From Gemmatimonadaceae bacterium (GTDB lineage Bacteria > Gemmatimonadota > Gemmatimonadetes > Gemmatimonadales > Gemmatimonadaceae): a DNA stretch of 64,000 bases. This document shows, piece after piece, positions 1 to 64,000 of this stretch; position 1 is the first letter of the stretch; each line of letters begins with the position of its first letter. The stretch is from NCBI GenBank assembly GCA_025358925.1, contig JANYHT010000050.1, positions 124,001 to 188,000 on the forward strand. Reading direction: 5' to 3'. The notes under the pieces were generated by a model that was given only the letters and a program-made list of their open reading frames with translations, was not told the DNA's origin and made no database searches. The position numbers and the translations under genes are program-made.

Positions 1-178
1 ATTGCCAGCTGCCATCAGGGGTCGTTGCACGTGCCGACTGCGTGCCCGCTGCGGCCGCCTGGATGGCTTGCTGATCGCTGCCGCCACGTCGCGCCGTAGC
101 AGGCGTGCAGGAGCTGTTGGACGCGATGAGAAGAAGAGCCGTGGCCCAACGTACGGCCGTCTGACGGAATACGGGCAT
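1..178 (-). CDS. Partial secreted protein or lipoprotein, N-terminus only
   Basis: Reading the minus strand from an ATG at 178-176 gives 59 open codons that run off the window start. The product begins with a short basic stretch, then a hydrophobic segment (WATALLLIAS) and a Cys at residue 24, followed by an Ala/Gln/Ser/Thr-rich low-complexity tail. This looks like an export signal; the sequence before the Cys (NSSC) is a poor lipobox, so either a lipoprotein or a cleaved secreted protein is possible. The gene is divergent from the rhodanese-DinB gene. The function cannot be read from the portion visible. Confidence 0.5.
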   Translation of the reverse strand, partial: MPVFRQTAVRWATALLLIASNSSCTPATARRGGSDQQAIQAAAAGTQSARATTPDGSWQ

Positions 179-275
179 TGCATCGTTCCGGAAAGAATCG
201 GGCGGAAGGCGGGGAGAGCGGGTATGCTACGCATCGGTTCAGCATCGCGAAAGACGCGTTACTTGACCATTTCGC

Positions 276-1208
276 GTGGCCAAAATCTTCACGCCTTCTC
301 CAGTCGACGACATCATGGATCACTCCCCCGGCTTTCTCGCGCACGTGCTGGCGCGCACACCGCGTGTCACGGAAGTCTCGGTGACCGAGACGCAACGCGC
401 CCTTGGCAGCAATCCCAACGCCCAGCTCTTGGATGTTCGTGAAGACCGCGAATGGGATGCGGCGCATGCAGTCGGCGCGACACACGTAGCGCGCGGAGTG
501 ATCGAGCGCGATATCGAAAAGTTGGTGCCAGCAAAAGACACGCCGCTTTATTTGTATTGTGGCGGTGGTTTTCGATCTGCGCTCGCCGCCGATTCGTTGC
601 AACAGATGGGCTATTCGAACGTGTATTCGGTCGACGGCGGTTGGCGCTCGTGGCAAGAGGCTGGTGCGCCGATGGAAGGTCCGGCGGCACCAGCGGACGC
701 ACTGCGCTTCCCCATCGGGAAACACGTACGACAGGACACGTATACGGCCGATGAACGTGCGGCCTTCATTGCGCGCGTTGCCGCGCAGCCGGCGGCGTTG
801 GCCGCTGCCTTGAGTGGCATGACGGAGGCGCAGCACGAGCAGCCGTATCGGCCGGGCGGGTGGACCGTGCGCCAGGTTGTGCATCATGTCGCCGATAGCC
901 ACATGCACATGTACATTCGCATTAAGCTCGCGCTGTCCGCGACGGAGCCGACAATCAATGCGTATGATCAAGATGCGTGGGTGCACATGGCCGACGTGAG
1001 CACGGTGTCCCCGATGGTCTCGCTGTCGTTGCTTGCCACCGTGCACGAACGTTTGGTGGCGGCACTGCGGTCGTTAACGCCCGCGGATTTTGCGCGAGGG
1101 CTGATACATCCGGACAATGGACGCATGACGGTGGAGCAGGTGGTCGCGATGTACGCGTGGCACGGCGATCATCATATCGCACACATCCGAAATGTGAAGA
1201 CAGCCTGA
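276..1208 (+). CDS. Rhodanese-like domain fused to DinB/YfiT-type metal-dependent transferase
   Basis: Residues about 30-130 form a rhodanese-like domain with the active-site loop around Cys95 (YCGGGFRSA). Residues about 145-310 match the DinB_2/YfiT (BstA) family, with the metal-binding histidine pattern HHVADSH (203-209) and a C-terminal HGDHHIAH (296-303). YfiT/BstA proteins are thiol S-transferases linked to bacillithiol; a rhodanese carries persulfide sulfur. The fusion suggests sulfur or electrophile handling with a low-molecular-weight thiol (inference). GTG at 276 is the longest start; an ATG at 315 is an alternative and still keeps both domains. A bacillithiol deacetylase (bshB1) lies at 52.2-52.9 kb. 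Confidence 0.85.
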   Translation: MAKIFTPSPVDDIMDHSPGFLAHVLARTPRVTEVSVTETQRALGSNPNAQLLDVREDREWDAAHAVGATHVARGVIERDIEKLVPAKDTPLYLYCGGGFRSALAADSLQQMGYSNVYSVDGGWRSWQEAGAPMEGPAAPADALRFPIGKHVRQDTYTADERAAFIARVAAQPAALAAALSGMTEAQHEQPYRPGGWTVRQVVHHVADSHMHMYIRIKLALSATEPTINAYDQDAWVHMADVSTVSPMVSLSLLATVHERLVAALRSLTPADFARGLIHPDNGRMTVEQVVAMYAWHGDHHIAHIRNVKTA

Positions 1209-1210
1209 CG

Positions 1211-3253
1211 CTATGGAAGACCTTCGATGATGCGCGCCATCTCGCCCACAATCGCGATCTGCGCCGTGCCAGGTATTCCGAAAATGCAATACAGAATACG
1301 GGTCGACGGCGCATTCATCGAACGCCAAGCACTACCGTCGAAACGCAGCACGGTTCCACTGTCACCCGCCGCATAAATCTCGGTGGGCCCACGCCCCCAC
1401 AACGCACGGAGCGTACGCGTCGTGGGCACCGCTTGTCGCTGCCACGTCACGCCATCAAAGCGCAGCATCGTACCGCTATCGCCGGCGATAAAAATGTCGT
1501 TCGCGGCCGTGCCCCAGATCGCGCGAAAGCGCGGCTTCGTTGGCACGCTCACTGGCGACCATCGCCCGCCATCAAAGCGCAACACGGTGCCGGAATCACC
1601 GACGGCGTAGACGTTGGATGCATCGCTACCCCACACCGCGCGCAAAAATTGTTGTGTCCCGCTCGACTGCGGACTCCACGATGCGCCATTGGATCGCAAA
1701 ATTGTGCCGCGTTCACCAACAATCACCTGTTGACCAACGCCACCACTCCAAATCGCGCGCAACAACAACGTTGTCGGCGACGCCTCTTTGCGCCAACTAG
1801 TGCCGTCGTACCGCAGGATCGCTCCTGTGTCGCCCACCGCGACAATCTCGGTCGGTCCGCTACCGCTTATGCCGTATAAATCGTTTGTTCCCGGTACGCG
1901 CGCCGCACTCCATGCTGTGCCAACACGTTGAAAGACGGCACCACCGAGACCAACCGCAAACATCGGTCCGCCGGTCGCACCGCCACCCCACGTGGACAGC
2001 AGCGCAGGATCAGAAATTTCTGTCGTGCCGGATGCCGCCGCGCCAACACCGTGTACCGTGACCACCGTGCCCCACCACCCCGCGATGCGCAGCGTGCCAT
2101 CACCACGTTTGGTAATCGCGCGAAGATTTTGTCCGCTGCCAATCGTGAGTGCCGTCCACACCGCGCCGTTGAAGTGATAGGTGGCGCCGGTATTTCCAAC
2201 AGCATAAACGTCGTCGAACGCGCGACCCGTGAGCGCGAAGAGATTAGCCATACCGGGCGGCGTCATCGTTTGCCATGCAATGCCGTCGAATCGCAAAATC
2301 GTACCACTCACGCCAACCGCAAATACGTTGCCGACACTCGTTCCCCACACATCAAACAACGGTGCGGATGACGGCGTGGCCATGCGGGTCCAGACGACGC
2401 CGTTGTAACGAAGAATGACGCCGTTATTACCGACGACAAACACTGAGCTGCCACTCGTGCCCCAGATGCCCCACAGGTCATCGGTGACGGGCGTGGCCTG
2501 CTGCGTCCACCGCTGACCATCCCAGTGGAGAATCGTGCCCTTATCCCCTGTCGCGAAAACATCATTGGCGCTCAGTCCCCACACTTCAAGCAACGCCGAT
2601 GTGGTGGCGCTTTCGACGGATTGGAAGGTGGTGCCATTGCCGTGCAGGATGACACCGCCCGTACCGACGAGCCAAATATCCGTCGGTGATGATCCCCAAA
2701 CGCCAACCAATGTTTCAGTGGTATTCAGCGCGATCCGCTCCCACGATCCATCGGCTCGGGACCGCAGCAACACGCCGTTCTGGCCCGCGCTATACGTGGT
2801 GCCAGCGCCATCATCCCAAATACCGAGCATGGTGGCATCGGTCAGTCCTGCGCGCGCCACGCGCCATTGCTGCACGCCTGGAGCAAGCGCGGTGACACCA
2901 ACTTGTGCTGTCGTGACCAGCGTCCCTGATGATGCCGTAATGCGCGCTGTTCCAGGCGACACCGCTCGGACGCGACCGAGCGCATCAACGCTGGCGATGG
3001 TTGGTGCCTCACTCCGCCAGGTCAACGCACCGTTCGCGATCAACGCACCCGTACTGTCGCGCGATTCCACCGCGACGCCGACGTCCTGTCCAGGTTGCAG
3101 AAATATCGACGCCGGTACCACGGTGATCGAGGCGACGCGGGCGCCGAGCGGCGGTGGCACCACGATCTCGATCGGAGTGCGCTTGTCACACGCGGTCACA
3201 CCGATCACTAACAGGCCGCTGAGAGCGGCAGCACGCACACGGGCAAGTCGCAT
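1211..3253 (-). CDS. Lipoprotein with BIG2 domain and 14 propeller-like repeats
   Basis: A 680-residue exported protein. The start chosen is the ATG at 3253, which gives a lipoprotein signal (LLVIGVTAC). An Ig-like BIG2 domain follows (about residues 38-115). The rest is about 14 tandem repeats of about 39 residues with the pattern W-x-x-x-x-x-P...L-x-x-x-W-G-x-x-x-x-D-x-F-A-V-G-D-x-G-T-x-L-R-x-D-G. Each repeat looks like a beta-propeller blade; 14 blades would make two seven-bladed propellers (inference). The longer upstream reading lacks protein-like character. It ends next to the rhodanese-DinB gene (convergent, 2 nt apart) and is divergent from the M28 peptidase. A surface binding or adhesion role is possible but not shown. 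Confidence 0.8.
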   Translation of the reverse strand: MRLARVRAAALSGLLVIGVTACDKRTPIEIVVPPPLGARVASITVVPASIFLQPGQDVGVAVESRDSTGALIANGALTWRSEAPTIASVDALGRVRAVSPGTARITASSGTLVTTAQVGVTALAPGVQQWRVARAGLTDATMLGIWDDGAGTTYSAGQNGVLLRSRADGSWERIALNTTETLVGVWGSSPTDIWLVGTGGVILHGNGTTFQSVESATTSALLEVWGLSANDVFATGDKGTILHWDGQRWTQQATPVTDDLWGIWGTSGSSVFVVGNNGVILRYNGVVWTRMATPSSAPLFDVWGTSVGNVFAVGVSGTILRFDGIAWQTMTPPGMANLFALTGRAFDDVYAVGNTGATYHFNGAVWTALTIGSGQNLRAITKRGDGTLRIAGWWGTVVTVHGVGAAASGTTEISDPALLSTWGGGATGGPMFAVGLGGAVFQRVGTAWSAARVPGTNDLYGISGSGPTEIVAVGDTGAILRYDGTSWRKEASPTTLLLRAIWSGGVGQQVIVGERGTILRSNGASWSPQSSGTQQFLRAVWGSDASNVYAVGDSGTVLRFDGGRWSPVSVPTKPRFRAIWGTAANDIFIAGDSGTMLRFDGVTWQRQAVPTTRTLRALWGRGPTEIYAAGDSGTVLRFDGSAWRSMNAPSTRILYCIFGIPGTAQIAIVGEMARIIEGLP

Positions 3254-3388
3254 ACATCGCAGCCTAGTTGTGCGCGGGTATCGCGCGCAACGCCTGCCGT
3301 ACCCATACCTTTCTTCATGTGACGACCAACAGATGACCGTCGACGCATCCCGCGCACACGTCCTCGAAAATTCACGACTACCGTCAAC

Positions 3389-5359
3389 GTGCCTGTGTCG
3401 ATTCGCTTCGTCAGATTTGCTCACCTCGTAACGACCACCTGCTCGTCGTTCGTGTTTCCGGCCGTACTGCACACACAGCCAGTCACACAGCCAGTCACAC
3501 CGCGCACCACCATCGCACCGCCGGGCGCCGAGGTGTTTTTGGTGCCGCTCAGCAGTGCGGGAGGTGTCGTGAAAATCGGCGTGCCCGCCAACGTGACGCG
3601 TCGCGATGGGTACGACAATCAGCCAGCCTTTGCACTCGACTCAAGGTCGCTCTTTTTCACGTCCAATCGCGGCGATGGTCAATCCGATATTTATCGATTC
3701 GATCTTAGCACGGGCCTCACAACGCCAGTACGCAAAACCGTGCCCGAAAGTGAATACTCGGCGATGCCGACGCGGGACGGGAAAGCCATCACCGTTGTCC
3801 GCGTCGAAGCCGATTCCACCCAACGTGTCTGGCAACTGCCACTCAACGACGACGCGCCGTCAGTGAGATTCGCCGACGTCAAACCTGTGGGTTATTTCGC
3901 ACAGGCGGATGATTCAACGTGGGCGCTGTTTGTACTGGGCTCGCCCGCAACGTTGCAAATCGCGCACACCGGACGTGCGGGTGCCGCGGTCGTGGCGAGC
4001 AACATTGGCCGTTCCTTGCACCGCATCCCTGGATCGACGCGCGTCAGTTACGTGCAAAAAGGTGCGAGCAGCGCGCCCTGGTATGTCATGGCGTACAATC
4101 CGACTACTCATATGTCGGACACATTGGTGCGCACGTTGCCGGGCAGTGAAGATGTGGCGTGGATAGATAGTACAACCATGATTGGCGGCCAAGGCAACGC
4201 GCTCTCGACATGGCGACGTGGCGATGCCGATTGGAATCCGTTGGCCCAGTTTGCGTTTGCGAATGTTGCGGGCATCACGCGCTTGGCCGTGAGTCCAAAC
4301 GGGCAATGGCTCGCGATGGTCGCTGACGTAAAACCGAAAGTAGCGCCGACGCCGCGCGTGGTGATGATCGACAAGTTCGACGCCAACGTGATACAGCGTG
4401 AGATGAATATTCTCGCGGCCGATTCGATGGAGGGTCGGATGACGGGATCGCGCGGACAAGAACGTGCCGCGCGATGGATTGAAGCGCAGTACAAGGCCGC
4501 CGGACTAACGCCAGCCGGCGATTCCGGCACGTTTCGTCAGCACATTCCGCTGCGCGCGGCGCAAGGCATCGGCGCGGTGGCGTCGTCGCGCATACGCGCC
4601 GCGCCAGTGACGTCGTGGGCCGCGTGGGACTCGGTGCCGGTCGAGCAGCGCCTGCGAACCGCAAACATTGCGGGCATGATTCGCGGTAGTGATCCCGCCT
4701 TGCGTGATGAAGTAGTGTTGGTCACGGCGCACTACGATCACATTGGTATTGGTGCACCAGTGAACGGCGACTCGATTAACAACGGTGCCGACGATGATGC
4801 GTCCGGCAACGTGGCGTTGATCGAAATGGCCAAGGCCTTGGCGAAAGGGCCGCGTCCCAAACGCACCATTCTGTTCATGGCGATTACTGGTGAAGAAGTG
4901 GGCGGCTTCGGCACGCGCTGGTATATCGCACACCCACTGTTGCCACTCGAAAAGACTGTCGTCGATCTCAACGTTGAGATGATTGCGCACGCGGATTCGC
5001 TTGGCGGGGGATTTGGCAAAGCATGGTTGACGGGGTACGAACGATCAACCATGGGTGATTTGCTCGCAGACAACGGCATTGCGTTAGTTCCGGATCCGCG
5101 ACCGGGTCAACATTTTTTCGAGCGGAGTGACAACGTCGCGTTCGCTCGCATCGGCATTCCTGCGCATTCCATTTCGACCTTCAATCTTCAAACTCCGTAT
5201 CACCATCCGAAGGACGAAGCGTCAACCATTGACGCGCCGCACATGGCGCAGGTGATTTCTGCAACGGCGCGTGCGTTGCGATTGCTCGCTGATGGCCCGC
5301 GCCCCGCTTGGCACCCCGGTGGAAAACCCGAGGCACCAGCACCACGTCCACCGCGTTGA
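3389..5359 (+). CDS. Secreted M28 family zinc peptidase with N-terminal PD40-type propeller
   Basis: A 656-residue protein with an N-terminal hydrophobic export segment. Residues about 45-330 resemble a TolB/PD40 WD-like propeller (for example the stretch DSRSLFFTSNRGDGQSDIY). The C-terminal part is an M28 peptidase: the zinc ligands sit in HYDHIG (about residue 447), NNGADDDASG and the TGEEVG motif, followed by VEMIAH and a late HSISTFN segment. Family members are exported di-zinc aminopeptidases or carboxypeptidases. The start is GTG at 3389; another GTG at 3395 would serve as well. It is divergent from the propeller lipoprotein and 39 nt upstream of the cupredoxin lipoprotein, possibly co-transcribed. 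Confidence 0.88.
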   Translation: MPVSIRFVRFAHLVTTTCSSFVFPAVLHTQPVTQPVTPRTTIAPPGAEVFLVPLSSAGGVVKIGVPANVTRRDGYDNQPAFALDSRSLFFTSNRGDGQSDIYRFDLSTGLTTPVRKTVPESEYSAMPTRDGKAITVVRVEADSTQRVWQLPLNDDAPSVRFADVKPVGYFAQADDSTWALFVLGSPATLQIAHTGRAGAAVVASNIGRSLHRIPGSTRVSYVQKGASSAPWYVMAYNPTTHMSDTLVRTLPGSEDVAWIDSTTMIGGQGNALSTWRRGDADWNPLAQFAFANVAGITRLAVSPNGQWLAMVADVKPKVAPTPRVVMIDKFDANVIQREMNILAADSMEGRMTGSRGQERAARWIEAQYKAAGLTPAGDSGTFRQHIPLRAAQGIGAVASSRIRAAPVTSWAAWDSVPVEQRLRTANIAGMIRGSDPALRDEVVLVTAHYDHIGIGAPVNGDSINNGADDDASGNVALIEMAKALAKGPRPKRTILFMAITGEEVGGFGTRWYIAHPLLPLEKTVVDLNVEMIAHADSLGGGFGKAWLTGYERSTMGDLLADNGIALVPDPRPGQHFFERSDNVAFARIGIPAHSISTFNLQTPYHHPKDEASTIDAPHMAQVISATARALRLLADGPRPAWHPGGKPEAPAPRPPR

Positions 5360-5398
5360 TCATCAGCGATGCGACGGTACCTTTAACGGAGATAGGGC

Positions 5399-6334
5399 AT
5401 GTTGATGTTTATTCGTTACCGAATTCCAAACGTCATTCGCGCACTGCTCGTGATGGGCACGCTCAGCGTGGCCGCCACGCTCGTTTCGTGCGGTGGAGAC
5501 TCCGGTACGGGTCCGGTTGTCGTTCCGCCGAAAACAGTCTCGCGCGTTGATGTGTCTGCGGCCACGAGCACCATTACGAACGCGCAAACGGTGCAGTTGT
5601 CGGCGACGGCGCGGGCGAGCGATGGCACAAGCGTGTCTTCGTCGTTTACTTGGGTCTCAAGCGCGACCAATGTCGCCACAGTCAACGCGAGTGGATTGGT
5701 TACGGGCGTTTCTGCCGGTACGGCGGTCCTGAGTGCAACGGCGGGGAGTGCGACAGGCACAACCACCATCACCGTTACCGCTGCTGCAGGCGTATTAAAC
5801 AGCGTCGCTGCCACAATTACCGACGGCACGATTCAACTTGGACAATTCACTCAAGTGTCGGTGATTGGTCGTGATGGCGGTGGTGGCACGGTGGCGTTGG
5901 GCACGCGCGTCGTGACGTGGAGCAGTAGTAACGCGACGATTGCAACGGTGGGCGCAACGGGCACGGTTACAGGCGTCGGTGTGGGCAGCACGATCATTAA
6001 CGTTGCCGTGCAAGACGGCGCAGTGTCACGCACTGCATCGGTGACTGTCACCGTCACGTCTATTCCCGGAGCGCCGGTCAGCGCAGATGTTTTCATGCCG
6101 GGCCTCACGTTTAGCGCATTTCAAACAATCGTGAAAGTTGGCGGCACCGTGCGCTTCGTCTTTCCACCGCTCGCACACAATGTGTTTTGGGATGTTCGAC
6201 TTTCCGGATCACCCGCCGATATCAACACGACGTCAAGCCAAACGGTCGCGCGCGTGTTCCCAACGTCCGGCGTCTTTCACTACAAGTGCACGCTGCATAA
6301 CGGCATGGAAGGGGACGTGGTGGTCTCGCCGTGA
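5399..6334 (+). CDS. Lipoprotein with two BIG2 domains and a C-terminal cupredoxin domain
   Basis: A 311-residue lipoprotein (signal ending LVSCGGDSG). Two BIG2 Ig-like domains occupy about residues 45-125 and 130-220. The final 90 residues are a cupredoxin-like domain with a complete type 1 copper set: His near residue 260 (LAHNVFWD), then Cys-x2-His-x2-Met in YKCTLHNGM (about 295-302), the spacing seen in amicyanin-type blue copper proteins. This implies a surface-tethered electron carrier or copper binder. The gene follows the M28 peptidase and converges on the DUF1501 gene; a hairpin terminator lies just after it. Confidence 0.85.
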   Translation: MLMFIRYRIPNVIRALLVMGTLSVAATLVSCGGDSGTGPVVVPPKTVSRVDVSAATSTITNAQTVQLSATARASDGTSVSSSFTWVSSATNVATVNASGLVTGVSAGTAVLSATAGSATGTTTITVTAAAGVLNSVAATITDGTIQLGQFTQVSVIGRDGGGGTVALGTRVVTWSSSNATIATVGATGTVTGVGVGSTIINVAVQDGAVSRTASVTVTVTSIPGAPVSADVFMPGLTFSAFQTIVKVGGTVRFVFPPLAHNVFWDVRLSGSPADINTTSSQTVARVFPTSGVFHYKCTLHNGMEGDVVVSP

Positions 6335-6354
6335 ATAGGGATTAGGGATTAGGG
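6335..6354. repeat. ATTAGGG heptamer repeat, about three units
   Basis: Directly after the stop codon of the cupredoxin gene there are three units of the heptamer ATTAGGG (first unit ATAGGG). The same heptamer in the opposite orientation (CCCTAAT) forms a longer array before dnaX at 32500-32552. Confidence 0.85.
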
Positions 6355-6365
6355 AAACGAAAAAA

Positions 6366-6393
6366 GCAGGGGACCGAATTTGGGGTCCCCTGC
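6366..6393 (-). terminator. Hairpin terminator between convergent genes
   Basis: A perfect 10-bp stem (GCAGGGGACC / GGTCCCCTGC) closes an 8-nt loop. A run of six A on its left side (6360-6365) becomes a U tract for minus-strand transcripts, so the best fit is termination of an RNA reading leftwards past the DUF1501 gene. The plus-side tail is only moderately T-rich, so two-way function is possible but weaker. Confidence 0.8.
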
Positions 6394-6410
6394 CTGTCTT
6401 CCGCACACTC

Positions 6411-6427
6411 CTAGTCCCTAGTCCCTA
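6411..6427. repeat. CCCTAGT heptamer variant, two units, overlapping a stop codon
   Basis: The sequence CTAGTCCCTAGTCCCTA is a variant, inverted copy of the heptamer seen at 6335-6354. The two tracts flank the hairpin terminator, and the last CTA supplies the TAG stop codon of the DUF1501 gene. Confidence 0.7.
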
Positions 6428-7735
6428 CGGTTCCGTGACGCCGCGAAACCGCGGAATGAAGCTCGGGAAAATCGTGGACAGATTGGAGTTACCCAATCGG
6501 TTCTGCACAATTTCCGCAAGAATATCGCGATGATCAAGCGTGACACGCAAATCCTGTCCTGATTCCAGATTCTCGCGCGCCAGTCCAGGCCAGCCGTTTG
6601 TGAGCACCTTGCCGCCGGCGATCTTCTTGCCCATCGCGAACGCCACGTTGCCACGTCCATGGTCGGTGCCGCGGTTGCCGTTTTCACGCGCGTTGCGACC
6701 AAACTCAGAAATGAGTACCACAGTAACGCCGTATGCGGTCGTGCCCTGAATAACGTCCGCATAAAACGCGGCGAGCGATTGCGACAGATCCATCATCTTG
6801 CCGTGCATGTAGCCACCGTCAAGCGTGGCAATTGGACCCGCTTGATTGTGCGTATCCCAGCCACCGTTGAACGCGTGAATGGCTTCCACACCGACGTCCG
6901 ACTTGATCAGCGCGGCACTCGACCGCAGCGCCTGACCGAATGCCGAGTTCGGATACACGGCCCCGTTAACAGGCGAATATCCCGTAAAATTGATCAGTCG
7001 AAGTAGCGCGATCGTGTTTGTGGCATCCAGCGCGTTTGCACCGACCGGAGCGCTGGCATCGCTGTAATTCGTGTCCATAAACGCCACGCGCGAGATGGCG
7101 GTGGCGCCGCTTCCGTTGAGCGAGAAGGTTGCCGGATTGGGAATCGGGAGTGCCTTCGGCGCACCCGAGAGCGTTTGCGGCAATCCCGTCGTTAAGCCGA
7201 GCGCCCGGAGCGGGGCACTCGTGCGCATCGGTGTAGAAGTTGCCAAATGTCGACCAAGCCAACCCGTTGCCACCGACGGCGACTGCGGCACACCCACTTC
7301 CATGTAGCGCTGCGCATCGAAGTGCGAACGAGACGTATCAACGGAACCCGTCGCGTGCGCGATCAGGAGATCACCCGCTGTATAGGCCGGCATCAACGGC
7401 GCCATGCCGGGAGAGAAACCAAAGAAGTTGTCGAGCGCCGTGGCTTTCGGACCAGTGCCCGCTGCGTCAGGACGAGGCACCGCAATGGTTGGACGGCCCG
7501 TGTAATAATCTGGATCGCCAAACGGTACTACGAGGGACATTCCGTCGGTGCCACCGCTCAGAAATACGGAGACGATGATGTCTCGATTGCTCGCCGACGT
7601 CTGCGCGAGCACCACGTTCGGCAGCCACGTTGGAAGGAATGCCGCAATGCCAACGCCCGCAGACGTCAGCAGAAAATCGCGACGCGCGAGGTCGTTGTAC
7701 TCGCGGCAGCCTGTGTCGTTCAGTTCGTCGCTCAT
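6425..7735 (-). CDS. DUF1501 family Tat-exported protein
   Basis: A 436-residue protein starting at the ATG at 7735. The N-terminus has a twin-arginine signal (ARRDFLLTSAGVGIAAFLP). The body matches DUF1501, an alkaline-phosphatase-superfamily-like family: FLSGGTDGMS near the start, GGWDTHNQ in the middle and ISEFGRNARENGNRGTDHG near the end, which supply likely metal ligands. The biochemical role of the family is not established. It lies 46 nt after the DUF1800 gene; these two families are commonly paired, so they probably act together in the periplasm or at the cell surface. Confidence 0.88.
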   Translation of the reverse strand: MSDELNDTGCREYNDLARRDFLLTSAGVGIAAFLPTWLPNVVLAQTSASNRDIIVSVFLSGGTDGMSLVVPFGDPDYYTGRPTIAVPRPDAAGTGPKATALDNFFGFSPGMAPLMPAYTAGDLLIAHATGSVDTSRSHFDAQRYMEVGVPQSPSVATGWLGRHLATSTPMRTSAPLRALGLTTGLPQTLSGAPKALPIPNPATFSLNGSGATAISRVAFMDTNYSDASAPVGANALDATNTIALLRLINFTGYSPVNGAVYPNSAFGQALRSSAALIKSDVGVEAIHAFNGGWDTHNQAGPIATLDGGYMHGKMMDLSQSLAAFYADVIQGTTAYGVTVVLISEFGRNARENGNRGTDHGRGNVAFAMGKKIAGGKVLTNGWPGLARENLESGQDLRVTLDHRDILAEIVQNRLGNSNLSTIFPSFIPRFRGVTEP

Positions 7736-7781
7736 GCGCGCAATCCGGATGTGGCGTGAAGAGACTGGGGGCGATCGGAGC

Positions 7782-9323
7782 TCAGTACCATTGGAACTGA
7801 TTGGCGCTTGCGGCCAATCCGATCGTCTCGCGGACGCGGGCATCGCTGTACGCGCCACCCTTGAGATAGGTCGAGAGCTGTGCGCGCAACATGGAGGGCA
7901 GCTCACCACCAAACATCCGCGTCGAGATCTGACTCACGACGCCGTCCGCCGTATCGGGCGACCGGAACAACGCAGAGTCGACCTTCAGCGCAGTCGTAGA
8001 ATTTTGCGTCGACAAATACGACATATAGTTCCAACGCTGCAGGACAAGACCGCTCCACCAGTCAACGCGATCAGGATAGCCGTTCGGCTGCTCCCACAGA
8101 AACATCGGTTGTCCCATGACATCCGCGTTTTGTCGCGCAGGCCGAATGTTCGCAGCGCTGGCACCCATGCTGCGTAACGCCGACGCCGCGAGATGAAACG
8201 GACGTTTGTACTTGGCTGGCGCCGCGAGAAGATTCTGACTCGTGAGAATCGTACGAATCATAGCCGCGATGTCACCGCCAGTGGCCGTGTATGTCGCTGC
8301 CGTGGCGTCAACAACGGCTTGCGATGGCGTATATGCGAGCAGCCAGCGCGCCATCTTCAGCGAGATGTACGCGGCGGTGCTCGGATGGTCGATCAACATT
8401 TGAATGGCTGTATCCGCTTCGCCTTTGAGCTGCGCGTCGGTGGCCGTGATCGGCATCGCGGCAAACGCGCGACCAAGAAACGTTTTCGCACCACGATCAT
8501 GGTAGCTCCGCACATAGCTGAACCCACCAACGTTGTTGCTGGAATATCCCGTCAAAATGCGCGAGAGTTCCGCCACATCAGTCTGCGTGTATCCACCGTT
8601 GACGCCGAGCGTATGCAACTCCATAATTTCGCGCGCATAATTTTGATTCGGCGTCGGCGTACTACTGCGATTCTGGTCGAGATAGACCATCATTGCCGCA
8701 CTCTGCGAGGTCGCTCTCAACAATTGCGGAAAGGACGTCATCGCGTAGGTGCGGATCACGTCGCGATCATCGGCCAACTTCAAATTGCCGACCTTATTAA
8801 TACTGATCGTAAAATGATCCGTCCAAAATTCGATCATACGCTGTTTCAGTTGACGCTTGGAAAACGCCGCGCGGTACAGTGCCGCGTCCATCAACTGATT
8901 GGATGCCTCGCCGTTGTCCTGCGTCAGCAATGCCGAACCGACTAGCGCCGTGAACGGCATACGCAGCGCAACATACGCCTCGGTCTCTCCATCGTCGATC
9001 GCCGCCGCGTTGAGCTGGTACTCGAGGTAGCCTGCGTAACCGAGACCGCGCGCGAGGACCACCTCTTCAGGCGACAAGCCCATCGAGATGCGTCGCACCA
9101 AACGCAGCAGCGGGTCGTGCCAATCCTTCGACGCGTCGGCCGTTGTATTTGGAAAGGGCGACGTGCGTCCCCGCGGAGGCTGGGCGAACGCCATCCGGCC
9201 GGTTGCGAGCGCTGCGGCAGCGCCAGCACCCATCGTAAAAAACCGTCGCCGACTGGACGATGCCAATTCGGCGTCGATGGTCTTGTCCTGCGTGATCACG
9301 TCCGCTTCGTCTCGCGTCTGCAT
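7782..9323 (-). CDS. DUF1800 family Tat-exported protein
   Basis: A 513-residue protein with a twin-arginine signal (SSRRRFFTMGAGAAAALATG) that ends AFAQ. The body matches DUF1800: LLRRI-like start (LLRLVRRISMG), KQRMIEFWTDHFTIS, NQNYAREIMELHTLGV and GGYTQTDVAELSRILTGY. Function is unknown; it is the first gene of a two-gene unit with the DUF1501 gene. The ATG at 9323 is the natural start because the Tat motif lies about 25 residues in. Confidence 0.88.
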   Translation of the reverse strand: MQTRDEADVITQDKTIDAELASSSRRRFFTMGAGAAAALATGRMAFAQPPRGRTSPFPNTTADASKDWHDPLLRLVRRISMGLSPEEVVLARGLGYAGYLEYQLNAAAIDDGETEAYVALRMPFTALVGSALLTQDNGEASNQLMDAALYRAAFSKRQLKQRMIEFWTDHFTISINKVGNLKLADDRDVIRTYAMTSFPQLLRATSQSAAMMVYLDQNRSSTPTPNQNYAREIMELHTLGVNGGYTQTDVAELSRILTGYSSNNVGGFSYVRSYHDRGAKTFLGRAFAAMPITATDAQLKGEADTAIQMLIDHPSTAAYISLKMARWLLAYTPSQAVVDATAATYTATGGDIAAMIRTILTSQNLLAAPAKYKRPFHLAASALRSMGASAANIRPARQNADVMGQPMFLWEQPNGYPDRVDWWSGLVLQRWNYMSYLSTQNSTTALKVDSALFRSPDTADGVVSQISTRMFGGELPSMLRAQLSTYLKGGAYSDARVRETIGLAASANQFQWY

Positions 9324-9629
9324 GGGCAGGCCGGTAGTCGTGCGTGGTTCGTTACGTACAGGGAGGCAAGACGGTGGTCACCTGCGTGACCCTCATCGAT
9401 CCTCCCGACTGAAGATTCTCTGTATGGTCGATCCAAACAACGAGTGTGTCAACTGCGGAACCACCTAGCCGGGCGGTTTCCCTGCACGTTTCATCATTCG
9501 GTGACGAAACGCGAGGAAGCTGTGATAAGACGCATGCCCTCGTGTTAAGGCTTCTTAGCGGAGAAAATACGCCGATAACACAACTCCGAACGCTCACATC
9601 GGTTCTTGCGTGCTGCACTGTTATGACGA
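9324..9629. other. Intergenic region between gspF and the DUF1800 gene
   Basis: No gene is supported in these 306 bases. They must hold the promoter of the DUF1800-DUF1501 pair and the end of the gsp transcript. A weak hairpin (9487-9511, 9-bp arms with one mismatch, loop ATTCGGT) could act as a terminator for the gsp operon, but it lacks a clear T tract. Confidence 0.4.
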
Positions 9630-10882
9630 TCAAAGCGTTCGAGCGTTAACTCCGTAAATCGCTTGGAGCAACGCCAACGCCACAAACCCCACGACACCAC
9701 CGAAGCCAAGAATCATGATGGGCTCAACTAAGAGCACCGCTCGAGCGACCGCGCGTTGAACGGCAGCGTCTGCTCCATCGGCAGCGCGTCCAGCCATACC
9801 GGCGAGGTCACCACTGACTTCACCAGCGTCGAGCAGTCGGACTGCCAACGGTGGCAAAACACGCTCCATCGCCGCCGCCAACGTTCCACCATCGCGCACG
9901 CGTCCCTCGGCGCGCTCCAATTCGCTGGCAAGCGCCACATTACGAACGACGCCGCGAGAAAGCGACATCGCCGCGAGCAGCGTGACTCCAGAGCGGAGCG
10001 CGACGGAGAGAGTGCCGGTGTACGCAGCGCTGGCTTGCAGTCGTTCCAGCGTGCCGAGCACGGGCCACGTCAAACGCTGTGCATGCCAACGTGCCCGTTG
10101 CCCATCGTTCCGCTGCCAGCGCCGCCACGCGGCTGCGGTCACCACTGTACCCAATAGCAACAACCACCACCATCGCGCGAGCATTGTGCTCAACGCGACA
10201 AGCACGCGCGTACTCATCGGCAGCGCGCCACCACTGTCCGCGATCAACACCGCGAAGCGTGGCACCACCAGGAGCAAAATCACCGACACGCCAATGATTG
10301 ACGCGAACGCCAAAATCGCAGGATAGATCAACGCCGCCTGCAAGCGCGATCGCGTCGCGTCCAAACGTTCGAGCTGATCCGCCAGCAGCGTCAGCGACGC
10401 GTCGAGTGATCCAGAGACTTCGCTCGCCGCGAGTGTCGGCGCGAAAACGGCGGGAAAGATGGAGTGTCGCGCAATCGCTGTGGACAACGCCTGCCCATTG
10501 CGGACTGCATCGCGAACGGCAGCGAACGCCTCTTTCGCCTCATCGCCCACGGCCTGCGTCGCAGCGTAGGCGAGCGCACGATCCAGCGGTACGCCCGCGC
10601 TGAGAAGGGTCGCCATCGCACGCATAATCACGGCGAGATCGGCTGTCGACGCGCCACGATTGCGCCATCGCCACGGTATCGCAGATGGCCTGTTGTCATT
10701 GGCGAATGGCGCCACGTTCGGCGCGCCAACTGGCACGAGTTCGGTGACCCAAAGGTTGCGTCGTCGTAGCGCATCCACCGCCTCTCGTTCCGACGGCGCC
10801 TCGACTTCGCCACTGCTCGCCACGCCGCGTGAATCGGCCGCGCGATAACGCCAACGCACACTTGCTGCGGACGCCCGATCCG

Positions 10883-10886
<4 letters not shown>
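9630..10886 (-). CDS. gspF: Type II secretion inner-membrane platform protein GspF
   Basis: A 418-residue GspF/PilC-type protein. It has the usual duplicated T2SSF domains: first around residues 85-210 (STADLAVIMRAMATLLSAGVPLDRAL, then YPAILAF), second around 285-410 (YTGTLSVALRSGVTLL), with three hydrophobic membrane segments (about 190-215, 235-255, 385-410). GspF anchors the cytoplasmic ATPase to the inner membrane. It is the last gene of the gsp operon and overlaps gspE by 4 nt. Confidence 0.92.
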
Positions 10887-12435
<1,549 letters not shown>

Positions 12436-12439
<4 letters not shown>

Positions 12440-14247
12440 CGCGCTCCAGCTTCCTCGGTTGGCGGCTTCTTCACCACGGGCGTTCCATCGAGCACGCCCG
12501 GCGAACGCGCTTCGAGCCGCTTCCGCACCCGTTCGCGAATCGCATCCGCTTCTGCATCAGTGCGCACCAAATATGGTGTCACAAAAATGGCCAGCTCGGT
12601 GCGTTGTCGCGTGATGGACTTTCGCTTAAATAAATTGCCGATCAATGGAATGTCCATCAGCAAGGGAATGCCCTGATCTGTGGTTTGCTGCGTCTCACCA
12701 ATTAGTCCGGCAATGACCACCGTCTGCCCGTCGCGCAAGACCGCGCGCGTAGACGCTTCGCGTGTGGAAATGACAGGCGCACTGAGCGCGGCGGCCACTG
12801 TTTGTTGCGTCAACGAACTTACCTCTTGCAACAACTGCACGGACACGTATCCATCGTCGTTGATGGTTGGCAAGATCGACAGCTTGGTACCCACATCTTG
12901 ATACTGCACCGCACGATCAATCGAGATATCGTTGCCGAGACGCGTGGACGAAATGAACGGCACTTTACTGCCGACGAGTATGGTGGCCTCGCGATTATTG
13001 GCGGCGATAATTTCTGGCGTGGAGAGCACGCGCACGGCGCTCTTCGACGCGAGCGTAGTCAGCAAAGCGCGAACGCCGGTTCCATTCAAGTGCACAACGC
13101 GCAACAACGCGGAGCTCGAATTCGAATCGGGAAACTCTGGTCGACCGAATTGTGCGTTAACATCGCCACCGCGGTTGACGGCAGACCAATCCACGCCAAA
13201 CTCAAGTCCGGAGCCGAGTGAAATTTCAGCAATGGTCACCTCGAACAGCACTTGTGCCGGGCGTGTGTCGAGCGCGTCGATTGTCTCCCGTAGCAGCGGA
13301 AAGTTTGGGGGCGCTGTTCGAATGACGAGCGCGTTGGTGGGGTTATTCGCGACGATCGTGGTTCGTCCCACGAGTAGCCCCCCTGCCGAATCTCGAGGCG
13401 ACATGGCTGGAGCCGCAGGGGCCGCAGTTGGCGCCGCTGCGTTGCGCGTGCGAAAGGTCTCTGCGTCACGCGAACGAAAAGTGCTCAGTGCACGAGAAAG
13501 CGACCGGTCAGCGAGTGATCCGGTACCGCCGCCCGCGACCTGAATTCCAAATAGCTGCCCCAGTGCACCGGCAAGATCCTCGGCTGCCGCGTACTTCAGA
13601 TTGATGACATAGGTTCGCAAGCCAGATTCACCGGCCGGTGCCGCGTCGAGTTTGCGCAGCAGATCGAGATATCGTGCGACGTTGATGCCACGATCCGTAA
13701 TGAGCAATGCGTTTGAGCGCGCAACAGCCTCTACGCGCGCACCCTTGGACAGCACGGCGCGCAGTGCGTCTGCGCCTTCGTCCGCGCGAATGGATTGCAG
13801 CGGCACGAGTTGCGTGACTAACCCCAGCGGTGGTGGATCAGGAAAGTCCAATCCCGTGCGCAGGACGCCAGTCGCCGGTGCTTTGTCGGTCGCCATCACC
13901 TGCCAGATCGAACCCTTGGGCACCAGCATCAAATCATGCGCCTCAAGAATGGATTCGAGCACAGACTCCAATTCGCCACTCTTCAGTGCGCTGGCGGTAC
14001 TGAAGGTCACACGCGCATCTGGAATGTCGTTGACAACGACGGTTCGCCCAAGCATCGACGCGAGCGTGCGAATAACATCGCTCAATCGGGCATTGGCGAA
14101 ATCCAACGTCGCCCCGCGCGGCGTCGTCGTCGATGATCCGGCGGTCTGCGCTCGCAGCGTAGACATCACCGGTCCGCTGACGCAAAGCGTAGCGCTAAAA
14201 GCGAAAAGTCGGTAAGAGCGAGCGCGAAATTGGCGTTGTAGATTCAC
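12436..14247 (-). CDS. gspD: Type II secretion secretin GspD
   Basis: A 603-residue outer-membrane secretin. After a signal region (about 1-34) comes an N0 domain (LDFANARLSDVIRTLASMLG), then N1-type domains with a Gly/Ser/Ala/Pro-rich insertion near residues 235-290. The secretin core includes VRVLSTPEIIAANNREATILVGSKVPF and the C-terminal GIPLLMDIPLIGNLF motif typical of the family. It forms the exit channel. Start and end overlap gspC and gspE by 4 nt. Confidence 0.93.
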
Positions 14248-14816
14248 GGCAGATTCTCGAGGGAGTCGCGCGACGCGCGCGAGACAAGACGTAGTGTACG
14301 TGAACCGGTGGACGAGGCGAGCACAACGCGATCCACACTGATCAACACGACACGAAACCCACTGCTGCTCTCACCGACCGCGAAGAGCCGCGGCGGCTCT
14401 CCATGGGTGCTGAGCAACAATAACGCGCGGCGGACGCCGTCTTCGGTCACGATGCCGTACAAATGGGGCGCCGCGTCGCCGCGCGCCGTCGGCACCGCGC
14501 TCGACGTGTCGACGGCCGTCGTGTAAGCGTTGGTCGACACGCTCGGTGTACTCGGTGCGCCGAGGTCGGTACCGGGCGGCGTGAATCGAACGGTTGGTGC
14601 ACGACGAGTGGCACTGAAGACGTTGCGCGCGACCATCATCGTCGCGGACGAATCGAGTCGCGCCACTGGTGACGGTGCGTTCGACAGCGCCATCACCGAC
14701 GGCGATCGCGACGGCACTGGTTCACCCCCGCGACGCGTTATGACGGCAAGCGCGGCGAGCACCAACACTCCGCTCACGATGTCAAGCGCGTGCGGCCGCA
14801 CAAATGGCACCCTCAT
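14244..14816 (-). CDS. gspC: GspC-like inner-membrane component of the type II system
   Basis: A 190-residue protein with one N-terminal membrane helix (about residues 10-26), a Pro/Ser/Thr-rich linker, and a C-terminal beta-rich domain (HLYGIVTEDGVRRALLLL... RLFAVGESSSGFRVVLISVDRVVL) that resembles the HR domain of GspC/PilP. This domain contacts the secretin N0 domain in known systems. The assignment rests on that pattern and on position directly upstream of gspD; sequence similarity is weak. Confidence 0.65.
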   Translation of the reverse strand: MRVPFVRPHALDIVSGVLVLAALAVITRRGGEPVPSRSPSVMALSNAPSPVARLDSSATMMVARNVFSATRRAPTVRFTPPGTDLGAPSTPSVSTNAYTTAVDTSSAVPTARGDAAPHLYGIVTEDGVRRALLLLSTHGEPPRLFAVGESSSGFRVVLISVDRVVLASSTGSRTLRLVSRASRDSLENLP

Positions 14817-15490
14817 TCCAGCACCACTGGCGCACGCAACGTCAGTGTGATTTGCAACATATCCGGAGCGCCGCGCAGTGCCGAGTTTTGCTGAATGGTC
14901 AACTTTTCAACGCGAACAACGCGTGGTGCGTGTGCGAGATGATCGAGCAACGCGGCCAATCCGATGATATCACAATATGCCGCGAGCGTTGCCGGTAGAC
15001 TCGCATTCAAGCTACTCGCACTGTCAGCAGGCGCGGGACCACCCGGTGCGGTGGCGCCCAGTGCGGTGGCGCCCAGTGCAGTGGCGCCCAGTGCGGTGGC
15101 GCCAAAACTTTGCGTCGGGCGCGTCGCTAACGATTGTGCGACGTCGAGACGCGTGACCAAAAGATGGCTGGCATTGGCCGCGTCTTGAAGTAGCGATTGG
15201 AGCGCACTCGCCGCGAGCGGAGCGGATCTCGCGTGAAAAATGCGCGAAGGATTCACGGCAAGCGCGGCCTCGGCACGGGTCGCGGCATTTTCGAATGCTG
15301 GTGCTGCTTGAACAAGGCCGGCTAGCGTCGCCACATTGGTCTGTGCCTCACGCAAGAGCTCCGCGCGCGCGGTCCAGTGGCGAGCAAATGGAATGACGAC
15401 GTACACAGCGAGCAGCGCAACGATCACAATTGCCGCGCCGGTAGCAACGACCTTTTGCTCACGCTGCTGCGTCGCGCTACGGGGCGCCAT
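14813..15490 (-). CDS. gspM: GspM-like type II secretion protein
   Basis: A 225-residue bitopic protein. The start is the ATG at 15490, just before the hydrophobic helix (residues about 15-35, AIVIVALLAVYVVIPFA). An alpha-helical stretch and a ferredoxin-like C-terminal domain follow, the plan of GspM/PilO. The middle carries three GATAL repeats encoded by a 15-bp tandem repeat. It overlaps gspL by 14 nt and gspC by 4 nt. GspM stabilises GspL in the inner membrane. Confidence 0.7.
   Translation of the reverse strand: MAPRSATQQREQKVVATGAAIVIVALLAVYVVIPFARHWTARAELLREAQTNVATLAGLVQAAPAFENAATRAEAALAVNPSRIFHARSAPLAASALQSLLQDAANASHLLVTRLDVAQSLATRPTQSFGATALGATALGATALGATAPGGPAPADSASSLNASLPATLAAYCDIIGLAALLDHLAHAPRVVRVEKLTIQQNSALRGAPDMLQITLTLRAPVVLE
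15046..15105. repeat. Four 15-bp tandem repeats inside gspM
   Basis: Four consecutive copies of the unit GTGCGGTGGCGCCCA, with one or two substitutions in copies three and four. They encode in-frame GATAL pentapeptides between the helix and the C-terminal domain, so copy-number change would alter linker length without a frameshift. Confidence 0.9.
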
Positions 15491-16634
15491 GAACACCCTC
15501 GGACGATGAAGTACCGGCTGGCGATCGCGTGCGAAACGCGATTGAAAATGACTCGCGCTGGCGACCGCCATCGACGAAGCGTGTGCTCGCCGCAACAAAA
15601 CGTACATCCTGAAAGTGCAGGTCGGCGTCGAGCAATGGCACGATGCGCGCCGCGTCGTTGGCGCTACCGTCAATGCGCCACACATTGCCGTCCCACTCGA
15701 GACGTTGGATAAACGCGTCCATCGGCAGTACCGCGGAAAGTTGCGCCAGCACGGTTGCAGGTCCGGCACCGACGCGCGTTACGCTGTCGGCCGCACCGAG
15801 CATGCCACGTTCAGTGGCGGCGCGCCACAGACGCTGCTGCGCGATCAACGCTGGTACGGCCGACACACGCAATATCGCGATGCGCTGCTGCAGCGTCGCA
15901 AGTTCACGTTCGCGCCAGTTGTCAGCGCTCCACGCGAACAATACGAACGATGCGACTAACACCGCGCCCGATCGCAACCATCGCTTGTGACGCAGCGCAG
16001 CAAATCGATCCGATAGGTGCACGTCAAGTAACAACTGATCACCGGGCGCATGAATCAATGCCAGCGAGGCGCGCACAACGTTCGGCGTATCAGTCGCGCG
16101 CGCGGCTTGTGTGGTTTGTACACTACCTGGTACCCGTCGCGCTTCGAGCAATAAATTGCCCGCAATCGTAAGCTGACCGTGCTCATGCTGCCCCGCGTCA
16201 ACGACCACGCTGCCATCGCAGCCGGCCATCAGACACGCATGCGCAATGGTCGTGACCGCGCGTACGGGCGCTAGCACATCAAACGCGCGTACCAATGCAT
16301 CAAGCGTTTCCGAGGCCATTGCAAACGCGACGCCGTTCGTCCAGGCGACCGCAATGTCGCCGTCAATCGGGAAGTAGCGATCAGCGTCACGCATCAACAC
16401 GTCGCGTCGCGCGTTCGACGCAAGCGGCGGCAATTCCGGCCGTGCAATTTCGAGAAAGCCAAGCCCCACGACGAGTACGCTTGAGGAAGACGTTCCAAAG
16501 GTGTCGCGCAGCTTTGCAACGGCCGCCTCTGGCAACGCCGGATCCCACGGGATCTCAAGCGTCGGTCCGTTCGCATCCTGCACGAATGCGCGAATACGCG
16601 TGCTGTCGAGTAATACCGCGATGGGCGCGCTCAT
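15477..16634 (-). CDS. gspL: GspL-like (PilM/PilN-type) type II secretion protein
   Basis: A 385-residue protein starting at the ATG at 16634, which overlaps the gspK stop by 4 nt. The N-terminal half (about 1-200) looks like the actin-like cytoplasmic domain of GspL/PilM (VVVDAGQHEHGQL). A single membrane helix lies near 238-252 (GAVLVASFVLFAW), followed by a coiled coil and a ferredoxin-like periplasmic domain resembling PilN. GspL recruits GspE to the membrane. The family is divergent, so the name rests on architecture and gene order. Confidence 0.72.
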   Translation of the reverse strand: MSAPIAVLLDSTRIRAFVQDANGPTLEIPWDPALPEAAVAKLRDTFGTSSSSVLVVGLGFLEIARPELPPLASNARRDVLMRDADRYFPIDGDIAVAWTNGVAFAMASETLDALVRAFDVLAPVRAVTTIAHACLMAGCDGSVVVDAGQHEHGQLTIAGNLLLEARRVPGSVQTTQAARATDTPNVVRASLALIHAPGDQLLLDVHLSDRFAALRHKRWLRSGAVLVASFVLFAWSADNWRERELATLQQRIAILRVSAVPALIAQQRLWRAATERGMLGAADSVTRVGAGPATVLAQLSAVLPMDAFIQRLEWDGNVWRIDGSANDAARIVPLLDADLHFQDVRFVAASTRFVDGGRQRESFSIAFRTRSPAGTSSSEGVHGAP

Positions 16635-17485
16635 CGGTCCTGCTCCCGCCAACGCACCAGACGCAGGCCATCGTCCGCGACATCGTACACCGCTTGAATT
16701 TCGCGCGTCAGCAGGTGAGCGCGTTCCCATCCACGCGCAATAAAGAGCAATCGCGATGGTCGTTCTATCAAGGAGCCACTCGCCGCTGCCAAGACTTGCG
16801 CGGACGCGGCGCGTCGATTCACTCGGCCATCACCATCAACGGTGAGCGAAGTCGCTACGCGATCGAGCAGTTGGGCGGAGACGCCGGGCACGGTGACGAG
16901 TTCGTCAAGCGATTCAAAAGGTCGTCGGATACCGCGGGTAGCGGCGCGACCCAGCAACTCGGCGCTCACGGAATCGCGTTGCACGCGCATGTTGGACGCG
17001 CTGTCTGTTGGACGGCCGTCTCCGCGAACACGCGCGTCAATGGCCAACGCTGCGGCGCGCGCCTCGCTTTCGGACGCTACGGCGCGGAATATCCGCAACA
17101 GGCCTTCCATGCCGGCATTGTTGACGTCCAATCGCGCGCTCACGTCGACAACCGTGACGGCGAAACTACCGTCATCGAGCGTGTCCTGTGCCAGCGCATT
17201 CGCGTTGTCAGATCGTGGCTCGAGGCGCGCCAGAAACGCATCTCGTGCAACACTATCACCGGCAAGCGCACGGAGCGTGTCATTGACCAGCGAGGTCGCC
17301 GCAACAATCCCGCTTTCCGCCATCGTGCGCGCGATCGCCATGGCACGACGGTTCGCCACAATCGATGCGCTGCTGCGCGCCGCACTACTGGCAATTGCCG
17401 TCACCGTCGCCAAGACCGCAATGGTCCACAGCACCACGAGAAGTGCGACACCGCGGCGGTGCGAACCATCTGAGATGTTACTCAT
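16631..17485 (-). CDS. gspK: Type II secretion minor pseudopilin GspK
   Basis: A 284-residue protein from the ATG at 17485. The N-terminus has the GspK form: a short leader with basic residues and Gly (SHRRG) before VALLVVLWTIAVLATV, without the Glu5 found in other pseudopilins. The remainder holds the insert domain and helix-hairpin-helix-like stretches (RLDVNNAGMEGLLRIF; ESLDELVTVPGVSAQLLDRV) that are hallmarks of the family. GspK caps the pseudopilus tip with GspI and GspJ. Both ends overlap neighbours by 4 nt. Confidence 0.9.
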   Translation of the reverse strand: MSNISDGSHRRGVALLVVLWTIAVLATVTAIASSAARSSASIVANRRAMAIARTMAESGIVAATSLVNDTLRALAGDSVARDAFLARLEPRSDNANALAQDTLDDGSFAVTVVDVSARLDVNNAGMEGLLRIFRAVASESEARAAALAIDARVRGDGRPTDSASNMRVQRDSVSAELLGRAATRGIRRPFESLDELVTVPGVSAQLLDRVATSLTVDGDGRVNRRAASAQVLAAASGSLIERPSRLLFIARGWERAHLLTREIQAVYDVADDGLRLVRWREQDR

Positions 17486-18066
17486 CGTGCGTTTAATGGA
17501 GCGAGCGCAACGACGAGTGGCGACGGCGCATTGGGCGCCGTACCAAAGCGCAGACGAACGAGCGCTGGTCGTGCGCGCTCCAACGGCCAGTCCGTACGCC
17601 ACTGCGTCGATTCGCCGACGCGTGCCTCTTCCAGCACCTCGATCTGCAACGAGTCCACCCCTAAAACGGTTGTGCGCAGACGCGTGTCGGCGTGATCTCG
17701 ACCAATGGCGACGGCGTCCATCATCAATCCGCTGTCACCTAAAGACAGCGTGACACGCCACGCATGCCCCGTCCCGAACGGTTCACGCACGCCGTTGGAC
17801 AAAAACACCAACGCAGCATCGCCGTTGGCATGGCGGAGAACACGCAAGAGGGGCTCGTTCACAGACTCCGCATTCGGCACATGCCGCAGCATATCACTCA
17901 GCGTCGCGCGGAGTCGAGAGTCCGCTTCAAGTGTGTGTTGATGTCGCAGCACAGTTGTGCGCGTGGCACCCGCCGCACTCAACGCACCGCCAGCGATGCC
18001 GAGCACAATCGCGGTGAGCGTAATTGCCGTGATCACTTCGATCAGCGTAAAGGCGCGGCGTCTCAT
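17482..18066 (-). CDS. gspJ: Type II secretion minor pseudopilin GspJ
   Basis: A 194-residue pseudopilin from the ATG at 18066 (4-nt overlap with gspI). The N-terminus is MRRRAFTLIEVITAITLTAI: a three-Arg leader, the F-T-L-I-E cleavage motif with Glu5, and a hydrophobic helix. The residue before Phe is Ala where Gly is usual. The rest fits GspJ in length and place. It is expected to form the tip complex with GspI and GspK. Confidence 0.85.
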   Translation of the reverse strand: MRRRAFTLIEVITAITLTAIVLGIAGGALSAAGATRTTVLRHQHTLEADSRLRATLSDMLRHVPNAESVNEPLLRVLRHANGDAALVFLSNGVREPFGTGHAWRVTLSLGDSGLMMDAVAIGRDHADTRLRTTVLGVDSLQIEVLEEARVGESTQWRTDWPLERARPALVRLRFGTAPNAPSPLVVALAPLNAR

Positions 18067-18398
18067 CGTGCCACCCTGTTTACAAACGCTCGCGTTCGCA
18101 CATCGCGCATAGGCACGAGTCGCGTGATACGAAAAACGCGTCCGGCCGACAGGGCCACCGCAACGTCCACGCGGTCCACACCGTCGCGCCACGGTGCGCG
18201 TTGCACAAGCACGCCCGGTGCGACGCTCATCGGCGCGTCGACGGACGCTGCCGCGAGTGCAGCTTCACCAAGCGCAACCGCACGCGACCATTCAACGCTC
18301 GAACGCTCAAGTTGCGCGGCACCGCGTGACAGATCTAAACACGCGATGCCAACGAGCGCCAGAATAACGAAGGCCACCACCGATTCGAGTAGCGTCAT
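18063..18398 (-). CDS. gspI: Minor pseudopilin GspI, probably missing its prepilin leader
   Basis: From the ATG at 18398 the product is 111 residues and starts MTLLESVVAFVILALVGIA, the mature end of a GspI pseudopilin (Met1, Glu5, hydrophobic helix). No start codon exists upstream in this frame after the nearest stop. Eleven nt earlier, in another frame, is ATG AAG CGG CAA followed at once by TGA (18409-18395), which looks like a normal M-K-R-Q leader that has lost a few bases, including the Gly codon at the cleavage site. Either gspI is made without a leader or a small deletion (real or a sequencing error) has damaged it. Confidence 0.75.
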   Translation of the reverse strand: MTLLESVVAFVILALVGIACLDLSRGAAQLERSSVEWSRAVALGEAALAAASVDAPMSVAPGVLVQRAPWRDGVDRVDVAVALSAGRVFRITRLVPMRDVRTRAFVNRVAR

Positions 18399-18429
18399 TG
18401 CCGCTTCATTGTTATGTCGGCGAAGACGG

Positions 18430-18843
18430 TCACGGTGTGTCCACGGTTCGCCACGCGCAGGCGAGCGGATCGAACATGGCCAGCGCGCTATCCGTCGCCA
18501 CGGGTAGGCAACTTCCAAGCGGATTGATGAGGACGTTGAGCGCCATGACCGAGTCGCTGCCTTGACTGCGTGCTACCACCCGCCCGCTGTCCACCAGGTT
18601 TCCATCGTGTAGCGACGCGAGCGCCCACACGCCATCAGTCGCGAGTTGAAACCGTAGCGATTCACCCCGCCGAATCGCCGATCGTCGTGCATGGGCCAAC
18701 GCTGCCGCACCCGGCACTTCGAGGGCGGTCGCTGGTGGAAGGAGCGCGGGTAACACGATCGCCGCAGATAGCGCCATGAGAAGCAGCACCACCAGCAGCT
18801 CGAGCAGTGTGACGCCGTGACGAAGAGGGCGAGGCGATCTCAT
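18430..18843 (-). CDS. gspH: Type II secretion pseudopilin GspH-like
   Basis: A 137-residue pseudopilin from the ATG at 18843. It has a short basic leader and a proper cleavage site (RPLRHG then VTLLELLVVLLL, with Gly at -1 and Glu at +5). The C-terminal part (AIRRGESLRFQLATDGVWALASLHDG) is like the GspH minor pseudopilins and lacks the calcium-loop pattern of GspG. It is the first gene of the operon; its promoter must lie in 18844-19031, shared with the divergent dehydrogenase gene. Confidence 0.8.
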   Translation of the reverse strand: MRSPRPLRHGVTLLELLVVLLLMALSAAIVLPALLPPATALEVPGAAALAHARRSAIRRGESLRFQLATDGVWALASLHDGNLVDSGRVVARSQGSDSVMALNVLINPLGSCLPVATDSALAMFDPLACAWRTVDTP

Positions 18844-19031
18844 CGGGATCTGAAGTAATAATACGTGCGGCACGTTACTCGACAATCGCGGAATTGACAG
18901 GGGCTTGTCAACAAAAGTTAGGCGTTGGACGGACGACATGGCCCATACTCTGGCGCGCAACTGGAACGCCGCGCGACCTTTCCTGCTTCGCTACGCATAC
19001 GTGCGCATGTACCCGACTCGGAGGATTTCGC

Positions 19032-20351
19032 GTGACCGCTGGAACTCAGCAACCTGTAACTCGCTGGACCCGTACGATGCTCATCACGGCGATACTTGGC
19101 ATAGGCGTCGTGGGTGCGGCCCACCGGACAGTGACGACCAAGACCTCGTCGGGATGCGCCGCCGACAACGCGGGATTGACACTACCGACCGGCTTTTGCG
19201 CGGTGATCTTCGCGGACGGCTTGGGTGGCCCACGGCACATGACCGTGGCGCCCAACGGCGACGTGTTCGTGATGCGTCAAAACCGCGCGCGCGGCGACAC
19301 GATGGTGGGCGGCGTGGTCGCGATGCGCGATACAAATCGCGACGGCAAGGCCGACGTCATGACGCGCTTCGGTCCAACGGGCGGCACTGGTATCGCCATT
19401 GAAGGCCGCTTCATTTTTGTCGATGCGATGTCGGCAATCTTGCGCTATCCGCTGGCGACCGGGGCGATGATGCCGAGCGGCCCGCCCGATACGATAGTGA
19501 AGGGGTTACCAACGGGTGGGCACGCGGCGCGAAATTTTGTGCTCGACGGCAAGGGCACGATGTATGTCAACATTGGGTCCAACACAAACAGCTGCCAAGT
19601 CGAAGATCGGAAAAACAACGTGAAGGGTATTGACCCGTGCGTTGAGCTCGAGACGCGGGCTGGCATCTGGAAGTTCTCTTCGATGGAGAAGGGTCAACAG
19701 TTTTCGCCTGCGGCGCGCTTTGCCACGGGCATTCGCAACGCGACTGGCCTTGCGTGGAACAAGTCGAATAGTTCGCTCTATTCGACGGCGCACGGTCGCG
19801 ATCAGCTGTTCCAAAACTGGGCGCCGTTGTACGACGAGGAAAAATCAGCGAATCAGCCGGCAGAAATGTTCATGCAGGTCACGGGCGGCGACGACTATGG
19901 ATGGCCGTACTGCTACTTCGATACCGACGTGAAGCATCTCGTGATGGCCCCCGAGTATGGCGGGAACGCGAAAGACATCGGTCGATGCACGACGAAGAAA
20001 ACGCCCCTTGTGACGTTCCCTGGCCACTGGGCACCGAACGCGATGGCGTTCTACACGGGCACCAAATTTCCAGCACGTTTCCGCGACGGCGCCTTTATCG
20101 CATTCCATGGTTCGTGGAATCGCGCACCGAAGGAGCAGGCGGGCTACAAAATCGTGTTCGTTCCGTCAACCAAAAACAAATTCGACGGTAAGTACGAGAC
20201 GTTCGCGGACAACTTCGCGAACGGGAAACTTGATCCGTCTGCGGCCGAACATCGGCCGACTGGCATTGCGACGGCGGCTGATGGTGCGCTGCTGGTGTCC
20301 GACGATAAGGGTGGTCGTATTTACCGCATTCTGTACGTCGGCACGAAGTAG
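19032..20351 (+). CDS. Exported sorbosone/glucose dehydrogenase-like (PQQ-type propeller) protein
   Basis: A 439-residue protein. GTG at 19032 is preferred because a GGAGG lies about 9 nt upstream (19020-19024); longer readings lack protein character. An N-terminal hydrophobic export segment (TMLITAILGIGVVGAAH) is followed by a six-bladed propeller of the soluble glucose/sorbosone dehydrogenase family: GLGGPRHMTVAPNGDVFV, TGIRNATGLAWN, GGDDYGWPYCY and AFHGSWNR motifs. Members oxidise sugars with PQQ, though many homologues have no proven substrate. It ends in a hairpin shared with the next, convergent gene. Confidence 0.83.
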   Translation: MTAGTQQPVTRWTRTMLITAILGIGVVGAAHRTVTTKTSSGCAADNAGLTLPTGFCAVIFADGLGGPRHMTVAPNGDVFVMRQNRARGDTMVGGVVAMRDTNRDGKADVMTRFGPTGGTGIAIEGRFIFVDAMSAILRYPLATGAMMPSGPPDTIVKGLPTGGHAARNFVLDGKGTMYVNIGSNTNSCQVEDRKNNVKGIDPCVELETRAGIWKFSSMEKGQQFSPAARFATGIRNATGLAWNKSNSSLYSTAHGRDQLFQNWAPLYDEEKSANQPAEMFMQVTGGDDYGWPYCYFDTDVKHLVMAPEYGGNAKDIGRCTTKKTPLVTFPGHWAPNAMAFYTGTKFPARFRDGAFIAFHGSWNRAPKEQAGYKIVFVPSTKNKFDGKYETFADNFANGKLDPSAAEHRPTGIATAADGALLVSDDKGGRIYRILYVGTK

Positions 20352-20373
20352 CCTCGCGTTCGGTAGCTACTTC
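20345..20373. terminator. Hairpin overlapping the stop codons of two convergent genes
   Basis: A perfect 8-bp inverted repeat (GAAGTAGC at 20345-20352 and GCTACTTC at 20366-20373) contains the TAG stop of the plus-strand dehydrogenase and the TAG stop of the minus-strand gene. It could serve as a compact two-way terminator; there is no long T tract. Confidence 0.5.
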
Positions 20374-21134
20374 TTGATCAGCGGCTTCACCTGAGCTGGC
20401 GGGTCAAACGCCGTATCGCTCACGCTGTTGAAAACGATGTTGGTCGTGGTCAGCAGCATTTTCTGCGGCCCCATCGTCTGCTCGATTTTTGTCGGCATCT
20501 TCATAGTGCCGAACTGTTTGTAACTACCGATGCTCTGCACGCCCGTCATCGGTCCCATTTGCGATTCGGTGGTCGACTCGCTGCCAATAAGCAGTCCGGT
20601 CGCCACCGAGAAGTATTGCGTCGATTCGCGCTGCGTTGCTTTGCGAACCGTCAATACTTTGTACGCCTTTTCGCCATTGAAATCCACCATCGCCACGGTC
20701 TCCATCTTGGCGAAGCGATCGGCAGGATAGAGCATGTTCGAATAGAAATCCGCATTCTCCAGCATTTGGTCGAGCTCCCTTCCGGCCAACAGCCGTGGTC
20801 CATTCATCGGATTCACGTCCCACGCCACGCTACCGTTGGTGCCGCCGGCCATGTCGCCCATGCCCGGAATGCTCGTCTTCTGCGCCATTTTATTGGGCGC
20901 GGCTGTCCAGATCTCCATCGACGCCGTTAAGCCCATGGTCGGGATCTCCATCGTCGCCGTTGTCTGCATAGATGTGATCTGCATAATGGCGTCTTTGCCG
21001 CCGACGGCTGCGACGTACTTCGCGATGAGGTCAGCGGCCGGTGGAAGCGACTGTGCGAAGGTGAGCTTTGGCGACAACGCATTCGCCATCAACGAGAGGA
21101 CCGCTGCGACCACGAACGTCGTCCATCGTTTCAT
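20367..21134 (-). CDS. Secreted protein, outer-membrane-lipoprotein-sorting (LolA/LolB-like) type
   Basis: A 255-residue protein starting at the ATG at 21134, with a signal peptide ending at TFAQ (about residue 28). After a conserved start (LPPAADLIAKYVAAVGGKDAI) the sequence is beta-rich with alternating hydrophobic residues (TTATMEIPTMGLTASMEIW, KAYKVLTVRK), the pattern of LolA-like half-barrel proteins that bind lipids. No enzyme motif is visible. It could share a transcript with the upstream S41 protease gene (50-nt gap, same strand). The fold assignment is an inference. Confidence 0.6.
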   Translation of the reverse strand: MKRWTTFVVAAVLSLMANALSPKLTFAQSLPPAADLIAKYVAAVGGKDAIMQITSMQTTATMEIPTMGLTASMEIWTAAPNKMAQKTSIPGMGDMAGGTNGSVAWDVNPMNGPRLLAGRELDQMLENADFYSNMLYPADRFAKMETVAMVDFNGEKAYKVLTVRKATQRESTQYFSVATGLLIGSESTTESQMGPMTGVQSIGSYKQFGTMKMPTKIEQTMGPQKMLLTTTNIVFNSVSDTAFDPPAQVKPLIKK

Positions 21135-21184
21135 ACAGCATTTCTCCGGAACGAGTTGATGTGCAGTGTCGTCACGATTGGTCA

Positions 21185-22636
21185 CTATGGCGTCCGCCCG
21201 TGGCGTGGCATCGCCCTGGCGGGGTGTTTCGCCGTCGCGGCTAACCATTGGACGGCTGCCTCCATCGCGGGGTCACGTCCCGACGCCAATGCCTTTCGTG
21301 TGAGCGGCGTCACCACATCCGGAATAACGCCCGCTCCTTCCACCTGCTTACCACTCGGTGACACAAAATCAGCGATCGCGTGATAGAGCACATCTCCATT
21401 TGGCAACCGCTCTGGCACCGACGGAAGCGCCTGACCCGCCGTCTGCACGCCAAACACGCGTGCGCGACCCAGCTCTTTCAAGCCGCCAACAAATATTTCG
21501 GTTGTGCTAATTGACAGCTCGTCGACGACGAGTGCCAGCGGCCCTGCATACGGCGTGACAAGCTGTGCGTGTGAATCCACGCGTTGCGGATTGGCGACGA
21601 AATGCAGCGTCGCGCCTCGCTGATGCATCGTACCGATGGTTTGCGCTGAATCGAGAAAATGCCCGGCGATCCCCATCGACATCCCACCGACGCCACCAAA
21701 GTTCCCACGCAGATCGAGCACGATGCCGTCTGTATCACGCAACGCGTCAATGGCGGCGTTGAACTGCGAGACGAGCACGGGCATCCAGATATTGAACCGA
21801 ATGACACCAATGATAAGATCGTCGCGATGAATCCGTTCGAATTCGAGGTACGCGTTGAGTGGCGGCAAATTGCCGAAACGTGTGACCACGCCGGGCTCGG
21901 ACTCACGAGCGATCGGCAGCAGATGCGCCGCGCCCGCGCCGTCGAGGAAGGCGATGCGCACGGTATCGCCGACGGGGCCAGCCAACGCTTGCGTGGCCAA
22001 CGAAAAGGCCGTCAATGCAACGCGCCGCGATTCCATGTCCTTCGGAATGCGCGCCAACCGGGTTGACAGCGCGCACCCGTTCACCGCGCCAACGGACCAT
22101 CCGGGCAACACACCGGCCCGCGCGGCGCTGCTGCCAGCGCGAACGTGTGTCACCAGTATTTCGCGATTGACGTAGCGCAGCGTGATGCCCACAGCCCCGC
22201 TCCGATCCTCACGCGTACTTATGCTCGTGGAGCCGTTCGTCTCATCACTCACTTCGCGCGGAATAATTGAGAAATGCGACTGCTTCAATCGACCGATCAT
22301 CTCGCTCAACACCGTCCGCAGCTCTCCCGTGGTCTTGGCAGCGGCGGCACGCGGCCGCAACGTATCCCGCAGCGCGCGCCAATTCACACCGTTGTACGTG
22401 GTGTCCCAGTGCGATCGGGCGATAATCAGCCAAGCCGAGTCGAACGTCACCAATGGGTCGACAACCGTGCTCGCTGCCAGCGAAGCGTTGGTGGGCGCGA
22501 CCGCGCAAACGCCTCCGTCCAACAGCTCACCAACGGTTGTCGTTCGCGCGCGCGCGCCCGGACCGCGATGGCACGCCGCACCCAACAGAACGATGGTGAA
22601 CGCAACAGTTCGGTGCAGAGAACCAGAATTTCGCAT
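21185..22636 (-). CDS. S41 family serine-protease-like lipoprotein with PDZ domain
   Basis: A 483-residue lipoprotein (signal FTIVLLGAAC). An N-terminal helical domain (about 55-130) is followed by a PDZ-like domain (about 150-240, VRAGSSAARAGVLPGWSVGAVNG) and an S41 catalytic domain: DGIVLDLRGNFGG, then VDELSISTTEIFVGGLKELG with the nucleophile Ser. In tail-specific proteases a Lys follows in GxxTxGKG; here the segment is GVQTAGQALPS, with Gln instead. Such forms occur in other S41 branches, so activity cannot be excluded. It is divergent from the DUF2911 gene. Confidence 0.82.
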   Translation of the reverse strand: MRNSGSLHRTVAFTIVLLGAACHRGPGARARTTTVGELLDGGVCAVAPTNASLAASTVVDPLVTFDSAWLIIARSHWDTTYNGVNWRALRDTLRPRAAAAKTTGELRTVLSEMIGRLKQSHFSIIPREVSDETNGSTSISTREDRSGAVGITLRYVNREILVTHVRAGSSAARAGVLPGWSVGAVNGCALSTRLARIPKDMESRRVALTAFSLATQALAGPVGDTVRIAFLDGAGAAHLLPIARESEPGVVTRFGNLPPLNAYLEFERIHRDDLIIGVIRFNIWMPVLVSQFNAAIDALRDTDGIVLDLRGNFGGVGGMSMGIAGHFLDSAQTIGTMHQRGATLHFVANPQRVDSHAQLVTPYAGPLALVVDELSISTTEIFVGGLKELGRARVFGVQTAGQALPSVPERLPNGDVLYHAIADFVSPSGKQVEGAGVIPDVVTPLTRKALASGRDPAMEAAVQWLAATAKHPARAMPRHGRTP

Positions 22637-22775
22637 GGGAGAAGTGTAGAAGCGTGTTCAACCGTCGGGCGAGGTGCTAGCTCACGGGTTCTACCTCTGA
22701 CGGGCGACACCAGACTCGCGATACAGCTGCGTCGTGGGTTACCATGAAAGGCTACGTCACCCTAACCGAATTCTC

Positions 22776-23381
22776 ATGATCCGATCGAGCCTCGCGCGCG
22801 ATTTGCGACGCGCAGCCCTGCTCACGATTGCCTTCTCCCTCGGCACCTTTTCCCCGCTTGGCGCACAGACGGCCACGCATGCACTGGCACCGAGCGGACG
22901 AGCATCGACGATGATCGAAATTACGAAGCAGACGCCCCGTGATACGCCGCCGTCGCAGCGTCCGGTGCCACTGCGAGTCAGCATTGACTACGGACAACCC
23001 CATTTGCGGGGACGCGACGTATTGCCGCTTATGCCACTCGACACCGCGTGGCGGACAGGCGCCAACAGTGCGACCGGCCTCACGACCGACGTCGATCTCG
23101 TGATCGGCGGTACAAAAATTCCAAAAGGGACCTACACATTGTTTACGATCCGCTCGAAGAGCGGGACGAAGCTCATTGTGAACAAGCAGGTCGGGCAGTG
23201 GGGCACACAATACGATGCGGCGCAGGACCTTGCGCGTATCGAGATGCGTACGCGTCGCGTCACCGAGCCGCTCGACGCACTACAAATCGCACTGGCGCCA
23301 GCCGCCACAGGGCTCAAGGGCGTGCTACGTATTGTGTGGGGCACGGTTGTGCTCGAAGTCGATTGGGAAGCTAAGCCGTAA
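22776..23381 (+). CDS. Secreted DUF2911 family protein
   Basis: A 201-residue protein from the ATG at 22776. A signal peptide (about 1-30, ending GAQTA) precedes a DUF2911 domain: VSIDYGQPHLRGRDV, then the block DTAWRTGANSATGLTTDVDL and the central GGTKIPKGTYTLFTI motif, with a C-terminal beta strand KGVLRIVWGTVVLEVDW. The family is periplasmic or secreted and of unknown function. It is followed after 33 nt by tal on the same strand. Confidence 0.85.
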   Translation: MIRSSLARDLRRAALLTIAFSLGTFSPLGAQTATHALAPSGRASTMIEITKQTPRDTPPSQRPVPLRVSIDYGQPHLRGRDVLPLMPLDTAWRTGANSATGLTTDVDLVIGGTKIPKGTYTLFTIRSKSGTKLIVNKQVGQWGTQYDAAQDLARIEMRTRRVTEPLDALQIALAPAATGLKGVLRIVWGTVVLEVDWEAKP

Positions 23382-23414
23382 TTCGCTCATACACTCTCGT
23401 CCTCCCTGATTCTT

Positions 23415-24584
23415 ATGTCTTCACGCCTGCATGAGTTGCACGCGGCCGGTCAGTCACTGTGGCTCGACTATATCGATCGCAGTATTCTCTCGAATGGCGA
23501 CCTCACCCGGCGTATTCGTGAGGACGCGCTCACGGGTATGACGTCCAATCCGACCATCTTCGAAAAAGCGCTAGCCGAGGGGTCAGCATACGACGCGCAA
23601 CTTGCGTCGCTCGATCCCGCGATGTCTGTGAAGTCGGCGTTTGAAATCATCGCGTCGACCGATGTTCGCGACGCGTGCGACGCATTTCGCGGCGTGTACG
23701 ACGCCACCAACGCTGCTGATGGATACGTCTCGCTCGAAGTATCACCCGAACTCGCGCGCGACGCCGTCGGTACGATTGCCGAAGCGCACCGGCTATGGTC
23801 GCTCGTTGATCGTCCAAATCTGATGATCAAAGTACCGGGCACCGCTGAGGGCGCCCTCGCGGTAAAACAGTTGATCACCGATGGACTGAACGTGAACATC
23901 ACCTTGCTCTTTGCGATCGACGCGCACGCTCGAGTCATTGAAGCGTATCTTGCGGGGCTCGAAGCACGCGTCGCGGCCGGTCAACCGGTCGACCGCATCG
24001 CCTCCGTTGCCAGCTTCTTTGTCAGTCGCGTTGACACGGCGATCGACAAACAGCTCGATGGCATGGCGGCAATCGCCTCCGACGCTGCGCATGCCGACCA
24101 GTTGCGCGCCTTACGCGGCAAAGCAGCGATCGCGAACGCGAAGCTCGCCTACCGGCTCTTCGCAACGTCATTTGCCGGACCGCGATGGACCGAGCTCGTC
24201 GCCCGTGGTGCACAGGTGCAGCGTCCGCTCTGGGCCAGTACGAGTACGAAAAATCCAGCGTTTCGCGATGTCATCTACGTTGAAGAACTCATCGGCCCCG
24301 ACACGGTCAATACGCTGCCTCCGGCAACGCTCGAAGCGTTTCGAGATCACGGCGAAACGCGCCACTCTGTCACGCGCGATGTGGCCGGTGCTGAAGAGGC
24401 GATCGCCGCGCTCGCGGCGGCGGGCATTTCACTGCACACGGCGACGGACACACTGCTCGCCGACGGCCTCGCGTCGTTCGCCCAATCGTTCGTGACGCTG
24501 CTGGCCGGTTTGGAACGCAAACGAGCCACACTCACGTCGACTTTTCATTCGCCTTCTGGAGCTACCGACGTTGCCATTCAGTGA
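23415..24584 (+). CDS. tal: Transaldolase
   Basis: A 389-residue transaldolase of the long bacterial type. Recognisable motifs: the N-terminal LTGMTSNPTIFEKA, the Schiff-base Lys in NLMIKVPGT (about residue 138), VNITLLFAIDAH, and RPLWASTSTKNP. It interconverts sedoheptulose-7-P/glyceraldehyde-3-P and erythrose-4-P/fructose-6-P in the pentose phosphate pathway. It overlaps pyk by 14 nt and heads a five-gene carbon-metabolism cluster. Confidence 0.95.
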   Translation: MSSRLHELHAAGQSLWLDYIDRSILSNGDLTRRIREDALTGMTSNPTIFEKALAEGSAYDAQLASLDPAMSVKSAFEIIASTDVRDACDAFRGVYDATNAADGYVSLEVSPELARDAVGTIAEAHRLWSLVDRPNLMIKVPGTAEGALAVKQLITDGLNVNITLLFAIDAHARVIEAYLAGLEARVAAGQPVDRIASVASFFVSRVDTAIDKQLDGMAAIASDAAHADQLRALRGKAAIANAKLAYRLFATSFAGPRWTELVARGAQVQRPLWASTSTKNPAFRDVIYVEELIGPDTVNTLPPATLEAFRDHGETRHSVTRDVAGAEEAIAALAAAGISLHTATDTLLADGLASFAQSFVTLLAGLERKRATLTSTFHSPSGATDVAIQ

Positions 24585-26082
24585 AGACACCTCCGCCATC
24601 CCGCGCTCGGGTCCCGAGCGCGCGGCTGCGGCACAAGGTGCGGCCGACAGTGCCGCCATTCCTTTTCGCCGCACGCATGTGCCGCGAACGAAAATTGTTG
24701 GTACGCTTGGCCCATCGAGCAATACTGCCGAAAGCATTCGAGGATTGATCGAAGCGGGATTGGACGTGGCGCGCATCAACTTTTCACACGGTGCGCACGA
24801 ACAACACGCGCGCACCATTGCCATTGTGCGCGCTGTCTCCGAAGAACTCGGCCGCCCCGTTGCGATTCTCGGCGACCTACAAGGCCCCCGCATTCGCATC
24901 GGCGATCTTGCTGCGCCGCGGCATCTCGAGCCCGGCAGTAGCGTAGTGTTGGCACCAGAGGGCGTGGTCGAAGAAGGCGAGATTCCGATTACGTACGATG
25001 ACCTCGCGCGCGATGTTGGGCCTGGCAATCGTATTTTGATCAACGACGGGTTGCTGGAGTTACACGTGACCGCCGTGAGTGGGCTGCGTGTGACAGCAAT
25101 GGTGGTGCATGGCGGTATGTTGTCGAGCCACAAAGGCATGAACTTGCCGGGCATCGCGGTGTCGGCGCCGTCGCTGACGGAAAAAGATCTCGCCGATCTC
25201 AAGTTCGCCGTTGAGCATGATCTCGATGCACTGGCACTTAGCTTTGTGCGACGCGCAGAAGACATCGAATCGATGCGCGCGCTCATCCCGAAAACAATGC
25301 TCATCGTCGCGAAAATAGAGAAAGATGTCGCGCTCCAGAACATTGAAGAGATTGTGCGCGCGGCTGATGCCGTGATGGTTGCTCGTGGCGACTTAGGCGT
25401 TGAGCTGCCGTTCGAGCAAGTACCGATCGCGCAGAAAAATATTATCGCGTTAGCCAATCGTATCGGCCGACCCGTGATTACTGCCACGCAGATGCTCGAG
25501 TCGATGATCGAACATCCGCGGCCGACGCGCGCCGAAGCGAGTGATGTTGCGAATGCCATTCTCGATGGTACGGATGCGGTGATGTTGTCAGCCGAAACGG
25601 CCGCCGGCGCGTATCCACGGCTCGCGGTTGAAGCGATGCGCCGCATAATCAACGAGATCGAAACGCACCCGACGCCGCTGCAGAATCATCGCGAAGAACG
25701 GCGCACGGGCACCAGCGCGATGAACACGGAAGAAGCCATCGCCGCCGCAACCATTGCGGCCGTTCGCATGCTGGAATCTCCCTTAGTGGTGGTGTTCACC
25801 AAGAGTGGATTCTCCGCGCGGATCGTCGCATCGCATCGGCCGAGCGTTCCCATTCTCGCGCTCACCGATGAACCACGCGTGTGTCGTCAAATGTCGCTCG
25901 TGTGGGGCGTGTTGCCGCGACTCGTGCCGACGGCGCGTGGCTACGATCACATGGTGGCGATGGCGTTGCGCGAAGCACTCGATCTCGGACTTGTGACCAA
26001 GGGTGATCGCGTGGCGGTCACCGCCGGTGTGCCGTTTGATGTGCCCGGTACGACCAATCTGCTCAAGGTCGAACTGGTGTGA
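24571..26082 (+). CDS. pyk: Pyruvate kinase
   Basis: A 503-residue pyruvate kinase converting phosphoenolpyruvate and ADP to pyruvate and ATP. Visible motifs: TKIVGTLGPSS at the start of the barrel, DVARINFSHG, the B-domain stretch, KIEKDVALQNIEEI with the catalytic Lys and Glu, and MVARGDLGVELP. The chosen start is TTG at 24571, inside the end of tal; about 30 residues precede the barrel, so a later start is possible but none is better placed. It overlaps the next gene by GTGA. Confidence 0.95.
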   Translation: MPFSEDTSAIPRSGPERAAAAQGAADSAAIPFRRTHVPRTKIVGTLGPSSNTAESIRGLIEAGLDVARINFSHGAHEQHARTIAIVRAVSEELGRPVAILGDLQGPRIRIGDLAAPRHLEPGSSVVLAPEGVVEEGEIPITYDDLARDVGPGNRILINDGLLELHVTAVSGLRVTAMVVHGGMLSSHKGMNLPGIAVSAPSLTEKDLADLKFAVEHDLDALALSFVRRAEDIESMRALIPKTMLIVAKIEKDVALQNIEEIVRAADAVMVARGDLGVELPFEQVPIAQKNIIALANRIGRPVITATQMLESMIEHPRPTRAEASDVANAILDGTDAVMLSAETAAGAYPRLAVEAMRRIINEIETHPTPLQNHREERRTGTSAMNTEEAIAAATIAAVRMLESPLVVVFTKSGFSARIVASHRPSVPILALTDEPRVCRQMSLVWGVLPRLVPTARGYDHMVAMALREALDLGLVTKGDRVAVTAGVPFDVPGTTNLLKVELV

Positions 26083-26867
26083 AGCTCACATTGCTCGGCA
26101 CCGGTACGAGCTTTGGTGTACCACAAGTTGCGTGCCCCTGCGCGATTTGTCACTCGAACGATCCGCGCGATAAGCGCACGCGGTGCAGCGCCATCATCGA
26201 AGCAGATGATGGCACCCGATTACTCATTGACACTCCGCCAGAATTACGCCTGCAGTTAGTTGCGGCGGATATATCGCATGTCGACGCGGTGCTCTACACG
26301 CACGAACACGCTGATCACTTGCATGGTATCGATGACCTGCGAGCGTTTACGATGTGTCGTGGTGCGGCACTCCCGTTGTACGGCGGTGCCGCCACATTGG
26401 CGACCATTCGCACGCGTTTCCCATACATCGTTGACGACAGCATGCGGCCGCTGCCTGGCACAACAAAGCCGGAAGGCGTGCTCATGCCTGTCGTCGATGG
26501 CGTTCCGTTTCGCGTACGCAACACGGAAATTTTACCGTTCGCAGTACCGCACGGTCGGACGCATGTATTGGCGTTTCGCGTCGGTCCGATCGGGTATGTC
26601 ACCGATGCGAAATCGTTGCCCGACAGCGCGATTGAGGCGTTAGTGGGAGTACGCGTGCTCGTGCTCAACGCGCTGCTGCGAACGCCGCACCCCACGCACT
26701 TGTCCATTGCCGAAGCAGTCGCGGTGAGCCAAGTCATCGGCGCTGAACGCACACTACTTACGCATCTTACGCACCACTATTTCCACGCCGATCTCGCAGC
26801 CGAGCTTCCGGTCGGCATCAGCCCCGGCTACGATGGGCTCGTGGTTGAACTCGCACAGCAAGGGTGA
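26079..26867 (+). CDS. PhnP-like metallo-beta-lactamase-fold hydrolase
   Basis: A 262-residue MBL-fold enzyme starting at a GTG that overlaps the pyk stop. The metal motif THEHADHLHGIDDLR (about residues 74-88) and late HLTHH are present. The N-terminal Cys cluster (ACPCAICHSNDPRDKRTRCSA, about 18-38) matches the structural zinc site of PhnP-type cyclic phosphodiesterases. The substrate is unknown; position between pyk and pgi hints at a house-cleaning phosphodiesterase. Confidence 0.85.
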   Translation: MKLTLLGTGTSFGVPQVACPCAICHSNDPRDKRTRCSAIIEADDGTRLLIDTPPELRLQLVAADISHVDAVLYTHEHADHLHGIDDLRAFTMCRGAALPLYGGAATLATIRTRFPYIVDDSMRPLPGTTKPEGVLMPVVDGVPFRVRNTEILPFAVPHGRTHVLAFRVGPIGYVTDAKSLPDSAIEALVGVRVLVLNALLRTPHPTHLSIAEAVAVSQVIGAERTLLTHLTHHYFHADLAAELPVGISPGYDGLVVELAQQG

Positions 26868-26870
26868 TTT

Positions 26871-28259
26871 ATGACGATAGCCTTCGATTTCACAAACATG
26901 ATGGCCGGTGCGCTCGCGAGCGGCCAAGGCATTACCGAATCGCAATTTTCCAATGCCCAAAAGGCGTTCTCCGCCGCGCACGCCGCCGTGGAGAGTCAGC
27001 GCGCCTCGCTGGGATTTTTGTCGCTTCCGACCAATGAGGCGCTGCTCGCGTCGACGCTCGCCGTTGCAGACAACGCACGCGGAAAGTACACCGACGTGTT
27101 GCTGCTCGGGATTGGCGGATCAGCGCTTGGACCAATCGCGCTGCGTACGGCACTGCGACCGTATGCGTGGAACGCGCTCGATCTCTCAGCGCGCGACGGA
27201 TTTCCTCGCCTGCACGTGCTCGACAACGTCGATCCACTCACGATCGCTGCGATCCTATCACGACTCGACCTAACGCAAACTCTTGTCCTCGTCGTGTCGA
27301 AGTCCGGCGGCACCGTCGAAACGATGGCGCAGTACCTCATCGTGCGCGACGCACTCGCCAGGGCGATGGACGAAACGCGAGCGCGACAACACATCGTCTT
27401 CGTCACCGATCCAACCGTGGGTGCGTTGCGTCGCATCGCACGCGCGGAAGGCGTCACGACGCTCGATATTCCACCCAATATTGGTGGTCGCTTCTCCGTG
27501 CTATCACCTGTTGGACTGTTGCCGGCCGCGCTCATCGGCATCGATGTGCGCGCGCTGCTCGCTGGCGCGGCGGACATGACGCAGCGAGCGCAATCGGATA
27601 GCCTCGCCACGAATCCCGCCGGCATATTTGCGGTCTTACAATGGGTCGCCGATACACAACATCGACGTGCTATACAGGCGCTGATGCCGTACGCCGATCC
27701 GCTGCGCGACCTCGCGCTCTGGTTCGTGCAACTGTGGGCCGAATCGCTTGGTAAAATCCGCCCCGATGGGACGCACGCGGGTCCGACGCCTATTCCCGCG
27801 CTCGGCGCCACCGATCAGCATTCGCAAGTGCAGTTGTTCATGGAGGGACCGCTCGATAAAACAGTCACGTTCGTCGCGGTCAGCGGACGTCAAAACGACG
27901 GTCCGATTCCATCACGTCACTCCGATATTCCCGAGCTCGCCTACCTCGGTGGTCGGACGCTCGGGACACTCCTCGACATCGAGCAGCGCGCTACGGCGGG
28001 AGCGCTGGCCGCACGAGGTCGCTTCAACGCCACATTGCACATCGATGCCATCGATGCGTGGCATGTGGGCGGGCTCATGCAGCTCTTTGCACTCGCAACG
28101 GCCTATGCGGGTTCACTGTACGGCGTAAATGCGTTCAATCAGCCCGGTGTCGAGCTTGGCAAGAATTTCGCGTATGCGATGCTTGGTCGACCGGGCAGCG
28201 ATGCCGCGCGCGCCGAGTGGGATGCATTGCCCAAACCAGATCCCCGTTGGCGCGTCTGA
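26871..28259 (+). CDS. pgi: Glucose-6-phosphate isomerase
   Basis: A 462-residue phosphoglucose isomerase (glucose-6-P to fructose-6-P). Motifs: LLLGIGGSALGP (sugar-phosphate loop), VVSKSGGTVETM, the GGRFSVLSPVGLLPAAL signature with the catalytic region, TPIPALGATDQHSQ, and the C-terminal NAFNQPGVELGKNFAY containing the catalytic Lys. The length fits the shorter bacterial form. It starts three nt after the MBL gene. Confidence 0.95.
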   Translation: MTIAFDFTNMMAGALASGQGITESQFSNAQKAFSAAHAAVESQRASLGFLSLPTNEALLASTLAVADNARGKYTDVLLLGIGGSALGPIALRTALRPYAWNALDLSARDGFPRLHVLDNVDPLTIAAILSRLDLTQTLVLVVSKSGGTVETMAQYLIVRDALARAMDETRARQHIVFVTDPTVGALRRIARAEGVTTLDIPPNIGGRFSVLSPVGLLPAALIGIDVRALLAGAADMTQRAQSDSLATNPAGIFAVLQWVADTQHRRAIQALMPYADPLRDLALWFVQLWAESLGKIRPDGTHAGPTPIPALGATDQHSQVQLFMEGPLDKTVTFVAVSGRQNDGPIPSRHSDIPELAYLGGRTLGTLLDIEQRATAGALAARGRFNATLHIDAIDAWHVGGLMQLFALATAYAGSLYGVNAFNQPGVELGKNFAYAMLGRPGSDAARAEWDALPKPDPRWRV

Positions 28260-28379
28260 CACGCAAAATCGTCGCGACGGCCTTGCCGCGAGCGCCTCGG
28301 TCGTAGGAAGTTGGTAGCACGAACTAAGGATGTTTAACGATCATCGGCCGAGAAGCCACTTATCCAACCGCTCCCACGA

Positions 28380-29798
28380 ATGCCACATACCTCGACGTCT
28401 TCGTCTGCATTGTTTGGCGGTGCCGTGACTGTAGATGCCGGTCGCGTACACGTGCTCGATCCGGCCGCGTTACAGTCTGCTCACATGGACGCGCTGGTGC
28501 GCCGAGCGGTCTTTGGTGACGAAGGCGAGCGCAACGTGGCGCGTTGGCTGTTGTGGGAAATCGGCCAAGCCGTCGGGGTTCGACCCGCGTCGATTCACGA
28601 TTTGTATGCGGCGCGAGGGCAGGGAAAATGCCAGGGGTTTACCGTACCCGCAATGAATATTCGGGCGTCATCGTACGACACGATGCGTTCAATCTTTCGG
28701 ACCGCCATTGCGCTCGACGCTGGTGCGTTCATCTTGGAAATTGCACGCTCCGAAATTGCGTACACCGAGCAACGTCCAACGGAGTATGTGGCCGTGGCGA
28801 TCGGGTCGGCATTGCGTGAGGGATTTCGTGGACCCCTGTTCATTCAGGGTGATCACTTCCAAGTGAACCACAAGAAATTCGCGGTCGATCCGGTCACGGA
28901 GGTGAATGCGGTCAAAGCGTTGGTGAAAGAAGCGGTAGCTGCCGGATTTTACAACATCGACGTTGATACGTCGACACTGGTCGATCTTTCTATGGCCACA
29001 TTGACGGAGCAGCAGCGGCTCAACTATGAAGTGTGCGTGGACATCACACGTGCGGTGCGTGCTGAAGAGCCGTCGGGTGTGACCATTTCGATTGGTGGCG
29101 AGATTGGTGAAGTCGGCACAGAAAACTCTACCCCCGCCGAGTTGGAGGCCTTCATGGACGGCTACGTTGGCACATTGCGTGCACAGGCTGGGGACATGGC
29201 CGGTCTCTCCAAGATCTCCGTCCAGTCTGGCACGTCGCACGGTGGGGTCGTTTTGTCCGATGGCTCAATCGCTGACGTGAAGCTCGATCTCGATACACTC
29301 CAGTCACTTTCGAAGATTTCTCGCGAGCGATATGGGCTTTCGGGCGCTGTGCAGCATGGCGCGTCGACGTTGCCTGACACGGCGTTCCACAATTTTCCGC
29401 GCACGGAAACGGCTGAAATTCATCTCGCCACCAATTTTCAGAACATGCTGTACGATCATCTGCCCGCGGTAACGCGCGACGAGATTTACGCGTGGCTGGA
29501 GATCAACGCGAAAGAAGAACGCAAGCCAACCGACAGTGCGGAACAGTTCTTCTACAAGACGCGTAAGAAGGCGATCGGTCCCTTCAAGCGTCAGCTCTGG
29601 AGTTTGCCCGCCGATGTCCGTGCCACACTAGCTGCGGCATACGACGCGAAGTTCACGTTCCTTTTCAATCAGCTCGGGATCGCCGGCACGCGTGCGATGG
29701 TCGCGCAATACGTCTCGGCGCCTGAACAGCATCGCCCGCTGCCTGATGGTGCCAGCACAATTGTCGCGGCACCAGACGACGCGGATTTGAGCGACTGA
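28380..29798 (+). CDS. Class II fructose/tagatose-bisphosphate aldolase-like enzyme
   Basis: A 472-residue protein of the class II aldolase superfamily, longer than classical Fba (about 300-360). Family traits: FTVPAMNIRASSYDTMRSIFRTA, metal-site region FIQGDHFQVN (usual ALHLDHG), GGEIGEVGTENST with the catalytic-loop Glu, and AVQHGASTLPD (usual LHGGSG). An N-terminal extension of about 80 residues and a C-terminal tail are additional. Given the neighbours tal, pyk and pgi, cleavage of fructose-1,6-bisphosphate is likely; other sugar bisphosphates are possible. Confidence 0.82.
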   Translation: MPHTSTSSSALFGGAVTVDAGRVHVLDPAALQSAHMDALVRRAVFGDEGERNVARWLLWEIGQAVGVRPASIHDLYAARGQGKCQGFTVPAMNIRASSYDTMRSIFRTAIALDAGAFILEIARSEIAYTEQRPTEYVAVAIGSALREGFRGPLFIQGDHFQVNHKKFAVDPVTEVNAVKALVKEAVAAGFYNIDVDTSTLVDLSMATLTEQQRLNYEVCVDITRAVRAEEPSGVTISIGGEIGEVGTENSTPAELEAFMDGYVGTLRAQAGDMAGLSKISVQSGTSHGGVVLSDGSIADVKLDLDTLQSLSKISRERYGLSGAVQHGASTLPDTAFHNFPRTETAEIHLATNFQNMLYDHLPAVTRDEIYAWLEINAKEERKPTDSAEQFFYKTRKKAIGPFKRQLWSLPADVRATLAAAYDAKFTFLFNQLGIAGTRAMVAQYVSAPEQHRPLPDGASTIVAAPDDADLSD

Positions 29799-29827
29799 CA
29801 CACGCCGCACCGCGGCAGGAGCAACGC

Positions 29828-30361
29828 ATGTCTCGACAGGATGAGTACGACGATGAACGTGTAGTGGTAGTCAAGCGCGACGGCGGCAATGCCGGTGTCG
29901 GCATGATGTTATTAGGCCTCGCGATCGGCGCTGGTGCGGCGCTGCTGTTTGCACCAGCCAGCGGCGAAGAAACGCGCGAGCGGTTGCAGCGTGAGGCGCG
30001 CCGCGCTGGGCGGCGCGTGAAAGAGATGACTAACGAATTCGGTGAGACCATCACCGATGGCGTTGAGCGTACACGGTCGCGTTTTGACGAGCAGGTCACG
30101 CGCGCAAAAGATGCCGTTGGTTCTCGTACACAAGCGCTCGGGGACGCCGTTGATGCGGCGCGCGAGGCCGCGCTTGACGCGCGCGCCGATCTCGAGCGTG
30201 CCGTTGCCGATTCGAAGCGTGCCTATGCCGACAGTCGTCGTGCATACCGCGAGGCGCGCGCAGCCGACGCGAGACGCCATCATCACGACGACGCGCATTT
30301 GAGTCATGGAGCGTCGGATATCGTTCAGGAATCCGCTGACGGCGCTACGAGCGAGGGTTAA
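29828..30361 (+). CDS. YtxH domain protein (envelope/stress associated)
   Basis: A 177-residue protein. A charged N-terminus is followed by the Gly-rich hydrophobic segment of YtxH proteins (VGMMLLGLAIGAGAALLFAPASGEETRE cut at residues about 25-50) and then a long heptad-like helical region of repeated Arg, Asp and Ala (KEMTNEFGETITDGVERTR; ADSKRAYADSRRAYREARA). It ends in a His/Asp-rich tail. Members are small membrane-anchored coiled-coil proteins, often stress-induced; no enzymatic role is known. It overlaps the next gene by 56 nt. Confidence 0.82.
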   Translation: MSRQDEYDDERVVVVKRDGGNAGVGMMLLGLAIGAGAALLFAPASGEETRERLQREARRAGRRVKEMTNEFGETITDGVERTRSRFDEQVTRAKDAVGSRTQALGDAVDAAREAALDARADLERAVADSKRAYADSRRAYREARAADARRHHHDDAHLSHGASDIVQESADGATSEG

Positions 30362-31253
30362 AGCGGCAGGCAACATTGTCCTTCGCGTCTGGAATCAAGG
30401 CGCGGAGGACAATGTGCTCTTCTTGGCCGGCGGTCTCGCGTTTAACGTGCTGCTCGCGTTGGTACCGCTCGTGCTGCTACTTATTACCGGCTTATCGTTT
30501 TTGCTCGGTAGTTCGTCGGAAGAAGCGGCATCGACCGTTACGGGTTTAGTGGAAGCGTTGCTGCCAAATAATCCTGGCGCAGCAACAACACTTTTGCGCG
30601 GTATTGTCGCGGACGTACTGCGTACGCGCGGTGCCATTGGGATGTATTCGGCCATCAGCTTTGCGTGGTTTTCCACGCGATTATTTGGGTCGCTCCGCAG
30701 TTGTCTTTCGTTGGTTTTCGATCGTGTCGATCACGGCATTGTCTTTGGGAAATTGTACGATTTTGTCGCGACGATTGTCACCACCGTCGCGGTCGTCGTG
30801 TATGTGGTGTTCTCCACATATCTCGACCTAGCCACCACGCGCGGCCTCGCATTTCTCGTCGGCCTGGGATTGCGCGCATCCGCAATGAGCGGCATCGCGT
30901 ACATCTTCGGAAGGTTGGTCGCGATTGCTGTTGTGTTCTTGCTTTTCTTGGCGCTGTATCGCGGACTGCCGCGACATCGACCGAGCATCCGCACAGCGGT
31001 CGTCGCCGCTGGCTCTGCGGCGTTGCTCTTCGAAATTGCGCGACATGTATTTGCGATATTGGTGCAACAACTGGATCCCAGTTCCCTTTATACGGGCTCG
31101 ATCGCCGCAATTGTCGCGGTCGTCTTCTGGACGTACTACGGCGCGTTACTCTTCCTCATTGGCGGCGAGGTCGCACACGCGATCGATCGTCGCCGCATCG
31201 AGTCCATCGAGACTATCGTGCCCACGCGACCCCCCACTCGCAAAAAAAAGTGA
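30306..31253 (+). CDS. YihY/BrkB family inner-membrane protein
   Basis: A 315-residue integral membrane protein with six hydrophobic segments. The family signature is seen in LFLAGGLAFNVLLALVPLVLL near the start, SAISFAWFSTRLFGSLRSCLS in the middle, and SLYTGSIAAIVAVVFWTYYGALLFLIGGEV near the end. Function is unproven (once annotated ribonuclease BN). The ATG at 30306 lies inside ytxH; no other start before the first membrane segment is convincing, so the 56-nt overlap appears genuine. Confidence 0.9.
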   Translation: MERRISFRNPLTALRARVKAAGNIVLRVWNQGAEDNVLFLAGGLAFNVLLALVPLVLLLITGLSFLLGSSSEEAASTVTGLVEALLPNNPGAATTLLRGIVADVLRTRGAIGMYSAISFAWFSTRLFGSLRSCLSLVFDRVDHGIVFGKLYDFVATIVTTVAVVVYVVFSTYLDLATTRGLAFLVGLGLRASAMSGIAYIFGRLVAIAVVFLLFLALYRGLPRHRPSIRTAVVAAGSAALLFEIARHVFAILVQQLDPSSLYTGSIAAIVAVVFWTYYGALLFLIGGEVAHAIDRRRIESIETIVPTRPPTRKKK

Positions 31254-32308
31254 CCGCTTCGCACGATTATCGCACACGCCCCTTGATTGACATCCGCAGC
31301 GATACGGTCACCAAACCCACGGACGCGATGCGTCGCGCGATGGCAGATGCAGACGTGGGCGATGATGTGCTGGATGGCGACCCCACCACGCGTCGCCTTG
31401 AAGCCATGGTCGCCGAGCGATTGGGCAAGGAACAAGCGTTGTTTTTTCCAACGGGCACGATGGCAAATCAAGTCGCCATTTGGTTACATACGCAGCCCGG
31501 CACCGAAATTTTCGTGGACGCCGAATCCCATATCGTGCACTGGGAAATGGCCGGAGCGTCGGCGTTGGCTGGCGTACAGTTATACCCGGTGCACGGGACC
31601 ACGAGTGTGATGCAGGCGGCCGATTTAGCCGCCGCGTTCCGACCGTTTTCGGCGCAGGGTATGGATGCCTCACTCGTGTGCTACGAAAACACGCACAATG
31701 GGGCGGGCGGAGTGGTGACGTCACTCGACGCGTCGCGCGCGCTCTTCAACGTCGCGCGCAGCGCCGGACTGCCGGTGCACCTCGACGGCGCACGTCTCTG
31801 GAATGCCGCAGCGGCAACTGCCACATCGCTTGCCGATTTCGCGTCGTGCGCGGACACCGTCATGGTGTCGTTCACGAAGGGACTTGGCGCGCCGGTCGGA
31901 GCGGCGTTGGCTGGCCGCGCCGAACATATTGCGCGCGCCTACAAAATTCGCAAACGCTTTGGCGGCGGTATGCGCCAGAGTGGCGTACTCGCGGCCGCCG
32001 CGATTTATGGACTCGAACATCATTTCGCCCGCCTCGCGGAAGACCACGAAGCCGCACGCTATCTCGCAAATCTCATCGATGGCGTCGGTGGCGCGACGGT
32101 GGTGCAGCCGGACACCAACATCGTGATGCTCGACCTTCCCTCACCGAGCGCCGATGACATCGTCGCGCGCGCACAATCACTCGGTGTACTCGTTTCCGCG
32201 TGGACCCCGAGTCGTATCCGCGCGGTTACGCATCTCGACGCGCCAATGGCCTTAATCGCGGCTACGGCGCCGCTACTGATGCGAGCGATCGCTGAATCGT
32301 TGTCGTAG
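31250..32308 (+). CDS. ltaE: Low-specificity L-threonine aldolase
   Basis: A 352-residue PLP enzyme of the fold-type I beta-eliminating lyase group, splitting L-threonine or L-allo-threonine to glycine and acetaldehyde. Motifs: DIRSDTVTKPTDAMRRAM at the start, FFPTGTMANQVA, CYENTHNGAGGV, VHLDGARLWNAA, and the PLP-binding Lys in MVSFTKGLGAPVG. The start is GTG at 31250, overlapping the YihY stop as GTGA. Its apparent longer frame upstream is out-of-frame shadow of the YihY gene. Confidence 0.93.
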   Translation: MTASHDYRTRPLIDIRSDTVTKPTDAMRRAMADADVGDDVLDGDPTTRRLEAMVAERLGKEQALFFPTGTMANQVAIWLHTQPGTEIFVDAESHIVHWEMAGASALAGVQLYPVHGTTSVMQAADLAAAFRPFSAQGMDASLVCYENTHNGAGGVVTSLDASRALFNVARSAGLPVHLDGARLWNAAAATATSLADFASCADTVMVSFTKGLGAPVGAALAGRAEHIARAYKIRKRFGGGMRQSGVLAAAAIYGLEHHFARLAEDHEAARYLANLIDGVGGATVVQPDTNIVMLDLPSPSADDIVARAQSLGVLVSAWTPSRIRAVTHLDAPMALIAATAPLLMRAIAESLS

Positions 32309-32337
32309 TTGTCGACGGTAGTCCCTATCGATTATCT
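32309..32337 (+). promoter_or_regulatory. Candidate sigma-70 promoter of the SRP RNA gene
   Basis: TTGTCG (32309-32314) and TTATCT (32332-32337) are separated by 17 bp. Transcription would begin near 32344, exactly where the predicted SRP RNA stem starts. Confidence 0.55.
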
Positions 32338-32343
32338 TCCTGA

Positions 32344-32445
32344 GGCTCCGGGTCCCGGAGGGCACCAGCCCGCCAATCCCGTCAGGACCCCGAAGGTAGC
32401 AGCGGCACGTGGAGTCTAGCGTCGCTTCGTCAGGCCCGGAGCACT
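32344..32445 (+). ncRNA. ffs: Signal recognition particle RNA, small bacterial type (4.5S)
   Basis: The apical SRP signature is clear at 32380-32403: GTCAGG, then the CGAAGG tetraloop-like region, then AGCAGC, as bound by Ffh. The ends pair: GCTCCGGG (32345-32352) with CCCGGAGC (32435-32442). The length of about 100 nt fits the small form without an Alu domain. A strong terminator follows directly. The position just upstream of dnaX-ebfC-recR is a common bacterial arrangement. Exact ends are estimated. Confidence 0.9.
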
Positions 32446-32494
32446 GCGCGCGGGAGGATCTGCTCCAATTGGAGACGACCTCCCGCGCGCTTTT
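32446..32494 (+). terminator. Strong intrinsic terminator after ffs
   Basis: A perfect 12-bp stem (GCGCGCGGGAGG at 32446-32457 and CCTCCCGCGCGC at 32479-32490) is followed by TTTT. The loop holds a smaller palindrome, CTCCAATTGGAG. Confidence 0.92.
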
Positions 32495-32499
32495 ACCTA

Positions 32500-32552
32500 T
32501 CCCTAATCCTAATCCCTAATCCCTAATCCCTAATCCCTAATCCCTAATCCCT
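32500..32552. repeat. CCCTAAT heptamer tandem array
   Basis: Six to seven consecutive CCCTAAT units, with one 6-nt unit (CCTAAT), lie between the ffs terminator and the dnaX start codon at 32568. It is the reverse-strand form of the ATTAGGG repeat found after the cupredoxin gene at 6335-6354. The tract sits in the presumed 5' region of dnaX. Confidence 0.95.
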
Positions 32553-32567
32553 GCTAGCTTTCTCCGA

Positions 32568-34376
32568 ATGTCTCTCGCGCTCGCTCGCAAATATCGTCCC
32601 CGTAATTTCGCGTCCGTTGCCGTGCAATCGCACGTGGCGAACACGCTCAAAGGCGCCATCGCTCGCGACCGCGTGGCGCACGGTTATCTGCTTTGTGGGC
32701 CGCGTGGCACCGGGAAAACCACGCTCGCGCGCGTGCTCGCCATGGCGCTCAATTGCGAACGACGCGGCGACCCGGAGCTGCAGGGCGAACCCTGCGGTCA
32801 GTGCATCAGCTGTCAGCGTATTTGGGCGGGCAGCGCATCCCTCGATGTCGTTGAAATCGACGCGGCGTCCAACCGTGGCGTTGATGATGCACGCGAACTG
32901 CGTGAGCGCGCGATGTATGCGCCGTCGGGCGACGATCGCTACAAAGTGTACATCGTCGACGAAGCGCACATGCTCACACGTGAAGCGTGGAATGCGCTGC
33001 TGAAAATTCTTGAAGAGCCACCACCACGTGTGGTGTTTGTATTCGCGACGACTGAACCGCAAAAAATTGCGCAGGCCGCCGCGCCCGTGCTATCGCGATT
33101 GCAGCGTTTCGATCTCAAACGCATCGGTCCTGCCGAAATTCGCGAACGGCTCGCCATCGTGCTCACGGAAGAAGGCATTGCGTTTGAGGACGAAGCACTT
33201 GGCATGATTGCACGCGCGGCCGATGGTGGTTTGCGTGATGCACTCTCGCTCACCGATCAAGTGTTGTCGATCGGCGAAAGCGGACATGTAACCGCCGACA
33301 GTGTGCGCGTTGCGTTGGGACTTGTGCCGGATGAGGAGTACCTCGCGCTCCTCGACATTGTGATCGAACGTCGCGCGGCGGATGTGTTTCCGGCCGTGCA
33401 ACGGCTTGCCGACAACGGCGTTGATTTCGCGCTCATTTTGTCTGGATTCGGGGACCTGCTTCGGGCGCAACTCACGTACGCGTTGGGTGGCGTGCCGGGG
33501 GAGGTGCCGGAACGCATGCGCGTGGCACTTGAGCAACGGAAATCCAAAGTCGCGACCGGTGACCTGTTGCGCATGCTGCACGCGTTACTTGAAATGGAGC
33601 CGATGTTCCGGCGCAGCGGTCAACGGCAATTACTCATCGAAACATTACTCGTGCGTTTTGCGCTGCTCGATCGCACCGTCGAACTTGAAAACGTCCTTCG
33701 TGGCTTTGGTGAGGGTGGTCGTGACGATCCACCCTCGCGTCGCGTCGCACACGAGCCACGTATCGCGTCCGCACACGCGTCACCTCCCGCACCGCCTGCG
33801 GCAATTGCGATTCGCGGGGATGCCTCACCCGCGTTACGCACCCCCCTGCAGGTACCCGTGCCGCGTCCCGCGACGCAGCAAGTCGCGCAAGCCGCGGCCG
33901 CGGCGCAACTCGCGCATTCGGCATCAGTGCCGCACGCAAGCAGCGTCGCGAACGTGACCACCGCCGCACCCATCGTGCCGCCATCGATCGAGCACGTGCG
34001 TTCACGGTGGACGCACGTGGTGGAAACGATGCGCAAGGCGGGACGCGGCATGGTCGCAGAGTCGCTGCAACGCATCACTCCGCTCGAAGTGACAACGCAT
34101 GGTGCCGTGCTCTTAGGCTATGCGGCAACCGATGACACGTTCGCGCGCGCCGTCGATAGTTCGCGCGCTGATGTCCTCGCCGCAATACAAGCGTGCCTTG
34201 AGGGTGTGACCGCGTTCTCTCTGCGCGCGCAGACGGCACCTGCAGAGCATGTCGTGCGCAATAACACACGGCTAACGCAAGCGGATGCGCAGCAGCAGCG
34301 TCTTGATCAGTTGTCGGCGCGCGATCCGGTACTCGAAGCCGCCGTGCGTGTGCTGGATCTCGAATTGCTCAACTGA
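32568..34376 (+). CDS. dnaX: DNA polymerase III subunits gamma/tau
   Basis: A 602-residue clamp-loader ATPase. Walker A GPRGTGKTT (residues 44-52), a four-Cys zinc module (from CERRGDPELQGEPCGQCISC, residues about 64-83), Walker B region VYIVDEAHML, sensor 1 VFVFATTEPQKI. After about residue 370 an Ala/Pro-rich linker leads to a C-terminal tau-type domain (IEHVRSRWTHVVETMRKAG). No clear A-rich slippage site near the linker was found, so production of a separate gamma form by frameshifting is not supported. Confidence 0.96.
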   Translation: MSLALARKYRPRNFASVAVQSHVANTLKGAIARDRVAHGYLLCGPRGTGKTTLARVLAMALNCERRGDPELQGEPCGQCISCQRIWAGSASLDVVEIDAASNRGVDDARELRERAMYAPSGDDRYKVYIVDEAHMLTREAWNALLKILEEPPPRVVFVFATTEPQKIAQAAAPVLSRLQRFDLKRIGPAEIRERLAIVLTEEGIAFEDEALGMIARAADGGLRDALSLTDQVLSIGESGHVTADSVRVALGLVPDEEYLALLDIVIERRAADVFPAVQRLADNGVDFALILSGFGDLLRAQLTYALGGVPGEVPERMRVALEQRKSKVATGDLLRMLHALLEMEPMFRRSGQRQLLIETLLVRFALLDRTVELENVLRGFGEGGRDDPPSRRVAHEPRIASAHASPPAPPAAIAIRGDASPALRTPLQVPVPRPATQQVAQAAAAAQLAHSASVPHASSVANVTTAAPIVPPSIEHVRSRWTHVVETMRKAGRGMVAESLQRITPLEVTTHGAVLLGYAATDDTFARAVDSSRADVLAAIQACLEGVTAFSLRAQTAPAEHVVRNNTRLTQADAQQQRLDQLSARDPVLEAAVRVLDLELLN

Positions 34377-34432
34377 CACGCAGCGACGCATCGGCGCTGC
34401 ATCCACCACCGCACTCTCACTACGTTACGATC

Positions 34433-34750
34433 ATGGCCGACATCTTCAAATTGATGGAGCAGTTCAAGAACATGCAGGGCAACCTGCAAAAGGCGCAGGA
34501 AGATCTTGCGCGTCAATCGTTCAGCGGATCCGCCGGCGGCGGCATGGTCACCGTCGAATGCGACGGCAAGATGCAAGTCAAGCGCGTCAAGATTGATCGC
34601 ACCGTGGTTAATCCGGACGACATCGAGATGCTCGAAGATCTGATTGTGGTAGCCACTGCCGAAGCGCAGAAAAAGGCGGGCGAAAGCGCCATGAGCGAGA
34701 TGAGCAAAGTGACCGGCGGGATCGAACTTCCGTTCAAATTGCCGTTTTAA
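34433..34750 (+). CDS. ebfC: YbaB/EbfC family nucleoid-associated protein
   Basis: A 105-residue protein of the YbaB/EbfC family. It starts MADIFKLMEQFKNMQGNLQKAQ, followed by the Gly-rich turn and the conserved beta strands (GMVTVECDGKMQVKRVKID) and a C-terminal helix. Members form dimers and bind DNA. The dnaX-ebfC-recR order is conserved in many bacteria. Confidence 0.95.
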   Translation: MADIFKLMEQFKNMQGNLQKAQEDLARQSFSGSAGGGMVTVECDGKMQVKRVKIDRTVVNPDDIEMLEDLIVVATAEAQKKAGESAMSEMSKVTGGIELPFKLPF

Positions 34751-34764
34751 GCGCACACGCGCGC

Positions 34765-35355
34765 ATGTCCATTATCGACACGCTTACGGGCGAACTCGCA
34801 CGGCTACCGGGCATCGGTCGGAAAACCGCACTGCGGTTGACGTATCATCTACTGAAGCAGCCGGCGGAGCAAACCAAACGCTTGGCAGAAGCGCTTGCTG
34901 CACTGCGTGAGCGCGTGCGTGCCTGTGATCGCTGTCGCAACCTGACCGAGATGCCGCTGTGCGCGATCTGTGCCGATCTGCGTCGTGATGCAACCATCAT
35001 TTGCGTGGTGGAAGAAGCTGCGGACATCGCGTCGATCGAACGCGCCGGTGAGTTCCGTGGGCTCTATCATGTGCTTGGTGGGCGCCTGTCGCCGCTGGAT
35101 GGCGTTGGTCCGGATGACTTGGCCATCGGGCCGCTGCTGGCCCGCGTCGGCCCGGAAGCCGTGCGCGAAGTCATCCTCGCGACAAATCCGTCACTCGAAG
35201 GCGAGGCGACGGCGTTATACGTGCAGCGGCAATTGGCGTCGCAGTCGGTGCGGGTCACGAGAATTGCCCGCGGACTGCCTGTTGGTGGCGACCTCGAATA
35301 TGCCGACGGTGTAACGATCGCCCAAGCCCTCTCGGCGAGACGTGAGATGGTGTGA
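34765..35355 (+). CDS. recR: Recombination mediator protein RecR
   Basis: A 196-residue RecR. It has the helix-hairpin-helix (LARLPGIGRKTALRLTYHLL), a C4 zinc finger (CDRC...CAIC), and a Toprim domain beginning ICVVEEAADIASIE with the later GLPVGGDLEYADGVTI Walker B-like motif. It acts with RecO in loading RecA at gaps. It starts 14 nt after ebfC and overlaps the longest frame of the next ORF only outside its likely coding part. Confidence 0.96.
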   Translation: MSIIDTLTGELARLPGIGRKTALRLTYHLLKQPAEQTKRLAEALAALRERVRACDRCRNLTEMPLCAICADLRRDATIICVVEEAADIASIERAGEFRGLYHVLGGRLSPLDGVGPDDLAIGPLLARVGPEAVREVILATNPSLEGEATALYVQRQLASQSVRVTRIARGLPVGGDLEYADGVTIAQALSARREMV

Positions 35356-35473
35356 ATGCCGCTGGCGAGATGGCGAGCGTGGTGGGAAAGGTTACTTTCG
35401 ATGGTCGATACGCGTTGATAGTGCGCAACTCCTTTCGTGTGAAGGAGTGCTCGTTCCCCTTGTCCCCACGTTC

Positions 35474-35962
35474 ATGTCCGTCGGCGCAGCCACCTGGTCG
35501 TTCACTGAGGATGACTTCGGGGCCATCACCATTACGCTGCAGCGCTTTCTCTATGATGCCAAGGCGCGCTGCGCGCTCATCGTCGATCGGAGCGGACAGT
35601 TGGTAGCCACAGTCGGCGAGCCGCCCACGTTTGATGCGACGGCGTTTGCAACGCTCACGGCGGCCGACTTCAGCGCCAACGATCAACTCGCACGACTCAT
35701 CGGCGAAAGCGATTTCAGCGTGCTCTTCCATCAGGGCGAACGCGAATCGATGTACTTGGCCGACATCGCGCGTCGGGTGATTCTGGTTGTGTTGTTTGAC
35801 AATCGGACGACGCTGGGACTGGTGCGGCTTCGCATGCGTGGCGCGGTGGACGAACTCACCAAAATTTTCGAAGGCGTTTTCGCGCGTGGCAGCAGTGCCC
35901 ACGCCGCGCCGCCGGGCTTTCTGGCTGGTGCCGAAGACGAGATTGACCGCCTCTTCCAGTAA
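35474..35962 (+). CDS. mglB: Roadblock/LC7 domain protein, MglB-like
   Basis: A 162-residue protein with a Roadblock/LC7 domain (about residues 10-125): LQRFLYDAKARCALIVDRSGQLVATVGE, ANDQLARLIGESDFSVLFHQGERESMYLADI, and VILVVLFDNRTTLGLVRLRM. This is the pattern of MglB, the GTPase-activating partner of MglA. It ends 9 nt before mglA, which supports the assignment. The start at ATG 35474 is chosen because the longer frame overlaps recR; a GTG at 35447 is an alternative. Confidence 0.82.
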   Translation: MSVGAATWSFTEDDFGAITITLQRFLYDAKARCALIVDRSGQLVATVGEPPTFDATAFATLTAADFSANDQLARLIGESDFSVLFHQGERESMYLADIARRVILVVLFDNRTTLGLVRLRMRGAVDELTKIFEGVFARGSSAHAAPPGFLAGAEDEIDRLFQ

Positions 35963-35971
35963 TCGCGCGCG

Positions 35972-36649
35972 ATGTCGATGATCAACTACGCCTCCCGCGA
36001 GATCAACTGTAAAATTGTTTATTACGGCCCGGGACTCGGCGGCAAGACCACCAATCTCGAATATGTGTACGGCAAAGTGTCGCCCAACACGCGCGGCAAG
36101 CTCATTTCGCTTGCAACAGAAACGGAGCGGACGCTCTTTTTCGACTTTCTCCCGGTTGATCTCGGGACCATTCGGGGCTTTCGGACCCGTTTTCATTTGT
36201 ACACCGTGCCCGGACAGGTCTACTACAACGCGAGCCGGAAGCTCATCTTAAAAGGTGTGGACGGCGTTGTTTTTGTTGCGGACTCGCAAACCGAACGCGC
36301 TGAAGCAAATCTTGAGTCCATGCAGAACCTGTACGACAACATGGCGGCGTACGGATACGATCTCACGCGCATGCCATTTGTCATTCAATACAACAAGCGC
36401 GATCTGCCAAACGCTGCACCGTTGGCCGAGTTGCAAACGATGCTCAATCCCGGTTGGGAAGTGACCGATCCGGCGCGCATGCGCGGACTGGCCGATCCGT
36501 TCCGACCAGGTGAACTACTCATCTCGCAGCTTCCAACGGGTGAGTGGGTCGAACGATCTCCGTATTTCGAAGCGGTCGCCGTCACTGGCGATGGTGTCTT
36601 CGATACCCTGAAAGCTGTGTCCAAGCTCGTCCTCAAGACGCTCGCCTGA
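35972..36649 (+). CDS. mglA: Ras-like small GTPase MglA
   Basis: A 225-residue GTPase very similar to MglA: P-loop [12 protein letters not shown] (residues 17-28), [16 protein letters not shown], the DxxG-equivalent [12 protein letters not shown] (79-89), and the guanine motif QYNKRDLP (139-146). MglA controls cell polarity and motility together with MglB. The protein is about 30 residues longer than the Myxococcus form; the extra residues (about 162-197, containing [17 protein letters not shown]) lie between the NKRD helix and the TGDGVF motif. Confidence 0.93.
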
Positions 36650-36656
36650 GCCCTTC

Positions 36657-37346
36657 GTGAATCTTCCCAACGCGATCACCGTCGGACGCATTGCCCTGAC
36701 GCCGTTGATCGCGTGGCTGCCCTTCACGACGACGTGGAGCGCACGGTTCGCGGCCTTTGCGCTGTTCACCATTGCGGCCGTGACTGATTACTGGGATGGG
36801 CATCTCGCGCGACAAAACAACATGGTCACCGATCTCGGGCGCTTGCTTGATCCGCTAGCGGACAAACTGCTGTTATTGGCGACATTGGTGCCGATGTACG
36901 TTATGCAGCGACATTTTTTGTTCATCTCGCCGCTCGATATTGCACTGCCCGAACCATCGCCATTCTTGTTTGTCACACCATTTGGTCGCGTGGCCTTTCC
37001 GTTATGGATGCTCTTGGTCGTACTTGGCCGTGAAGCGTTTATGACCGTGTTTCGACAAGTCGCCGCGCGCCGTGGGTTGGTGATTGCGGCAATTGGTCCG
37101 GCCAAATGGAAGATGGCATTTCAATCGCTGTGGATGGGGTCTGCGTATTTCTGGTTTTTTGCGGTGACGGCGGCAACGAAACAAGGGTGGACGGAGTTGC
37201 CGTGGTGGCAATCATTTGCGCACTTCAATGGCCTCGTGGGCGTGTGCAGTATGGTGGGAGCGGTGGCGCTCACGTTGTGGAGTCTGTGGCTGTATTTGCG
37301 GCGTTACGGATCGCGTGTGGTGCACGGGGCGGTGCGCGCCGGGTGA
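36657..37346 (+). CDS. pgsA: CDP-diacylglycerol-glycerol-3-phosphate 3-phosphatidyltransferase-like
   Basis: A 229-residue membrane enzyme of the CDP-alcohol phosphatidyltransferase family. The signature D-x2-D-G-x2-A-R-x8-G-x3-D-x3-D is seen from DYWDGHLARQ to LGRLLDPLADK (residues about 44-70), with four or more hydrophobic segments. It probably makes phosphatidylglycerol phosphate. The start is GTG at 36657, 7 nt after mglA. It usually neighbours cinA; here the two are separated by a 1.7-kb block of different character. Confidence 0.88.
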   Translation: MNLPNAITVGRIALTPLIAWLPFTTTWSARFAAFALFTIAAVTDYWDGHLARQNNMVTDLGRLLDPLADKLLLLATLVPMYVMQRHFLFISPLDIALPEPSPFLFVTPFGRVAFPLWMLLVVLGREAFMTVFRQVAARRGLVIAAIGPAKWKMAFQSLWMGSAYFWFFAVTAATKQGWTELPWWQSFAHFNGLVGVCSMVGAVALTLWSLWLYLRRYGSRVVHGAVRAG

Positions 37347-37407
37347 TGGTTTGTGCCGGTAGCGTGACGCAAGCATTCTCGACCTTATGATACAGGTGTT
37401 GTCGCGG

Positions 37408-37602
37408 TTACTCGACAGCCTTGAACACTTTCGTTCTAAATGCGTCTAGACGTGAATTTATATGAGGTTGAGAGAATGTCTCGGAGGAAAGATACCAACG
37501 CCTTAGTAGTGCCTGTTTGGCGGCCAGCGCATCTGGCAGTGCGTACCAGAGGCACCAGCGGCTGTTTATGAGTTCATTGATTCCACTCCCTACTTGCAAC
37601 AT
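37408..37602 (-). other. Small ORF of unknown nature
   Basis: A 64-codon minus-strand frame from the ATG at 37602, ending SRLDAFRTKVFKAVE. It has no recognised domain. It overlaps the end of the preceding membrane ORF by 29 nt and lies in a stretch whose base composition is visibly less GC-rich than its surroundings. It may be the end of a degraded gene. Confidence 0.3.
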
Positions 37603-37917
37603 TTTCTGGAGAGTTGAGGTCCAGTTTGAGCCACTTGGCGGTCTTGCGCAGCGTCACCGCGCAGGCGAATAGCACTAGGCTGATTAGCACCGACAACATG
37701 ATCGCGAAGCTGACGTTAGCGACGAATACCTTTCCGGTCATGCGCTCCGGTAGCACTAGGCGCACTTGGAGGGCATCCATTAAAAAGAGTGGCACCACCG
37801 TCAGAACGACAAGCGAAGTCAGCGCGAGAAGCGCCGCGAAAATATTCGATAATATGCGACGCTCACTAAACCCAAGGCGAGAGTCACCAGCGCCGCTGCG
37901 ACAGTGACCTTAAGCAT
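37574..37917 (-). pseudogene. Membrane protein gene, apparently frameshifted
   Basis: Two minus-strand frames both read as membrane protein. One frame, from the ATG at 37917, gives a hydrophobic helix (KVTVAAALVTLALGLV) and stops at 37819. A second frame continues from about 37870 (SERRILSNIFAALLALTSLVVLT) through further hydrophobic segments (FVANVSFAIMLSVLISLVLF) and stops at 37574, but its first start codon (GTG, 37798) falls inside a membrane segment. A frameshift near 37860-37870 joining them is the simplest account. Two separate small proteins remain possible. Confidence 0.4.
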
Positions 37918-38040
37918 CCGAGGAATAGCGGAACCAACGATAGCGAACCGCCATCTGCTGTTGGACCACGAACCTGGCGTGTAAATCGTCAGAACGTCGT
38001 ACGCGGCCGATCGCTGGGTATCCTAACGATTTGCCGCGCC

Positions 38041-38601
38041 CTATTTCGCCAATCGACGATCCGTCGAAGGTGTCGAGGATGGTGCCGCGACGACAAGCAT
38101 TGCGCGGTCCGCCCCGGCAGTTATGTCTTGCGAAACTAATTCGGGCAATGCGGCCAATGCGGCCACGGTATCCGTTTCGTCGCCAATCGCCGAGGCGTAT
38201 GCCGCGAGCTGCGTGTTCGGAGCGCGACGAAGTTCTGGATCAACAGAAAATCGTTCCGCCAAACGCCTGAGTCGGTCCCCGGTTCGCGCGGCAGTCATAG
38301 TAAACAGCTGTGACAATTCGCTACGAGTAAATGGCGCAGCTCCAGACGGCCATCGAGCTCGCAAACTCGGCGCTGCCTTGAATGTCGCGAGCGACGTCGA
38401 GAAAATAGTTTCATCGCCACTGATGCTCTGTACAGTGGCGGGTAACCATACACCGATGCCCGCGACGCCATCTTGCACAGCACCGTGCTCCACGCTTATC
38501 TCGATGGTGACGCCGATCGTTAAACGACGACCGAGTAAGAACGTGCCCTCGCCGGTATATTGCAAAAAACCCAAACAATCGGAGATTGAGGGTCGACTCA
38601 T
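38041..38601 (-). CDS. Hypothetical protein
   Basis: A 186-residue frame from the ATG at 38601. I recognise no family. The N-terminal half is beta-like (TIGVTIEISVEHGAVQDGVAGIGVWLP), the C-terminal half helical (TRSELSQLFTMTAARTGDRLRRLAERFSVDP...IGDETDTVAALAALPELVSQDI). There is no signal peptide. After its TAG the same frame stays open for a short piece, another TAG, then the sequence leading into the membrane ORF, so the two may once have been linked. It lies in the lower-GC block. Confidence 0.5.
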   Translation of the reverse strand: MSRPSISDCLGFLQYTGEGTFLLGRRLTIGVTIEISVEHGAVQDGVAGIGVWLPATVQSISGDETIFSTSLATFKAAPSLRARWPSGAAPFTRSELSQLFTMTAARTGDRLRRLAERFSVDPELRRAPNTQLAAYASAIGDETDTVAALAALPELVSQDITAGADRAMLVVAAPSSTPSTDRRLAK

Positions 38602-39089
38602 TTTGACCAACAAGCAGTATGCTCTCCACTGCTGCACTGCCGCGCATCATTCCACGAGGTTCCAACGCAGCGCGAACAGTCCGATAGCACGTCAATTTTC
38701 GGATCCTGTCCAATCATGTTGTAACCCCAGTCAGAAAAATGATGCGCGATCATGTCGCAGGAGTATCGAATGTGTCGCAACTGCAAGGGTATCACGCAGG
38801 AACGAATCCGGGAAATGGCCACGTCCCGAGGGCAATGACCGAAGAGGGAGCAAAAAGCAGACCCAGCCAAGCGAGAGCACCCTTACCGAACGGCCATCGG
38901 CAATTATCACGTGTCTTGCCATGAATTGGTAGACTCCCAGCCGTCAAATATTGACCGTTGTACACGTTTGTGCCGGATCAAGAGAACCGAACCGATGTTG
39001 GCGACCGTTAATAGGAGAAATCACCCACGTTGAATTTCGTATTTGGATCCGGGGGCGTGTTCGTTGCCACCCACGCTAAATTGCGCGCC
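38602..39089. other. Intergenic stretch before cinA
   Basis: No confident gene in about 490 bases. A 28-codon plus-strand frame at 38752-38838 (MSQEYRMCRNCKGITQERI...) has a C-x2-C pair and a helix-like end and could be a fragment or micro-ORF. A short palindrome GTCAA-ATA-TTGAC lies at 38943-38955. The cinA promoter should be here. Confidence 0.35.
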
Positions 39090-40370
39090 ATGAACATCGA
39101 AATCGTCACAATCGGCGACGAGCTCCTGCTCGGCTTCACCATCGATACCAACGCCGCACACCTCGCACGCGAACTCGCGGCACTGGGCATCCGTGTCGTA
39201 CAGCGCGCCACCGTAGGTGACGACGCAAACCATATTGCCACCGCAGTGCGCGACGCACTACAACGCACTGGTGCCGTGATCACCACCGGTGGACTCGGTC
39301 CAACGGCGGACGACCGTTCCAAACCCGCCGTCGCTGAAATATTTGGACGTGCCATGGTCCTCGATGCCGAAATCCTCAGCAATCTCGAAGCACGATGGCT
39401 CAAACGCTTCGGACATGAACTCCCGGCAAGTAATCGGCAGCAAGCGCTCGTGCCGGAAGGCGCAACGATCCTCCAAAATCGGCATGGTTCAGCACCCGGC
39501 ATCTGGCTCGAAGACGAACAACATCGATTCGTGACCATGTTGCCCGGCGTGCCGAGAGAAATGCGCGGCATGCTCGCCGATACGCTCATGCCGTTGCTGC
39601 GCGCGCGCGCGGGAAGCAACGGACCCGTCATCCGATCACGCACTATACGCACCGTCAACATTGCGGAGTCGGCCGTTGCGGATCGTTTGGGCGAACTTGC
39701 GAGAGGCGTGCTAGGACTACCGTTGGCCTATCTTCCGGGCAGCGATGGCGTCGATCTCCGTCTGACGTCGGCATCACTCCCCGCCAACGAAGCGGATAAA
39801 ATTCTCGCCGACGCAGCCGCGCTTATTCACGAAAAGGTTGGACGCTACGTGTACGGCGAAGGCGACGATGACCTCGCGGCACTCATGCTCGCCGAGTGCG
39901 TAAAACGACATGCCACTATCGCGGTCGCCGAGAGTTGCACGGGCGGATTGCTCGGTAGTCGACTCACAGCAATTCCTGGTTCGAGTGCCACATTTCTCGG
40001 CGGTATAATCGCGTATAGCAACGACGTCAAAGTCCGCGAGCTGAACGTGGCCGTCACGGACATTGCGGAGCACGGCGCAGTGAGTGAAGCCGTTGCTCGC
40101 GCGATGGCATCGGCGGCGCGTCAGCGTTTTCAGAGTACGATCGGTATCGGAATCACCGGCATCGCTGGACCAGATGGTGGCACACCTGAGAAACCCGTCG
40201 GAACGGTGTGGGTAGCAATCGATGTGGCGGGTGACGTGCACGCGGTGCGCGCCGTTCTTCCGGGGGACCGCAACGAAATACGGTATCGCGGTGCGCAACT
40301 TGCCCTTGATCGAGTGCGTCGCGCATTCACAAACGACGTAGAGTCCGTCGCGTGGATGACACGTGCGTAG
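39090..40370 (+). CDS. cinA: CinA-like protein (competence/damage-inducible; NMN amidohydrolase)
   Basis: A 426-residue two-domain CinA. The N-terminal MoaB/MogA-like (COG1058) domain has IEIVTIGDELLLGFTIDTN and VITTGGLGPTADD; the C-terminal domain has AVAESCTGGLLGSRLTAIPGSS with the Ser nucleophile, GGIIAYSNDVK, and GITGIAGPDGGTPEKPVGTVW. These enzymes recycle NAD by deamidating nicotinamide mononucleotide and hydrolyse ADP-ribose. The ATG at 39090 is chosen because it aligns with the family start; the frame is open 20 codons further upstream. Confidence 0.94.
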   Translation: MNIEIVTIGDELLLGFTIDTNAAHLARELAALGIRVVQRATVGDDANHIATAVRDALQRTGAVITTGGLGPTADDRSKPAVAEIFGRAMVLDAEILSNLEARWLKRFGHELPASNRQQALVPEGATILQNRHGSAPGIWLEDEQHRFVTMLPGVPREMRGMLADTLMPLLRARAGSNGPVIRSRTIRTVNIAESAVADRLGELARGVLGLPLAYLPGSDGVDLRLTSASLPANEADKILADAAALIHEKVGRYVYGEGDDDLAALMLAECVKRHATIAVAESCTGGLLGSRLTAIPGSSATFLGGIIAYSNDVKVRELNVAVTDIAEHGAVSEAVARAMASAARQRFQSTIGIGITGIAGPDGGTPEKPVGTVWVAIDVAGDVHAVRAVLPGDRNEIRYRGAQLALDRVRRAFTNDVESVAWMTRA

Positions 40371-40421
40371 TACCCGCTAAACTTTCAATGACCACGTACG
40401 TACGGACGAGAGAGACCAACT

Positions 40422-40970
40422 ATGACTGACCCAACAAACATCGCATCACCTGACGACACCGCTGCCGATGACGCGACCGATGTCGCACCCGTTGACATCG
40501 AAAGTTTGCAACGCGAACTCAGCGAGCAGAAAGATCGATACCTGCGACTTGCCGCCGAGTACGACAACTTTCGTCGTCGTGCGACGAAAGAACGGCAGGA
40601 GGCCGGATGGCGCGCGCAAGGAGAACTCGTGCGCGGAATTCTCGACGCCATTGATGACATCACACGCTTCGCACATGTCGACCCCACCACCGTGACCACG
40701 CAAACAGTCGTCGACGGTGTTTTGATGGTGGAGAAAAAACTATTTAAATCGCTTGCGGGGCACGGCTTTGAAACCATCGATCCGACCGCGCAGCCGTTTG
40801 ATCCGGCGCGACACGAAGCCGTGAGCACCGCTCCCGCTGCAACAGCCGACGAAGACGGTGTGATTGCCGCCACGTTTCAAGTGGGCTACATCATCAATGG
40901 TCACGTATTGCGTCCGGCGCGCGTGGTCGTGAAGCAGTGGACCGGCGGCGCACCGCCCCTCGTCTCCTAA
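40422..40970 (+). CDS. grpE: Nucleotide exchange factor GrpE
   Basis: A 182-residue GrpE. An acidic N-terminal tail is followed by a coiled coil (ESLQRELSEQKDRYLRLAAEYDNFRRR) and the beta domain with GVLMVEKKLFKSLAGHGFETIDP and the terminal strand GYIINGHVLRPARVVVKQW. It releases ADP from DnaK. dnaJ follows after 2 nt; dnaK is not in this window. No CIRCE-type operator is visible in the 50 nt upstream. Confidence 0.95.
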   Translation: MTDPTNIASPDDTAADDATDVAPVDIESLQRELSEQKDRYLRLAAEYDNFRRRATKERQEAGWRAQGELVRGILDAIDDITRFAHVDPTTVTTQTVVDGVLMVEKKLFKSLAGHGFETIDPTAQPFDPARHEAVSTAPAATADEDGVIAATFQVGYIINGHVLRPARVVVKQWTGGAPPLVS

Positions 40971-40972
40971 TC

Positions 40973-42112
40973 ATGGCAAGCACGAAGGACTTCTACGCGG
41001 TGCTTGGTGTGGCGTCGTCGGCAACGGCGGACGACATCAAGAAACAGTATCGACGACTCGCGAAGAAGCACCATCCTGACGCCAATCAAAGCGATCCCAA
41101 GGCATCGGAACGCTTTAAAGAAATTTCCGAGGCCTACACGGTGCTTGGAGACGTAGCCAAGCGGAAAGAGTACGACGACATGCGTCGGCTTGGCGCGTTT
41201 GGCGGATTCGCGTCGCGTCCAGCAGGTGGCGCGCAGTCAGCGCGTACCAGTGGTTTTGGATCGGCGCGACCGGGCCAATCTGGCTCTGGCACGTTTAACG
41301 AATTTGATGTCGGTGGCATTGGCGGACTTGGCGATCTCTTCTCATCAATGTTTGGCCAAGGCGCCGCGCGACCACAGCAGCGCGGACCAGAGCGCGGTCA
41401 AACGATCGAGCAAACGGTCGACGTTCCGTTTCGCATTGCGGCGATGGGTGGCAAGGTGCCCATCGATCTTGAAGTGAACGAAGAGTGCGCGACGTGTCAT
41501 GGATCGGGCGCGGCGCCGGGTGCCATGTTGCGACCGTGCGGAGAGTGCAGTGGACGCGGCGTCATTTCGTTCGGTCAAGGAGGTTTCGCGGTCAATCGTC
41601 CGTGCCCGGTGTGCATGGGACGCGGACAGGTACCCACCGAACGCTGCCCAACGTGTAATGGTGCTGGAGAACAGCGCGTAAAGCGTCGCGTGTTAATCGC
41701 CGTGCCGGCCGGTGCCGAGAGTGGCGCGAAGGTTCGGTTGAAAGGGCAGGGCGGGAAAGGTGCGGCTGGCGGACAAGCAGGCCATCTCGTGATCACGTTT
41801 GAAGTGTTGCCCGATCGTTTTTACAAACGTGAAGGACTTGATCTTATTGGCACGGTGCCGATCAACATTGCGCAAGCAACGCTGGGCTCGCGCATTACCG
41901 TACGCACGTTAGACGAAAAGAAAATCGCTATTCGTATTCCGGCGGGAACGTCGGCCGGAAAACGTTTTCGTATTTCTGGACAAGGCATCGAAAAAGATGG
42001 GAAAAAGGGTGATCTCTTTGTCGAGGTCACCATCACGGTACCGGAGACATTGTCGGACGCGCAGGACAAGGCGATGCGCGATTTCGCAGAAGCCGGTGGG
42101 TTGAAGTTTTGA
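40973..42112 (+). CDS. dnaJ: Chaperone protein DnaJ
   Basis: A 379-residue type I DnaJ. J domain residues 1-70 with HPD in KKHHPDAN; a Gly/Phe-rich linker; four zinc-finger repeats CATCHGSG, CGECSGRG, CPVCMGRG and CPTCNGAG; then the C-terminal substrate-binding domains. The ATG at 40973 begins MASTKDFYAVLGV, the proper J-domain start. It co-chaperones DnaK together with GrpE. Its TGA overlaps the ATG of the next gene. Confidence 0.96.
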   Translation: MASTKDFYAVLGVASSATADDIKKQYRRLAKKHHPDANQSDPKASERFKEISEAYTVLGDVAKRKEYDDMRRLGAFGGFASRPAGGAQSARTSGFGSARPGQSGSGTFNEFDVGGIGGLGDLFSSMFGQGAARPQQRGPERGQTIEQTVDVPFRIAAMGGKVPIDLEVNEECATCHGSGAAPGAMLRPCGECSGRGVISFGQGGFAVNRPCPVCMGRGQVPTERCPTCNGAGEQRVKRRVLIAVPAGAESGAKVRLKGQGGKGAAGGQAGHLVITFEVLPDRFYKREGLDLIGTVPINIAQATLGSRITVRTLDEKKIAIRIPAGTSAGKRFRISGQGIEKDGKKGDLFVEVTITVPETLSDAQDKAMRDFAEAGGLKF

Positions 42113-42621
42113 TGCGCTATGCGCGGGGTAGTGTGGGTGTGTTTGTGACGATGCTTGCGCTTTGCGCGGGGTCACGCGCGGGCGCGCAGTCGAGCGATCG
42201 CACCGACGCGCATTGGAAGCTCGATCGATGCTTGGGTGGCATCACGTTCGGCGCACCACAAAAACTTGCCGTCGCGTTTGGTGGTGGCTTCGTACGCGAA
42301 GGCATGAGTGAACACAGCAGCGATTACTGCGCGTTCGGCGCGGCGAAGTTGGGCCTCGGTGGTGCGCGGGGATCGATTGGATTTGCGCAATCCAAAGGGC
42401 CAAACGGGTTGGGCCTCGCGCTCTCAGCCGATGTACTCCGCACGTTCGGCGCGCCGCTTGGCGCCACGCGCATGCGTACGTATGCGGGCACATCGTTGCA
42501 TGTGTGGCCCGTATTTGGATTGGGTGGCGACATTGGATATTTCGTTCGACTGGGCGATGCGCGCGGTGCCTCGACGCTTAAACGCCACATTGTCACGTGG
42601 TCGGTAGGGTTCGGCTTTTAG
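42112..42621 (+). CDS. Small secreted protein of unknown function
   Basis: A 169-residue protein from the ATG at 42112 overlapping the dnaJ stop (TGATG). It has a signal peptide ending SRAGAQ (about residue 25). The mature part is Gly-rich with alternating hydrophobic residues (KLAVAFGGGFVREG, RTYAGTSLHVWPVFGLGGDIGYFVRLG), like a small outer-membrane beta-barrel or lipocalin-type protein. I recognise no named family. Confidence 0.65.
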   Translation: MRYARGSVGVFVTMLALCAGSRAGAQSSDRTDAHWKLDRCLGGITFGAPQKLAVAFGGGFVREGMSEHSSDYCAFGAAKLGLGGARGSIGFAQSKGPNGLGLALSADVLRTFGAPLGATRMRTYAGTSLHVWPVFGLGGDIGYFVRLGDARGASTLKRHIVTWSVGFGF

Positions 42622-42625
42622 GCGC

Positions 42626-43474
42626 ATGCCAACGCGATACGAATTCGAGCACGGGTGGTCGGAATCTGCGCTGTGTGCTCCACACGAATCGCTACGCGGC
42701 ATCGTGCATGGCCCGTACGTTGGTTGGACGCAATACACGACAGTGCCGGTGACACGCCGCGAAGTGGCCGGGACCATCATCCCCATCATTCTCAATCTGT
42801 CATCGCCGTATCGCATTGTGAGTGGTCACGATGACGCAACGCGCTCGGTCGTGCTGCATTCGTTTGCGGCGGGTCTCTATGACACGTGGGTGGCCGTTGA
42901 AGGCGCGCGCGAGAGCCAAGCGTTGCAAGTCAATCTCACGCCACTCGGTGCGCATGCGTTGCTGGCCGTACCGATGCATGAACTCGTAAATCGCGTTGTC
43001 GCCATCGACGATTTATTCGGTGCGCGCGCCTCCGCGCTGATTGAACGACTCGTCAACGCACCATCGTGGCGCGCGCGCTTTATCGAGCTCGATCAATTTT
43101 TGTGCAAATGTCTCGCGAATGCGCGTCCTGCATCGCCGCATCTTCGCTGGGCGTGGGATGAACTCGCGAACGCGCATGGTACGATGTCAATCACGTCGCT
43201 GGCAACATCGCTGGGGTGGTCGCCAAAGCGACTGATTGCACACTTTCGTGATGGCGTTGGACTACCGCCAAAAACGATCGCGCAACTGATGCGCTTCGAC
43301 CACCTCGTGCAACGCGTGGGTGCACAGCCGTTAGTTCAATGGTCGACACTTGCGTACGACTGTGGCTATAGCGACCAGTCGCATCTGCACCGCGATTTCG
43401 TTGAATTTGCAGGTTGCACTCCCGTCGAGTTTCTGCGCACGCGGCTCCCCGACGGTGGCGGCATCGTCGCCTAA
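42626..43474 (+). CDS. AraC family transcriptional regulator
   Basis: A 282-residue regulator. The C-terminal 100 residues are an AraC-type double helix-turn-helix: ITSLATSLGWSPKRLIAHFRDGVGLPPKTIAQLMRFDHLV, then LAYDCGYSDQSHLHRDFVEFAGCTPVEFLR. The N-terminal 170 residues are a beta-rich effector domain without a recognised ligand motif. It starts 4 nt after the small secreted protein. The VOC gene just downstream is a plausible target. Confidence 0.88.
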   Translation: MPTRYEFEHGWSESALCAPHESLRGIVHGPYVGWTQYTTVPVTRREVAGTIIPIILNLSSPYRIVSGHDDATRSVVLHSFAAGLYDTWVAVEGARESQALQVNLTPLGAHALLAVPMHELVNRVVAIDDLFGARASALIERLVNAPSWRARFIELDQFLCKCLANARPASPHLRWAWDELANAHGTMSITSLATSLGWSPKRLIAHFRDGVGLPPKTIAQLMRFDHLVQRVGAQPLVQWSTLAYDCGYSDQSHLHRDFVEFAGCTPVEFLRTRLPDGGGIVA

Positions 43475-43586
43475 CCGTCACCGCCAACCTGCAGCGAAAA
43501 ATTTGTTCAAGACGGTGTGTCTGTGTGCGCGTATCATCGACTCGTCGCTCTTGCGAGCCGTGCATCGCGTCGTTCACCTCTATGGG

Positions 43587-44033
43587 TTGATATATGGAAA
43601 CCGTTCACACGCCGCTCCACCCAAGCTGTACGCGTGTCTCTCGTATCGCAATCCTGCGACGGCGATTGAATTTCTTATGCGCGCATTCGGGTTTGTCACC
43701 GTACTCATCGTACATGACGACGACGGCGCCATCACGCACGCAGAAATTGCTCTCGGCCAAGAGATCGTGATGCTCGGATCGTCGAAGCCGGAGTTGGGAT
43801 GGATTAGTCCGCTGGATTTACCTGCGGTGAACTCAACGATCTGTGCGTTTGTGCCCGACGTGGACGCACACTGTGCGCGCACTCTTTCTGAGGGCGCGAC
43901 ACTTCTACGACCGCTCGCTGACACGTCGTATGGCGCGCGAGAATACTCTGTAAAGGATCTCGAAGGTCACCATTGGCACTTTGGCACGTATCGTCCAACG
44001 GCAACGCCGTCACCAAATACCGTCGCGTCGTGA
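43587..44033 (+). CDS. VOC superfamily (glyoxalase/bleomycin-resistance-like) protein
   Basis: A 148-residue VOC-fold protein: LYACLSYRNPATAIEFLMRAFGF, THAEIALGQEIVMLG, and the C-terminal DLEGHHWHFGTYRP. TTG at 43587 is the best in-frame start. An ATG at 43594 (starting METVHT) is one frame off and would look like a natural N-terminus, so a single-base error or frameshift near 43600-43620 is possible. It converges on the HipA-like gene, and its last 30 nt lie in a stretch homologous to mnmA. Confidence 0.75.
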   Translation: MIYGNRSHAAPPKLYACLSYRNPATAIEFLMRAFGFVTVLIVHDDDGAITHAEIALGQEIVMLGSSKPELGWISPLDLPAVNSTICAFVPDVDAHCARTLSEGATLLRPLADTSYGAREYSVKDLEGHHWHFGTYRPTATPSPNTVAS

Positions 44034-44056
44034 AACAACACCATGGATGGCCGCGG
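44003..44056. repeat. Diverged copy of an mnmA 3' segment (distal copy)
   Basis: These 54 bases match 46190-46243, inside mnmA, in the same orientation with about 8 mismatches. On the minus strand this copy reads PSMVLFHDATVFGDGV, against QSMVLFRDAMVLGGGV in MnmA. The two copies flank the HipA-like gene. The copy overlaps the end of the VOC gene and its TGA stop. Confidence 0.75.
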
Positions 44057-44076
44057 CCAAGGCGATGCGCGCTGGC

Positions 44077-46008
44077 TTAGGCTCCGAAGTCTCGCAACCG
44101 CGCATCGGCAATTCGAAAATATCGCTCGGAGATGTCGGCGGGCATGTGCGATATCGACAAAACATCGTGCAGATTCGCTCGTACTTTACTGGCCAGTTGC
44201 GCGATCAGCTCTTCGCCAACGCGCTTGCTACCGTTCCATCGTTCTGTAACGCTCGCGATGTCGCGCGGTCGGATGTTGTTTCTCTTGCCATTGATGGGTA
44301 TCGCAAAATCGTCATCGCGTATAGCCACTCTCGTGTTGAGTAGATCGTACATCGGTGAATATTCACTCGCTCGAAGTTGTGGAGCGCCACCGAGCGCACC
44401 GGATCGAATCAATCGGACGACGGAAATGTTTTTGGCGTGTAAATCGCCATTTCCGATTAGCCATGAAAAGGCGACGTGTTCGATCAGTCGCCAGAGTCCT
44501 GACGCCGTCACGTCGGGGGATAAACCGGCGATTCGAAGCGTTTCTGCAATCCGCTCAACAGACGTTTTGTATTTGTCCTTGCGCGGCAGCAGCAGTAGTG
44601 AACAGGTATCTTCCTGCAGCACCAGATCGACTCGCGATGGTTCGATCTCGAGCGCTGATCGCATCGGAATGTCGTAGCGCTCCACCATGAGCGAAGTTCC
44701 GCGAAGTAGGCTGCCCTCGTCGAACGTGATGAGGCGGACGGGGGCGACCATGAGCTCGCTCCGACGTGCCAGCTCCATCGTCGCCCATTCGTTCTCCACC
44801 AACGACTCGTAGTGGGGAGACTGAAATTTCAGAATGTGTGTGCACGACGTTCGCAGATCACCAATTCTCACCGTAGGTGTGTTCGACTCTATGGAGAGCG
44901 ACACCGGTAGTTTTGGCTGTATGCCGGACAAGCCCACCGCACTTCGTGCTCTCAATCCTTTCCAAAACGCGTTCGTCTCGGGATCGAGTTCAATCTTTTC
45001 TGTGGCGCGGATTGTTTTCGTTGGATCGAATTCGACGTCCTGCAATCGAACGCTGTGCGTGTCCAATCGAAATTCATCGAGCGGAATGTTAAGCGGACGG
45101 AGCGTCAGGTTTGACAGGTACTTTCGCGTGCTCCCGAGCAGCGATACCGAATCATTACGGTCGATCTGATAGGTCCTGACAATTCGGCTTTCGGTCCAAC
45201 CCTCCGGTAGGAGATTTTCAAAGAAGGCTGGCATGCGCGGACCTTCATACGACACGCTAAGCTCATTCGACAGCGGCAGTTCTTTCGACAGCGCAACGGA
45301 CCATCCTTGGTGGTACTCGAATCGAAATTCAGTATTGTTCAACGCTGTGAGCGAACCAACCGGCCAGTTGTAGAAGTACAGGTCAAATTTTTTCACGCCG
45401 TCGGCATGAACGGTCGCCGACTGATTCGTGCCCTCCACCAAATGCTTGAATCGTACGTATTCCGCAGCGAGCTGATTGCGTTTGGCAAAGGCACTCGCCC
45501 GCATCATATCCGTTTTGCTGAGCGTCTTGATCAGAGCAAGCAGCCCCGCATCGGAGAGTTCTCGTTCTGGATAGTGTCGCGAAGGGATCATGCACTCGAA
45601 CGTGGTTTGCAGTGCGCTCGATACCGTTACGGTGCTCGCCGATGGCAGGTCGTCCTTCGTTTTTACGAGCTCCATCGCGAGTTCAATGCGTTCCGTTTCC
45701 GGATGGGGTAACGCCTTCATTCGGACAAGACGGAGACCCGGTAGCTGGAGTGCATTGCGCTTCCCGCCCGCCTCAGCGAGGAATAACACGTCGCCCACTG
45801 GTCCTCGGATTGCGGAGGAGCGATGTGAGACGTACGCGTTCTTGAAAAGGTGCGCCGCAATGGGGAGCGCCGCCGCTCTGATCTGCTCCTCCGCCGTCGT
45901 TTCCTTGTCGTCCGAGTAGATTCCCCGCGCGAGCCGGACGAGAGATCCGCGCTCGACTCGTTTCGCCAGCATGCGAGAATGCGAAGTTGTCTCTGCGAGG
46001 TAGAGCAT
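44077..46008 (-). CDS. HipA-like kinase with an AbiEi-like N-terminal domain
   Basis: A 643-residue protein. The ATG at 46008 is preferred: a GGAG sits 7 nt upstream and the promoter ends just before, whereas the ATG at 46050 lies within that promoter. Residues 1-200 resemble AbiEi-type antitoxin proteins: a partial winged helix (LAKRVERGSLVRLARGIYS, residues 14-32) and a following domain (AYVSHRSSAIRGPVG, VSSALQTTFECMIPSR). Residues 205-300 fit the HipA N-terminal domain (FFENLLPEGWTESRIV). Residues 300-643 fit the HipA kinase: GLSGIQPKLPVSL, HILKF, ENEWATMELAR, LMVERYD, catalytic Asp522 and Asn527 in GDLHAKN, metal Asp555 in SPMYDLL. HipA kinases phosphorylate glutamyl- or tryptophanyl-tRNA synthetases; the target here is unknown. 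No separate hipB is present. Confidence 0.83.
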   Translation of the reverse strand: MLYLAETTSHSRMLAKRVERGSLVRLARGIYSDDKETTAEEQIRAAALPIAAHLFKNAYVSHRSSAIRGPVGDVLFLAEAGGKRNALQLPGLRLVRMKALPHPETERIELAMELVKTKDDLPSASTVTVSSALQTTFECMIPSRHYPERELSDAGLLALIKTLSKTDMMRASAFAKRNQLAAEYVRFKHLVEGTNQSATVHADGVKKFDLYFYNWPVGSLTALNNTEFRFEYHQGWSVALSKELPLSNELSVSYEGPRMPAFFENLLPEGWTESRIVRTYQIDRNDSVSLLGSTRKYLSNLTLRPLNIPLDEFRLDTHSVRLQDVEFDPTKTIRATEKIELDPETNAFWKGLRARSAVGLSGIQPKLPVSLSIESNTPTVRIGDLRTSCTHILKFQSPHYESLVENEWATMELARRSELMVAPVRLITFDEGSLLRGTSLMVERYDIPMRSALEIEPSRVDLVLQEDTCSLLLLPRKDKYKTSVERIAETLRIAGLSPDVTASGLWRLIEHVAFSWLIGNGDLHAKNISVVRLIRSGALGGAPQLRASEYSPMYDLLNTRVAIRDDDFAIPINGKRNNIRPRDIASVTERWNGSKRVGEELIAQLASKVRANLHDVLSISHMPADISERYFRIADARLRDFGA

Positions 46009-46019
46009 ACGGCGTCTCC

Positions 46020-46068
46020 GTCTAAAAAGTGTTGCTTTAATTATATTCATGAAACGATTTTTAGACAA
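46020..46068 (-). promoter_or_regulatory. Promoter of the HipA-like gene within a 9-bp inverted repeat (candidate operator)
   Basis: On the minus strand TTGTCT (46068-46063) and a perfect TATAAT (46045-46040) are separated by 17 bp. A perfect inverted repeat, GTCTAAAAA (46020-46028, plus strand) and TTTTTAGAC (46058-46066), brackets the -10 box: one arm overlaps the -35 element, the other lies about 10 nt after the expected transcription start. The stretch is strikingly AT-rich. Binding of the encoded protein to it would give autoregulation (inference). Confidence 0.75.
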
Positions 46069-46111
46069 CTGCGACGTCAATACACACCGTTGCCTAGCGC
46101 AAACTAGTCCG

Positions 46112-47296
46112 CTACGCCGCGACGATCTGCAATGTCCGACGTGCACGCTGCGCGGACGTTGCGAGATCGTCGCGCATGCCGCGCTCAATAACGCCGCCGC
46201 CCAATACCATCGCGTCGCGAAACAACACCATTGATTGCCCCGGTGAAATCGCCGGGATGGCCTCGTCAAGAGCGAGCTCAATCGCGTCGGCACTCAATTG
46301 CACAACGGTCGCGGAAACTGCACGCGCACGGCTGCGCACCTGAACGTGTACAGTGTCACCAATGTGTGGCGGGTCAGCGAGCCAGTTCAGTTCACGCGCC
46401 TCAAGTCCGCGGCCGAGCAACGCTTCACGCGGACCAATGACAACGGCGCGTTCCGACGGAATAATCTCCACCACGAACATCGGTTCGGCAAAGCCACCTG
46501 GGAGACCCTTGCGTTGACCAATCGTGTATCGCGCAAAGCCCGCGTGTTCGCCAATCACCTCACCAGAATGCAAGCGTAGCGGTCCGCGCGAGAGCGCAGG
46601 CGCATCGACGCCGAGATGCTCTTCCAACACGCGCACATGATTGCCGTCTGGCACAAAACAAATGTCTTGACTCTCCACTTTTTCTGCCGTGCGTAAGCCG
46701 AACCGACGCGCCATCTCGCGCGTTTCTGCTTTGGTCTGACCACCGATCGGAAGCACAAGTCGATCAAGCACTGATCGATCTATTCCCCACAAGAAATAGC
46801 TCTGATCCTTCGCCGGGTCGAGACCGCGCATGAGCGCTGCATGTCCATTCGACACACTCATGCGCGCGTAGTGCCCCGTGGCCAGCCAGTGTGCATCAAT
46901 CGCGTCGGCCTTCAACAACAGATCGTGGAACTTGGTAAACGTGTTGCACCGGACGCACGGAATCGGCGTGCGACCGCGCGCATACTCGTTCACGAAATCG
47001 GCGAGGACGTCCTGTCCGAAGCGATCTACCAGATTCGTCACGTAGTGCGGAATGCCCAGTGTGTCGCACACGCGTCGCGCATCACTTGTTGAGTCGAGCG
47101 AACAACACGGACGGTCGGGTACATCACGGCCGTCGTCGTGCAGTTTCATCGTCACGCCAACAACGTCACAACCTTGCTCAACGAGTAGCGCTGCAGCGAC
47201 CGACGAATCCACGCCGCCTGACATGGCAACGAGCACGCGTTCACCGCGCTGTGGTCCGCGCTGTGCGATGGCTGACGGCAATTGTTGGGTGCTCAT
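46112..47296 (-). CDS. mnmA: tRNA-specific 2-thiouridylase MnmA
   Basis: A 394-residue tRNA 2-thiouridylase. The ATP loop VLVAMSGGVDSSVAAALL (residues about 21-38), the catalytic Cys in PIPCVRCNTFTKF, and the second Cys in ESQDICFVPDG are present, as are ATGHYARM and GFARYTIGQRKGLPG. It thiolates U34 of Lys, Glu and Gln tRNAs using sulfur from IscS, encoded next to it with a 4-nt overlap. Its C-terminus extends about 25 residues after the conserved GGGVI strand, and this strand is the part duplicated beyond the HipA-like gene. Confidence 0.95.
   Translation of the reverse strand: MSTQQLPSAIAQRGPQRGERVLVAMSGGVDSSVAAALLVEQGCDVVGVTMKLHDDGRDVPDRPCCSLDSTSDARRVCDTLGIPHYVTNLVDRFGQDVLADFVNEYARGRTPIPCVRCNTFTKFHDLLLKADAIDAHWLATGHYARMSVSNGHAALMRGLDPAKDQSYFLWGIDRSVLDRLVLPIGGQTKAETREMARRFGLRTAEKVESQDICFVPDGNHVRVLEEHLGVDAPALSRGPLRLHSGEVIGEHAGFARYTIGQRKGLPGGFAEPMFVVEIIPSERAVVIGPREALLGRGLEARELNWLADPPHIGDTVHVQVRSRARAVSATVVQLSADAIELALDEAIPAISPGQSMVLFRDAMVLGGGVIERGMRDDLATSAQRARRTLQIVAA
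46190..46243. repeat. mnmA 3' segment duplicated at 44003-44056 (proximal copy)
   Basis: The functional copy, inside the mnmA reading frame; see the distal copy. The pair are direct repeats about 2.2 kb apart with the HipA-like gene between them. Confidence 0.75.
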
Positions 47297-48459
47297 GTGA
47301 GTGCCTGCACATGGGTGCCGCGCGCCTTTGCCGCGAGTGTGGCCAATACGTCAACGACGCGCGTCACACTCGCCTCGTTGCTTAAGCAGCCCAGCGACAA
47401 ACGCAGTGCGGCGTTGGTGAGCGCAGGAGAAACACCCATCGCCGACAACACGTGCGACGCTGAAACACTCCCGCTTTGACATGCCGAACCAGCGCTGCAC
47501 GCGATACCGCGCAAGTCGAGCGCCATGAGCATGGATTCACTGTCTGTTCCAGGAATCGAAACGTTTGTGATGTGCGGTGCTCGTGCAGCGCGCGCGCTGT
47601 GAATCACGGCGTCTGGAATGCGCTCACGCAATAATGATTCGAGCGTGCCTTGCAGCGCAGACAGTCGCGCGTGCTCATGCACCTGCTCGGCGAGTATCAA
47701 TTCGGCGGCGGTAGCGAGACCCACCGCGAACGCGACATTTTCCGTACCGGGTCGACGTCCACGATCTTGCGTCCCACCGTGAAACAGTGGTTCGAGTGGT
47801 GTGTCACGTCGAATGAAAAGGGCCCCGATACCCTTCGGTGCGCCGAGCTTGTGTCCGGAAATCGAAAGCATGTCGAATGGGGTGCGACGGGCGTCGACAC
47901 TCACTTTACCAAATGCCTGCACCGCATCCGTGTGAAACACTGCGCCGACCGATTTGGCTTGCATCGCAAGTGCTGGTATGTCCTGAATGACTCCCGTTTC
48001 GTTGTTGACCCACATCACACTTACAACAGCGACCTGCGCATCAAGCGAGCGGGCGTAATCATCGGCATTAACAACACCGTCGCACGATACGCGCACGATA
48101 CGCTCGATACCACCTTCATGCGCCACTTGATGCACGGCCGCGAGAATGGCCTTGTGTTCGATGGGCGTCGTGACCGCAACCGTGCGCCCGCTTGCGCGCA
48201 ACGTACGTGCAACGCCCAGCACCGCGAAATTGTCCGCTTCAGTTCCGCCGGACGTAAAGCACACCTCATCAGAGTGCGCGCCGAGGCAGGTTGCTAAACG
48301 CTCGCGCGCTTCGTCGAGCGAAACGCGCGCTTCGCGACCCCATCGATGCACGCTGGATGGATTTCCAAAACGCGAACAGAAGAACGGGGCCATCGCGGCC
48401 ATGACCTCATCGCGCACGGGCGTAGTGGCGGCGTGGTCCAGATACACGGGCGTGTTCAT
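47293..48459 (-). CDS. iscS: Cysteine desulfurase (IscS/NifS type)
   Basis: A 388-residue PLP enzyme from the ATG at 48459 (MNTPVYLDHAATTPV). Motifs: FTSGGTEADNFAVLG, the PLP-Lys in SISGHKLGAPKGIGAL, GGTQDRGRRPGTENV, and the catalytic Cys in GIACSAGSACQSGS. It mobilises sulfur from cysteine, here for MnmA and probably Fe-S clusters. The frame upstream of 48459 has no protein character. It is divergent from the zinc-ribbon protein at 48524; only 64 nt separate them. Confidence 0.95.
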   Translation of the reverse strand: MNTPVYLDHAATTPVRDEVMAAMAPFFCSRFGNPSSVHRWGREARVSLDEARERLATCLGAHSDEVCFTSGGTEADNFAVLGVARTLRASGRTVAVTTPIEHKAILAAVHQVAHEGGIERIVRVSCDGVVNADDYARSLDAQVAVVSVMWVNNETGVIQDIPALAMQAKSVGAVFHTDAVQAFGKVSVDARRTPFDMLSISGHKLGAPKGIGALFIRRDTPLEPLFHGGTQDRGRRPGTENVAFAVGLATAAELILAEQVHEHARLSALQGTLESLLRERIPDAVIHSARAARAPHITNVSIPGTDSESMLMALDLRGIACSAGSACQSGSVSASHVLSAMGVSPALTNAALRLSLGCLSNEASVTRVVDVLATLAAKARGTHVQALT

Positions 48460-48523
48460 CCGGATAAACTTATCGAGGACGGGGACGGACTGCACCCGTC
48501 GTCCAACAGCTGCACTCGGGCCA

Positions 48524-49588
48524 ATGTTTACAACCTGCATCCACTGTACCGCCGATTTGGGCCGCAACGAGGCCTTTGAGATATTCCCCGTCGGGACGCG
48601 ATTGGCATTTGACGCCGCTCGTGGCCGCCTGTGGGTGGTGTGCCGCGCGTGCGACCGCTGGAACCTTTCCCCGCTTGACGAGCGCTGGGAGGCCGTGGAG
48701 GCCGCAGAGCAACGATTCCGTGATAGTCGACTGCGCGTGAGTACCGGGAACATCGGCCTCGCGCGGCTGCGTGAGGGTGTCGACCTCATTCGCATTGGTG
48801 ACCCGCAGCGACCGGAGATGGCGGCGTGGCGCTACGGCGATCAATTCGGCCGTCGTCGGAAGCGACAAATGCTCATCACCGGCGCCGTTGTTGGCGCAGC
48901 GGCGACGGTGGTTGGTGCGGTCACCTTTATTGGCGCGTCGGCAGGCTCGTTTGCGGGGGTGTACGCGAATGGTGGCTTGTGGGATATGCTCATACACGGA
49001 AAGCCAAGTACGGTCGTCGCGCGCATTCCCGTGGATGGCACGTTGCTGACCGTGCAGCGGCGTCACGCGCGCATGAGCGCGATTGAGCGGGTCGGGCCGT
49101 TCGAGCCGTTTTCGCTACGTGTTGAACACACGCAGGGAACCGCGCAGCTCGTTGGTGCAGAAGCGATGCGTGCTGCCGCGCAGTTGATGCCCACCGTGAA
49201 TCGATTTGGCGGCTCGGCGCGCAGTGTGAACGATGCCGTGGCGTTTCTCGAAGCACACGGCGGTGCCACTCGCGTGCTCACGCACCTGGCGGATTCGTTT
49301 GGTGCGAACGCGACGGACGCACGGTGGAAATCAAAATCGCGATGGGGTGCGGCTTCGGTGAAGAAACTGCCTGGCGTATTGCATGCGCTACCGCAACATG
49401 CACGGATCTCCTTTGAGATGGCGTTGCACGAAGAGAGTGAACGGCGCGCGATGGACGGGGAACTCGCGGACCTCGAGAAAGCGTGGCGCGAGGCTGAAGA
49501 AATTGCCAAAATTGCTGACGATATGTTTGTCACGCCCGCCATGCAGCAACACGTGGAGACGCTGCGTCTTCCTCGCGACAACAAATAG
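48524..49588 (+). CDS. Unknown zinc-ribbon protein with hydrophobic segment, paralogue A
   Basis: A 354-residue protein from the ATG at 48524. The N-terminal 45 residues form a probable zinc ribbon: C-x2-C in TCIHCTADLG and C-x2-C in CRACDRWNLSP. A conserved block follows (RVSTGNIGLARLREGVDLIRIG ... EMAAWRYGDQFGRRR, split here), then a Gly/Ala/Val-rich hydrophobic segment (about 115-150) that could be one or two membrane helices. The C-terminal half is soluble with a helical end (ARISFEMALHEESERRAMDGE; DLEKAWREAEEIAKIADDMF). I recognise no named family. It is duplicated directly downstream. Confidence 0.75.
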   Translation: MFTTCIHCTADLGRNEAFEIFPVGTRLAFDAARGRLWVVCRACDRWNLSPLDERWEAVEAAEQRFRDSRLRVSTGNIGLARLREGVDLIRIGDPQRPEMAAWRYGDQFGRRRKRQMLITGAVVGAAATVVGAVTFIGASAGSFAGVYANGGLWDMLIHGKPSTVVARIPVDGTLLTVQRRHARMSAIERVGPFEPFSLRVEHTQGTAQLVGAEAMRAAAQLMPTVNRFGGSARSVNDAVAFLEAHGGATRVLTHLADSFGANATDARWKSKSRWGAASVKKLPGVLHALPQHARISFEMALHEESERRAMDGELADLEKAWREAEEIAKIADDMFVTPAMQQHVETLRLPRDNK

Positions 49589-49624
49589 ACTCGCCTTTCT
49601 CGCACTTCCGCGCGCCAACACCAA

Positions 49625-50731
49625 ATGTATTCCACCCGCCTGCATTGCCAGCGATCACTCGGCAGCAACGACGTTTTCGAGTCGCTGCCGATTGGGCGTC
49701 GCATTGCCTTCGACGCAGAACATGGACGACTCTGGATTGTGTGTCGCGCGTGCGAACGTTGAAATTTGTCGCCACTCGAAAAGCGCTGGGAAGCGGTCGA
49801 GCAATGTGAGCGCGCATTTCGTGCGACGCGAGTGCGTGTCAGTACCGACAACATTGGCCTGGCGCGTTTGCGCGACGACACGGAGTTGGTCCGGGTCGGA
49901 TCACCACTGCGTCCTGAGTTCGCCGCGTGGCGTTATGGTGACCAATTTGGAAAACGTCGAATACGCAGTGCCATTACCGCCGTCGGTGTAACCGCTGGCG
50001 TCGGCGCGGCCGTTGGTATTGCAGCTTCTGCGGGCGCCGGAGTCGTGTCAGTACTCGGCGCTGTAGCGCTCCTGCCCATCGGCCCTTTGCTTGCAGGTAT
50101 CTTAACGCTCACGGCGCGCGCGACCGGCCCTCGCATTGAACGTCCGGATCGATCGATTGCGTTCGCGTTGGGTACGCCTCGACTGATTGCGATGGATATC
50201 GCCGAAGGGTGGGGTCTTGAATTGGGATGCGTGCCGGTAGGTTCTGCAATCGCGCCACCTCGCTCCAAGTCAGCGTGGTTTGAAACACCACAGTACCATT
50301 TGTCCGACGTGGTACGCGTCAAACTTCCTGCATCCCCGGCACTAACATTTTTGCGACACATATTGCCGCGCGTGAATCGCGCGGGCGCGGCGCGATCCGT
50401 CATTGCGGACGGCGTACAACTGATTGAGGATGCGGGAGGTCCGGAAAACTTTGGACGTTGGGCGGTGAGCAAGCGCCGTGCATGGGATTCGTTGCAAACG
50501 TACGGCGACTCTGGTGATCTCTCCTACATCCCAGCGCCCGCACGACTCGCGTTCGAAATGGCCTTGCACGAGGACAGCGAGTATCGCGCGCTGCATGGTG
50601 AACTTGCAACACTTGAGCGTGCGTGGCGTGACGCCGAGGGCCTAGCAAGTATCGCCGACACTTTGCTTGTGCCGGAATCGGTGCAACAAAAGTTTGATAC
50701 GATGCAACGGTCGAGCAATCGCGACCAATAG
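49625..50731 (+). pseudogene. Paralogue B of the zinc-ribbon protein, interrupted by an in-frame TGA
   Basis: Read from the ATG at 49625 the product aligns with paralogue A over its whole length: VFESLPIGRRIAFDAEHGRLWIVCRAC, NLSPLEKRWEAVEQCERAF, VSTDNIGLARLRDDTELVRVG and FEMALHEDSEYRALHGELA are clear counterparts (separate segments). A TGA at 49760-49762 stands where A has the Trp of CDRWNLSP (TGG to TGA), and the first zinc Cys is replaced by Arg (RLHC). The remaining 300 codons are intact. Initiation at the TTG at 49766 could still give a protein without the zinc ribbon. Confidence 0.75.
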
Positions 50732-50734
50732 CAA

Positions 50735-51382
50735 CTACGCCAACCGTAGCATGGCGCGCACCGGCGCCGCGTCCGCACCATGTATCGCTAACGGTTGCGC
50801 GAGCAACTCGTATACGCCGGGGACGACGTCACGAAGGGCGAGATTTTCCAGTACGTACGCGCCTGCCGTAAAGAGCGCGCGATGCACCGGTAACGCCGTA
50901 CTCGATCGCGCATCGACACTCGGAGCATCGGTGCCCCACAACCGTAGTCCGTTGTTCACCAACCATACCGCCGCGTCGGCATGCAGTGTTGGCCACGCGT
51001 CCGGAAACGCGCCGCGCGATACGGAGTAACCGGTTCGACACAGTACGCGAGTTGGCACGATCACTTCGGTGTCGTGCATGGTGAGCAACCCGATCACGAG
51101 TTCACGTGTAATCACAAGGTCCGCTGCACAATCACTCGGCAGCGCGATCACGTGAACGGGGCCAACAAAAACCTCGGCGGGCAACGATTCGCTGGCACCC
51201 CACGACGACTCGACATGCAGCGGCGCATCCGCATGCGTGCCGGCATGCGCACTCATTGTGAGCGCGCCTAAATTCACCGACGCACCGTCTTCGCGCCGTG
51301 CTGTCCAACCACAGGAGAATGGGGTGTCGCCAGGCCAGACGGGCACGTGTGCAGCGAAGGACAGCGAGATGTCGATCAGCAC
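50735..51382 (-). CDS. kynB: Arylformamidase (kynurenine formamidase), cyclase family
   Basis: A 215-residue member of the metal-dependent cyclase/KynB family, with the signature SAHAGTHADAPLH (metal ligands) and the start LIDISLSFAAHVPVWPGDTPF. It hydrolyses N-formylkynurenine to kynurenine and formate. The GTG at 51382 gives the usual family start and lies 5 nt after the kynA stop. Pairing with kynA supports the assignment. No kynU or other kyn genes are seen. It converges on paralogue B with 3 nt between stops. Confidence 0.88.
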   Translation of the reverse strand: MLIDISLSFAAHVPVWPGDTPFSCGWTARREDGASVNLGALTMSAHAGTHADAPLHVESSWGASESLPAEVFVGPVHVIALPSDCAADLVITRELVIGLLTMHDTEVIVPTRVLCRTGYSVSRGAFPDAWPTLHADAAVWLVNNGLRLWGTDAPSVDARSSTALPVHRALFTAGAYVLENLALRDVVPGVYELLAQPLAIHGADAAPVRAMLRLA

Positions 51383-51387
51383 CCGCG

Positions 51388-52140
51388 TCAGCCGCCCTTG
51401 CCGTAAAACGCGCTCCGCACAGCCCACAGCGCCGGGAAAAATCGCTGCGACATCGTGCGCGCGAGATACTTCGCACCAAGCGTACCTCCAGTACCTGTCG
51501 TGCCAGGACCGATAATTCGCTCCACCAATTGCACATGCAAAAAACGCCAGCGCGCGAAGCGCTGCTCAAACTCCAGTAAGCCTTCAACAAGCAAGAACAA
51601 CGGCGTTGGTCCCGGCCCCGAGTACAACACCTCCAGCGCGACCTGTTCGTGGTCCAGCAACACCTCTACTAACGCTTGCAACGTGGGCCGAGCAAGCGCA
51701 CGTGCAACGGCTGCGGGAGGTTCGCCATGATCGGCGATCGCCGCCAAGAAGTGCGGATCGCGTAAGCCAGCGGTTGCTTCGATCGCGCGAAACTGCTCAC
51801 TCTGCGATCCGCTTGACGCGCCCAAATAGCCGCGAAATTGCGCAAACCGCTGTGGCGGTAGTGTGTCGAGCGCCGAAAGTTGTTGAGCTACAATCTCCAT
51901 CAGCACGTTGACGCGCTGTACCGCGAGCAACGCACGCATGGTATCGAAGTGTTGGAGCGCCACAATCAACTGCTCCAATTCATGCAGCAAGACTTTAAAC
52001 CACAATTCGCTGGCTTGGTGTACAACGATGAACAGCATCTCGTCAGGATGCTCCGGTGACGATTGCACCGTCTGCAAGGCAAGCAATTCGTCCACGCGCA
52101 AATACGTGCTGTAATTCATTCCACCGGCGGCATCGGTCAT
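51388..52140 (-). CDS. kynA: Tryptophan 2,3-dioxygenase
   Basis: A 250-residue heme dioxygenase that opens the tryptophan indole ring to N-formylkynurenine. Motifs: MNYSTYLRVDELLALQ, FIVVHQASELWFKVLLHELE, FRGYLGASSGSQSEQFRAIE, and the proximal-heme region RFLHVQLVERIIGPGTTGTGGT. It is slightly shorter than the common 280 residues. It needs heme, which the upstream genes in the same transcription unit supply. Confidence 0.95.
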   Translation of the reverse strand: MTDAAGGMNYSTYLRVDELLALQTVQSSPEHPDEMLFIVVHQASELWFKVLLHELEQLIVALQHFDTMRALLAVQRVNVLMEIVAQQLSALDTLPPQRFAQFRGYLGASSGSQSEQFRAIEATAGLRDPHFLAAIADHGEPPAAVARALARPTLQALVEVLLDHEQVALEVLYSGPGPTPLFLLVEGLLEFEQRFARWRFLHVQLVERIIGPGTTGTGGTLGAKYLARTMSQRFFPALWAVRSAFYGKGG

Positions 52141-52189
52141 ATCGGAGCTCGGAGTCGAGAGAGCAAGTGCAACAATACGGCCGATACGG

Positions 52190-52912
52190 TTAGAACGTCG
52201 ACACGCTCAGCGCGGTCACGTCATCAACACGCATCGTTTCGTCCGTAAAGAAGGGTTCACCATACCGCGCTCGAATGAGCGTGCCATAGTGCGCCGCCTG
52301 ATGCATAACGACATCGTACAGGGGTTCGCCATTCGGGAAAACTTCGCCCGCTTGAATGGCGCCATCGAATTGCGACGCATAACAGCGAACGGCGGCCATC
52401 TTACGGGCAAATTGATCGCTAATGTCCACGACAAAGGAGGGCTTGCCCGCGTCCTCGCGATAGGTCACCACATGCAGCAGTTTGAACGGACGAAATGCTG
52501 CTGCATCGCCAGGCGCGTATTTGGCTAGCCCCGCTAAGAAACAGGCATCGCGAATAAGTTCGGTCGCGCGACGATGATCGGGATGTCGGCCGCGTGGCGC
52601 CGGTGCAATCACGACGCGCGGACGAAGATGCCGCAGCATCCGCACCAGCAGCGCGCGTGTCTCATCGTCATTACGAATGCCCGCGTCGGGCAGTCCCAGA
52701 TTCTCGCGCGTCGACAACCCCATCACGAGTGCCGCCGCCGCCGCCTCTGCAGCGCGCAACTCCGCCGACCCGCGTGTTCCCATCTCTCCTTGCGTAAGAT
52801 CCAACACTCCAACGGCATGCCCCGCGTCAACCGCGCGAATGAGCGTACCGCCGCATGTCAGTTCTGCATCGTCGCGGTGTGCGGCGATCGCTAATAAATC
52901 GAGTCCAGTCAT
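52190..52912 (-). CDS. bshB1: Bacillithiol biosynthesis deacetylase BshB1-like (PIG-L family)
   Basis: A 240-residue LmbE/PIG-L deacetylase from the ATG at 52912. The metal motif is AAHRDDAELTCGG (AHxDDxE) with the third ligand in GRHPDHRRA; ESTRENLGLPDAG-like segment STRENLGLPDAGI and the C-terminal YGTLIRARYGEPFFTDE match BshB1. It removes acetate from N-acetylglucosaminyl-malate to form the bacillithiol precursor. bshA and bshC are not in the window. The rhodanese-DinB fusion at 276-1208 belongs to a bacillithiol-linked transferase family. Confidence 0.88.
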   Translation of the reverse strand: MTGLDLLAIAAHRDDAELTCGGTLIRAVDAGHAVGVLDLTQGEMGTRGSAELRAAEAAAAALVMGLSTRENLGLPDAGIRNDDETRALLVRMLRHLRPRVVIAPAPRGRHPDHRRATELIRDACFLAGLAKYAPGDAAAFRPFKLLHVVTYREDAGKPSFVVDISDQFARKMAAVRCYASQFDGAIQAGEVFPNGEPLYDVVMHQAAHYGTLIRARYGEPFFTDETMRVDDVTALSVSTF

Positions 52913-52958
52913 GGTGCACAACTTAACGCGCCACGACCAACGTGCGCGATGCGACCTG

Positions 52959-54437
52959 TCATTCAGCGCGCGCTAAGTACACCGCCACTCGCGCCGCAAT
53001 CTGCTGCCCACTGGCCACACAATCCCCCACGGACACACCATTGCGATAATTCCCCGCGAGATACAAACCAGGGTTCTCCAACTCCATCGCGTCGGCCGCC
53101 GCTTTTACGGCCCCGTATCCCACCGTGTACTGCGGAATTGCTTTCGGCCAGAACACATGCTTCACGTACACCGGCTCGCCACGCACGCCGATCAGTGCCT
53201 GCAGGTCAGGCAACACACGCTGCACCAGCGCTGCCGTATGTTCGCGCGCTAACGCTGGATGTCGCGCACCTCCAACGAAACAGGTGACGGTGACATGCGC
53301 CTCCGCCGCGCGCGCAGGAAAGAGCGACGAGCTAAACAATACGCCCAAAATATTTCGCCGCTCTACGGCCGGAATGAGCATTCCAAATCCATCAAGCGGA
53401 TGCGCGACATCCCGACGTCGAAAGCCAAGCGTGAGAGCGCTCACTGGTGGATACTCCACGCGTTCAACACCGCCGGCCAACCGACGAAGCTCCGCTGGCA
53501 ACTCCATCGCCGCCAACGCGTGCGCCGGCGCCGCTAAGACCACGGCATCTACCGTTTGTTTGCGTGTGTCGAGATCTGACCCAGCCTCAAGCACCCACCG
53601 AGCATTGTCGCGGTGCAACAGCCGCGCAGGGCATCCTAATCGCAGCGTGTCGGTTAGCGATGCTTCGAGCGCGTCGGGTAGCGTCTGCATGCCATCAACG
53701 AATGAAATCAGACGCGCACTGATCGTCGGCGTTGCACTCCCCACCACCGTTCCGTTCGTGCGGACACTTGCACGGGCGCGCTTGGCGTCGCGGCGCTGCA
53801 CCATCAACCCTCTTGAAATCGAACCGTACGTACGCTCCAAGTTGTGCACGCGGGGGAATGCATGCGCCATCGACAGCGTTTCCGGATCACCGGCAAAGAT
53901 TCCGGAAATGAACGGGTCAACGGCGAAATCCAACACTTCACGTCCAAGACGACGTCGCACGAATGATGCAATCGACTCATCATCCGCACTCGCTCCGCGT
54001 GATACCAGCGGCTCAAGTAACACCCGCAGTTTTGCGCGAAACGAAAACAGTTTCGTACGTAACAGCGTCGACGGAGAGAGCGGGAACGGCACAAGGCGAC
54101 CGTTGCGTACGACGTAGCGCTTATTCGCTGACGGATTGGCCTCGACGACCTCATCCAACAAATCGAGCTTGGCAAGCAATGCTTCAACGGGTGCAGACGT
54201 CACGAACGAATTTGGTCCGTGCTCCGCAAGAAAACCGTCGTCCTTCGTGGTGCGAATGTTGCCGCCAGCATGCGGAGATGCTTCATACAGCGTCACGTCA
54301 ATGCCAACCCGTCGCAGTTCGAAGGCGACAACGAGTCCAGTGATGCCTGCGCCCACCACCGCGACGGACCGGTGCTCGCCTTTGTCCGAATCGCTTGCGG
54401 ATCGCATCGTAGCTATCCGATCGACGACAGCCGACAT
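52959..54437 (-). CDS. hemY: Oxygen-dependent protoporphyrinogen oxidase
   Basis: A 492-residue FAD protein. The dinucleotide-binding motif is VAVVGAGITGLVVAFELRR, followed by LYEASPHAGGNIRT, EHGPNSFVTS, and the C-terminal ENPGLYLAGNYRNGVSVGDCVASG that closes the FAD site. It oxidises protoporphyrinogen IX to protoporphyrin IX. The ATG at 54437 is 2 nt after the hemF stop. It is the last tetrapyrrole gene of the operon. Confidence 0.93.
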   Translation of the reverse strand: MSAVVDRIATMRSASDSDKGEHRSVAVVGAGITGLVVAFELRRVGIDVTLYEASPHAGGNIRTTKDDGFLAEHGPNSFVTSAPVEALLAKLDLLDEVVEANPSANKRYVVRNGRLVPFPLSPSTLLRTKLFSFRAKLRVLLEPLVSRGASADDESIASFVRRRLGREVLDFAVDPFISGIFAGDPETLSMAHAFPRVHNLERTYGSISRGLMVQRRDAKRARASVRTNGTVVGSATPTISARLISFVDGMQTLPDALEASLTDTLRLGCPARLLHRDNARWVLEAGSDLDTRKQTVDAVVLAAPAHALAAMELPAELRRLAGGVERVEYPPVSALTLGFRRRDVAHPLDGFGMLIPAVERRNILGVLFSSSLFPARAAEAHVTVTCFVGGARHPALAREHTAALVQRVLPDLQALIGVRGEPVYVKHVFWPKAIPQYTVGYGAVKAAADAMELENPGLYLAGNYRNGVSVGDCVASGQQIAARVAVYLARAE

Positions 54438-54439
54438 GG

Positions 54440-55441
54440 CTACGCGCCGCTCACGTCCGACGCCCAATCGCGCGGAACGAGCATTGCCACCAAACGCGCT
54501 TCAAACGAGTCCTCGGCATACCGCGGCGCATACTGCCACATCGCGAGCGGTGGAAGACTCATCAAAACACTCTCAACGCGTGCCTGCGTTTGCAATCCGA
54601 AAATCGTGCCGCGATCATGTACGAGATTGAACTCCACGTAGCGACCGCGGCGCACGAGCTGAAACTCGCGTTCAGCAGCACCAAACGTTTCATGACGTCG
54701 ACGCTCGACAATGGGTTCGTACGCGTGACGCAACACGCGCGCAACATCACTGACAAACGCCGATACTTGCTCGTGATTCAATCCATGCGAAGGGTCATCA
54801 GCGCGCACGTGATCGAAAAAAATTCCACCAACGCCTCGTGCCTCATTTCCGCGATGCGTGTTCACGAAATACTCATCACACCACCGTTTGAATTGCGGAT
54901 GAAACGACGCGTGGTGCCGATCACACATGGTGTGGAGCGCACGATGGAATTCGTGCGCATCGGCTCGATGCGGATAGAACGGCGTGAGATCGGTACCGCC
55001 GCCAAACCAACTATCGGTCAGATGACCGTGTTCATCAGTCAATTCGAAGTACCGCACGTTGAGATGCACGGTAGGCACCATCGGACTCCGAGGATGCACG
55101 ACGAGGCTCACGCCGGTCGCGAAAAAATGCGTGGCACCAGCGGCCGCACCGTTTCCACCCAATCGATGCGCGGCAAGCTCAGGTAACTCACCAAGTACGG
55201 CCGAGCGATTGATGCCCGCTTTTTCAAATGTGATGCCGTCGGTCATCACGCGCGCAACGCCGCCACCGCCGCCCGGACGCTCCCATCGATCCTCAGCAAA
55301 CGTGCCCCCTTGGTCGAGTCGCCCGAAGAAAGACGTCAACTCATCATGCAGCCCGGCAATCCACCGCTTTGCTTCTGCTCGTCGCGACACGACGGACGAT
55401 GTCGCGGCCAACCGTTCCGTTGGCAACACGGACTTGCTCAC
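54440..55441 (-). CDS. hemF: Oxygen-dependent coproporphyrinogen III oxidase
   Basis: A 333-residue HemF. Conserved stretches: WERPGGGGGVARVM, FEKAGINRS, VHLNVRYFEL, SWFGGGTDLTPFYP, and RYVEFNLVHDRGTIFGLQT. It converts coproporphyrinogen III to protoporphyrinogen IX with oxygen. It starts at a GTG that overlaps the hemE stop by 4 nt. The presence of HemF and HemY, both oxygen-using, points to aerobic heme synthesis. Confidence 0.95.
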   Translation of the reverse strand: MSKSVLPTERLAATSSVVSRRAEAKRWIAGLHDELTSFFGRLDQGGTFAEDRWERPGGGGGVARVMTDGITFEKAGINRSAVLGELPELAAHRLGGNGAAAGATHFFATGVSLVVHPRSPMVPTVHLNVRYFELTDEHGHLTDSWFGGGTDLTPFYPHRADAHEFHRALHTMCDRHHASFHPQFKRWCDEYFVNTHRGNEARGVGGIFFDHVRADDPSHGLNHEQVSAFVSDVARVLRHAYEPIVERRRHETFGAAEREFQLVRRGRYVEFNLVHDRGTIFGLQTQARVESVLMSLPPLAMWQYAPRYAEDSFEARLVAMLVPRDWASDVSGA

Positions 55442-56547
55442 GGCGCACCGGCACGTTGCGCGTGATTGGCAGATCGAGCGAGCGCCTCATCGGTCCAACG
55501 CCATTCCTTCACGGCATCGACAAATGCGCGCGCGTGCGCGGGCGGAATATCCGGCAGTATTCCGTGACCGAGATTCGCTATGTGGCCAATCGGACCAAAC
55601 GCGGAAATCATCTCGTGCGTGCGCTGGCGAATTTTCGCCGGCGCTGCGTACAACGCACACGGATCAAGATTGCCTTGTAACGCCACCGTGCGAGCTTGGG
55701 TGAGCTGCCGTGCCGTTTGCGGCGTCGTGTGCCAATCAACACCAATGGCTTCGGCGTTTGTTGCGTCGGCAATTTCGCCCAACGCCCAACCCGCACCGGG
55801 AGCGAACACGATCAGCGGCGCGCCGGTTGACTGCACGCGCTTTGCAATGCGCGCCAGGTATGGCAGGCAGAACGTGCGAAACTCTCGCGGACCAAGCGCA
55901 CCGGCCCACGACTCGAACAACTGCAAGACCTGCGCACCCGCTTCGACCTGCGCAACCATATAATCGCCAACCGCGGTTGCTAAATGATCAAGCAGCGCGT
56001 GTGCCACCGCAGGCTGTTCAAATAGCAGTCGCTTTGCGAGCGCGAATTGCTTGGTCCCTTTCCCTTCGATCATGTACGCGGCCAGCGTCCACGGGGCTCC
56101 CGCGAACCCAATCAATGGGACGCGATTGCCAATCTCATGGCGCGCGAGACGCAGCGCATCGAGGACATACCCCAGGCTTTCCTGCGGGTCAACTTTACGC
56201 AGCCGAGCAATGTCGGTGGCCGTGCGCACGGGCACCGGGAACTGCGGTCCGATGCCTTCATCGAGCGTAAGCTTCATGCCCATCGCTTCAGGAACGACAA
56301 GAATATCACTGAAAATAATTGCCGCATCAACGCCGACGAGATGCAGGGGTTGCAACGTGACCTCCACCGCAAGTTCGGGCGTCCGACACATCGTCAAAAA
56401 ATCCGATTTCGCCCGCACCGCACGATACTCCGGCAGATAACGTCCCGCTTGACGCATCATCCACACCGGTGGGCGTTCTACCGGTTCCGAACGCAGCGCG
56501 CGCAGCAGCAGATCGTTGGTGAGTGCAACAGCAGGTAAAGCAGTCAC
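55438..56547 (-). CDS. hemE: Uroporphyrinogen decarboxylase
   Basis: A 369-residue HemE that decarboxylates uroporphyrinogen III to coproporphyrinogen III. Motifs: PPVWMMRQAGRYLPEYR (active-site signature), AIIFSDILVVPEAMGM, GFAGAPWTLAAYMIEGKG, and NLGHGILPDIPPAHARAFVDAV. It lies 5 nt downstream of hemA. Confidence 0.96.
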   Translation of the reverse strand: MTALPAVALTNDLLLRALRSEPVERPPVWMMRQAGRYLPEYRAVRAKSDFLTMCRTPELAVEVTLQPLHLVGVDAAIIFSDILVVPEAMGMKLTLDEGIGPQFPVPVRTATDIARLRKVDPQESLGYVLDALRLARHEIGNRVPLIGFAGAPWTLAAYMIEGKGTKQFALAKRLLFEQPAVAHALLDHLATAVGDYMVAQVEAGAQVLQLFESWAGALGPREFRTFCLPYLARIAKRVQSTGAPLIVFAPGAGWALGEIADATNAEAIGVDWHTTPQTARQLTQARTVALQGNLDPCALYAAPAKIRQRTHEMISAFGPIGHIANLGHGILPDIPPAHARAFVDAVKEWRWTDEALARSANHAQRAGAP

Positions 56548-56552
56548 CAGAA

Positions 56553-57941
56553 CTATTCCGTCGAAAGTGCGAACGGCAGTTCGCGTGTCGGCGCCGTACG
56601 CGGAGTGCCTCTCGCGCCCACCGAGCTCACTTCGCGAGTTGTTGATGCTGCGGGACGACTAGTGCGCGGAGCGCGCGTCATCGGCGTGGCGCTTGGGGCA
56701 AACATTTCGAGCAACATCATCGCCTGCGCATCCAACGGTTCGCCTCGTTGCACGGTTCGGCGAAGCGCCGCCATCGGGCCCGCCAATAATTTTGCCACGA
56801 TCCGTGACGCCGTACGCTCAGCCACTTCTGCATCGCCAGCCGCGTAAGCAACTTCGCGACGCGCCACGCCTTCCAATGCTTCCCGTAACGGTTTGATAGC
56901 GTCGCGCGCGGGCATTGCGGCGAGCCATTGTTTGAATTGATAAATTTCGTCTTCACAAATGTGCGCGGCCACGGGTATTGCGTCGCGGCGCGTGTCTTCT
57001 GCCTCAAGCAGTGGCTGATGCAGCGTATCGAGGTCAATCAGCGTCACGCCCAGTTGATCTGCCGCACGTGGATCAATGTTACGCGGCACACTGAGATCCA
57101 TCAGCAACAATGCGTAGCCCGACGCCGCGCAGTCCGCGCGCGCGCGCGCCAGCGCGGGGCCTATCACTAGGGGTATATCACTCGACGTCGCGACAATGAC
57201 CACGTCAGCCATGGCGGCCTCAATGTGAATCGCGTCCATAGGAGCCGCGCGACCGCCGATATAGTGCGCGAGCTCATGCGCTTTGTCGAACGTGCGATTG
57301 AGAATCACCACGTCGCCTGCGCCGAGCTTGTGCAACTGTTTCGCCGCGCGCGTACCTGTCGTACCCGCACCGACAACGACGCATCGCGCATTCTGCAAGT
57401 CGCCTAAACGCTGCGCTGCGGTAACGGCAGCTTCCGCGCCAATTGAGTGGCGACCTGCTGAGAGCGACGTCTCCGTGTGCACGCGCTTACCGGCGCGAAG
57501 TGCAGTTTCAAACAGCCGATGCAAAACCGGACCCGCCGCTTGACCACGCGTCGCGCCTTTATAAGCCGCACGCAGCTGGCCAAGAATTTCTCCGTCGCCC
57601 AGTACCTGCGATTCTAGACCCGACGCAATGCGCACAACGTGCCGAGCCGCATTGTCACCGTAGCGACGTGTCGCAATGTGCAGCAGATCGTCGGCATCGG
57701 CACGAGTGCGCATCCATCGTCTGGCCAATGACAGCACTGCGCGTTCCACCACCTTCATATCGTCGCTATCGATCCACGCATACAGTTCCGTGCGGTTGCA
57801 CGTAGCAATTAAAGCGACTTCTGTGACAACTTCGCTACGCGCCGTGCGATAGAGTTGCGTGAGTCGCTCCTCCGACAAATGGAAGCGTTCACGCGTCGCC
57901 ACATCGGCAAGCCGGAAATCGATAGCGATCGAAATCAGCAT
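56553..57941 (-). CDS. hemA: Glutamyl-tRNA reductase
   Basis: A 462-residue glutamyl-tRNA reductase of the C5 pathway, making glutamate-1-semialdehyde. The catalytic Cys is in LIATCNRTELYAW; other motifs are GLESQVLGDGEILGQLR, AGKRVHTETSLSAG, and the NADPH-binding VVVGAGTTGTRAAKQL. A Ser/Thr/Pro/Arg-rich tail of about 50 residues follows the dimerisation domain. It is the first intact gene of the operon; the bchP relic ends 25 nt upstream. Confidence 0.96.
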   Translation of the reverse strand: MLISIAIDFRLADVATRERFHLSEERLTQLYRTARSEVVTEVALIATCNRTELYAWIDSDDMKVVERAVLSLARRWMRTRADADDLLHIATRRYGDNAARHVVRIASGLESQVLGDGEILGQLRAAYKGATRGQAAGPVLHRLFETALRAGKRVHTETSLSAGRHSIGAEAAVTAAQRLGDLQNARCVVVGAGTTGTRAAKQLHKLGAGDVVILNRTFDKAHELAHYIGGRAAPMDAIHIEAAMADVVIVATSSDIPLVIGPALARARADCAASGYALLLMDLSVPRNIDPRAADQLGVTLIDLDTLHQPLLEAEDTRRDAIPVAAHICEDEIYQFKQWLAAMPARDAIKPLREALEGVARREVAYAAGDAEVAERTASRIVAKLLAGPMAALRRTVQRGEPLDAQAMMLLEMFAPSATPMTRAPRTSRPAASTTREVSSVGARGTPRTAPTRELPFALSTE

Positions 57942-57966
57942 CGGACAGAAGACGAAGACAGGAAAC

Positions 57967-58681
57967 TCATGCCGAAGCGATACCCGCGAGGTGCGCGAGA
58001 TTCTTCACGACGATGCGCGAATGTGCGAATGGTTTCGCGGTGACCAACTGCTTGTTCATGGAGCCGCCGAAGGTAAGCTGCTGTACATCCCTGTCACGAC
58101 AGATAGCACCCAATGGTTCGCAACGATGGCCGTCGCTGTTGCAAAAATCTTGCATGTCGGCCACGACGAATACGGTACCGCGCATTCGCAAGAATCGACG
58201 ACCCGCATGTTACAGCGCTCCAGCGCAACTGGAAGATAGCGACTCTACCACGGCACCTGCCGCAAACGGCCAACGGTCATTGCATAAAAAATGCTCTCGC
58301 CACTCGCGGGCGCAACTACTCCGGCGGCATCGCCGACTAAAACGACGTCGAATCCGGTATCCCAGCGTGGATGCGGCTTAATGGGAATCGGCGCGCCTGC
58401 CGGGAGAGTAGTATCAACCGAGTCTAAACCCGCCCAGTGTCGTAAACTCGCCACGGCCTGTTTCAGACCGAAGCCGCACTGCAACGTACCGGTTCTGATG
58501 TTGGCTGTCGCCCCGTGCGGAATGGCCCATGCGTAAAAGTCCGGATAGAGTACCGCGTAGTAATACGCGTCACATCGTGTCATTGACGATTCCGTGAAAC
58601 GCAAAAACATGTTTCGCTCTTGCCTCACTGTTTACGTTGCTCGGGAAACTTTGTCGCCCTTGATCACGCCGAAAAAAATGT
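57967..58681 (-). pseudogene. bchP: Degenerate geranylgeranyl reductase gene (bchP/chlP relic)
   Basis: Three minus-strand frames read in order give the C-terminal part of BchP/ChlP. Frame one: GVIKGDKVSRAT (to about 58632). Frame two: SEARAKHVFAFHGIV (ends 58570). Frame three: RCDAYYYAVLYPDFYAWAIPHG, QAVASLRHWAGLDS, GAPIPIKPHPRWDTG and VVLVGDAAGVVAPASGESI, ending at TAG 58247-58245. After a shift near 58255: AGAVVESLSSS, a TAA at 58212-58210, then RRFLRMRGTVF, CRDRDVQQLTF, MNKQLVTAKPFAH and VKNLAHLAGIASA to the stop at 57967. The FAD-binding N-terminal half is absent. At least three frameshifts and one nonsense codon make it non-functional. BchP reduces the geranylgeranyl tail in bacteriochlorophyll synthesis. 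Confidence 0.85.
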
Positions 58682-58747
58682 ACAGTATTGGTTCTTGGCG
58701 GTGCGAAAGCATTGACACGAAGTGCGCGGTCGTGCGGGCGCACGTGT

Positions 58748-59992
58748 TCACTCGTATCGTAAGGCTTCAATCGGATCGAGTAACGATGCCCGTCGCGCTG
58801 GAATGAGACCAAAGACAATCCCGATGCTGATGGAAACCACGACGGCAATCGCTGTGAGCGAAATGGGCACCGGTGCATCGATGCTCATCGCGAGCGACGC
58901 AACGCGTCCAAGCACCAGCCCAAACAGAATGCCAATCACACCACCAATCCCAGTGAGTGTTGCCGCCTCGACAAGAAACTGTTGCAAAATGTCACGTCGT
59001 GTTGCTCCGAGTGCTTTCCGAACTCCAATTTCACGTGTTCGACTGGTGACCGACACCGTCATGATCGCCATCACGCCAATACCACCGACAAGCAAGGCAA
59101 CCGCCGACAGCACAATCATCACCAAGAAAAACACATTCGTGAGATTGTTGAACGTGTCGAGCACTTGATCTTGCGTGACGAGATCGAAGGTGTTGCCGTC
59201 GGCCGGGTGCAGTCGGCGCATCTCGCGAAGCGCCATGATCACCGCGCCCTGCGCGTCTGCCACGCTTACGCCGGTGCGCGGACGAATTGGAATCCATAAC
59301 GCGTTGGTGCGATCAATATCGAATTGATGATCAAGCATGCGGTACGGCACCACGGCCCCAACGGATGTTCCGGGCGGTGCGAAGATATTCGCAGGTTCTT
59401 GCCAGAGACCAATAATTTCCGCCGGGCGTCCACCAATCCGAATCCATCGACCCAAACTTTGTTCACGACCAAACAGCCGCAGCGCCGCGCGTTCTTCCAG
59501 GATGACGACGGGAGAGCCTGCGTTCATCTCGTTTTTCGTAAACCAACGGCCCGCTTGCAATTCGCCACCCTGAATCAACGGGAACCCATCGTCGGCGCCA
59601 AACACTGCCATCGGTTGCGAGCGAATGCCTTGAGACTCGATGCGCGCCAGCGCCTGACCCCAGAGCGCTGCATAACCAATCTCCGGCAAGCGACGAATAC
59701 GGTCGGCTTCGCGCTCGCTGAGGTCAGGGCGAATGCGAACATCCTTTGGCAGGTTGGCTGGATTGAGCGGCACCGCCGAAAACTTTTTCAATACGTAAAA
59801 CGTGGTTGGGCCAGCAACTTCAAATGTGCGATTGATTTGCCCTTGAATGCCCTGCACAATAGCGGCCATCGCCATGACGGTCGCAACGCCAATGACAACA
59901 CCGAGAATGGTGAGCGACGAGCGCAGCTTATTTGCGCGCAGCGCATCGATGGCGATACGCACATTTTCTGAGAGGGCACCGGCAGGACGCAC
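58748..59992 (-). CDS. MacB/FtsX-type ABC transporter permease 1
   Basis: A 414-residue permease from the GTG at 59992, one nt after the preceding stop. Plan: N-terminal membrane helix (ANKLRSSLTILGVVIGVATV), a large MacB-type periplasmic domain (about 45-280), then three FtsX-domain helices (about 290-400) with the marker SRTREIGVRKALGATRRDIL, and the end PARRASLLDPIEALRYE. Such proteins couple cytoplasmic ATPases to periplasmic mechanics or lipoprotein/antibiotic export. Last of a five-gene tandem run. Confidence 0.9.
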   Translation of the reverse strand: MRPAGALSENVRIAIDALRANKLRSSLTILGVVIGVATVMAMAAIVQGIQGQINRTFEVAGPTTFYVLKKFSAVPLNPANLPKDVRIRPDLSEREADRIRRLPEIGYAALWGQALARIESQGIRSQPMAVFGADDGFPLIQGGELQAGRWFTKNEMNAGSPVVILEERAALRLFGREQSLGRWIRIGGRPAEIIGLWQEPANIFAPPGTSVGAVVPYRMLDHQFDIDRTNALWIPIRPRTGVSVADAQGAVIMALREMRRLHPADGNTFDLVTQDQVLDTFNNLTNVFFLVMIVLSAVALLVGGIGVMAIMTVSVTSRTREIGVRKALGATRRDILQQFLVEAATLTGIGGVIGILFGLVLGRVASLAMSIDAPVPISLTAIAVVVSISIGIVFGLIPARRASLLDPIEALRYE

Positions 59993-59993
59993 G

Positions 59994-61238
59994 TCAGGTT
60001 TCGGCGCGCATCGCAGTGATCGGATCAAGCTTCGCGGCCCGTGATGCAGGGTAAACACCAAACAGCACCCCAATACCGGCCCCAAGGGAGAGCGCCAATG
60101 CCACGGACCACGGTGTGACGCGCGCTGGGAGGGGTGAGAACGCCGCGATTGCTGCCGCAAGGACCCAACCGCTCAGCACCCCTAAAATTCCGCCAAGCAG
60201 TGACAGCGCAATCGCTTCCGCAAGAAATTGTTTACGCACATCGAGCGACGTGGCCCCCATCGCTTTACGAATGCCAATTTCGTGCGTGCGCTCAGTCACG
60301 GACATCAACATGATGTTCATGATGACAATGCCGCCGACCAAAACACCGATCGCCACGACAGCGGGTACTACGGCGAAGAGCACGGCGGTGAGTTGATTCC
60401 AGAAATCAACCAACGCCTCTGCCGTGCTGACCGAGAAATTGTCCGCGTCAGTCGGGCGTAAACCGCGCACAACACGCATCGCCTCCTCAGCGCGCGCCAT
60501 CGCTGATGCGACCTGCGCGGCGTCGCGCACCTTAACTGAGACTGTGGTGGTCTGGCGACGACCGTACATGGCTTCGAACGCGGTGATCGGCATCAGCGCA
60601 AAGCCGTCAAACGATTGACCGAGGACGCGACCCTTGCGCGCAATCACACCAACGATGGTGAATCGCTGACCCATGATGCGCACTTCTTGATCGACGACTG
60701 GCGCACCGGCAAACAACGTGCTCGCGACGTCAGCGCCAACCACAATCACGTTGCGACGTTCGCGCACGTCAAGGTCCGTGAGTGGACGACCGTCAGTGAA
60801 TCGATAATCTTGCACGGTCTGATACGCGCTCGTGACGCCAAAAACCTGGACGTTGCCTAGCGTGCGATCACGCCACACCACATCCGCTTGCGGCGTCGGC
60901 CACCCGGATTGCAAGCTGATGGCGAGCGCATCTGGGAGTGCCACGCGCACCGCGTCCGCGTCCCGTTCATTAATGCGCGGGCGCTTTTGCAACACACGAA
61001 ATTCGTCGTCGTTGAACAGGCCTATACTGAGTGGCGTGCGGCGCACTTGAAACGTGTTCATGCCAATCATCGCGTCGGCAATGTTTTCCTTTACGTACGC
61101 GTTCATGCCCTGAATGATCGCCACCACCGCCACCAAAAACCCCACTGACACTACAATGCCGAGCAGCGTGAACGCCGTGCGCAGCGGATTGACGCGCAGT
61201 TGCATGAGCGCAAGTCGAATGACATCGCTGAATCGCAC
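59994..61238 (-). CDS. MacB/FtsX-type ABC transporter permease 2
   Basis: A 414-residue permease with the same plan as its neighbours: NPLRTAFTLLGIVVSVGFLV at the N-terminus, a periplasmic domain with NVIVVGADVASTLFAG, then ERTHEIGIRKAMGATSLDV and a final PASRAAKLDPITAMRAE. It alternates in subtype with permease 1: its start (MRFSDVIRLALMQLRVNPLR) resembles that of permease 4, which suggests duplicated pairs forming heterodimers (inference). Confidence 0.9.
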   Translation of the reverse strand: MRFSDVIRLALMQLRVNPLRTAFTLLGIVVSVGFLVAVVAIIQGMNAYVKENIADAMIGMNTFQVRRTPLSIGLFNDDEFRVLQKRPRINERDADAVRVALPDALAISLQSGWPTPQADVVWRDRTLGNVQVFGVTSAYQTVQDYRFTDGRPLTDLDVRERRNVIVVGADVASTLFAGAPVVDQEVRIMGQRFTIVGVIARKGRVLGQSFDGFALMPITAFEAMYGRRQTTTVSVKVRDAAQVASAMARAEEAMRVVRGLRPTDADNFSVSTAEALVDFWNQLTAVLFAVVPAVVAIGVLVGGIVIMNIMLMSVTERTHEIGIRKAMGATSLDVRKQFLAEAIALSLLGGILGVLSGWVLAAAIAAFSPLPARVTPWSVALALSLGAGIGVLFGVYPASRAAKLDPITAMRAET

Positions 61239-61241
61239 GCG

Positions 61242-62498
61242 TTACTCGTGTCGCAGTGCGTCGATGGGATCGAGATTGGATGCCCGCACGGCGGGCAGCA
61301 TGCCAAACGCCACGCCCGTGATGGCGCTCGCACCAAGCGCAATCAATACGGTGCTTAACGGCAACGTCGCCGGAATCACGGTGTTCGCGCGAATGACCCA
61401 CGCGAGTAACCCGCCGATGGCCAAGCCGATGAGCGCGCCAATGGATGTAAGTGTCGCTGCTTCCACGAGAAACTGCCATCGAATAGTCGCGGCCGTTGCC
61501 CCGAGCGCTTTACGCACGCCAATCTCTCGCGTGCGCTCGGTGACGGAAATCATCATGATCGCCACGACGCCAACACCCCCGACGAGCAGCGCGACGGCTG
61601 ACAGCGCGAGGCCGACTGAAAAAATCGCACTGAATAATTGATCGAATGTTTCCATCAATCGGTCTTGTTCAACGAGATAGAAATTATTGCGCATGCCGGG
61701 TTTCAGTCCACGGCGCGCGCGTGTCGCCGCCAGCACCTCGTCCATCACTTCGCTCTGGACCGCACCGGATCGTGGACGCACGAGCAATGTCAGACTGTTC
61801 CGGTACGCGTCGAGATGACGAATGGCGCTTTGCAGCGGAAGTATCGCGCGTGGTGTGTCCGGACCTTTACCTTGCAGCGATTTCAGAAATCCCGCTTTTG
61901 GATGGTAAATCCCTATCACGGTGAACTGTCGACCGTCGATTGTGATCGGTTTGCCGATCGGTTCCGACGTGCCGAAGAGCTGCGTCTTGAGGGTGTCATT
62001 GACGAGGACAACCGGCTGTCCCGCATCATGTTCATTCTTGGTGAAGTTTCGCCCAGGAAAAATATCCGCCGCGTCGACCTCGGGCCATTCGCTACTGTAG
62101 CCATCGTAGCCAACCGATTCGACGCGATTGTTCTTGTAGGAAAAGTTGCTGTTGCCACCGATCGCACCGATAACGTTTTCGATGCCGGGCAACCGTTTGA
62201 TCATTTCCCACTCGGAAAATGCAATGGGCGGATTGCGCAGATCAGGACACTTCTCGTCCGTGCCATCGCATGCATTAATACCGGCACTGCGGCGCTGCAC
62301 AATGAACGTGGTGGCGCCAATCGCCTGCAGGTCTTGCTGAAACGATGCCCGAATGCCGTTGACCACCGCCCCCATCGCCACGACCACAAACACGCCGATG
62401 GCCACGCCGGCGATCGTCAGTGCTGCGCGAACCTTGTTGGAGCGAATTGCTTCGAGTGCCATTCCAACGCCCTCGAAAATCAGAAGTAGCCGATTCAT
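61242..62498 (-). CDS. MacB/FtsX-type ABC transporter permease 3
   Basis: A 418-residue permease from the ATG at 62498 (MNRLLLIFEGVGMALEAIRS). The periplasmic domain contains a Cys pair region (INACDGTDEKCPDLRN) that could be a disulfide; neighbours lack it. FtsX-domain marker: ERTREIGVRKALGATAATIR; end: VRASNLDPIDALRHE. Its start resembles permease 1 in class. It lies 4 nt after permease 4 and 3 nt before permease 2. Confidence 0.9.
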   Translation of the reverse strand: MNRLLLIFEGVGMALEAIRSNKVRAALTIAGVAIGVFVVVAMGAVVNGIRASFQQDLQAIGATTFIVQRRSAGINACDGTDEKCPDLRNPPIAFSEWEMIKRLPGIENVIGAIGGNSNFSYKNNRVESVGYDGYSSEWPEVDAADIFPGRNFTKNEHDAGQPVVLVNDTLKTQLFGTSEPIGKPITIDGRQFTVIGIYHPKAGFLKSLQGKGPDTPRAILPLQSAIRHLDAYRNSLTLLVRPRSGAVQSEVMDEVLAATRARRGLKPGMRNNFYLVEQDRLMETFDQLFSAIFSVGLALSAVALLVGGVGVVAIMMISVTERTREIGVRKALGATAATIRWQFLVEAATLTSIGALIGLAIGGLLAWVIRANTVIPATLPLSTVLIALGASAITGVAFGMLPAVRASNLDPIDALRHE

Positions 62499-62502
62499 TG
62501 TG

Positions 62503-63744
62503 CTACTCTTGCCGCAACGCGGTAATCGGATCGAGCTTCGATGCGCGACTTGCCGGATACAACCCCGCAGCAATTCCAACACCGGCGCCGGTCACAAGCG
62601 CGGCCGCGATAGACCACGGTGCAACGGCGGCAGGCAACGGCGTGAGTGCCGCGATGATTTCGGCCAACGCAATGCCGAGCCCGATACCAATGGCGGCGCC
62701 CAATGTGCTGAGTGTGGCCGCTTCAACGAGGAACTGCGACATGATGTCGCTGCGCTTCGCACCAAGCGCTTTGCGAATGCCGATTTCGCGCGTGCGCTCT
62801 GCGACGGCCACGAGCATAATGTTCATGATGACCATTGCGCCCACCACAAGACTGATGGCGGGCAACGCGGTGCCAAACAACACGAGTCGTCCTTTCAGTT
62901 CGTTGATAAATCCGAACGCGCCATCTTGCGTTACTAAACCGAAATCATCCGGTTCTCCGGCGCGCAGTCCTCGAATGGAACGCATCGCACCACGCGCCAG
63001 CTCGACACCATCCGTTATCTCCGGCTGCGTTTTTGCTTGCACTATCAGTGAACCTAAATCGCCGCGTGGACGAATGATGCGTCCCATCGGTGAGGTGCGC
63101 GGCGCAACGGCCAGTCGATCAAGCGAAAATCCAAATACCGAGCCTTGCTTTTCAACAACGCCAATGATGGTAAACGGAATACCCGCGACACGAAGCTGTC
63201 GTCCTTCGGCATTCAGCCCTGGAAAGAAATGCTCCGCAACCTCAACCCCGATGACCAAGACTGCCGACCCCGCGCGTACTTCTTGATCCGTAAATGCGCG
63301 ACCCTGATCAATCTTCAGTTTCTTAATTGCGAAATACTCTGCATCCGTTGCCACCGCTTGCACCTGCCGAGGACGAGCGCCGGGTGCAGTAGCATATGTG
63401 AAGTTTTCGCTTGAGACAGCTGACGTCATTGTCGATGGCAGGACCGCGCGAACCGCGACAACATCGGTCATGCGAATGAGCGGGCGCCGCAACACCGAGC
63501 GAGAGTCGAATCCGCGATTTCCGCCCGGACCAATGTTGTCGTAACGGCGAAGCGTAAACGTGTTTGCGCCGATGAGCCGGCCGGCAAAGTCTTCTTCGAC
63601 GTAACGTCCCATACCCTCGACGATGGATACGACGGCGATCAGAAACATCACGCCGATCGTCACACCAAGGAGGGTAAAGGCGCTCTTCAGCTTCTGAACA
63701 CGGAGCTGGGAGAGGGCGAGACCAATTGCATCACGAGTTTTCAC
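62503..63744 (-). CDS. MacB/FtsX-type ABC transporter permease 4
   Basis: A 413-residue permease (MKTRDAIGLALSQLRVQKLK start, then SAFTLLGVTIGVMFLIAVVS as first helix). The periplasmic domain holds SAVLVIGVEVAEHFFPG; the C-terminal part has ERTREIGIRKALGAKRSDI and the end YPASRASKLDPITALRQE. It is separated by 83 nt from the next partial permease upstream. Confidence 0.9.
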   Translation of the reverse strand: MKTRDAIGLALSQLRVQKLKSAFTLLGVTIGVMFLIAVVSIVEGMGRYVEEDFAGRLIGANTFTLRRYDNIGPGGNRGFDSRSVLRRPLIRMTDVVAVRAVLPSTMTSAVSSENFTYATAPGARPRQVQAVATDAEYFAIKKLKIDQGRAFTDQEVRAGSAVLVIGVEVAEHFFPGLNAEGRQLRVAGIPFTIIGVVEKQGSVFGFSLDRLAVAPRTSPMGRIIRPRGDLGSLIVQAKTQPEITDGVELARGAMRSIRGLRAGEPDDFGLVTQDGAFGFINELKGRLVLFGTALPAISLVVGAMVIMNIMLVAVAERTREIGIRKALGAKRSDIMSQFLVEAATLSTLGAAIGIGLGIALAEIIAALTPLPAAVAPWSIAAALVTGAGVGIAAGLYPASRASKLDPITALRQE

Positions 63745-63827
63745 CTCTGACTGCTACTGTAGCGACATGCGTGGGTCAAGGCTTCGGTGTTGGAGCGTGA
63801 AAAATTGGCGTGTACAGACCGGTATTC
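63745..63827. other. Short spacer between permease genes 4 and 5
   Basis: An 83-nt gap, the only one of any size in the permease run; it may contain a promoter for permeases 4-1. No specific element can be identified. Confidence 0.3.
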
Positions 63828-64000
63828 CTACTCATACCGGAGTGCGTCAATGGGGTCGAGTCGTGACGCGCGACTCGCCGGCAGCAGTCCGAAGAGAATT
63901 CCAGTAATACAACTCGCACCGAGTGCCGCGACGACGGCCAAGGGGGGAATGGATGCCTGTATCGGCGTGAAACTGCGAATACCCAGCGCGGCGAGCCAGC
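63828..64000 (-). CDS. MacB/FtsX-type ABC transporter permease 5, C-terminal fragment at window edge
   Basis: The last 56 codons of another permease: a hydrophobic helix region (PPLAVVAALGASCITGILFG) and the end LLPASRASRLDPIDALRYE before TAG at 63830-63828. The rest lies beyond the window. The ending matches the other four permeases closely. Confidence 0.88.
   Translation of the reverse strand, partial: WLAALGIRSFTPIQASIPPLAVVAALGASCITGILFGLLPASRASRLDPIDALRYE

Follow-up and report, generated by a model that had tools for sequence, protein, structure and literature searches.

An AbiEi-like module fused in one gene to a HipA-family kinase, with predicted operators, in a Gemmatimonadaceae bacterium

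HipA kinases, which cause antibiotic tolerance, are as a rule restrained by a separate protein, HipB. They are classed among the type II toxin-antitoxin systems, and AbiE systems belong to type IV. The part of a 2021 HipA phylogeny on which we draw distinguishes ten gene organizations, with HipB, HipS, HIRAN, Stl-like, resolvase-like or HTH partners, and neither an AbiEi partner nor an AbiEi-HipA fusion was met in that part (PMC8262856). As described there, HipH/YjjJ (E. coli K-12 b4385) is encoded by a single gene, lacks an antitoxin gene and has a DNA-binding region at its N terminus, and HipL carries kinase, HipS-like and DNA-binding domains in one gene (PMC8262856). A toxin enzyme and a DNA-binding domain are also joined in CccR of Yersinia pseudotuberculosis, a single autorepressing protein (PMC9755527).

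Here we describe a gene from a 64,000-nucleotide stretch of a Gemmatimonadaceae genome (hereafter the window), which encodes a predicted AbiEi-type module followed by a HipA kinase. Compared with HipA of hipBA (E. coli K-12, Shewanella oneidensis), the fusion has the complete HipA fold in the model, with N-subdomain-1, the Ser of the Gly-rich loop and the K/D/N/D residues, but it has no hipB and carries an N-terminal AbiEi module of about 200 residues. The fold of residues 1-192 and the geometry of the paired repeats are like those of AbiEi in type IV AbiE systems (S. agalactiae, 6y8q; M. tuberculosis Rv2827c, 1zel), whereas the fusion has a shortened winged helix, no AbiEii partner and an attached kinase. 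Among solved kinase cores, Legionella HipT is the closest by sequence, and the HipS-like domain is common to HipBST and the fusion, where it lies in cis; however, HipBST consists of three genes (HipB, HipS and HipT), in contrast to one gene with an AbiEi module. HipL resembles the fusion in its single-gene composition but has HIRAN instead of AbiEi and a different domain order. HipH/YjjJ is likewise a single gene, but it has an HTH region of about 100 aa and no HipS-like domain, whereas the fusion has Couple_hipA. Membership in HipH/YjjJ was rejected on the presence of this domain and on the BLASTP match, which is limited to 17 residues in one kinase motif; the profile alignment between the two is weak. 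CccR shares the one-protein layout with the fusion, but it is a secreted Fic enzyme with a C-terminal HTH, neither a kinase nor AbiEi. In public annotation, the fusions are named type II toxin-antitoxin system HipA family toxin or HipA domain-containing protein, and no published description of an AbiEi-HipA fusion was found in a literature search limited to open-licence papers. The fusion is best filed as a new HipA variant in which an AbiEi module in cis takes the place of HipB.

The features of the gene are collected in Table 1. Its start was assigned to the listed ATG because GGAG lies 7 bases upstream and the start methionine of the homologues is equivalent to it. Longer starts (46293, or ATG 46050) were rejected; they are not kept in the homologues and overlap the upstream gene or the predicted operator. 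The ORF is not a chance open frame, since the same genome encodes a paralogue with 42% identity and other phyla encode proteins with 40-44% full-length identity. The initial annotation had proposed a 643-residue single-gene fusion of an AbiEi-like part and a HipA kinase without hipB, and this was confirmed by the ORF, the Pfam matches, the predicted folds and an HTH_3 scan.

Table 1 Features of the fusion gene and its upstream region (window positions)
Feature	Position	Strand	Evidence or remark
AbiEi-HipA fusion gene	44077..46008	(-)	ORF, 643 aa; ATG at 46008, stop at 44077
AbiEi-fold module (predicted), residues 1-192	45433..46008	(-)	AF2 model pLDDT 85.8; 6y8q Z 11.1
Sub-parts of the AbiEi-fold module	shortened winged helix, residues 1-32; nucleotidyltransferase-like, residues about 39-192	(-)	predicted model
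Couple_hipA (HipS-like, N-subdomain-1), residues 209-292	45133..45384	(-)	Pfam E 1.6e-14, 54.6 bits vs cut-off 22.5
HipA_C kinase core, residues 360-611	44176..44931	(-)	Pfam E 1.2e-35, 123.6 bits vs cut-off 30.5
Sigma-70-type promoter-like site, TTGTCT-17-TATAAT	46040..46068	(-)	10/12 consensus matches
Predicted operator, left arm GTCTAAAAA	46058..46066	(-)	overlaps -35 element
Predicted operator, right arm TTTTTAGAC	46020..46028	(-)	just beyond expected transcription start

In the kinase part, both Couple_hipA and HipA_C scored above the Pfam cut-offs, and the catalytic positions aligned with those of E. coli HipA, so that the HipA N domain and the fully equipped kinase proposed earlier are both present. 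In the alignment, the ATP lysine K394, the catalytic D522, N527, the metal-binding D555 and S361 of the Gly-rich loop correspond to K181, D309, N314, D332 and S150, respectively. A profile of the fusion family was aligned with nearly the full length of HipA (hhalign 99.7). In a model of the whole protein (mean pLDDT 72; Foldseek was also run), residues 206-643 matched E. coli HipA with a Z score of 22.4 and are thus modelled as a complete HipA fold.

The N-terminal part is AbiEi-like by predicted fold, whereas its sequence profiles are borderline; the earlier claim that about 200 residues resemble AbiEi therefore stands on the structural side and is left borderline on the sequence side. When the N-terminal part alone was compared with Pfam AbiEi_4, the score of 20.7 bits was under the curated cut-off of 25; this model spans only the winged helix, which is shortened in the fusion. 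Against the PADLOC AbiEi models, residues 1-203 gave a best E of 6.8e-5, and one of these models matched 15 of the 18 family members at E <= 0.1. A sequence-profile search against PDB chains gave no useful match for the N-terminal part, so the AbiEi assignment combines weak HMM scores with the predicted fold. The AF2 model of this part (202 residues) had as its best PDB match the S. agalactiae AbiEi antitoxin 6y8q (Foldseek E 1.9e-4, probability 1.00), which was aligned over 166 residues from AbiEi residue 15 on; the Z range for the AbiEi fold of residues 1-192 was 10.0-11.1. The next matches were MenT, other nucleotidyltransferase folds and Rv2827c (1zel, Z 6.4), which agrees with the published resemblance of AbiEi to adenylyltransferases and Rv2827c (PMC7319586). 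Structure prediction thus clearly assigns an AbiEi antitoxin fold to residues 1-192. The winged helix of AbiEi has the order H1-S1-H2-turn-H3-S2-wing-S3 (PMC3985639). In the model of the fusion, it consists of a strand (2-4), a helix (8-19) and two strands (24-27 and 30-32), with AbiEi helix 1 missing and a single helix where H2-turn-H3 is expected. All family members begin just ahead of this remaining helix, so the shortened winged helix is a trait of the family and not a truncation of the gene.

A self-repressing design had also been suggested, and the upstream regions of the window gene, its paralogue and most relatives agree with it, as promoter-overlapping inverted repeats with the geometry of AbiEi operators were found there. 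Because shuffled copies of the 2.4-kb region contained a mean of 1.0 promoter-like sites of this type on either strand, the argument from the promoter lies in its position and not in its presence. The inverted repeat of the window gene straddles this site with an outer span of 47 bp (p about 0.004). The repeats were tested against dinucleotide shuffles for an equal or better inverted repeat with a span of 44-58 bp within 70 bp of the start, and similar results were obtained for the paralogue (47 bp, p 0.007) and for the relatives L014 (48 bp, p 0.016) and L037 (50 bp, p 0.002), while none of 1000 shuffles was as good as the repeats of L017 and L015 (54 and 56 bp, respectively); these p values are somewhat flattering, since the span was picked after several of the sequences had been inspected. 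The proven AbiEi operator spans 49 bp, made up of two 23-bp repeats with a 3-bp spacer, and its IR1 covers the -35 element (PMC3985639; PMC7319586), and Rv2827c has two such repeat pairs between -131 and -1 (PMC7319586; PMC3985639). The repeat spans of the fusions agree with the published 49-bp operator.

One or two palindromes around CGYATnTSAnATRCG are present in alphaproteobacterial members (two copies in 8/10). Their core was matched 19 times in 116 kb, and 18 of these matches fall in the 95 bp upstream of a fusion start. Only this position is independent evidence, since the consensus was built from the same sequences. The distance between the two palindromes upstream of the L023-L032 fusions differs by group: about 63 bp in one, about 55 bp in another. 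Across most relatives, the sequence of the operator-like repeats varies by lineage and their position and symmetry are constant, as expected of the cognate operators of a self-repressor. Comparison therefore gives good support to the proposed autorepression in cis at the predicted operators. Two points count against it: the winged helix has no AbiEi helix 1, and L018 and L019 had no significant inverted repeat in the tested geometry (span 44-58 bp, 70 bp upstream). Both would suit an AbiEi part that binds no DNA and only folds, dimerizes or inhibits the kinase, with another protein on the repeats. We consider this improbable, because repeats of AbiEi-operator geometry with lineage-specific sequences occur in most relatives, and most relatives have no other DNA-binding gene alongside.

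The absence of a hipB gene beside the fusion, as initially annotated, was borne out by an HTH_3 profile scan of the genome, which was empty within 80 kb on the same contig; the nearest match on this contig (C62) lies 82 kb from the fusion, and the contig of the paralogue (C31) had no match. HTH_3 matches were absent from the 5 kb around nine of ten plasmid homologues, and from the entire plasmid in two of these cases; the exception, L028, has a divergent neighbour of 670 aa with an HTH_3 match. The same genome holds a canonical hipBA pair (L001:1396-3050, contig C53), whose HipB-like protein matches HTH_31/HTH_3. With this pair present, the fusion could be an orphan HipA kinase that is controlled by a HipB encoded elsewhere, for example that of C53. 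We regard this as very improbable indeed: relatives occur on plasmids without any HTH_3 match, the fusion has a regulator-like module of its own, and the C53 HipB adjoins its own HipA. There is also no AbiEii (DUF1814) nucleotidyltransferase gene beside the window fusion, the neighbour by which a type IV AbiE system is recognized.

The neighbourhood in the window is of a housekeeping kind, with a tRNA_Me_trans (MnmA-type) protein and a glyoxalase-family protein encoded in the flanking genes. The interval from mnmA to the fusion showed no intrinsic terminator, so transcription of mnmA may read through into the fusion. In a congeneric genome (L059), dnaJ, a 170-aa ORF and mnmA form an unbroken locus from which the AraC-type regulator, the glyoxalase-family gene and the fusion, present at 42626-46008 in the window, are absent. 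This difference at the dnaJ-mnmA locus fits a gain by horizontal transfer, and it may also reflect a loss in the relative. Elsewhere in the window, 48449-49585 and 49766-50728 are tandem paralogues without a Pfam family (37% identity, BLASTP E 1e-53).

The architecture was found in at least three bacterial lineages (Gemmatimonadota, Obscuribacterales/Melainabacteria and alphaproteobacterial plasmids). The paralogue in the same genome (L002) has the same layout, and relatives in Gemmatimonadetes and Obscuribacterales/Melainabacteria MAGs show 41-43% identity. Four further genomes of the window's phylum carry the fusion, two of which resemble the species of L018 and L019, and no other fusion was seen in 60 relatives of the window genome. 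The fusion is rare in the cyanobacterial phylum, where the survey gave matches in 2 of 292 genomes, including the seed genome. Among plasmids, 61 records match at least 80% of the window protein and 78 have an N-terminal module of the alphaproteobacterial kind, 45 of them closely related Pseudosulfitobacter plasmids; annotated features among the matches listed for that module on plasmids were HipA-type or hypothetical proteins. On plasmid NZ_CP121654.1, a complete AbiEi/AbiEii pair is located at a distance of 0.9 kb from an alphaproteobacterial fusion (L023:1875-4077), which also has a SIR2-family gene nearby. A phage origin was rejected, as viral contigs held no relative of the fusion and phage records gave one match only, partial and to the kinase.

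Two further readings bear on the role of the gene. It may be an abortive-infection gene for phage defence with AbiEi as the infection sensor, which would be compatible with cis control of the kinase. AbiE systems are abortive-infection systems (PMC3985639), and some plasmid fusions have AbiEi/AbiEii and SIR2 (L023), Xre-RES and Fic (L027) or cas9 (L032) as neighbours, but the window and most plasmid loci have no defence or toxin-antitoxin neighbours, and we hold this role to be unlikely. Alternatively, the protein could be a DNA-binding signalling kinase whose AbiEi part senses a ligand or the state of DNA, with a regulator phosphorylated and genes controlled and growth not arrested. The single gene without an antitoxin, the intact kinase residues and the housekeeping neighbourhood agree with such a kinase, as does HipH/YjjJ, a single-gene HipA relative with HTH in the part of the phylogeny cited above (PMC8262856). 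However, the patchy presence, the plasmid carriage and the gene-free congeneric locus are better suited to a mobile toxin-antitoxin-like gene, and the same module heads Fic enzymes, which makes a signalling kinase distinctly unlikely.

We consider it probable that the fusion is a single-gene autoregulated Ser/Thr kinase of the HipA family, in which a cis-fused two-domain module of the AbiEi type replaces HipB. Two molecules would bind each repeat pair by means of the AbiEi surface and what remains of the winged helix, and shut off their own transcription. At rest, the kinase would be restrained in cis by the C-terminal part of the AbiEi module, the HipS-like domain or both, and autophosphorylation of S361 may provide an additional brake, like that of S150 in HipA. 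Upon loss of restraint, the kinase would hit a cellular target and growth would stop. Known targets of HipA and HipT are aminoacyl-tRNA synthetases, so the putative target is probably in translation. Self-neutralization in cis, which had been suggested at the outset, is plausible, and the finding that AbiEi does not interact with its normal toxin AbiEii (PMC3985639) counts against it. With one chain and predicted operators, the fusion would offer a simple case for studying repression and restraint of a toxin kinase in cis, and it links two toxin-antitoxin types, HipA and AbiE, which have so far been handled separately. More tentatively, and with a chance a little below even, the shortened AbiEi module may be a portable cis controller, attached to HipA in several lineages and to Fic in others and working on cognate operators, with repressor, antitoxin and toxin in one polypeptide and the HipA fusions forming an unnamed class. 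Its recurrence on Fic enzymes suggests a possible general controller of toxin enzymes.

In nearly every match, the N-terminal module was joined to a toxin-type enzyme, either HipA or Fic. Proteins of 490-576 aa from the window's phylum combine a related AbiEi-like module at the N terminus with a C-terminal Fic domain (L041:1399-2961, L043:1417-2946 and L049:1221-2951, plus others). HPFxxGNGR was present in 18 of the 20 Fic-type loci inspected, and Pfam Fic was confirmed in three. One Fic protein encoded on a Hymenobacter plasmid matches the N-terminal module of the window protein.

Follow-up and report, generated by a model that had tools for sequence, protein, structure and literature searches.

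A decayed bchP gene beside the heme operon very probably marks the loss of a complete photosynthesis gene cluster in a Gemmatimonas lineage

The Gemmatimonadota are the textbook case of a phylum that gained a whole photosynthesis gene cluster by transfer between phyla. Whether its non-phototrophic members never had this cluster or lost it has been left open so far. Loss and transfer of the cluster are well studied in Proteobacteria (PMC6052148, PMC4919336), while for Gemmatimonadota many losses of this kind are mentioned only as possible (PMC7844134). The question is raised anew by a locus within a stretch of 64,000 nucleotides, hereafter referred to as the window, from a draft genome of the genus Gemmatimonas (G000; 4.0 Mb in 72 contigs, 96% complete). 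Other G-numbers denote relatives within the genus set. The features of the locus are as follows.

52959-54467, minus strand: intact gene of a HemY-type protoporphyrinogen oxidase (TIGR00562, E 8.9e-91)
54440-55441, minus strand: intact hemF, coproporphyrinogen III oxidase (PF01218, E 1.3e-113)
55438-56547, minus strand: intact hemE, uroporphyrinogen decarboxylase (TIGR01464, E 4.8e-126)
56553-57941, minus strand: intact hemA, glutamyl-tRNA reductase (TIGR01035, E 1.8e-84)
57979-58620, minus strand: bchP pseudogene covering BchP codons ~164-390, its N-terminal FAD-binding half being gone (TIGR02023 matches and frameshift-aware alignment)
58210-58212, minus strand: in-frame TAA stop in the C-terminal piece, the one TAA within the profile match
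58245-58628, minus strand: longest relic piece still open, 127 aa in the list of open reading frames, covering BchP profile positions 188-293
58263-58266, minus strand: frameshift between two relic pieces, whose profile matches lie in different frames with an overlap of a few bases
58621-58747, no strand: putative deletion junction, where the relic is joined to the permease end; site of the missing ~36 kb cluster by synteny with G253, G140, G090, and G146
58748-60160, minus strand: MacB-like ABC permease (MacB_PCD and FtsX domains), last gene of the operon flanking the far end of the cluster in phototrophs

A sequence-only reading of this DNA had described positions 57967 to 58681 as a decayed bchP, with the C-terminal half of a BchP/ChlP geranylgeranyl reductase scattered over several minus-strand frames, and had proposed a frameshift-aware comparison together with a family test. 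Both analyses bore this description out, with the relic itself (57979-58620) being slightly shorter than first delimited. The longest open piece matched the BchP-ChlP profile TIGR02023 with an E-value of 1.1e-31 (110.2 bits) and the C-terminal piece with 2.4e-8. BchP was the best family, reaching 110.2 bits compared with 62.2 for GG-red-SF and 45.6 for ChlP, and thereby ranked ahead of the other geranylgeranyl reductase families. The whole-genome profile search likewise returned two adjoining pieces in different frames (106.6 and 55.3 bits), which are not full length and lie below the curated TIGR02023 cut-off of 343 bits. Frameshift-aware alignment to an intact Gemmatimonas BchP scored 635 in contrast to at most 41 for 20 shuffled sequences, pairing window positions 58580 to 57979 with BchP residues 189-390. 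At the 5′ end of the relic, a collinear 12-residue match to BchP 164-175 was found at about 58585-58620, being weak on its own (25.0 bits vs. a shuffle top of 25.4). For BchP residues 1 to ~163, including the FAD-binding Rossmann motif, no match was obtained, and the sequence upstream is that of the ABC permease.

The frameshifts, the internal TAA, and the loss of the FAD-binding half, all of which had been predicted from the letters, were confirmed. The relic carries at least two frame breaks, one near 58580-58585 and the frameshift at about 58263-58266, and one codon is missing in addition. The bchP copy in the window is a dead gene. It shares 61-68% of its residues with intact bchP, whereas pairs of phototrophs with equal hemA distance share 84% on average and at least 78%, and 18-23% of its second codon positions are changed compared with 9% in comparable intact pairs. 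Judged from these substitutions, the relic is free to decay.

As anticipated, the relic points into a hemA-hemE-hemF-hemY operon, and all four genes proved to be intact. The adjoining hemA is the only full glutamyl-tRNA reductase gene found in G000, the remaining matches being weak and partial, and the search for a 5-aminolevulinate synthase as a substitute for hemA yielded only family relatives below the cut-off in all genomes. Since the cell would thus depend on this hemA as its sole full glutamyl-tRNA reductase, the heme genes were presumably retained by selection. A second, divergent hemA is located close to hemH in some members of the genus (G140:C1:5129037, G090:C1:3474628, G253:C42:18108; also loci L230 and L231), including the non-phototrophs G039 and G133; none is present in G000.

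Extension of the analysis toward the genus showed that the hemA of the window occurs in 25 out of 30 Gemmatimonas genomes. In all 24 others of these, an intact bchP is found directly upstream of hemA at a distance of ~40 bp, so that among the hemA-bearing genomes bchP is broken in the window genome alone. Four phototrophs, in which the region was read end to end (G253, G140, G090, and G146), share the order hemY-F-E-A-bchP, photosynthesis gene cluster, MacB-like ABC permeases, the interval from bchP to the permease spanning ~36 kb in G253 and being somewhat longer in the other three. Counted from the bchP side, the G253 cluster comprises a pucC-like gene, bchG, ppsR, a B12-binding regulator, bchF, N, B, H, L, M, and acsF, followed by a second pucC-like gene (lhaA), puhA, puhC, pufM, pufL, bchO, and bchZ, Y, X, C, and at its far end a crtF-like gene, bchI, bchD, puhE, and a chemotaxis receptor.

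The permease of the window has a 74-77% identical orthologue at exactly this far end in the relatives. In the window, however, its end lies ~130 bp from the relic: the two conserved flanks of the cluster are joined and the cluster between them, which fills precisely this gap in the four phototrophs, is gone. Remnants of puhE, the methyl-accepting protein, and bchD were sought at the junction, but none rose above chance, leaving bchP as the sole recognisable remnant there. The remainder of G000 was screened with profiles and with concatenated proteins, as the sequence-only reading had likewise suggested. No match to a reaction-centre protein (Photo_RC) was detected in the 4.0 Mb (96% complete), and none of seven other cluster genes, including AcsF, BchF, BchZ, BchC, PpsR, and PuhA, was found elsewhere in the genome, the sole matches being weak and confined to the methyltransferase part of the query.

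A closely related genome contributes the opposite end of the cluster. G306, a sister species whose rpoBC is 99.8% identical to that of G000, carries the site in the middle of a contig (L115 10761-13810, G306:C120), where 1.4 kb separates the permease end from a hemA stump, codons 1-22, that directly adjoins hemF. Two decayed remnants were identified within the 1.4 kb: a puhE oriented as in the cluster (61.6 bits, with shuffles reaching at most 30) and, immediately ahead of hemA, a bchP scrap of 20 codons (29.3 bits, with 1000 shuffles reaching at most 25.8). In order and orientation the two scraps agree with the intact cluster, one coming from either end of it, while the window keeps the bchP end only. 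We considered two separate losses on account of these differing relics and dropped the idea, as both are explained by a shared deletion that reached from puhE to bchP codon ~150, with later erosion. As the empty site is common to G306 and G000, the loss probably set in before these species diverged. The earlier claim that phototrophy was lost fairly recently holds with respect to the loss itself; "recently" is to be understood in relative terms and carries no date, the relic standing at 61-68% identity against 84% for intact genes. At the same site, G306 has also lost hemE, hemY, and nearly all of hemA, and its hemB and hemH are truncated as well, each lacking an internal segment whose flanking DNA is 87-91% identical. 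As a consequence of these losses and truncations, which lie in mid-contig (L115, L250, L256), G306 is predicted to be, probably, a heme auxotroph.

Three other histories of the locus were weighed. A lineage that never had the full cluster, and in which a lone bchP fragment arrived with the heme operon and decayed, would agree with bchP being all that is recognisable in the window itself. However, in the relatives read end to end bchP lies within the cluster, with the same permease operon at the far end, and the puhE relic that G306 carries at this site belongs to the other end of the cluster and strongly disfavours such an origin, which we consider very improbable. Equally little credit is due to an assembly artefact, by which the cluster was skipped or two strains were joined and the frameshifts are sequencing errors. 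The genome is indeed a draft of 72 contigs; yet the relic is diverged throughout and thus beyond mere frameshifts, neither the reaction centre nor other tested cluster genes turned up anywhere in the genome, and the empty site with its decayed ends recurs in G306, an independent genome. With ~4% of the genome possibly missing, the cluster could also have been relocated or reside on an unassembled plasmid of a still phototrophic organism, but given that no reaction-centre or other tested cluster gene occurs in 4.0 Mb and that the place of the cluster is conserved in the relatives examined, the chance of this is slim.

The locus is hence very probably the scar left by the loss of a complete photosynthesis gene cluster in a Gemmatimonas lineage. 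Descent from a phototroph, as postulated by the sequence-only reading, is supported by the BchP family test, by the position of bchP upstream of hemA in 24 out of 24 genomes, and by the cluster filling the gap in four phototrophs. On the basis of sequence comparison, the relic is direct evidence of a light-using ancestor that turned non-photosynthetic. The relic, the synteny, the absence of the cluster, and the intact hem genes are the observed parts of this history; the steps linking them would be the following. The ancestor would have carried hemY-hemF-hemE-hemA-bchP, then the pucC-like gene, bchG, ppsR, the B12-binding regulator, bchFNBHLM, acsF, lhaA, puh genes, pufML, bchO, bchZYXC, the crtF-like gene, bchID, and puhE, and finally the ABC permeases. 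The stretch between the interior of bchP and the permease gene would have gone either in one deletion of ~36 kb or in a main one with erosion thereafter, a single main deletion being the step we infer, and the remaining 3′ part of bchP would then have decayed freely.

Further members of the genus show the site in other states. In G305, the permease is directly followed by a PIG-L gene (L116 5240-5360, G305:C632), the cluster and all four hem genes being gone from the site, and neither hemB nor hemH was found in this 84% complete genome. In G039 and G133 the cluster is absent, and the site holds hemF-hemE together with two chemotaxis receptors and the permeases. No cluster relics were detected at the empty sites of these three genomes, in which loss of the cluster is nevertheless likely. 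In G039 and G133, the empty site alone is no proof of loss because there is no relic, hemA and hemY are absent from the site, and a divergent hemA is located elsewhere. G304, in which hemA was not found at first, was initially taken as a non-phototroph; as much of the cluster is present, it was counted with the phototrophs.

In the rpoBC tree, a single clade of the five genomes whose site lacks the cluster was rejected (AU p 1.7e-5), as was a pairing of G039 with G133 (AU p 8.7e-5), while a grouping of G000, G306, and G305 was compatible with the data (AU p 0.13). Since these genomes form no single clade, the cluster was probably lost more than once. In the rpoBC data, G000 and G306 sit on a long branch close to the root of the genus, not nested, whereas the hemA tree positions G000 among the phototrophs, together with G299 and G315 (support 100/99); the basal placement of G000 is probably a long-branch effect. 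The sampled stretches of G000, G306, and G305 have a G+C content of 59-60% in comparison to 61-74%, rendering the placement of these three unsure. BchP and hemA trees put G253/G298 and G303 with the G090 group, which rpoBC does not (L078, L083, L073). Due to the partial disagreement between the BchP, hemA, and rpoBC trees, members of the genus may have exchanged the cluster among themselves, and other genomes of the genus may have gained it by recombination at this site.

The sequence-only reading had further proposed that the heme operon was once part of the cluster. In support of this, hemA follows bchP across the genus, and in several other genera as well as a second family of the class, most phototrophs likewise have the two genes side by side or no more than ~1 kb apart (loci L010-L033). 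In G. phototrophica, the hem operon lies next to the cluster and is down-regulated together with it after illumination (PMC11406998). Within this class, the heme operon thus seems to be transferred or passed down together with the photosynthesis cluster, which suggests that both are inherited as one unit, so that losing one would expose the other to loss.

Compared with the cluster of G. phototrophica and G. groenlandica (bchP2G side, adjacent hem operon), the window shares the locus, the neighbours on both sides, and the order and orientation of bchP and hemA, but lacks the whole cluster apart from a broken 3′ part of bchP. Non-phototrophs of the G. aurantiaca type (G039 and G133) have the same site without the cluster and hemF-hemE near the same permease operon, and differ from the window in the points named above. 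In Rhodobacteraceae and Erythrobacter, non-phototrophs likewise occur in between phototrophs within a single genus or family; the excerpts from PMC6052148 and PMC4919336 argue from tree patterns and transfer, whereas the window holds a decayed gene at the site itself, and in another phylum. Text searches on the phylum in the open-access literature retrieved no earlier report of such a scar in Gemmatimonadota, and one may exist elsewhere. The locus adds a case to a known kind of loss, and its scar is unusually clear.

With a decayed gene at a fixed locus and both flanks conserved, the question whether non-phototrophic Gemmatimonadota never had the cluster or lost it becomes testable genome by genome. 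Loss of phototrophy may moreover have set off a stepwise loss of heme synthesis, given the linkage of heme operon and cluster, with the species of the window coming first, G306 next, and G305 as the end point. We put this forward tentatively, considering it almost as probable as its contrary. If it is true, the heme auxotrophs within Gemmatimonas would be descendants of phototrophs.
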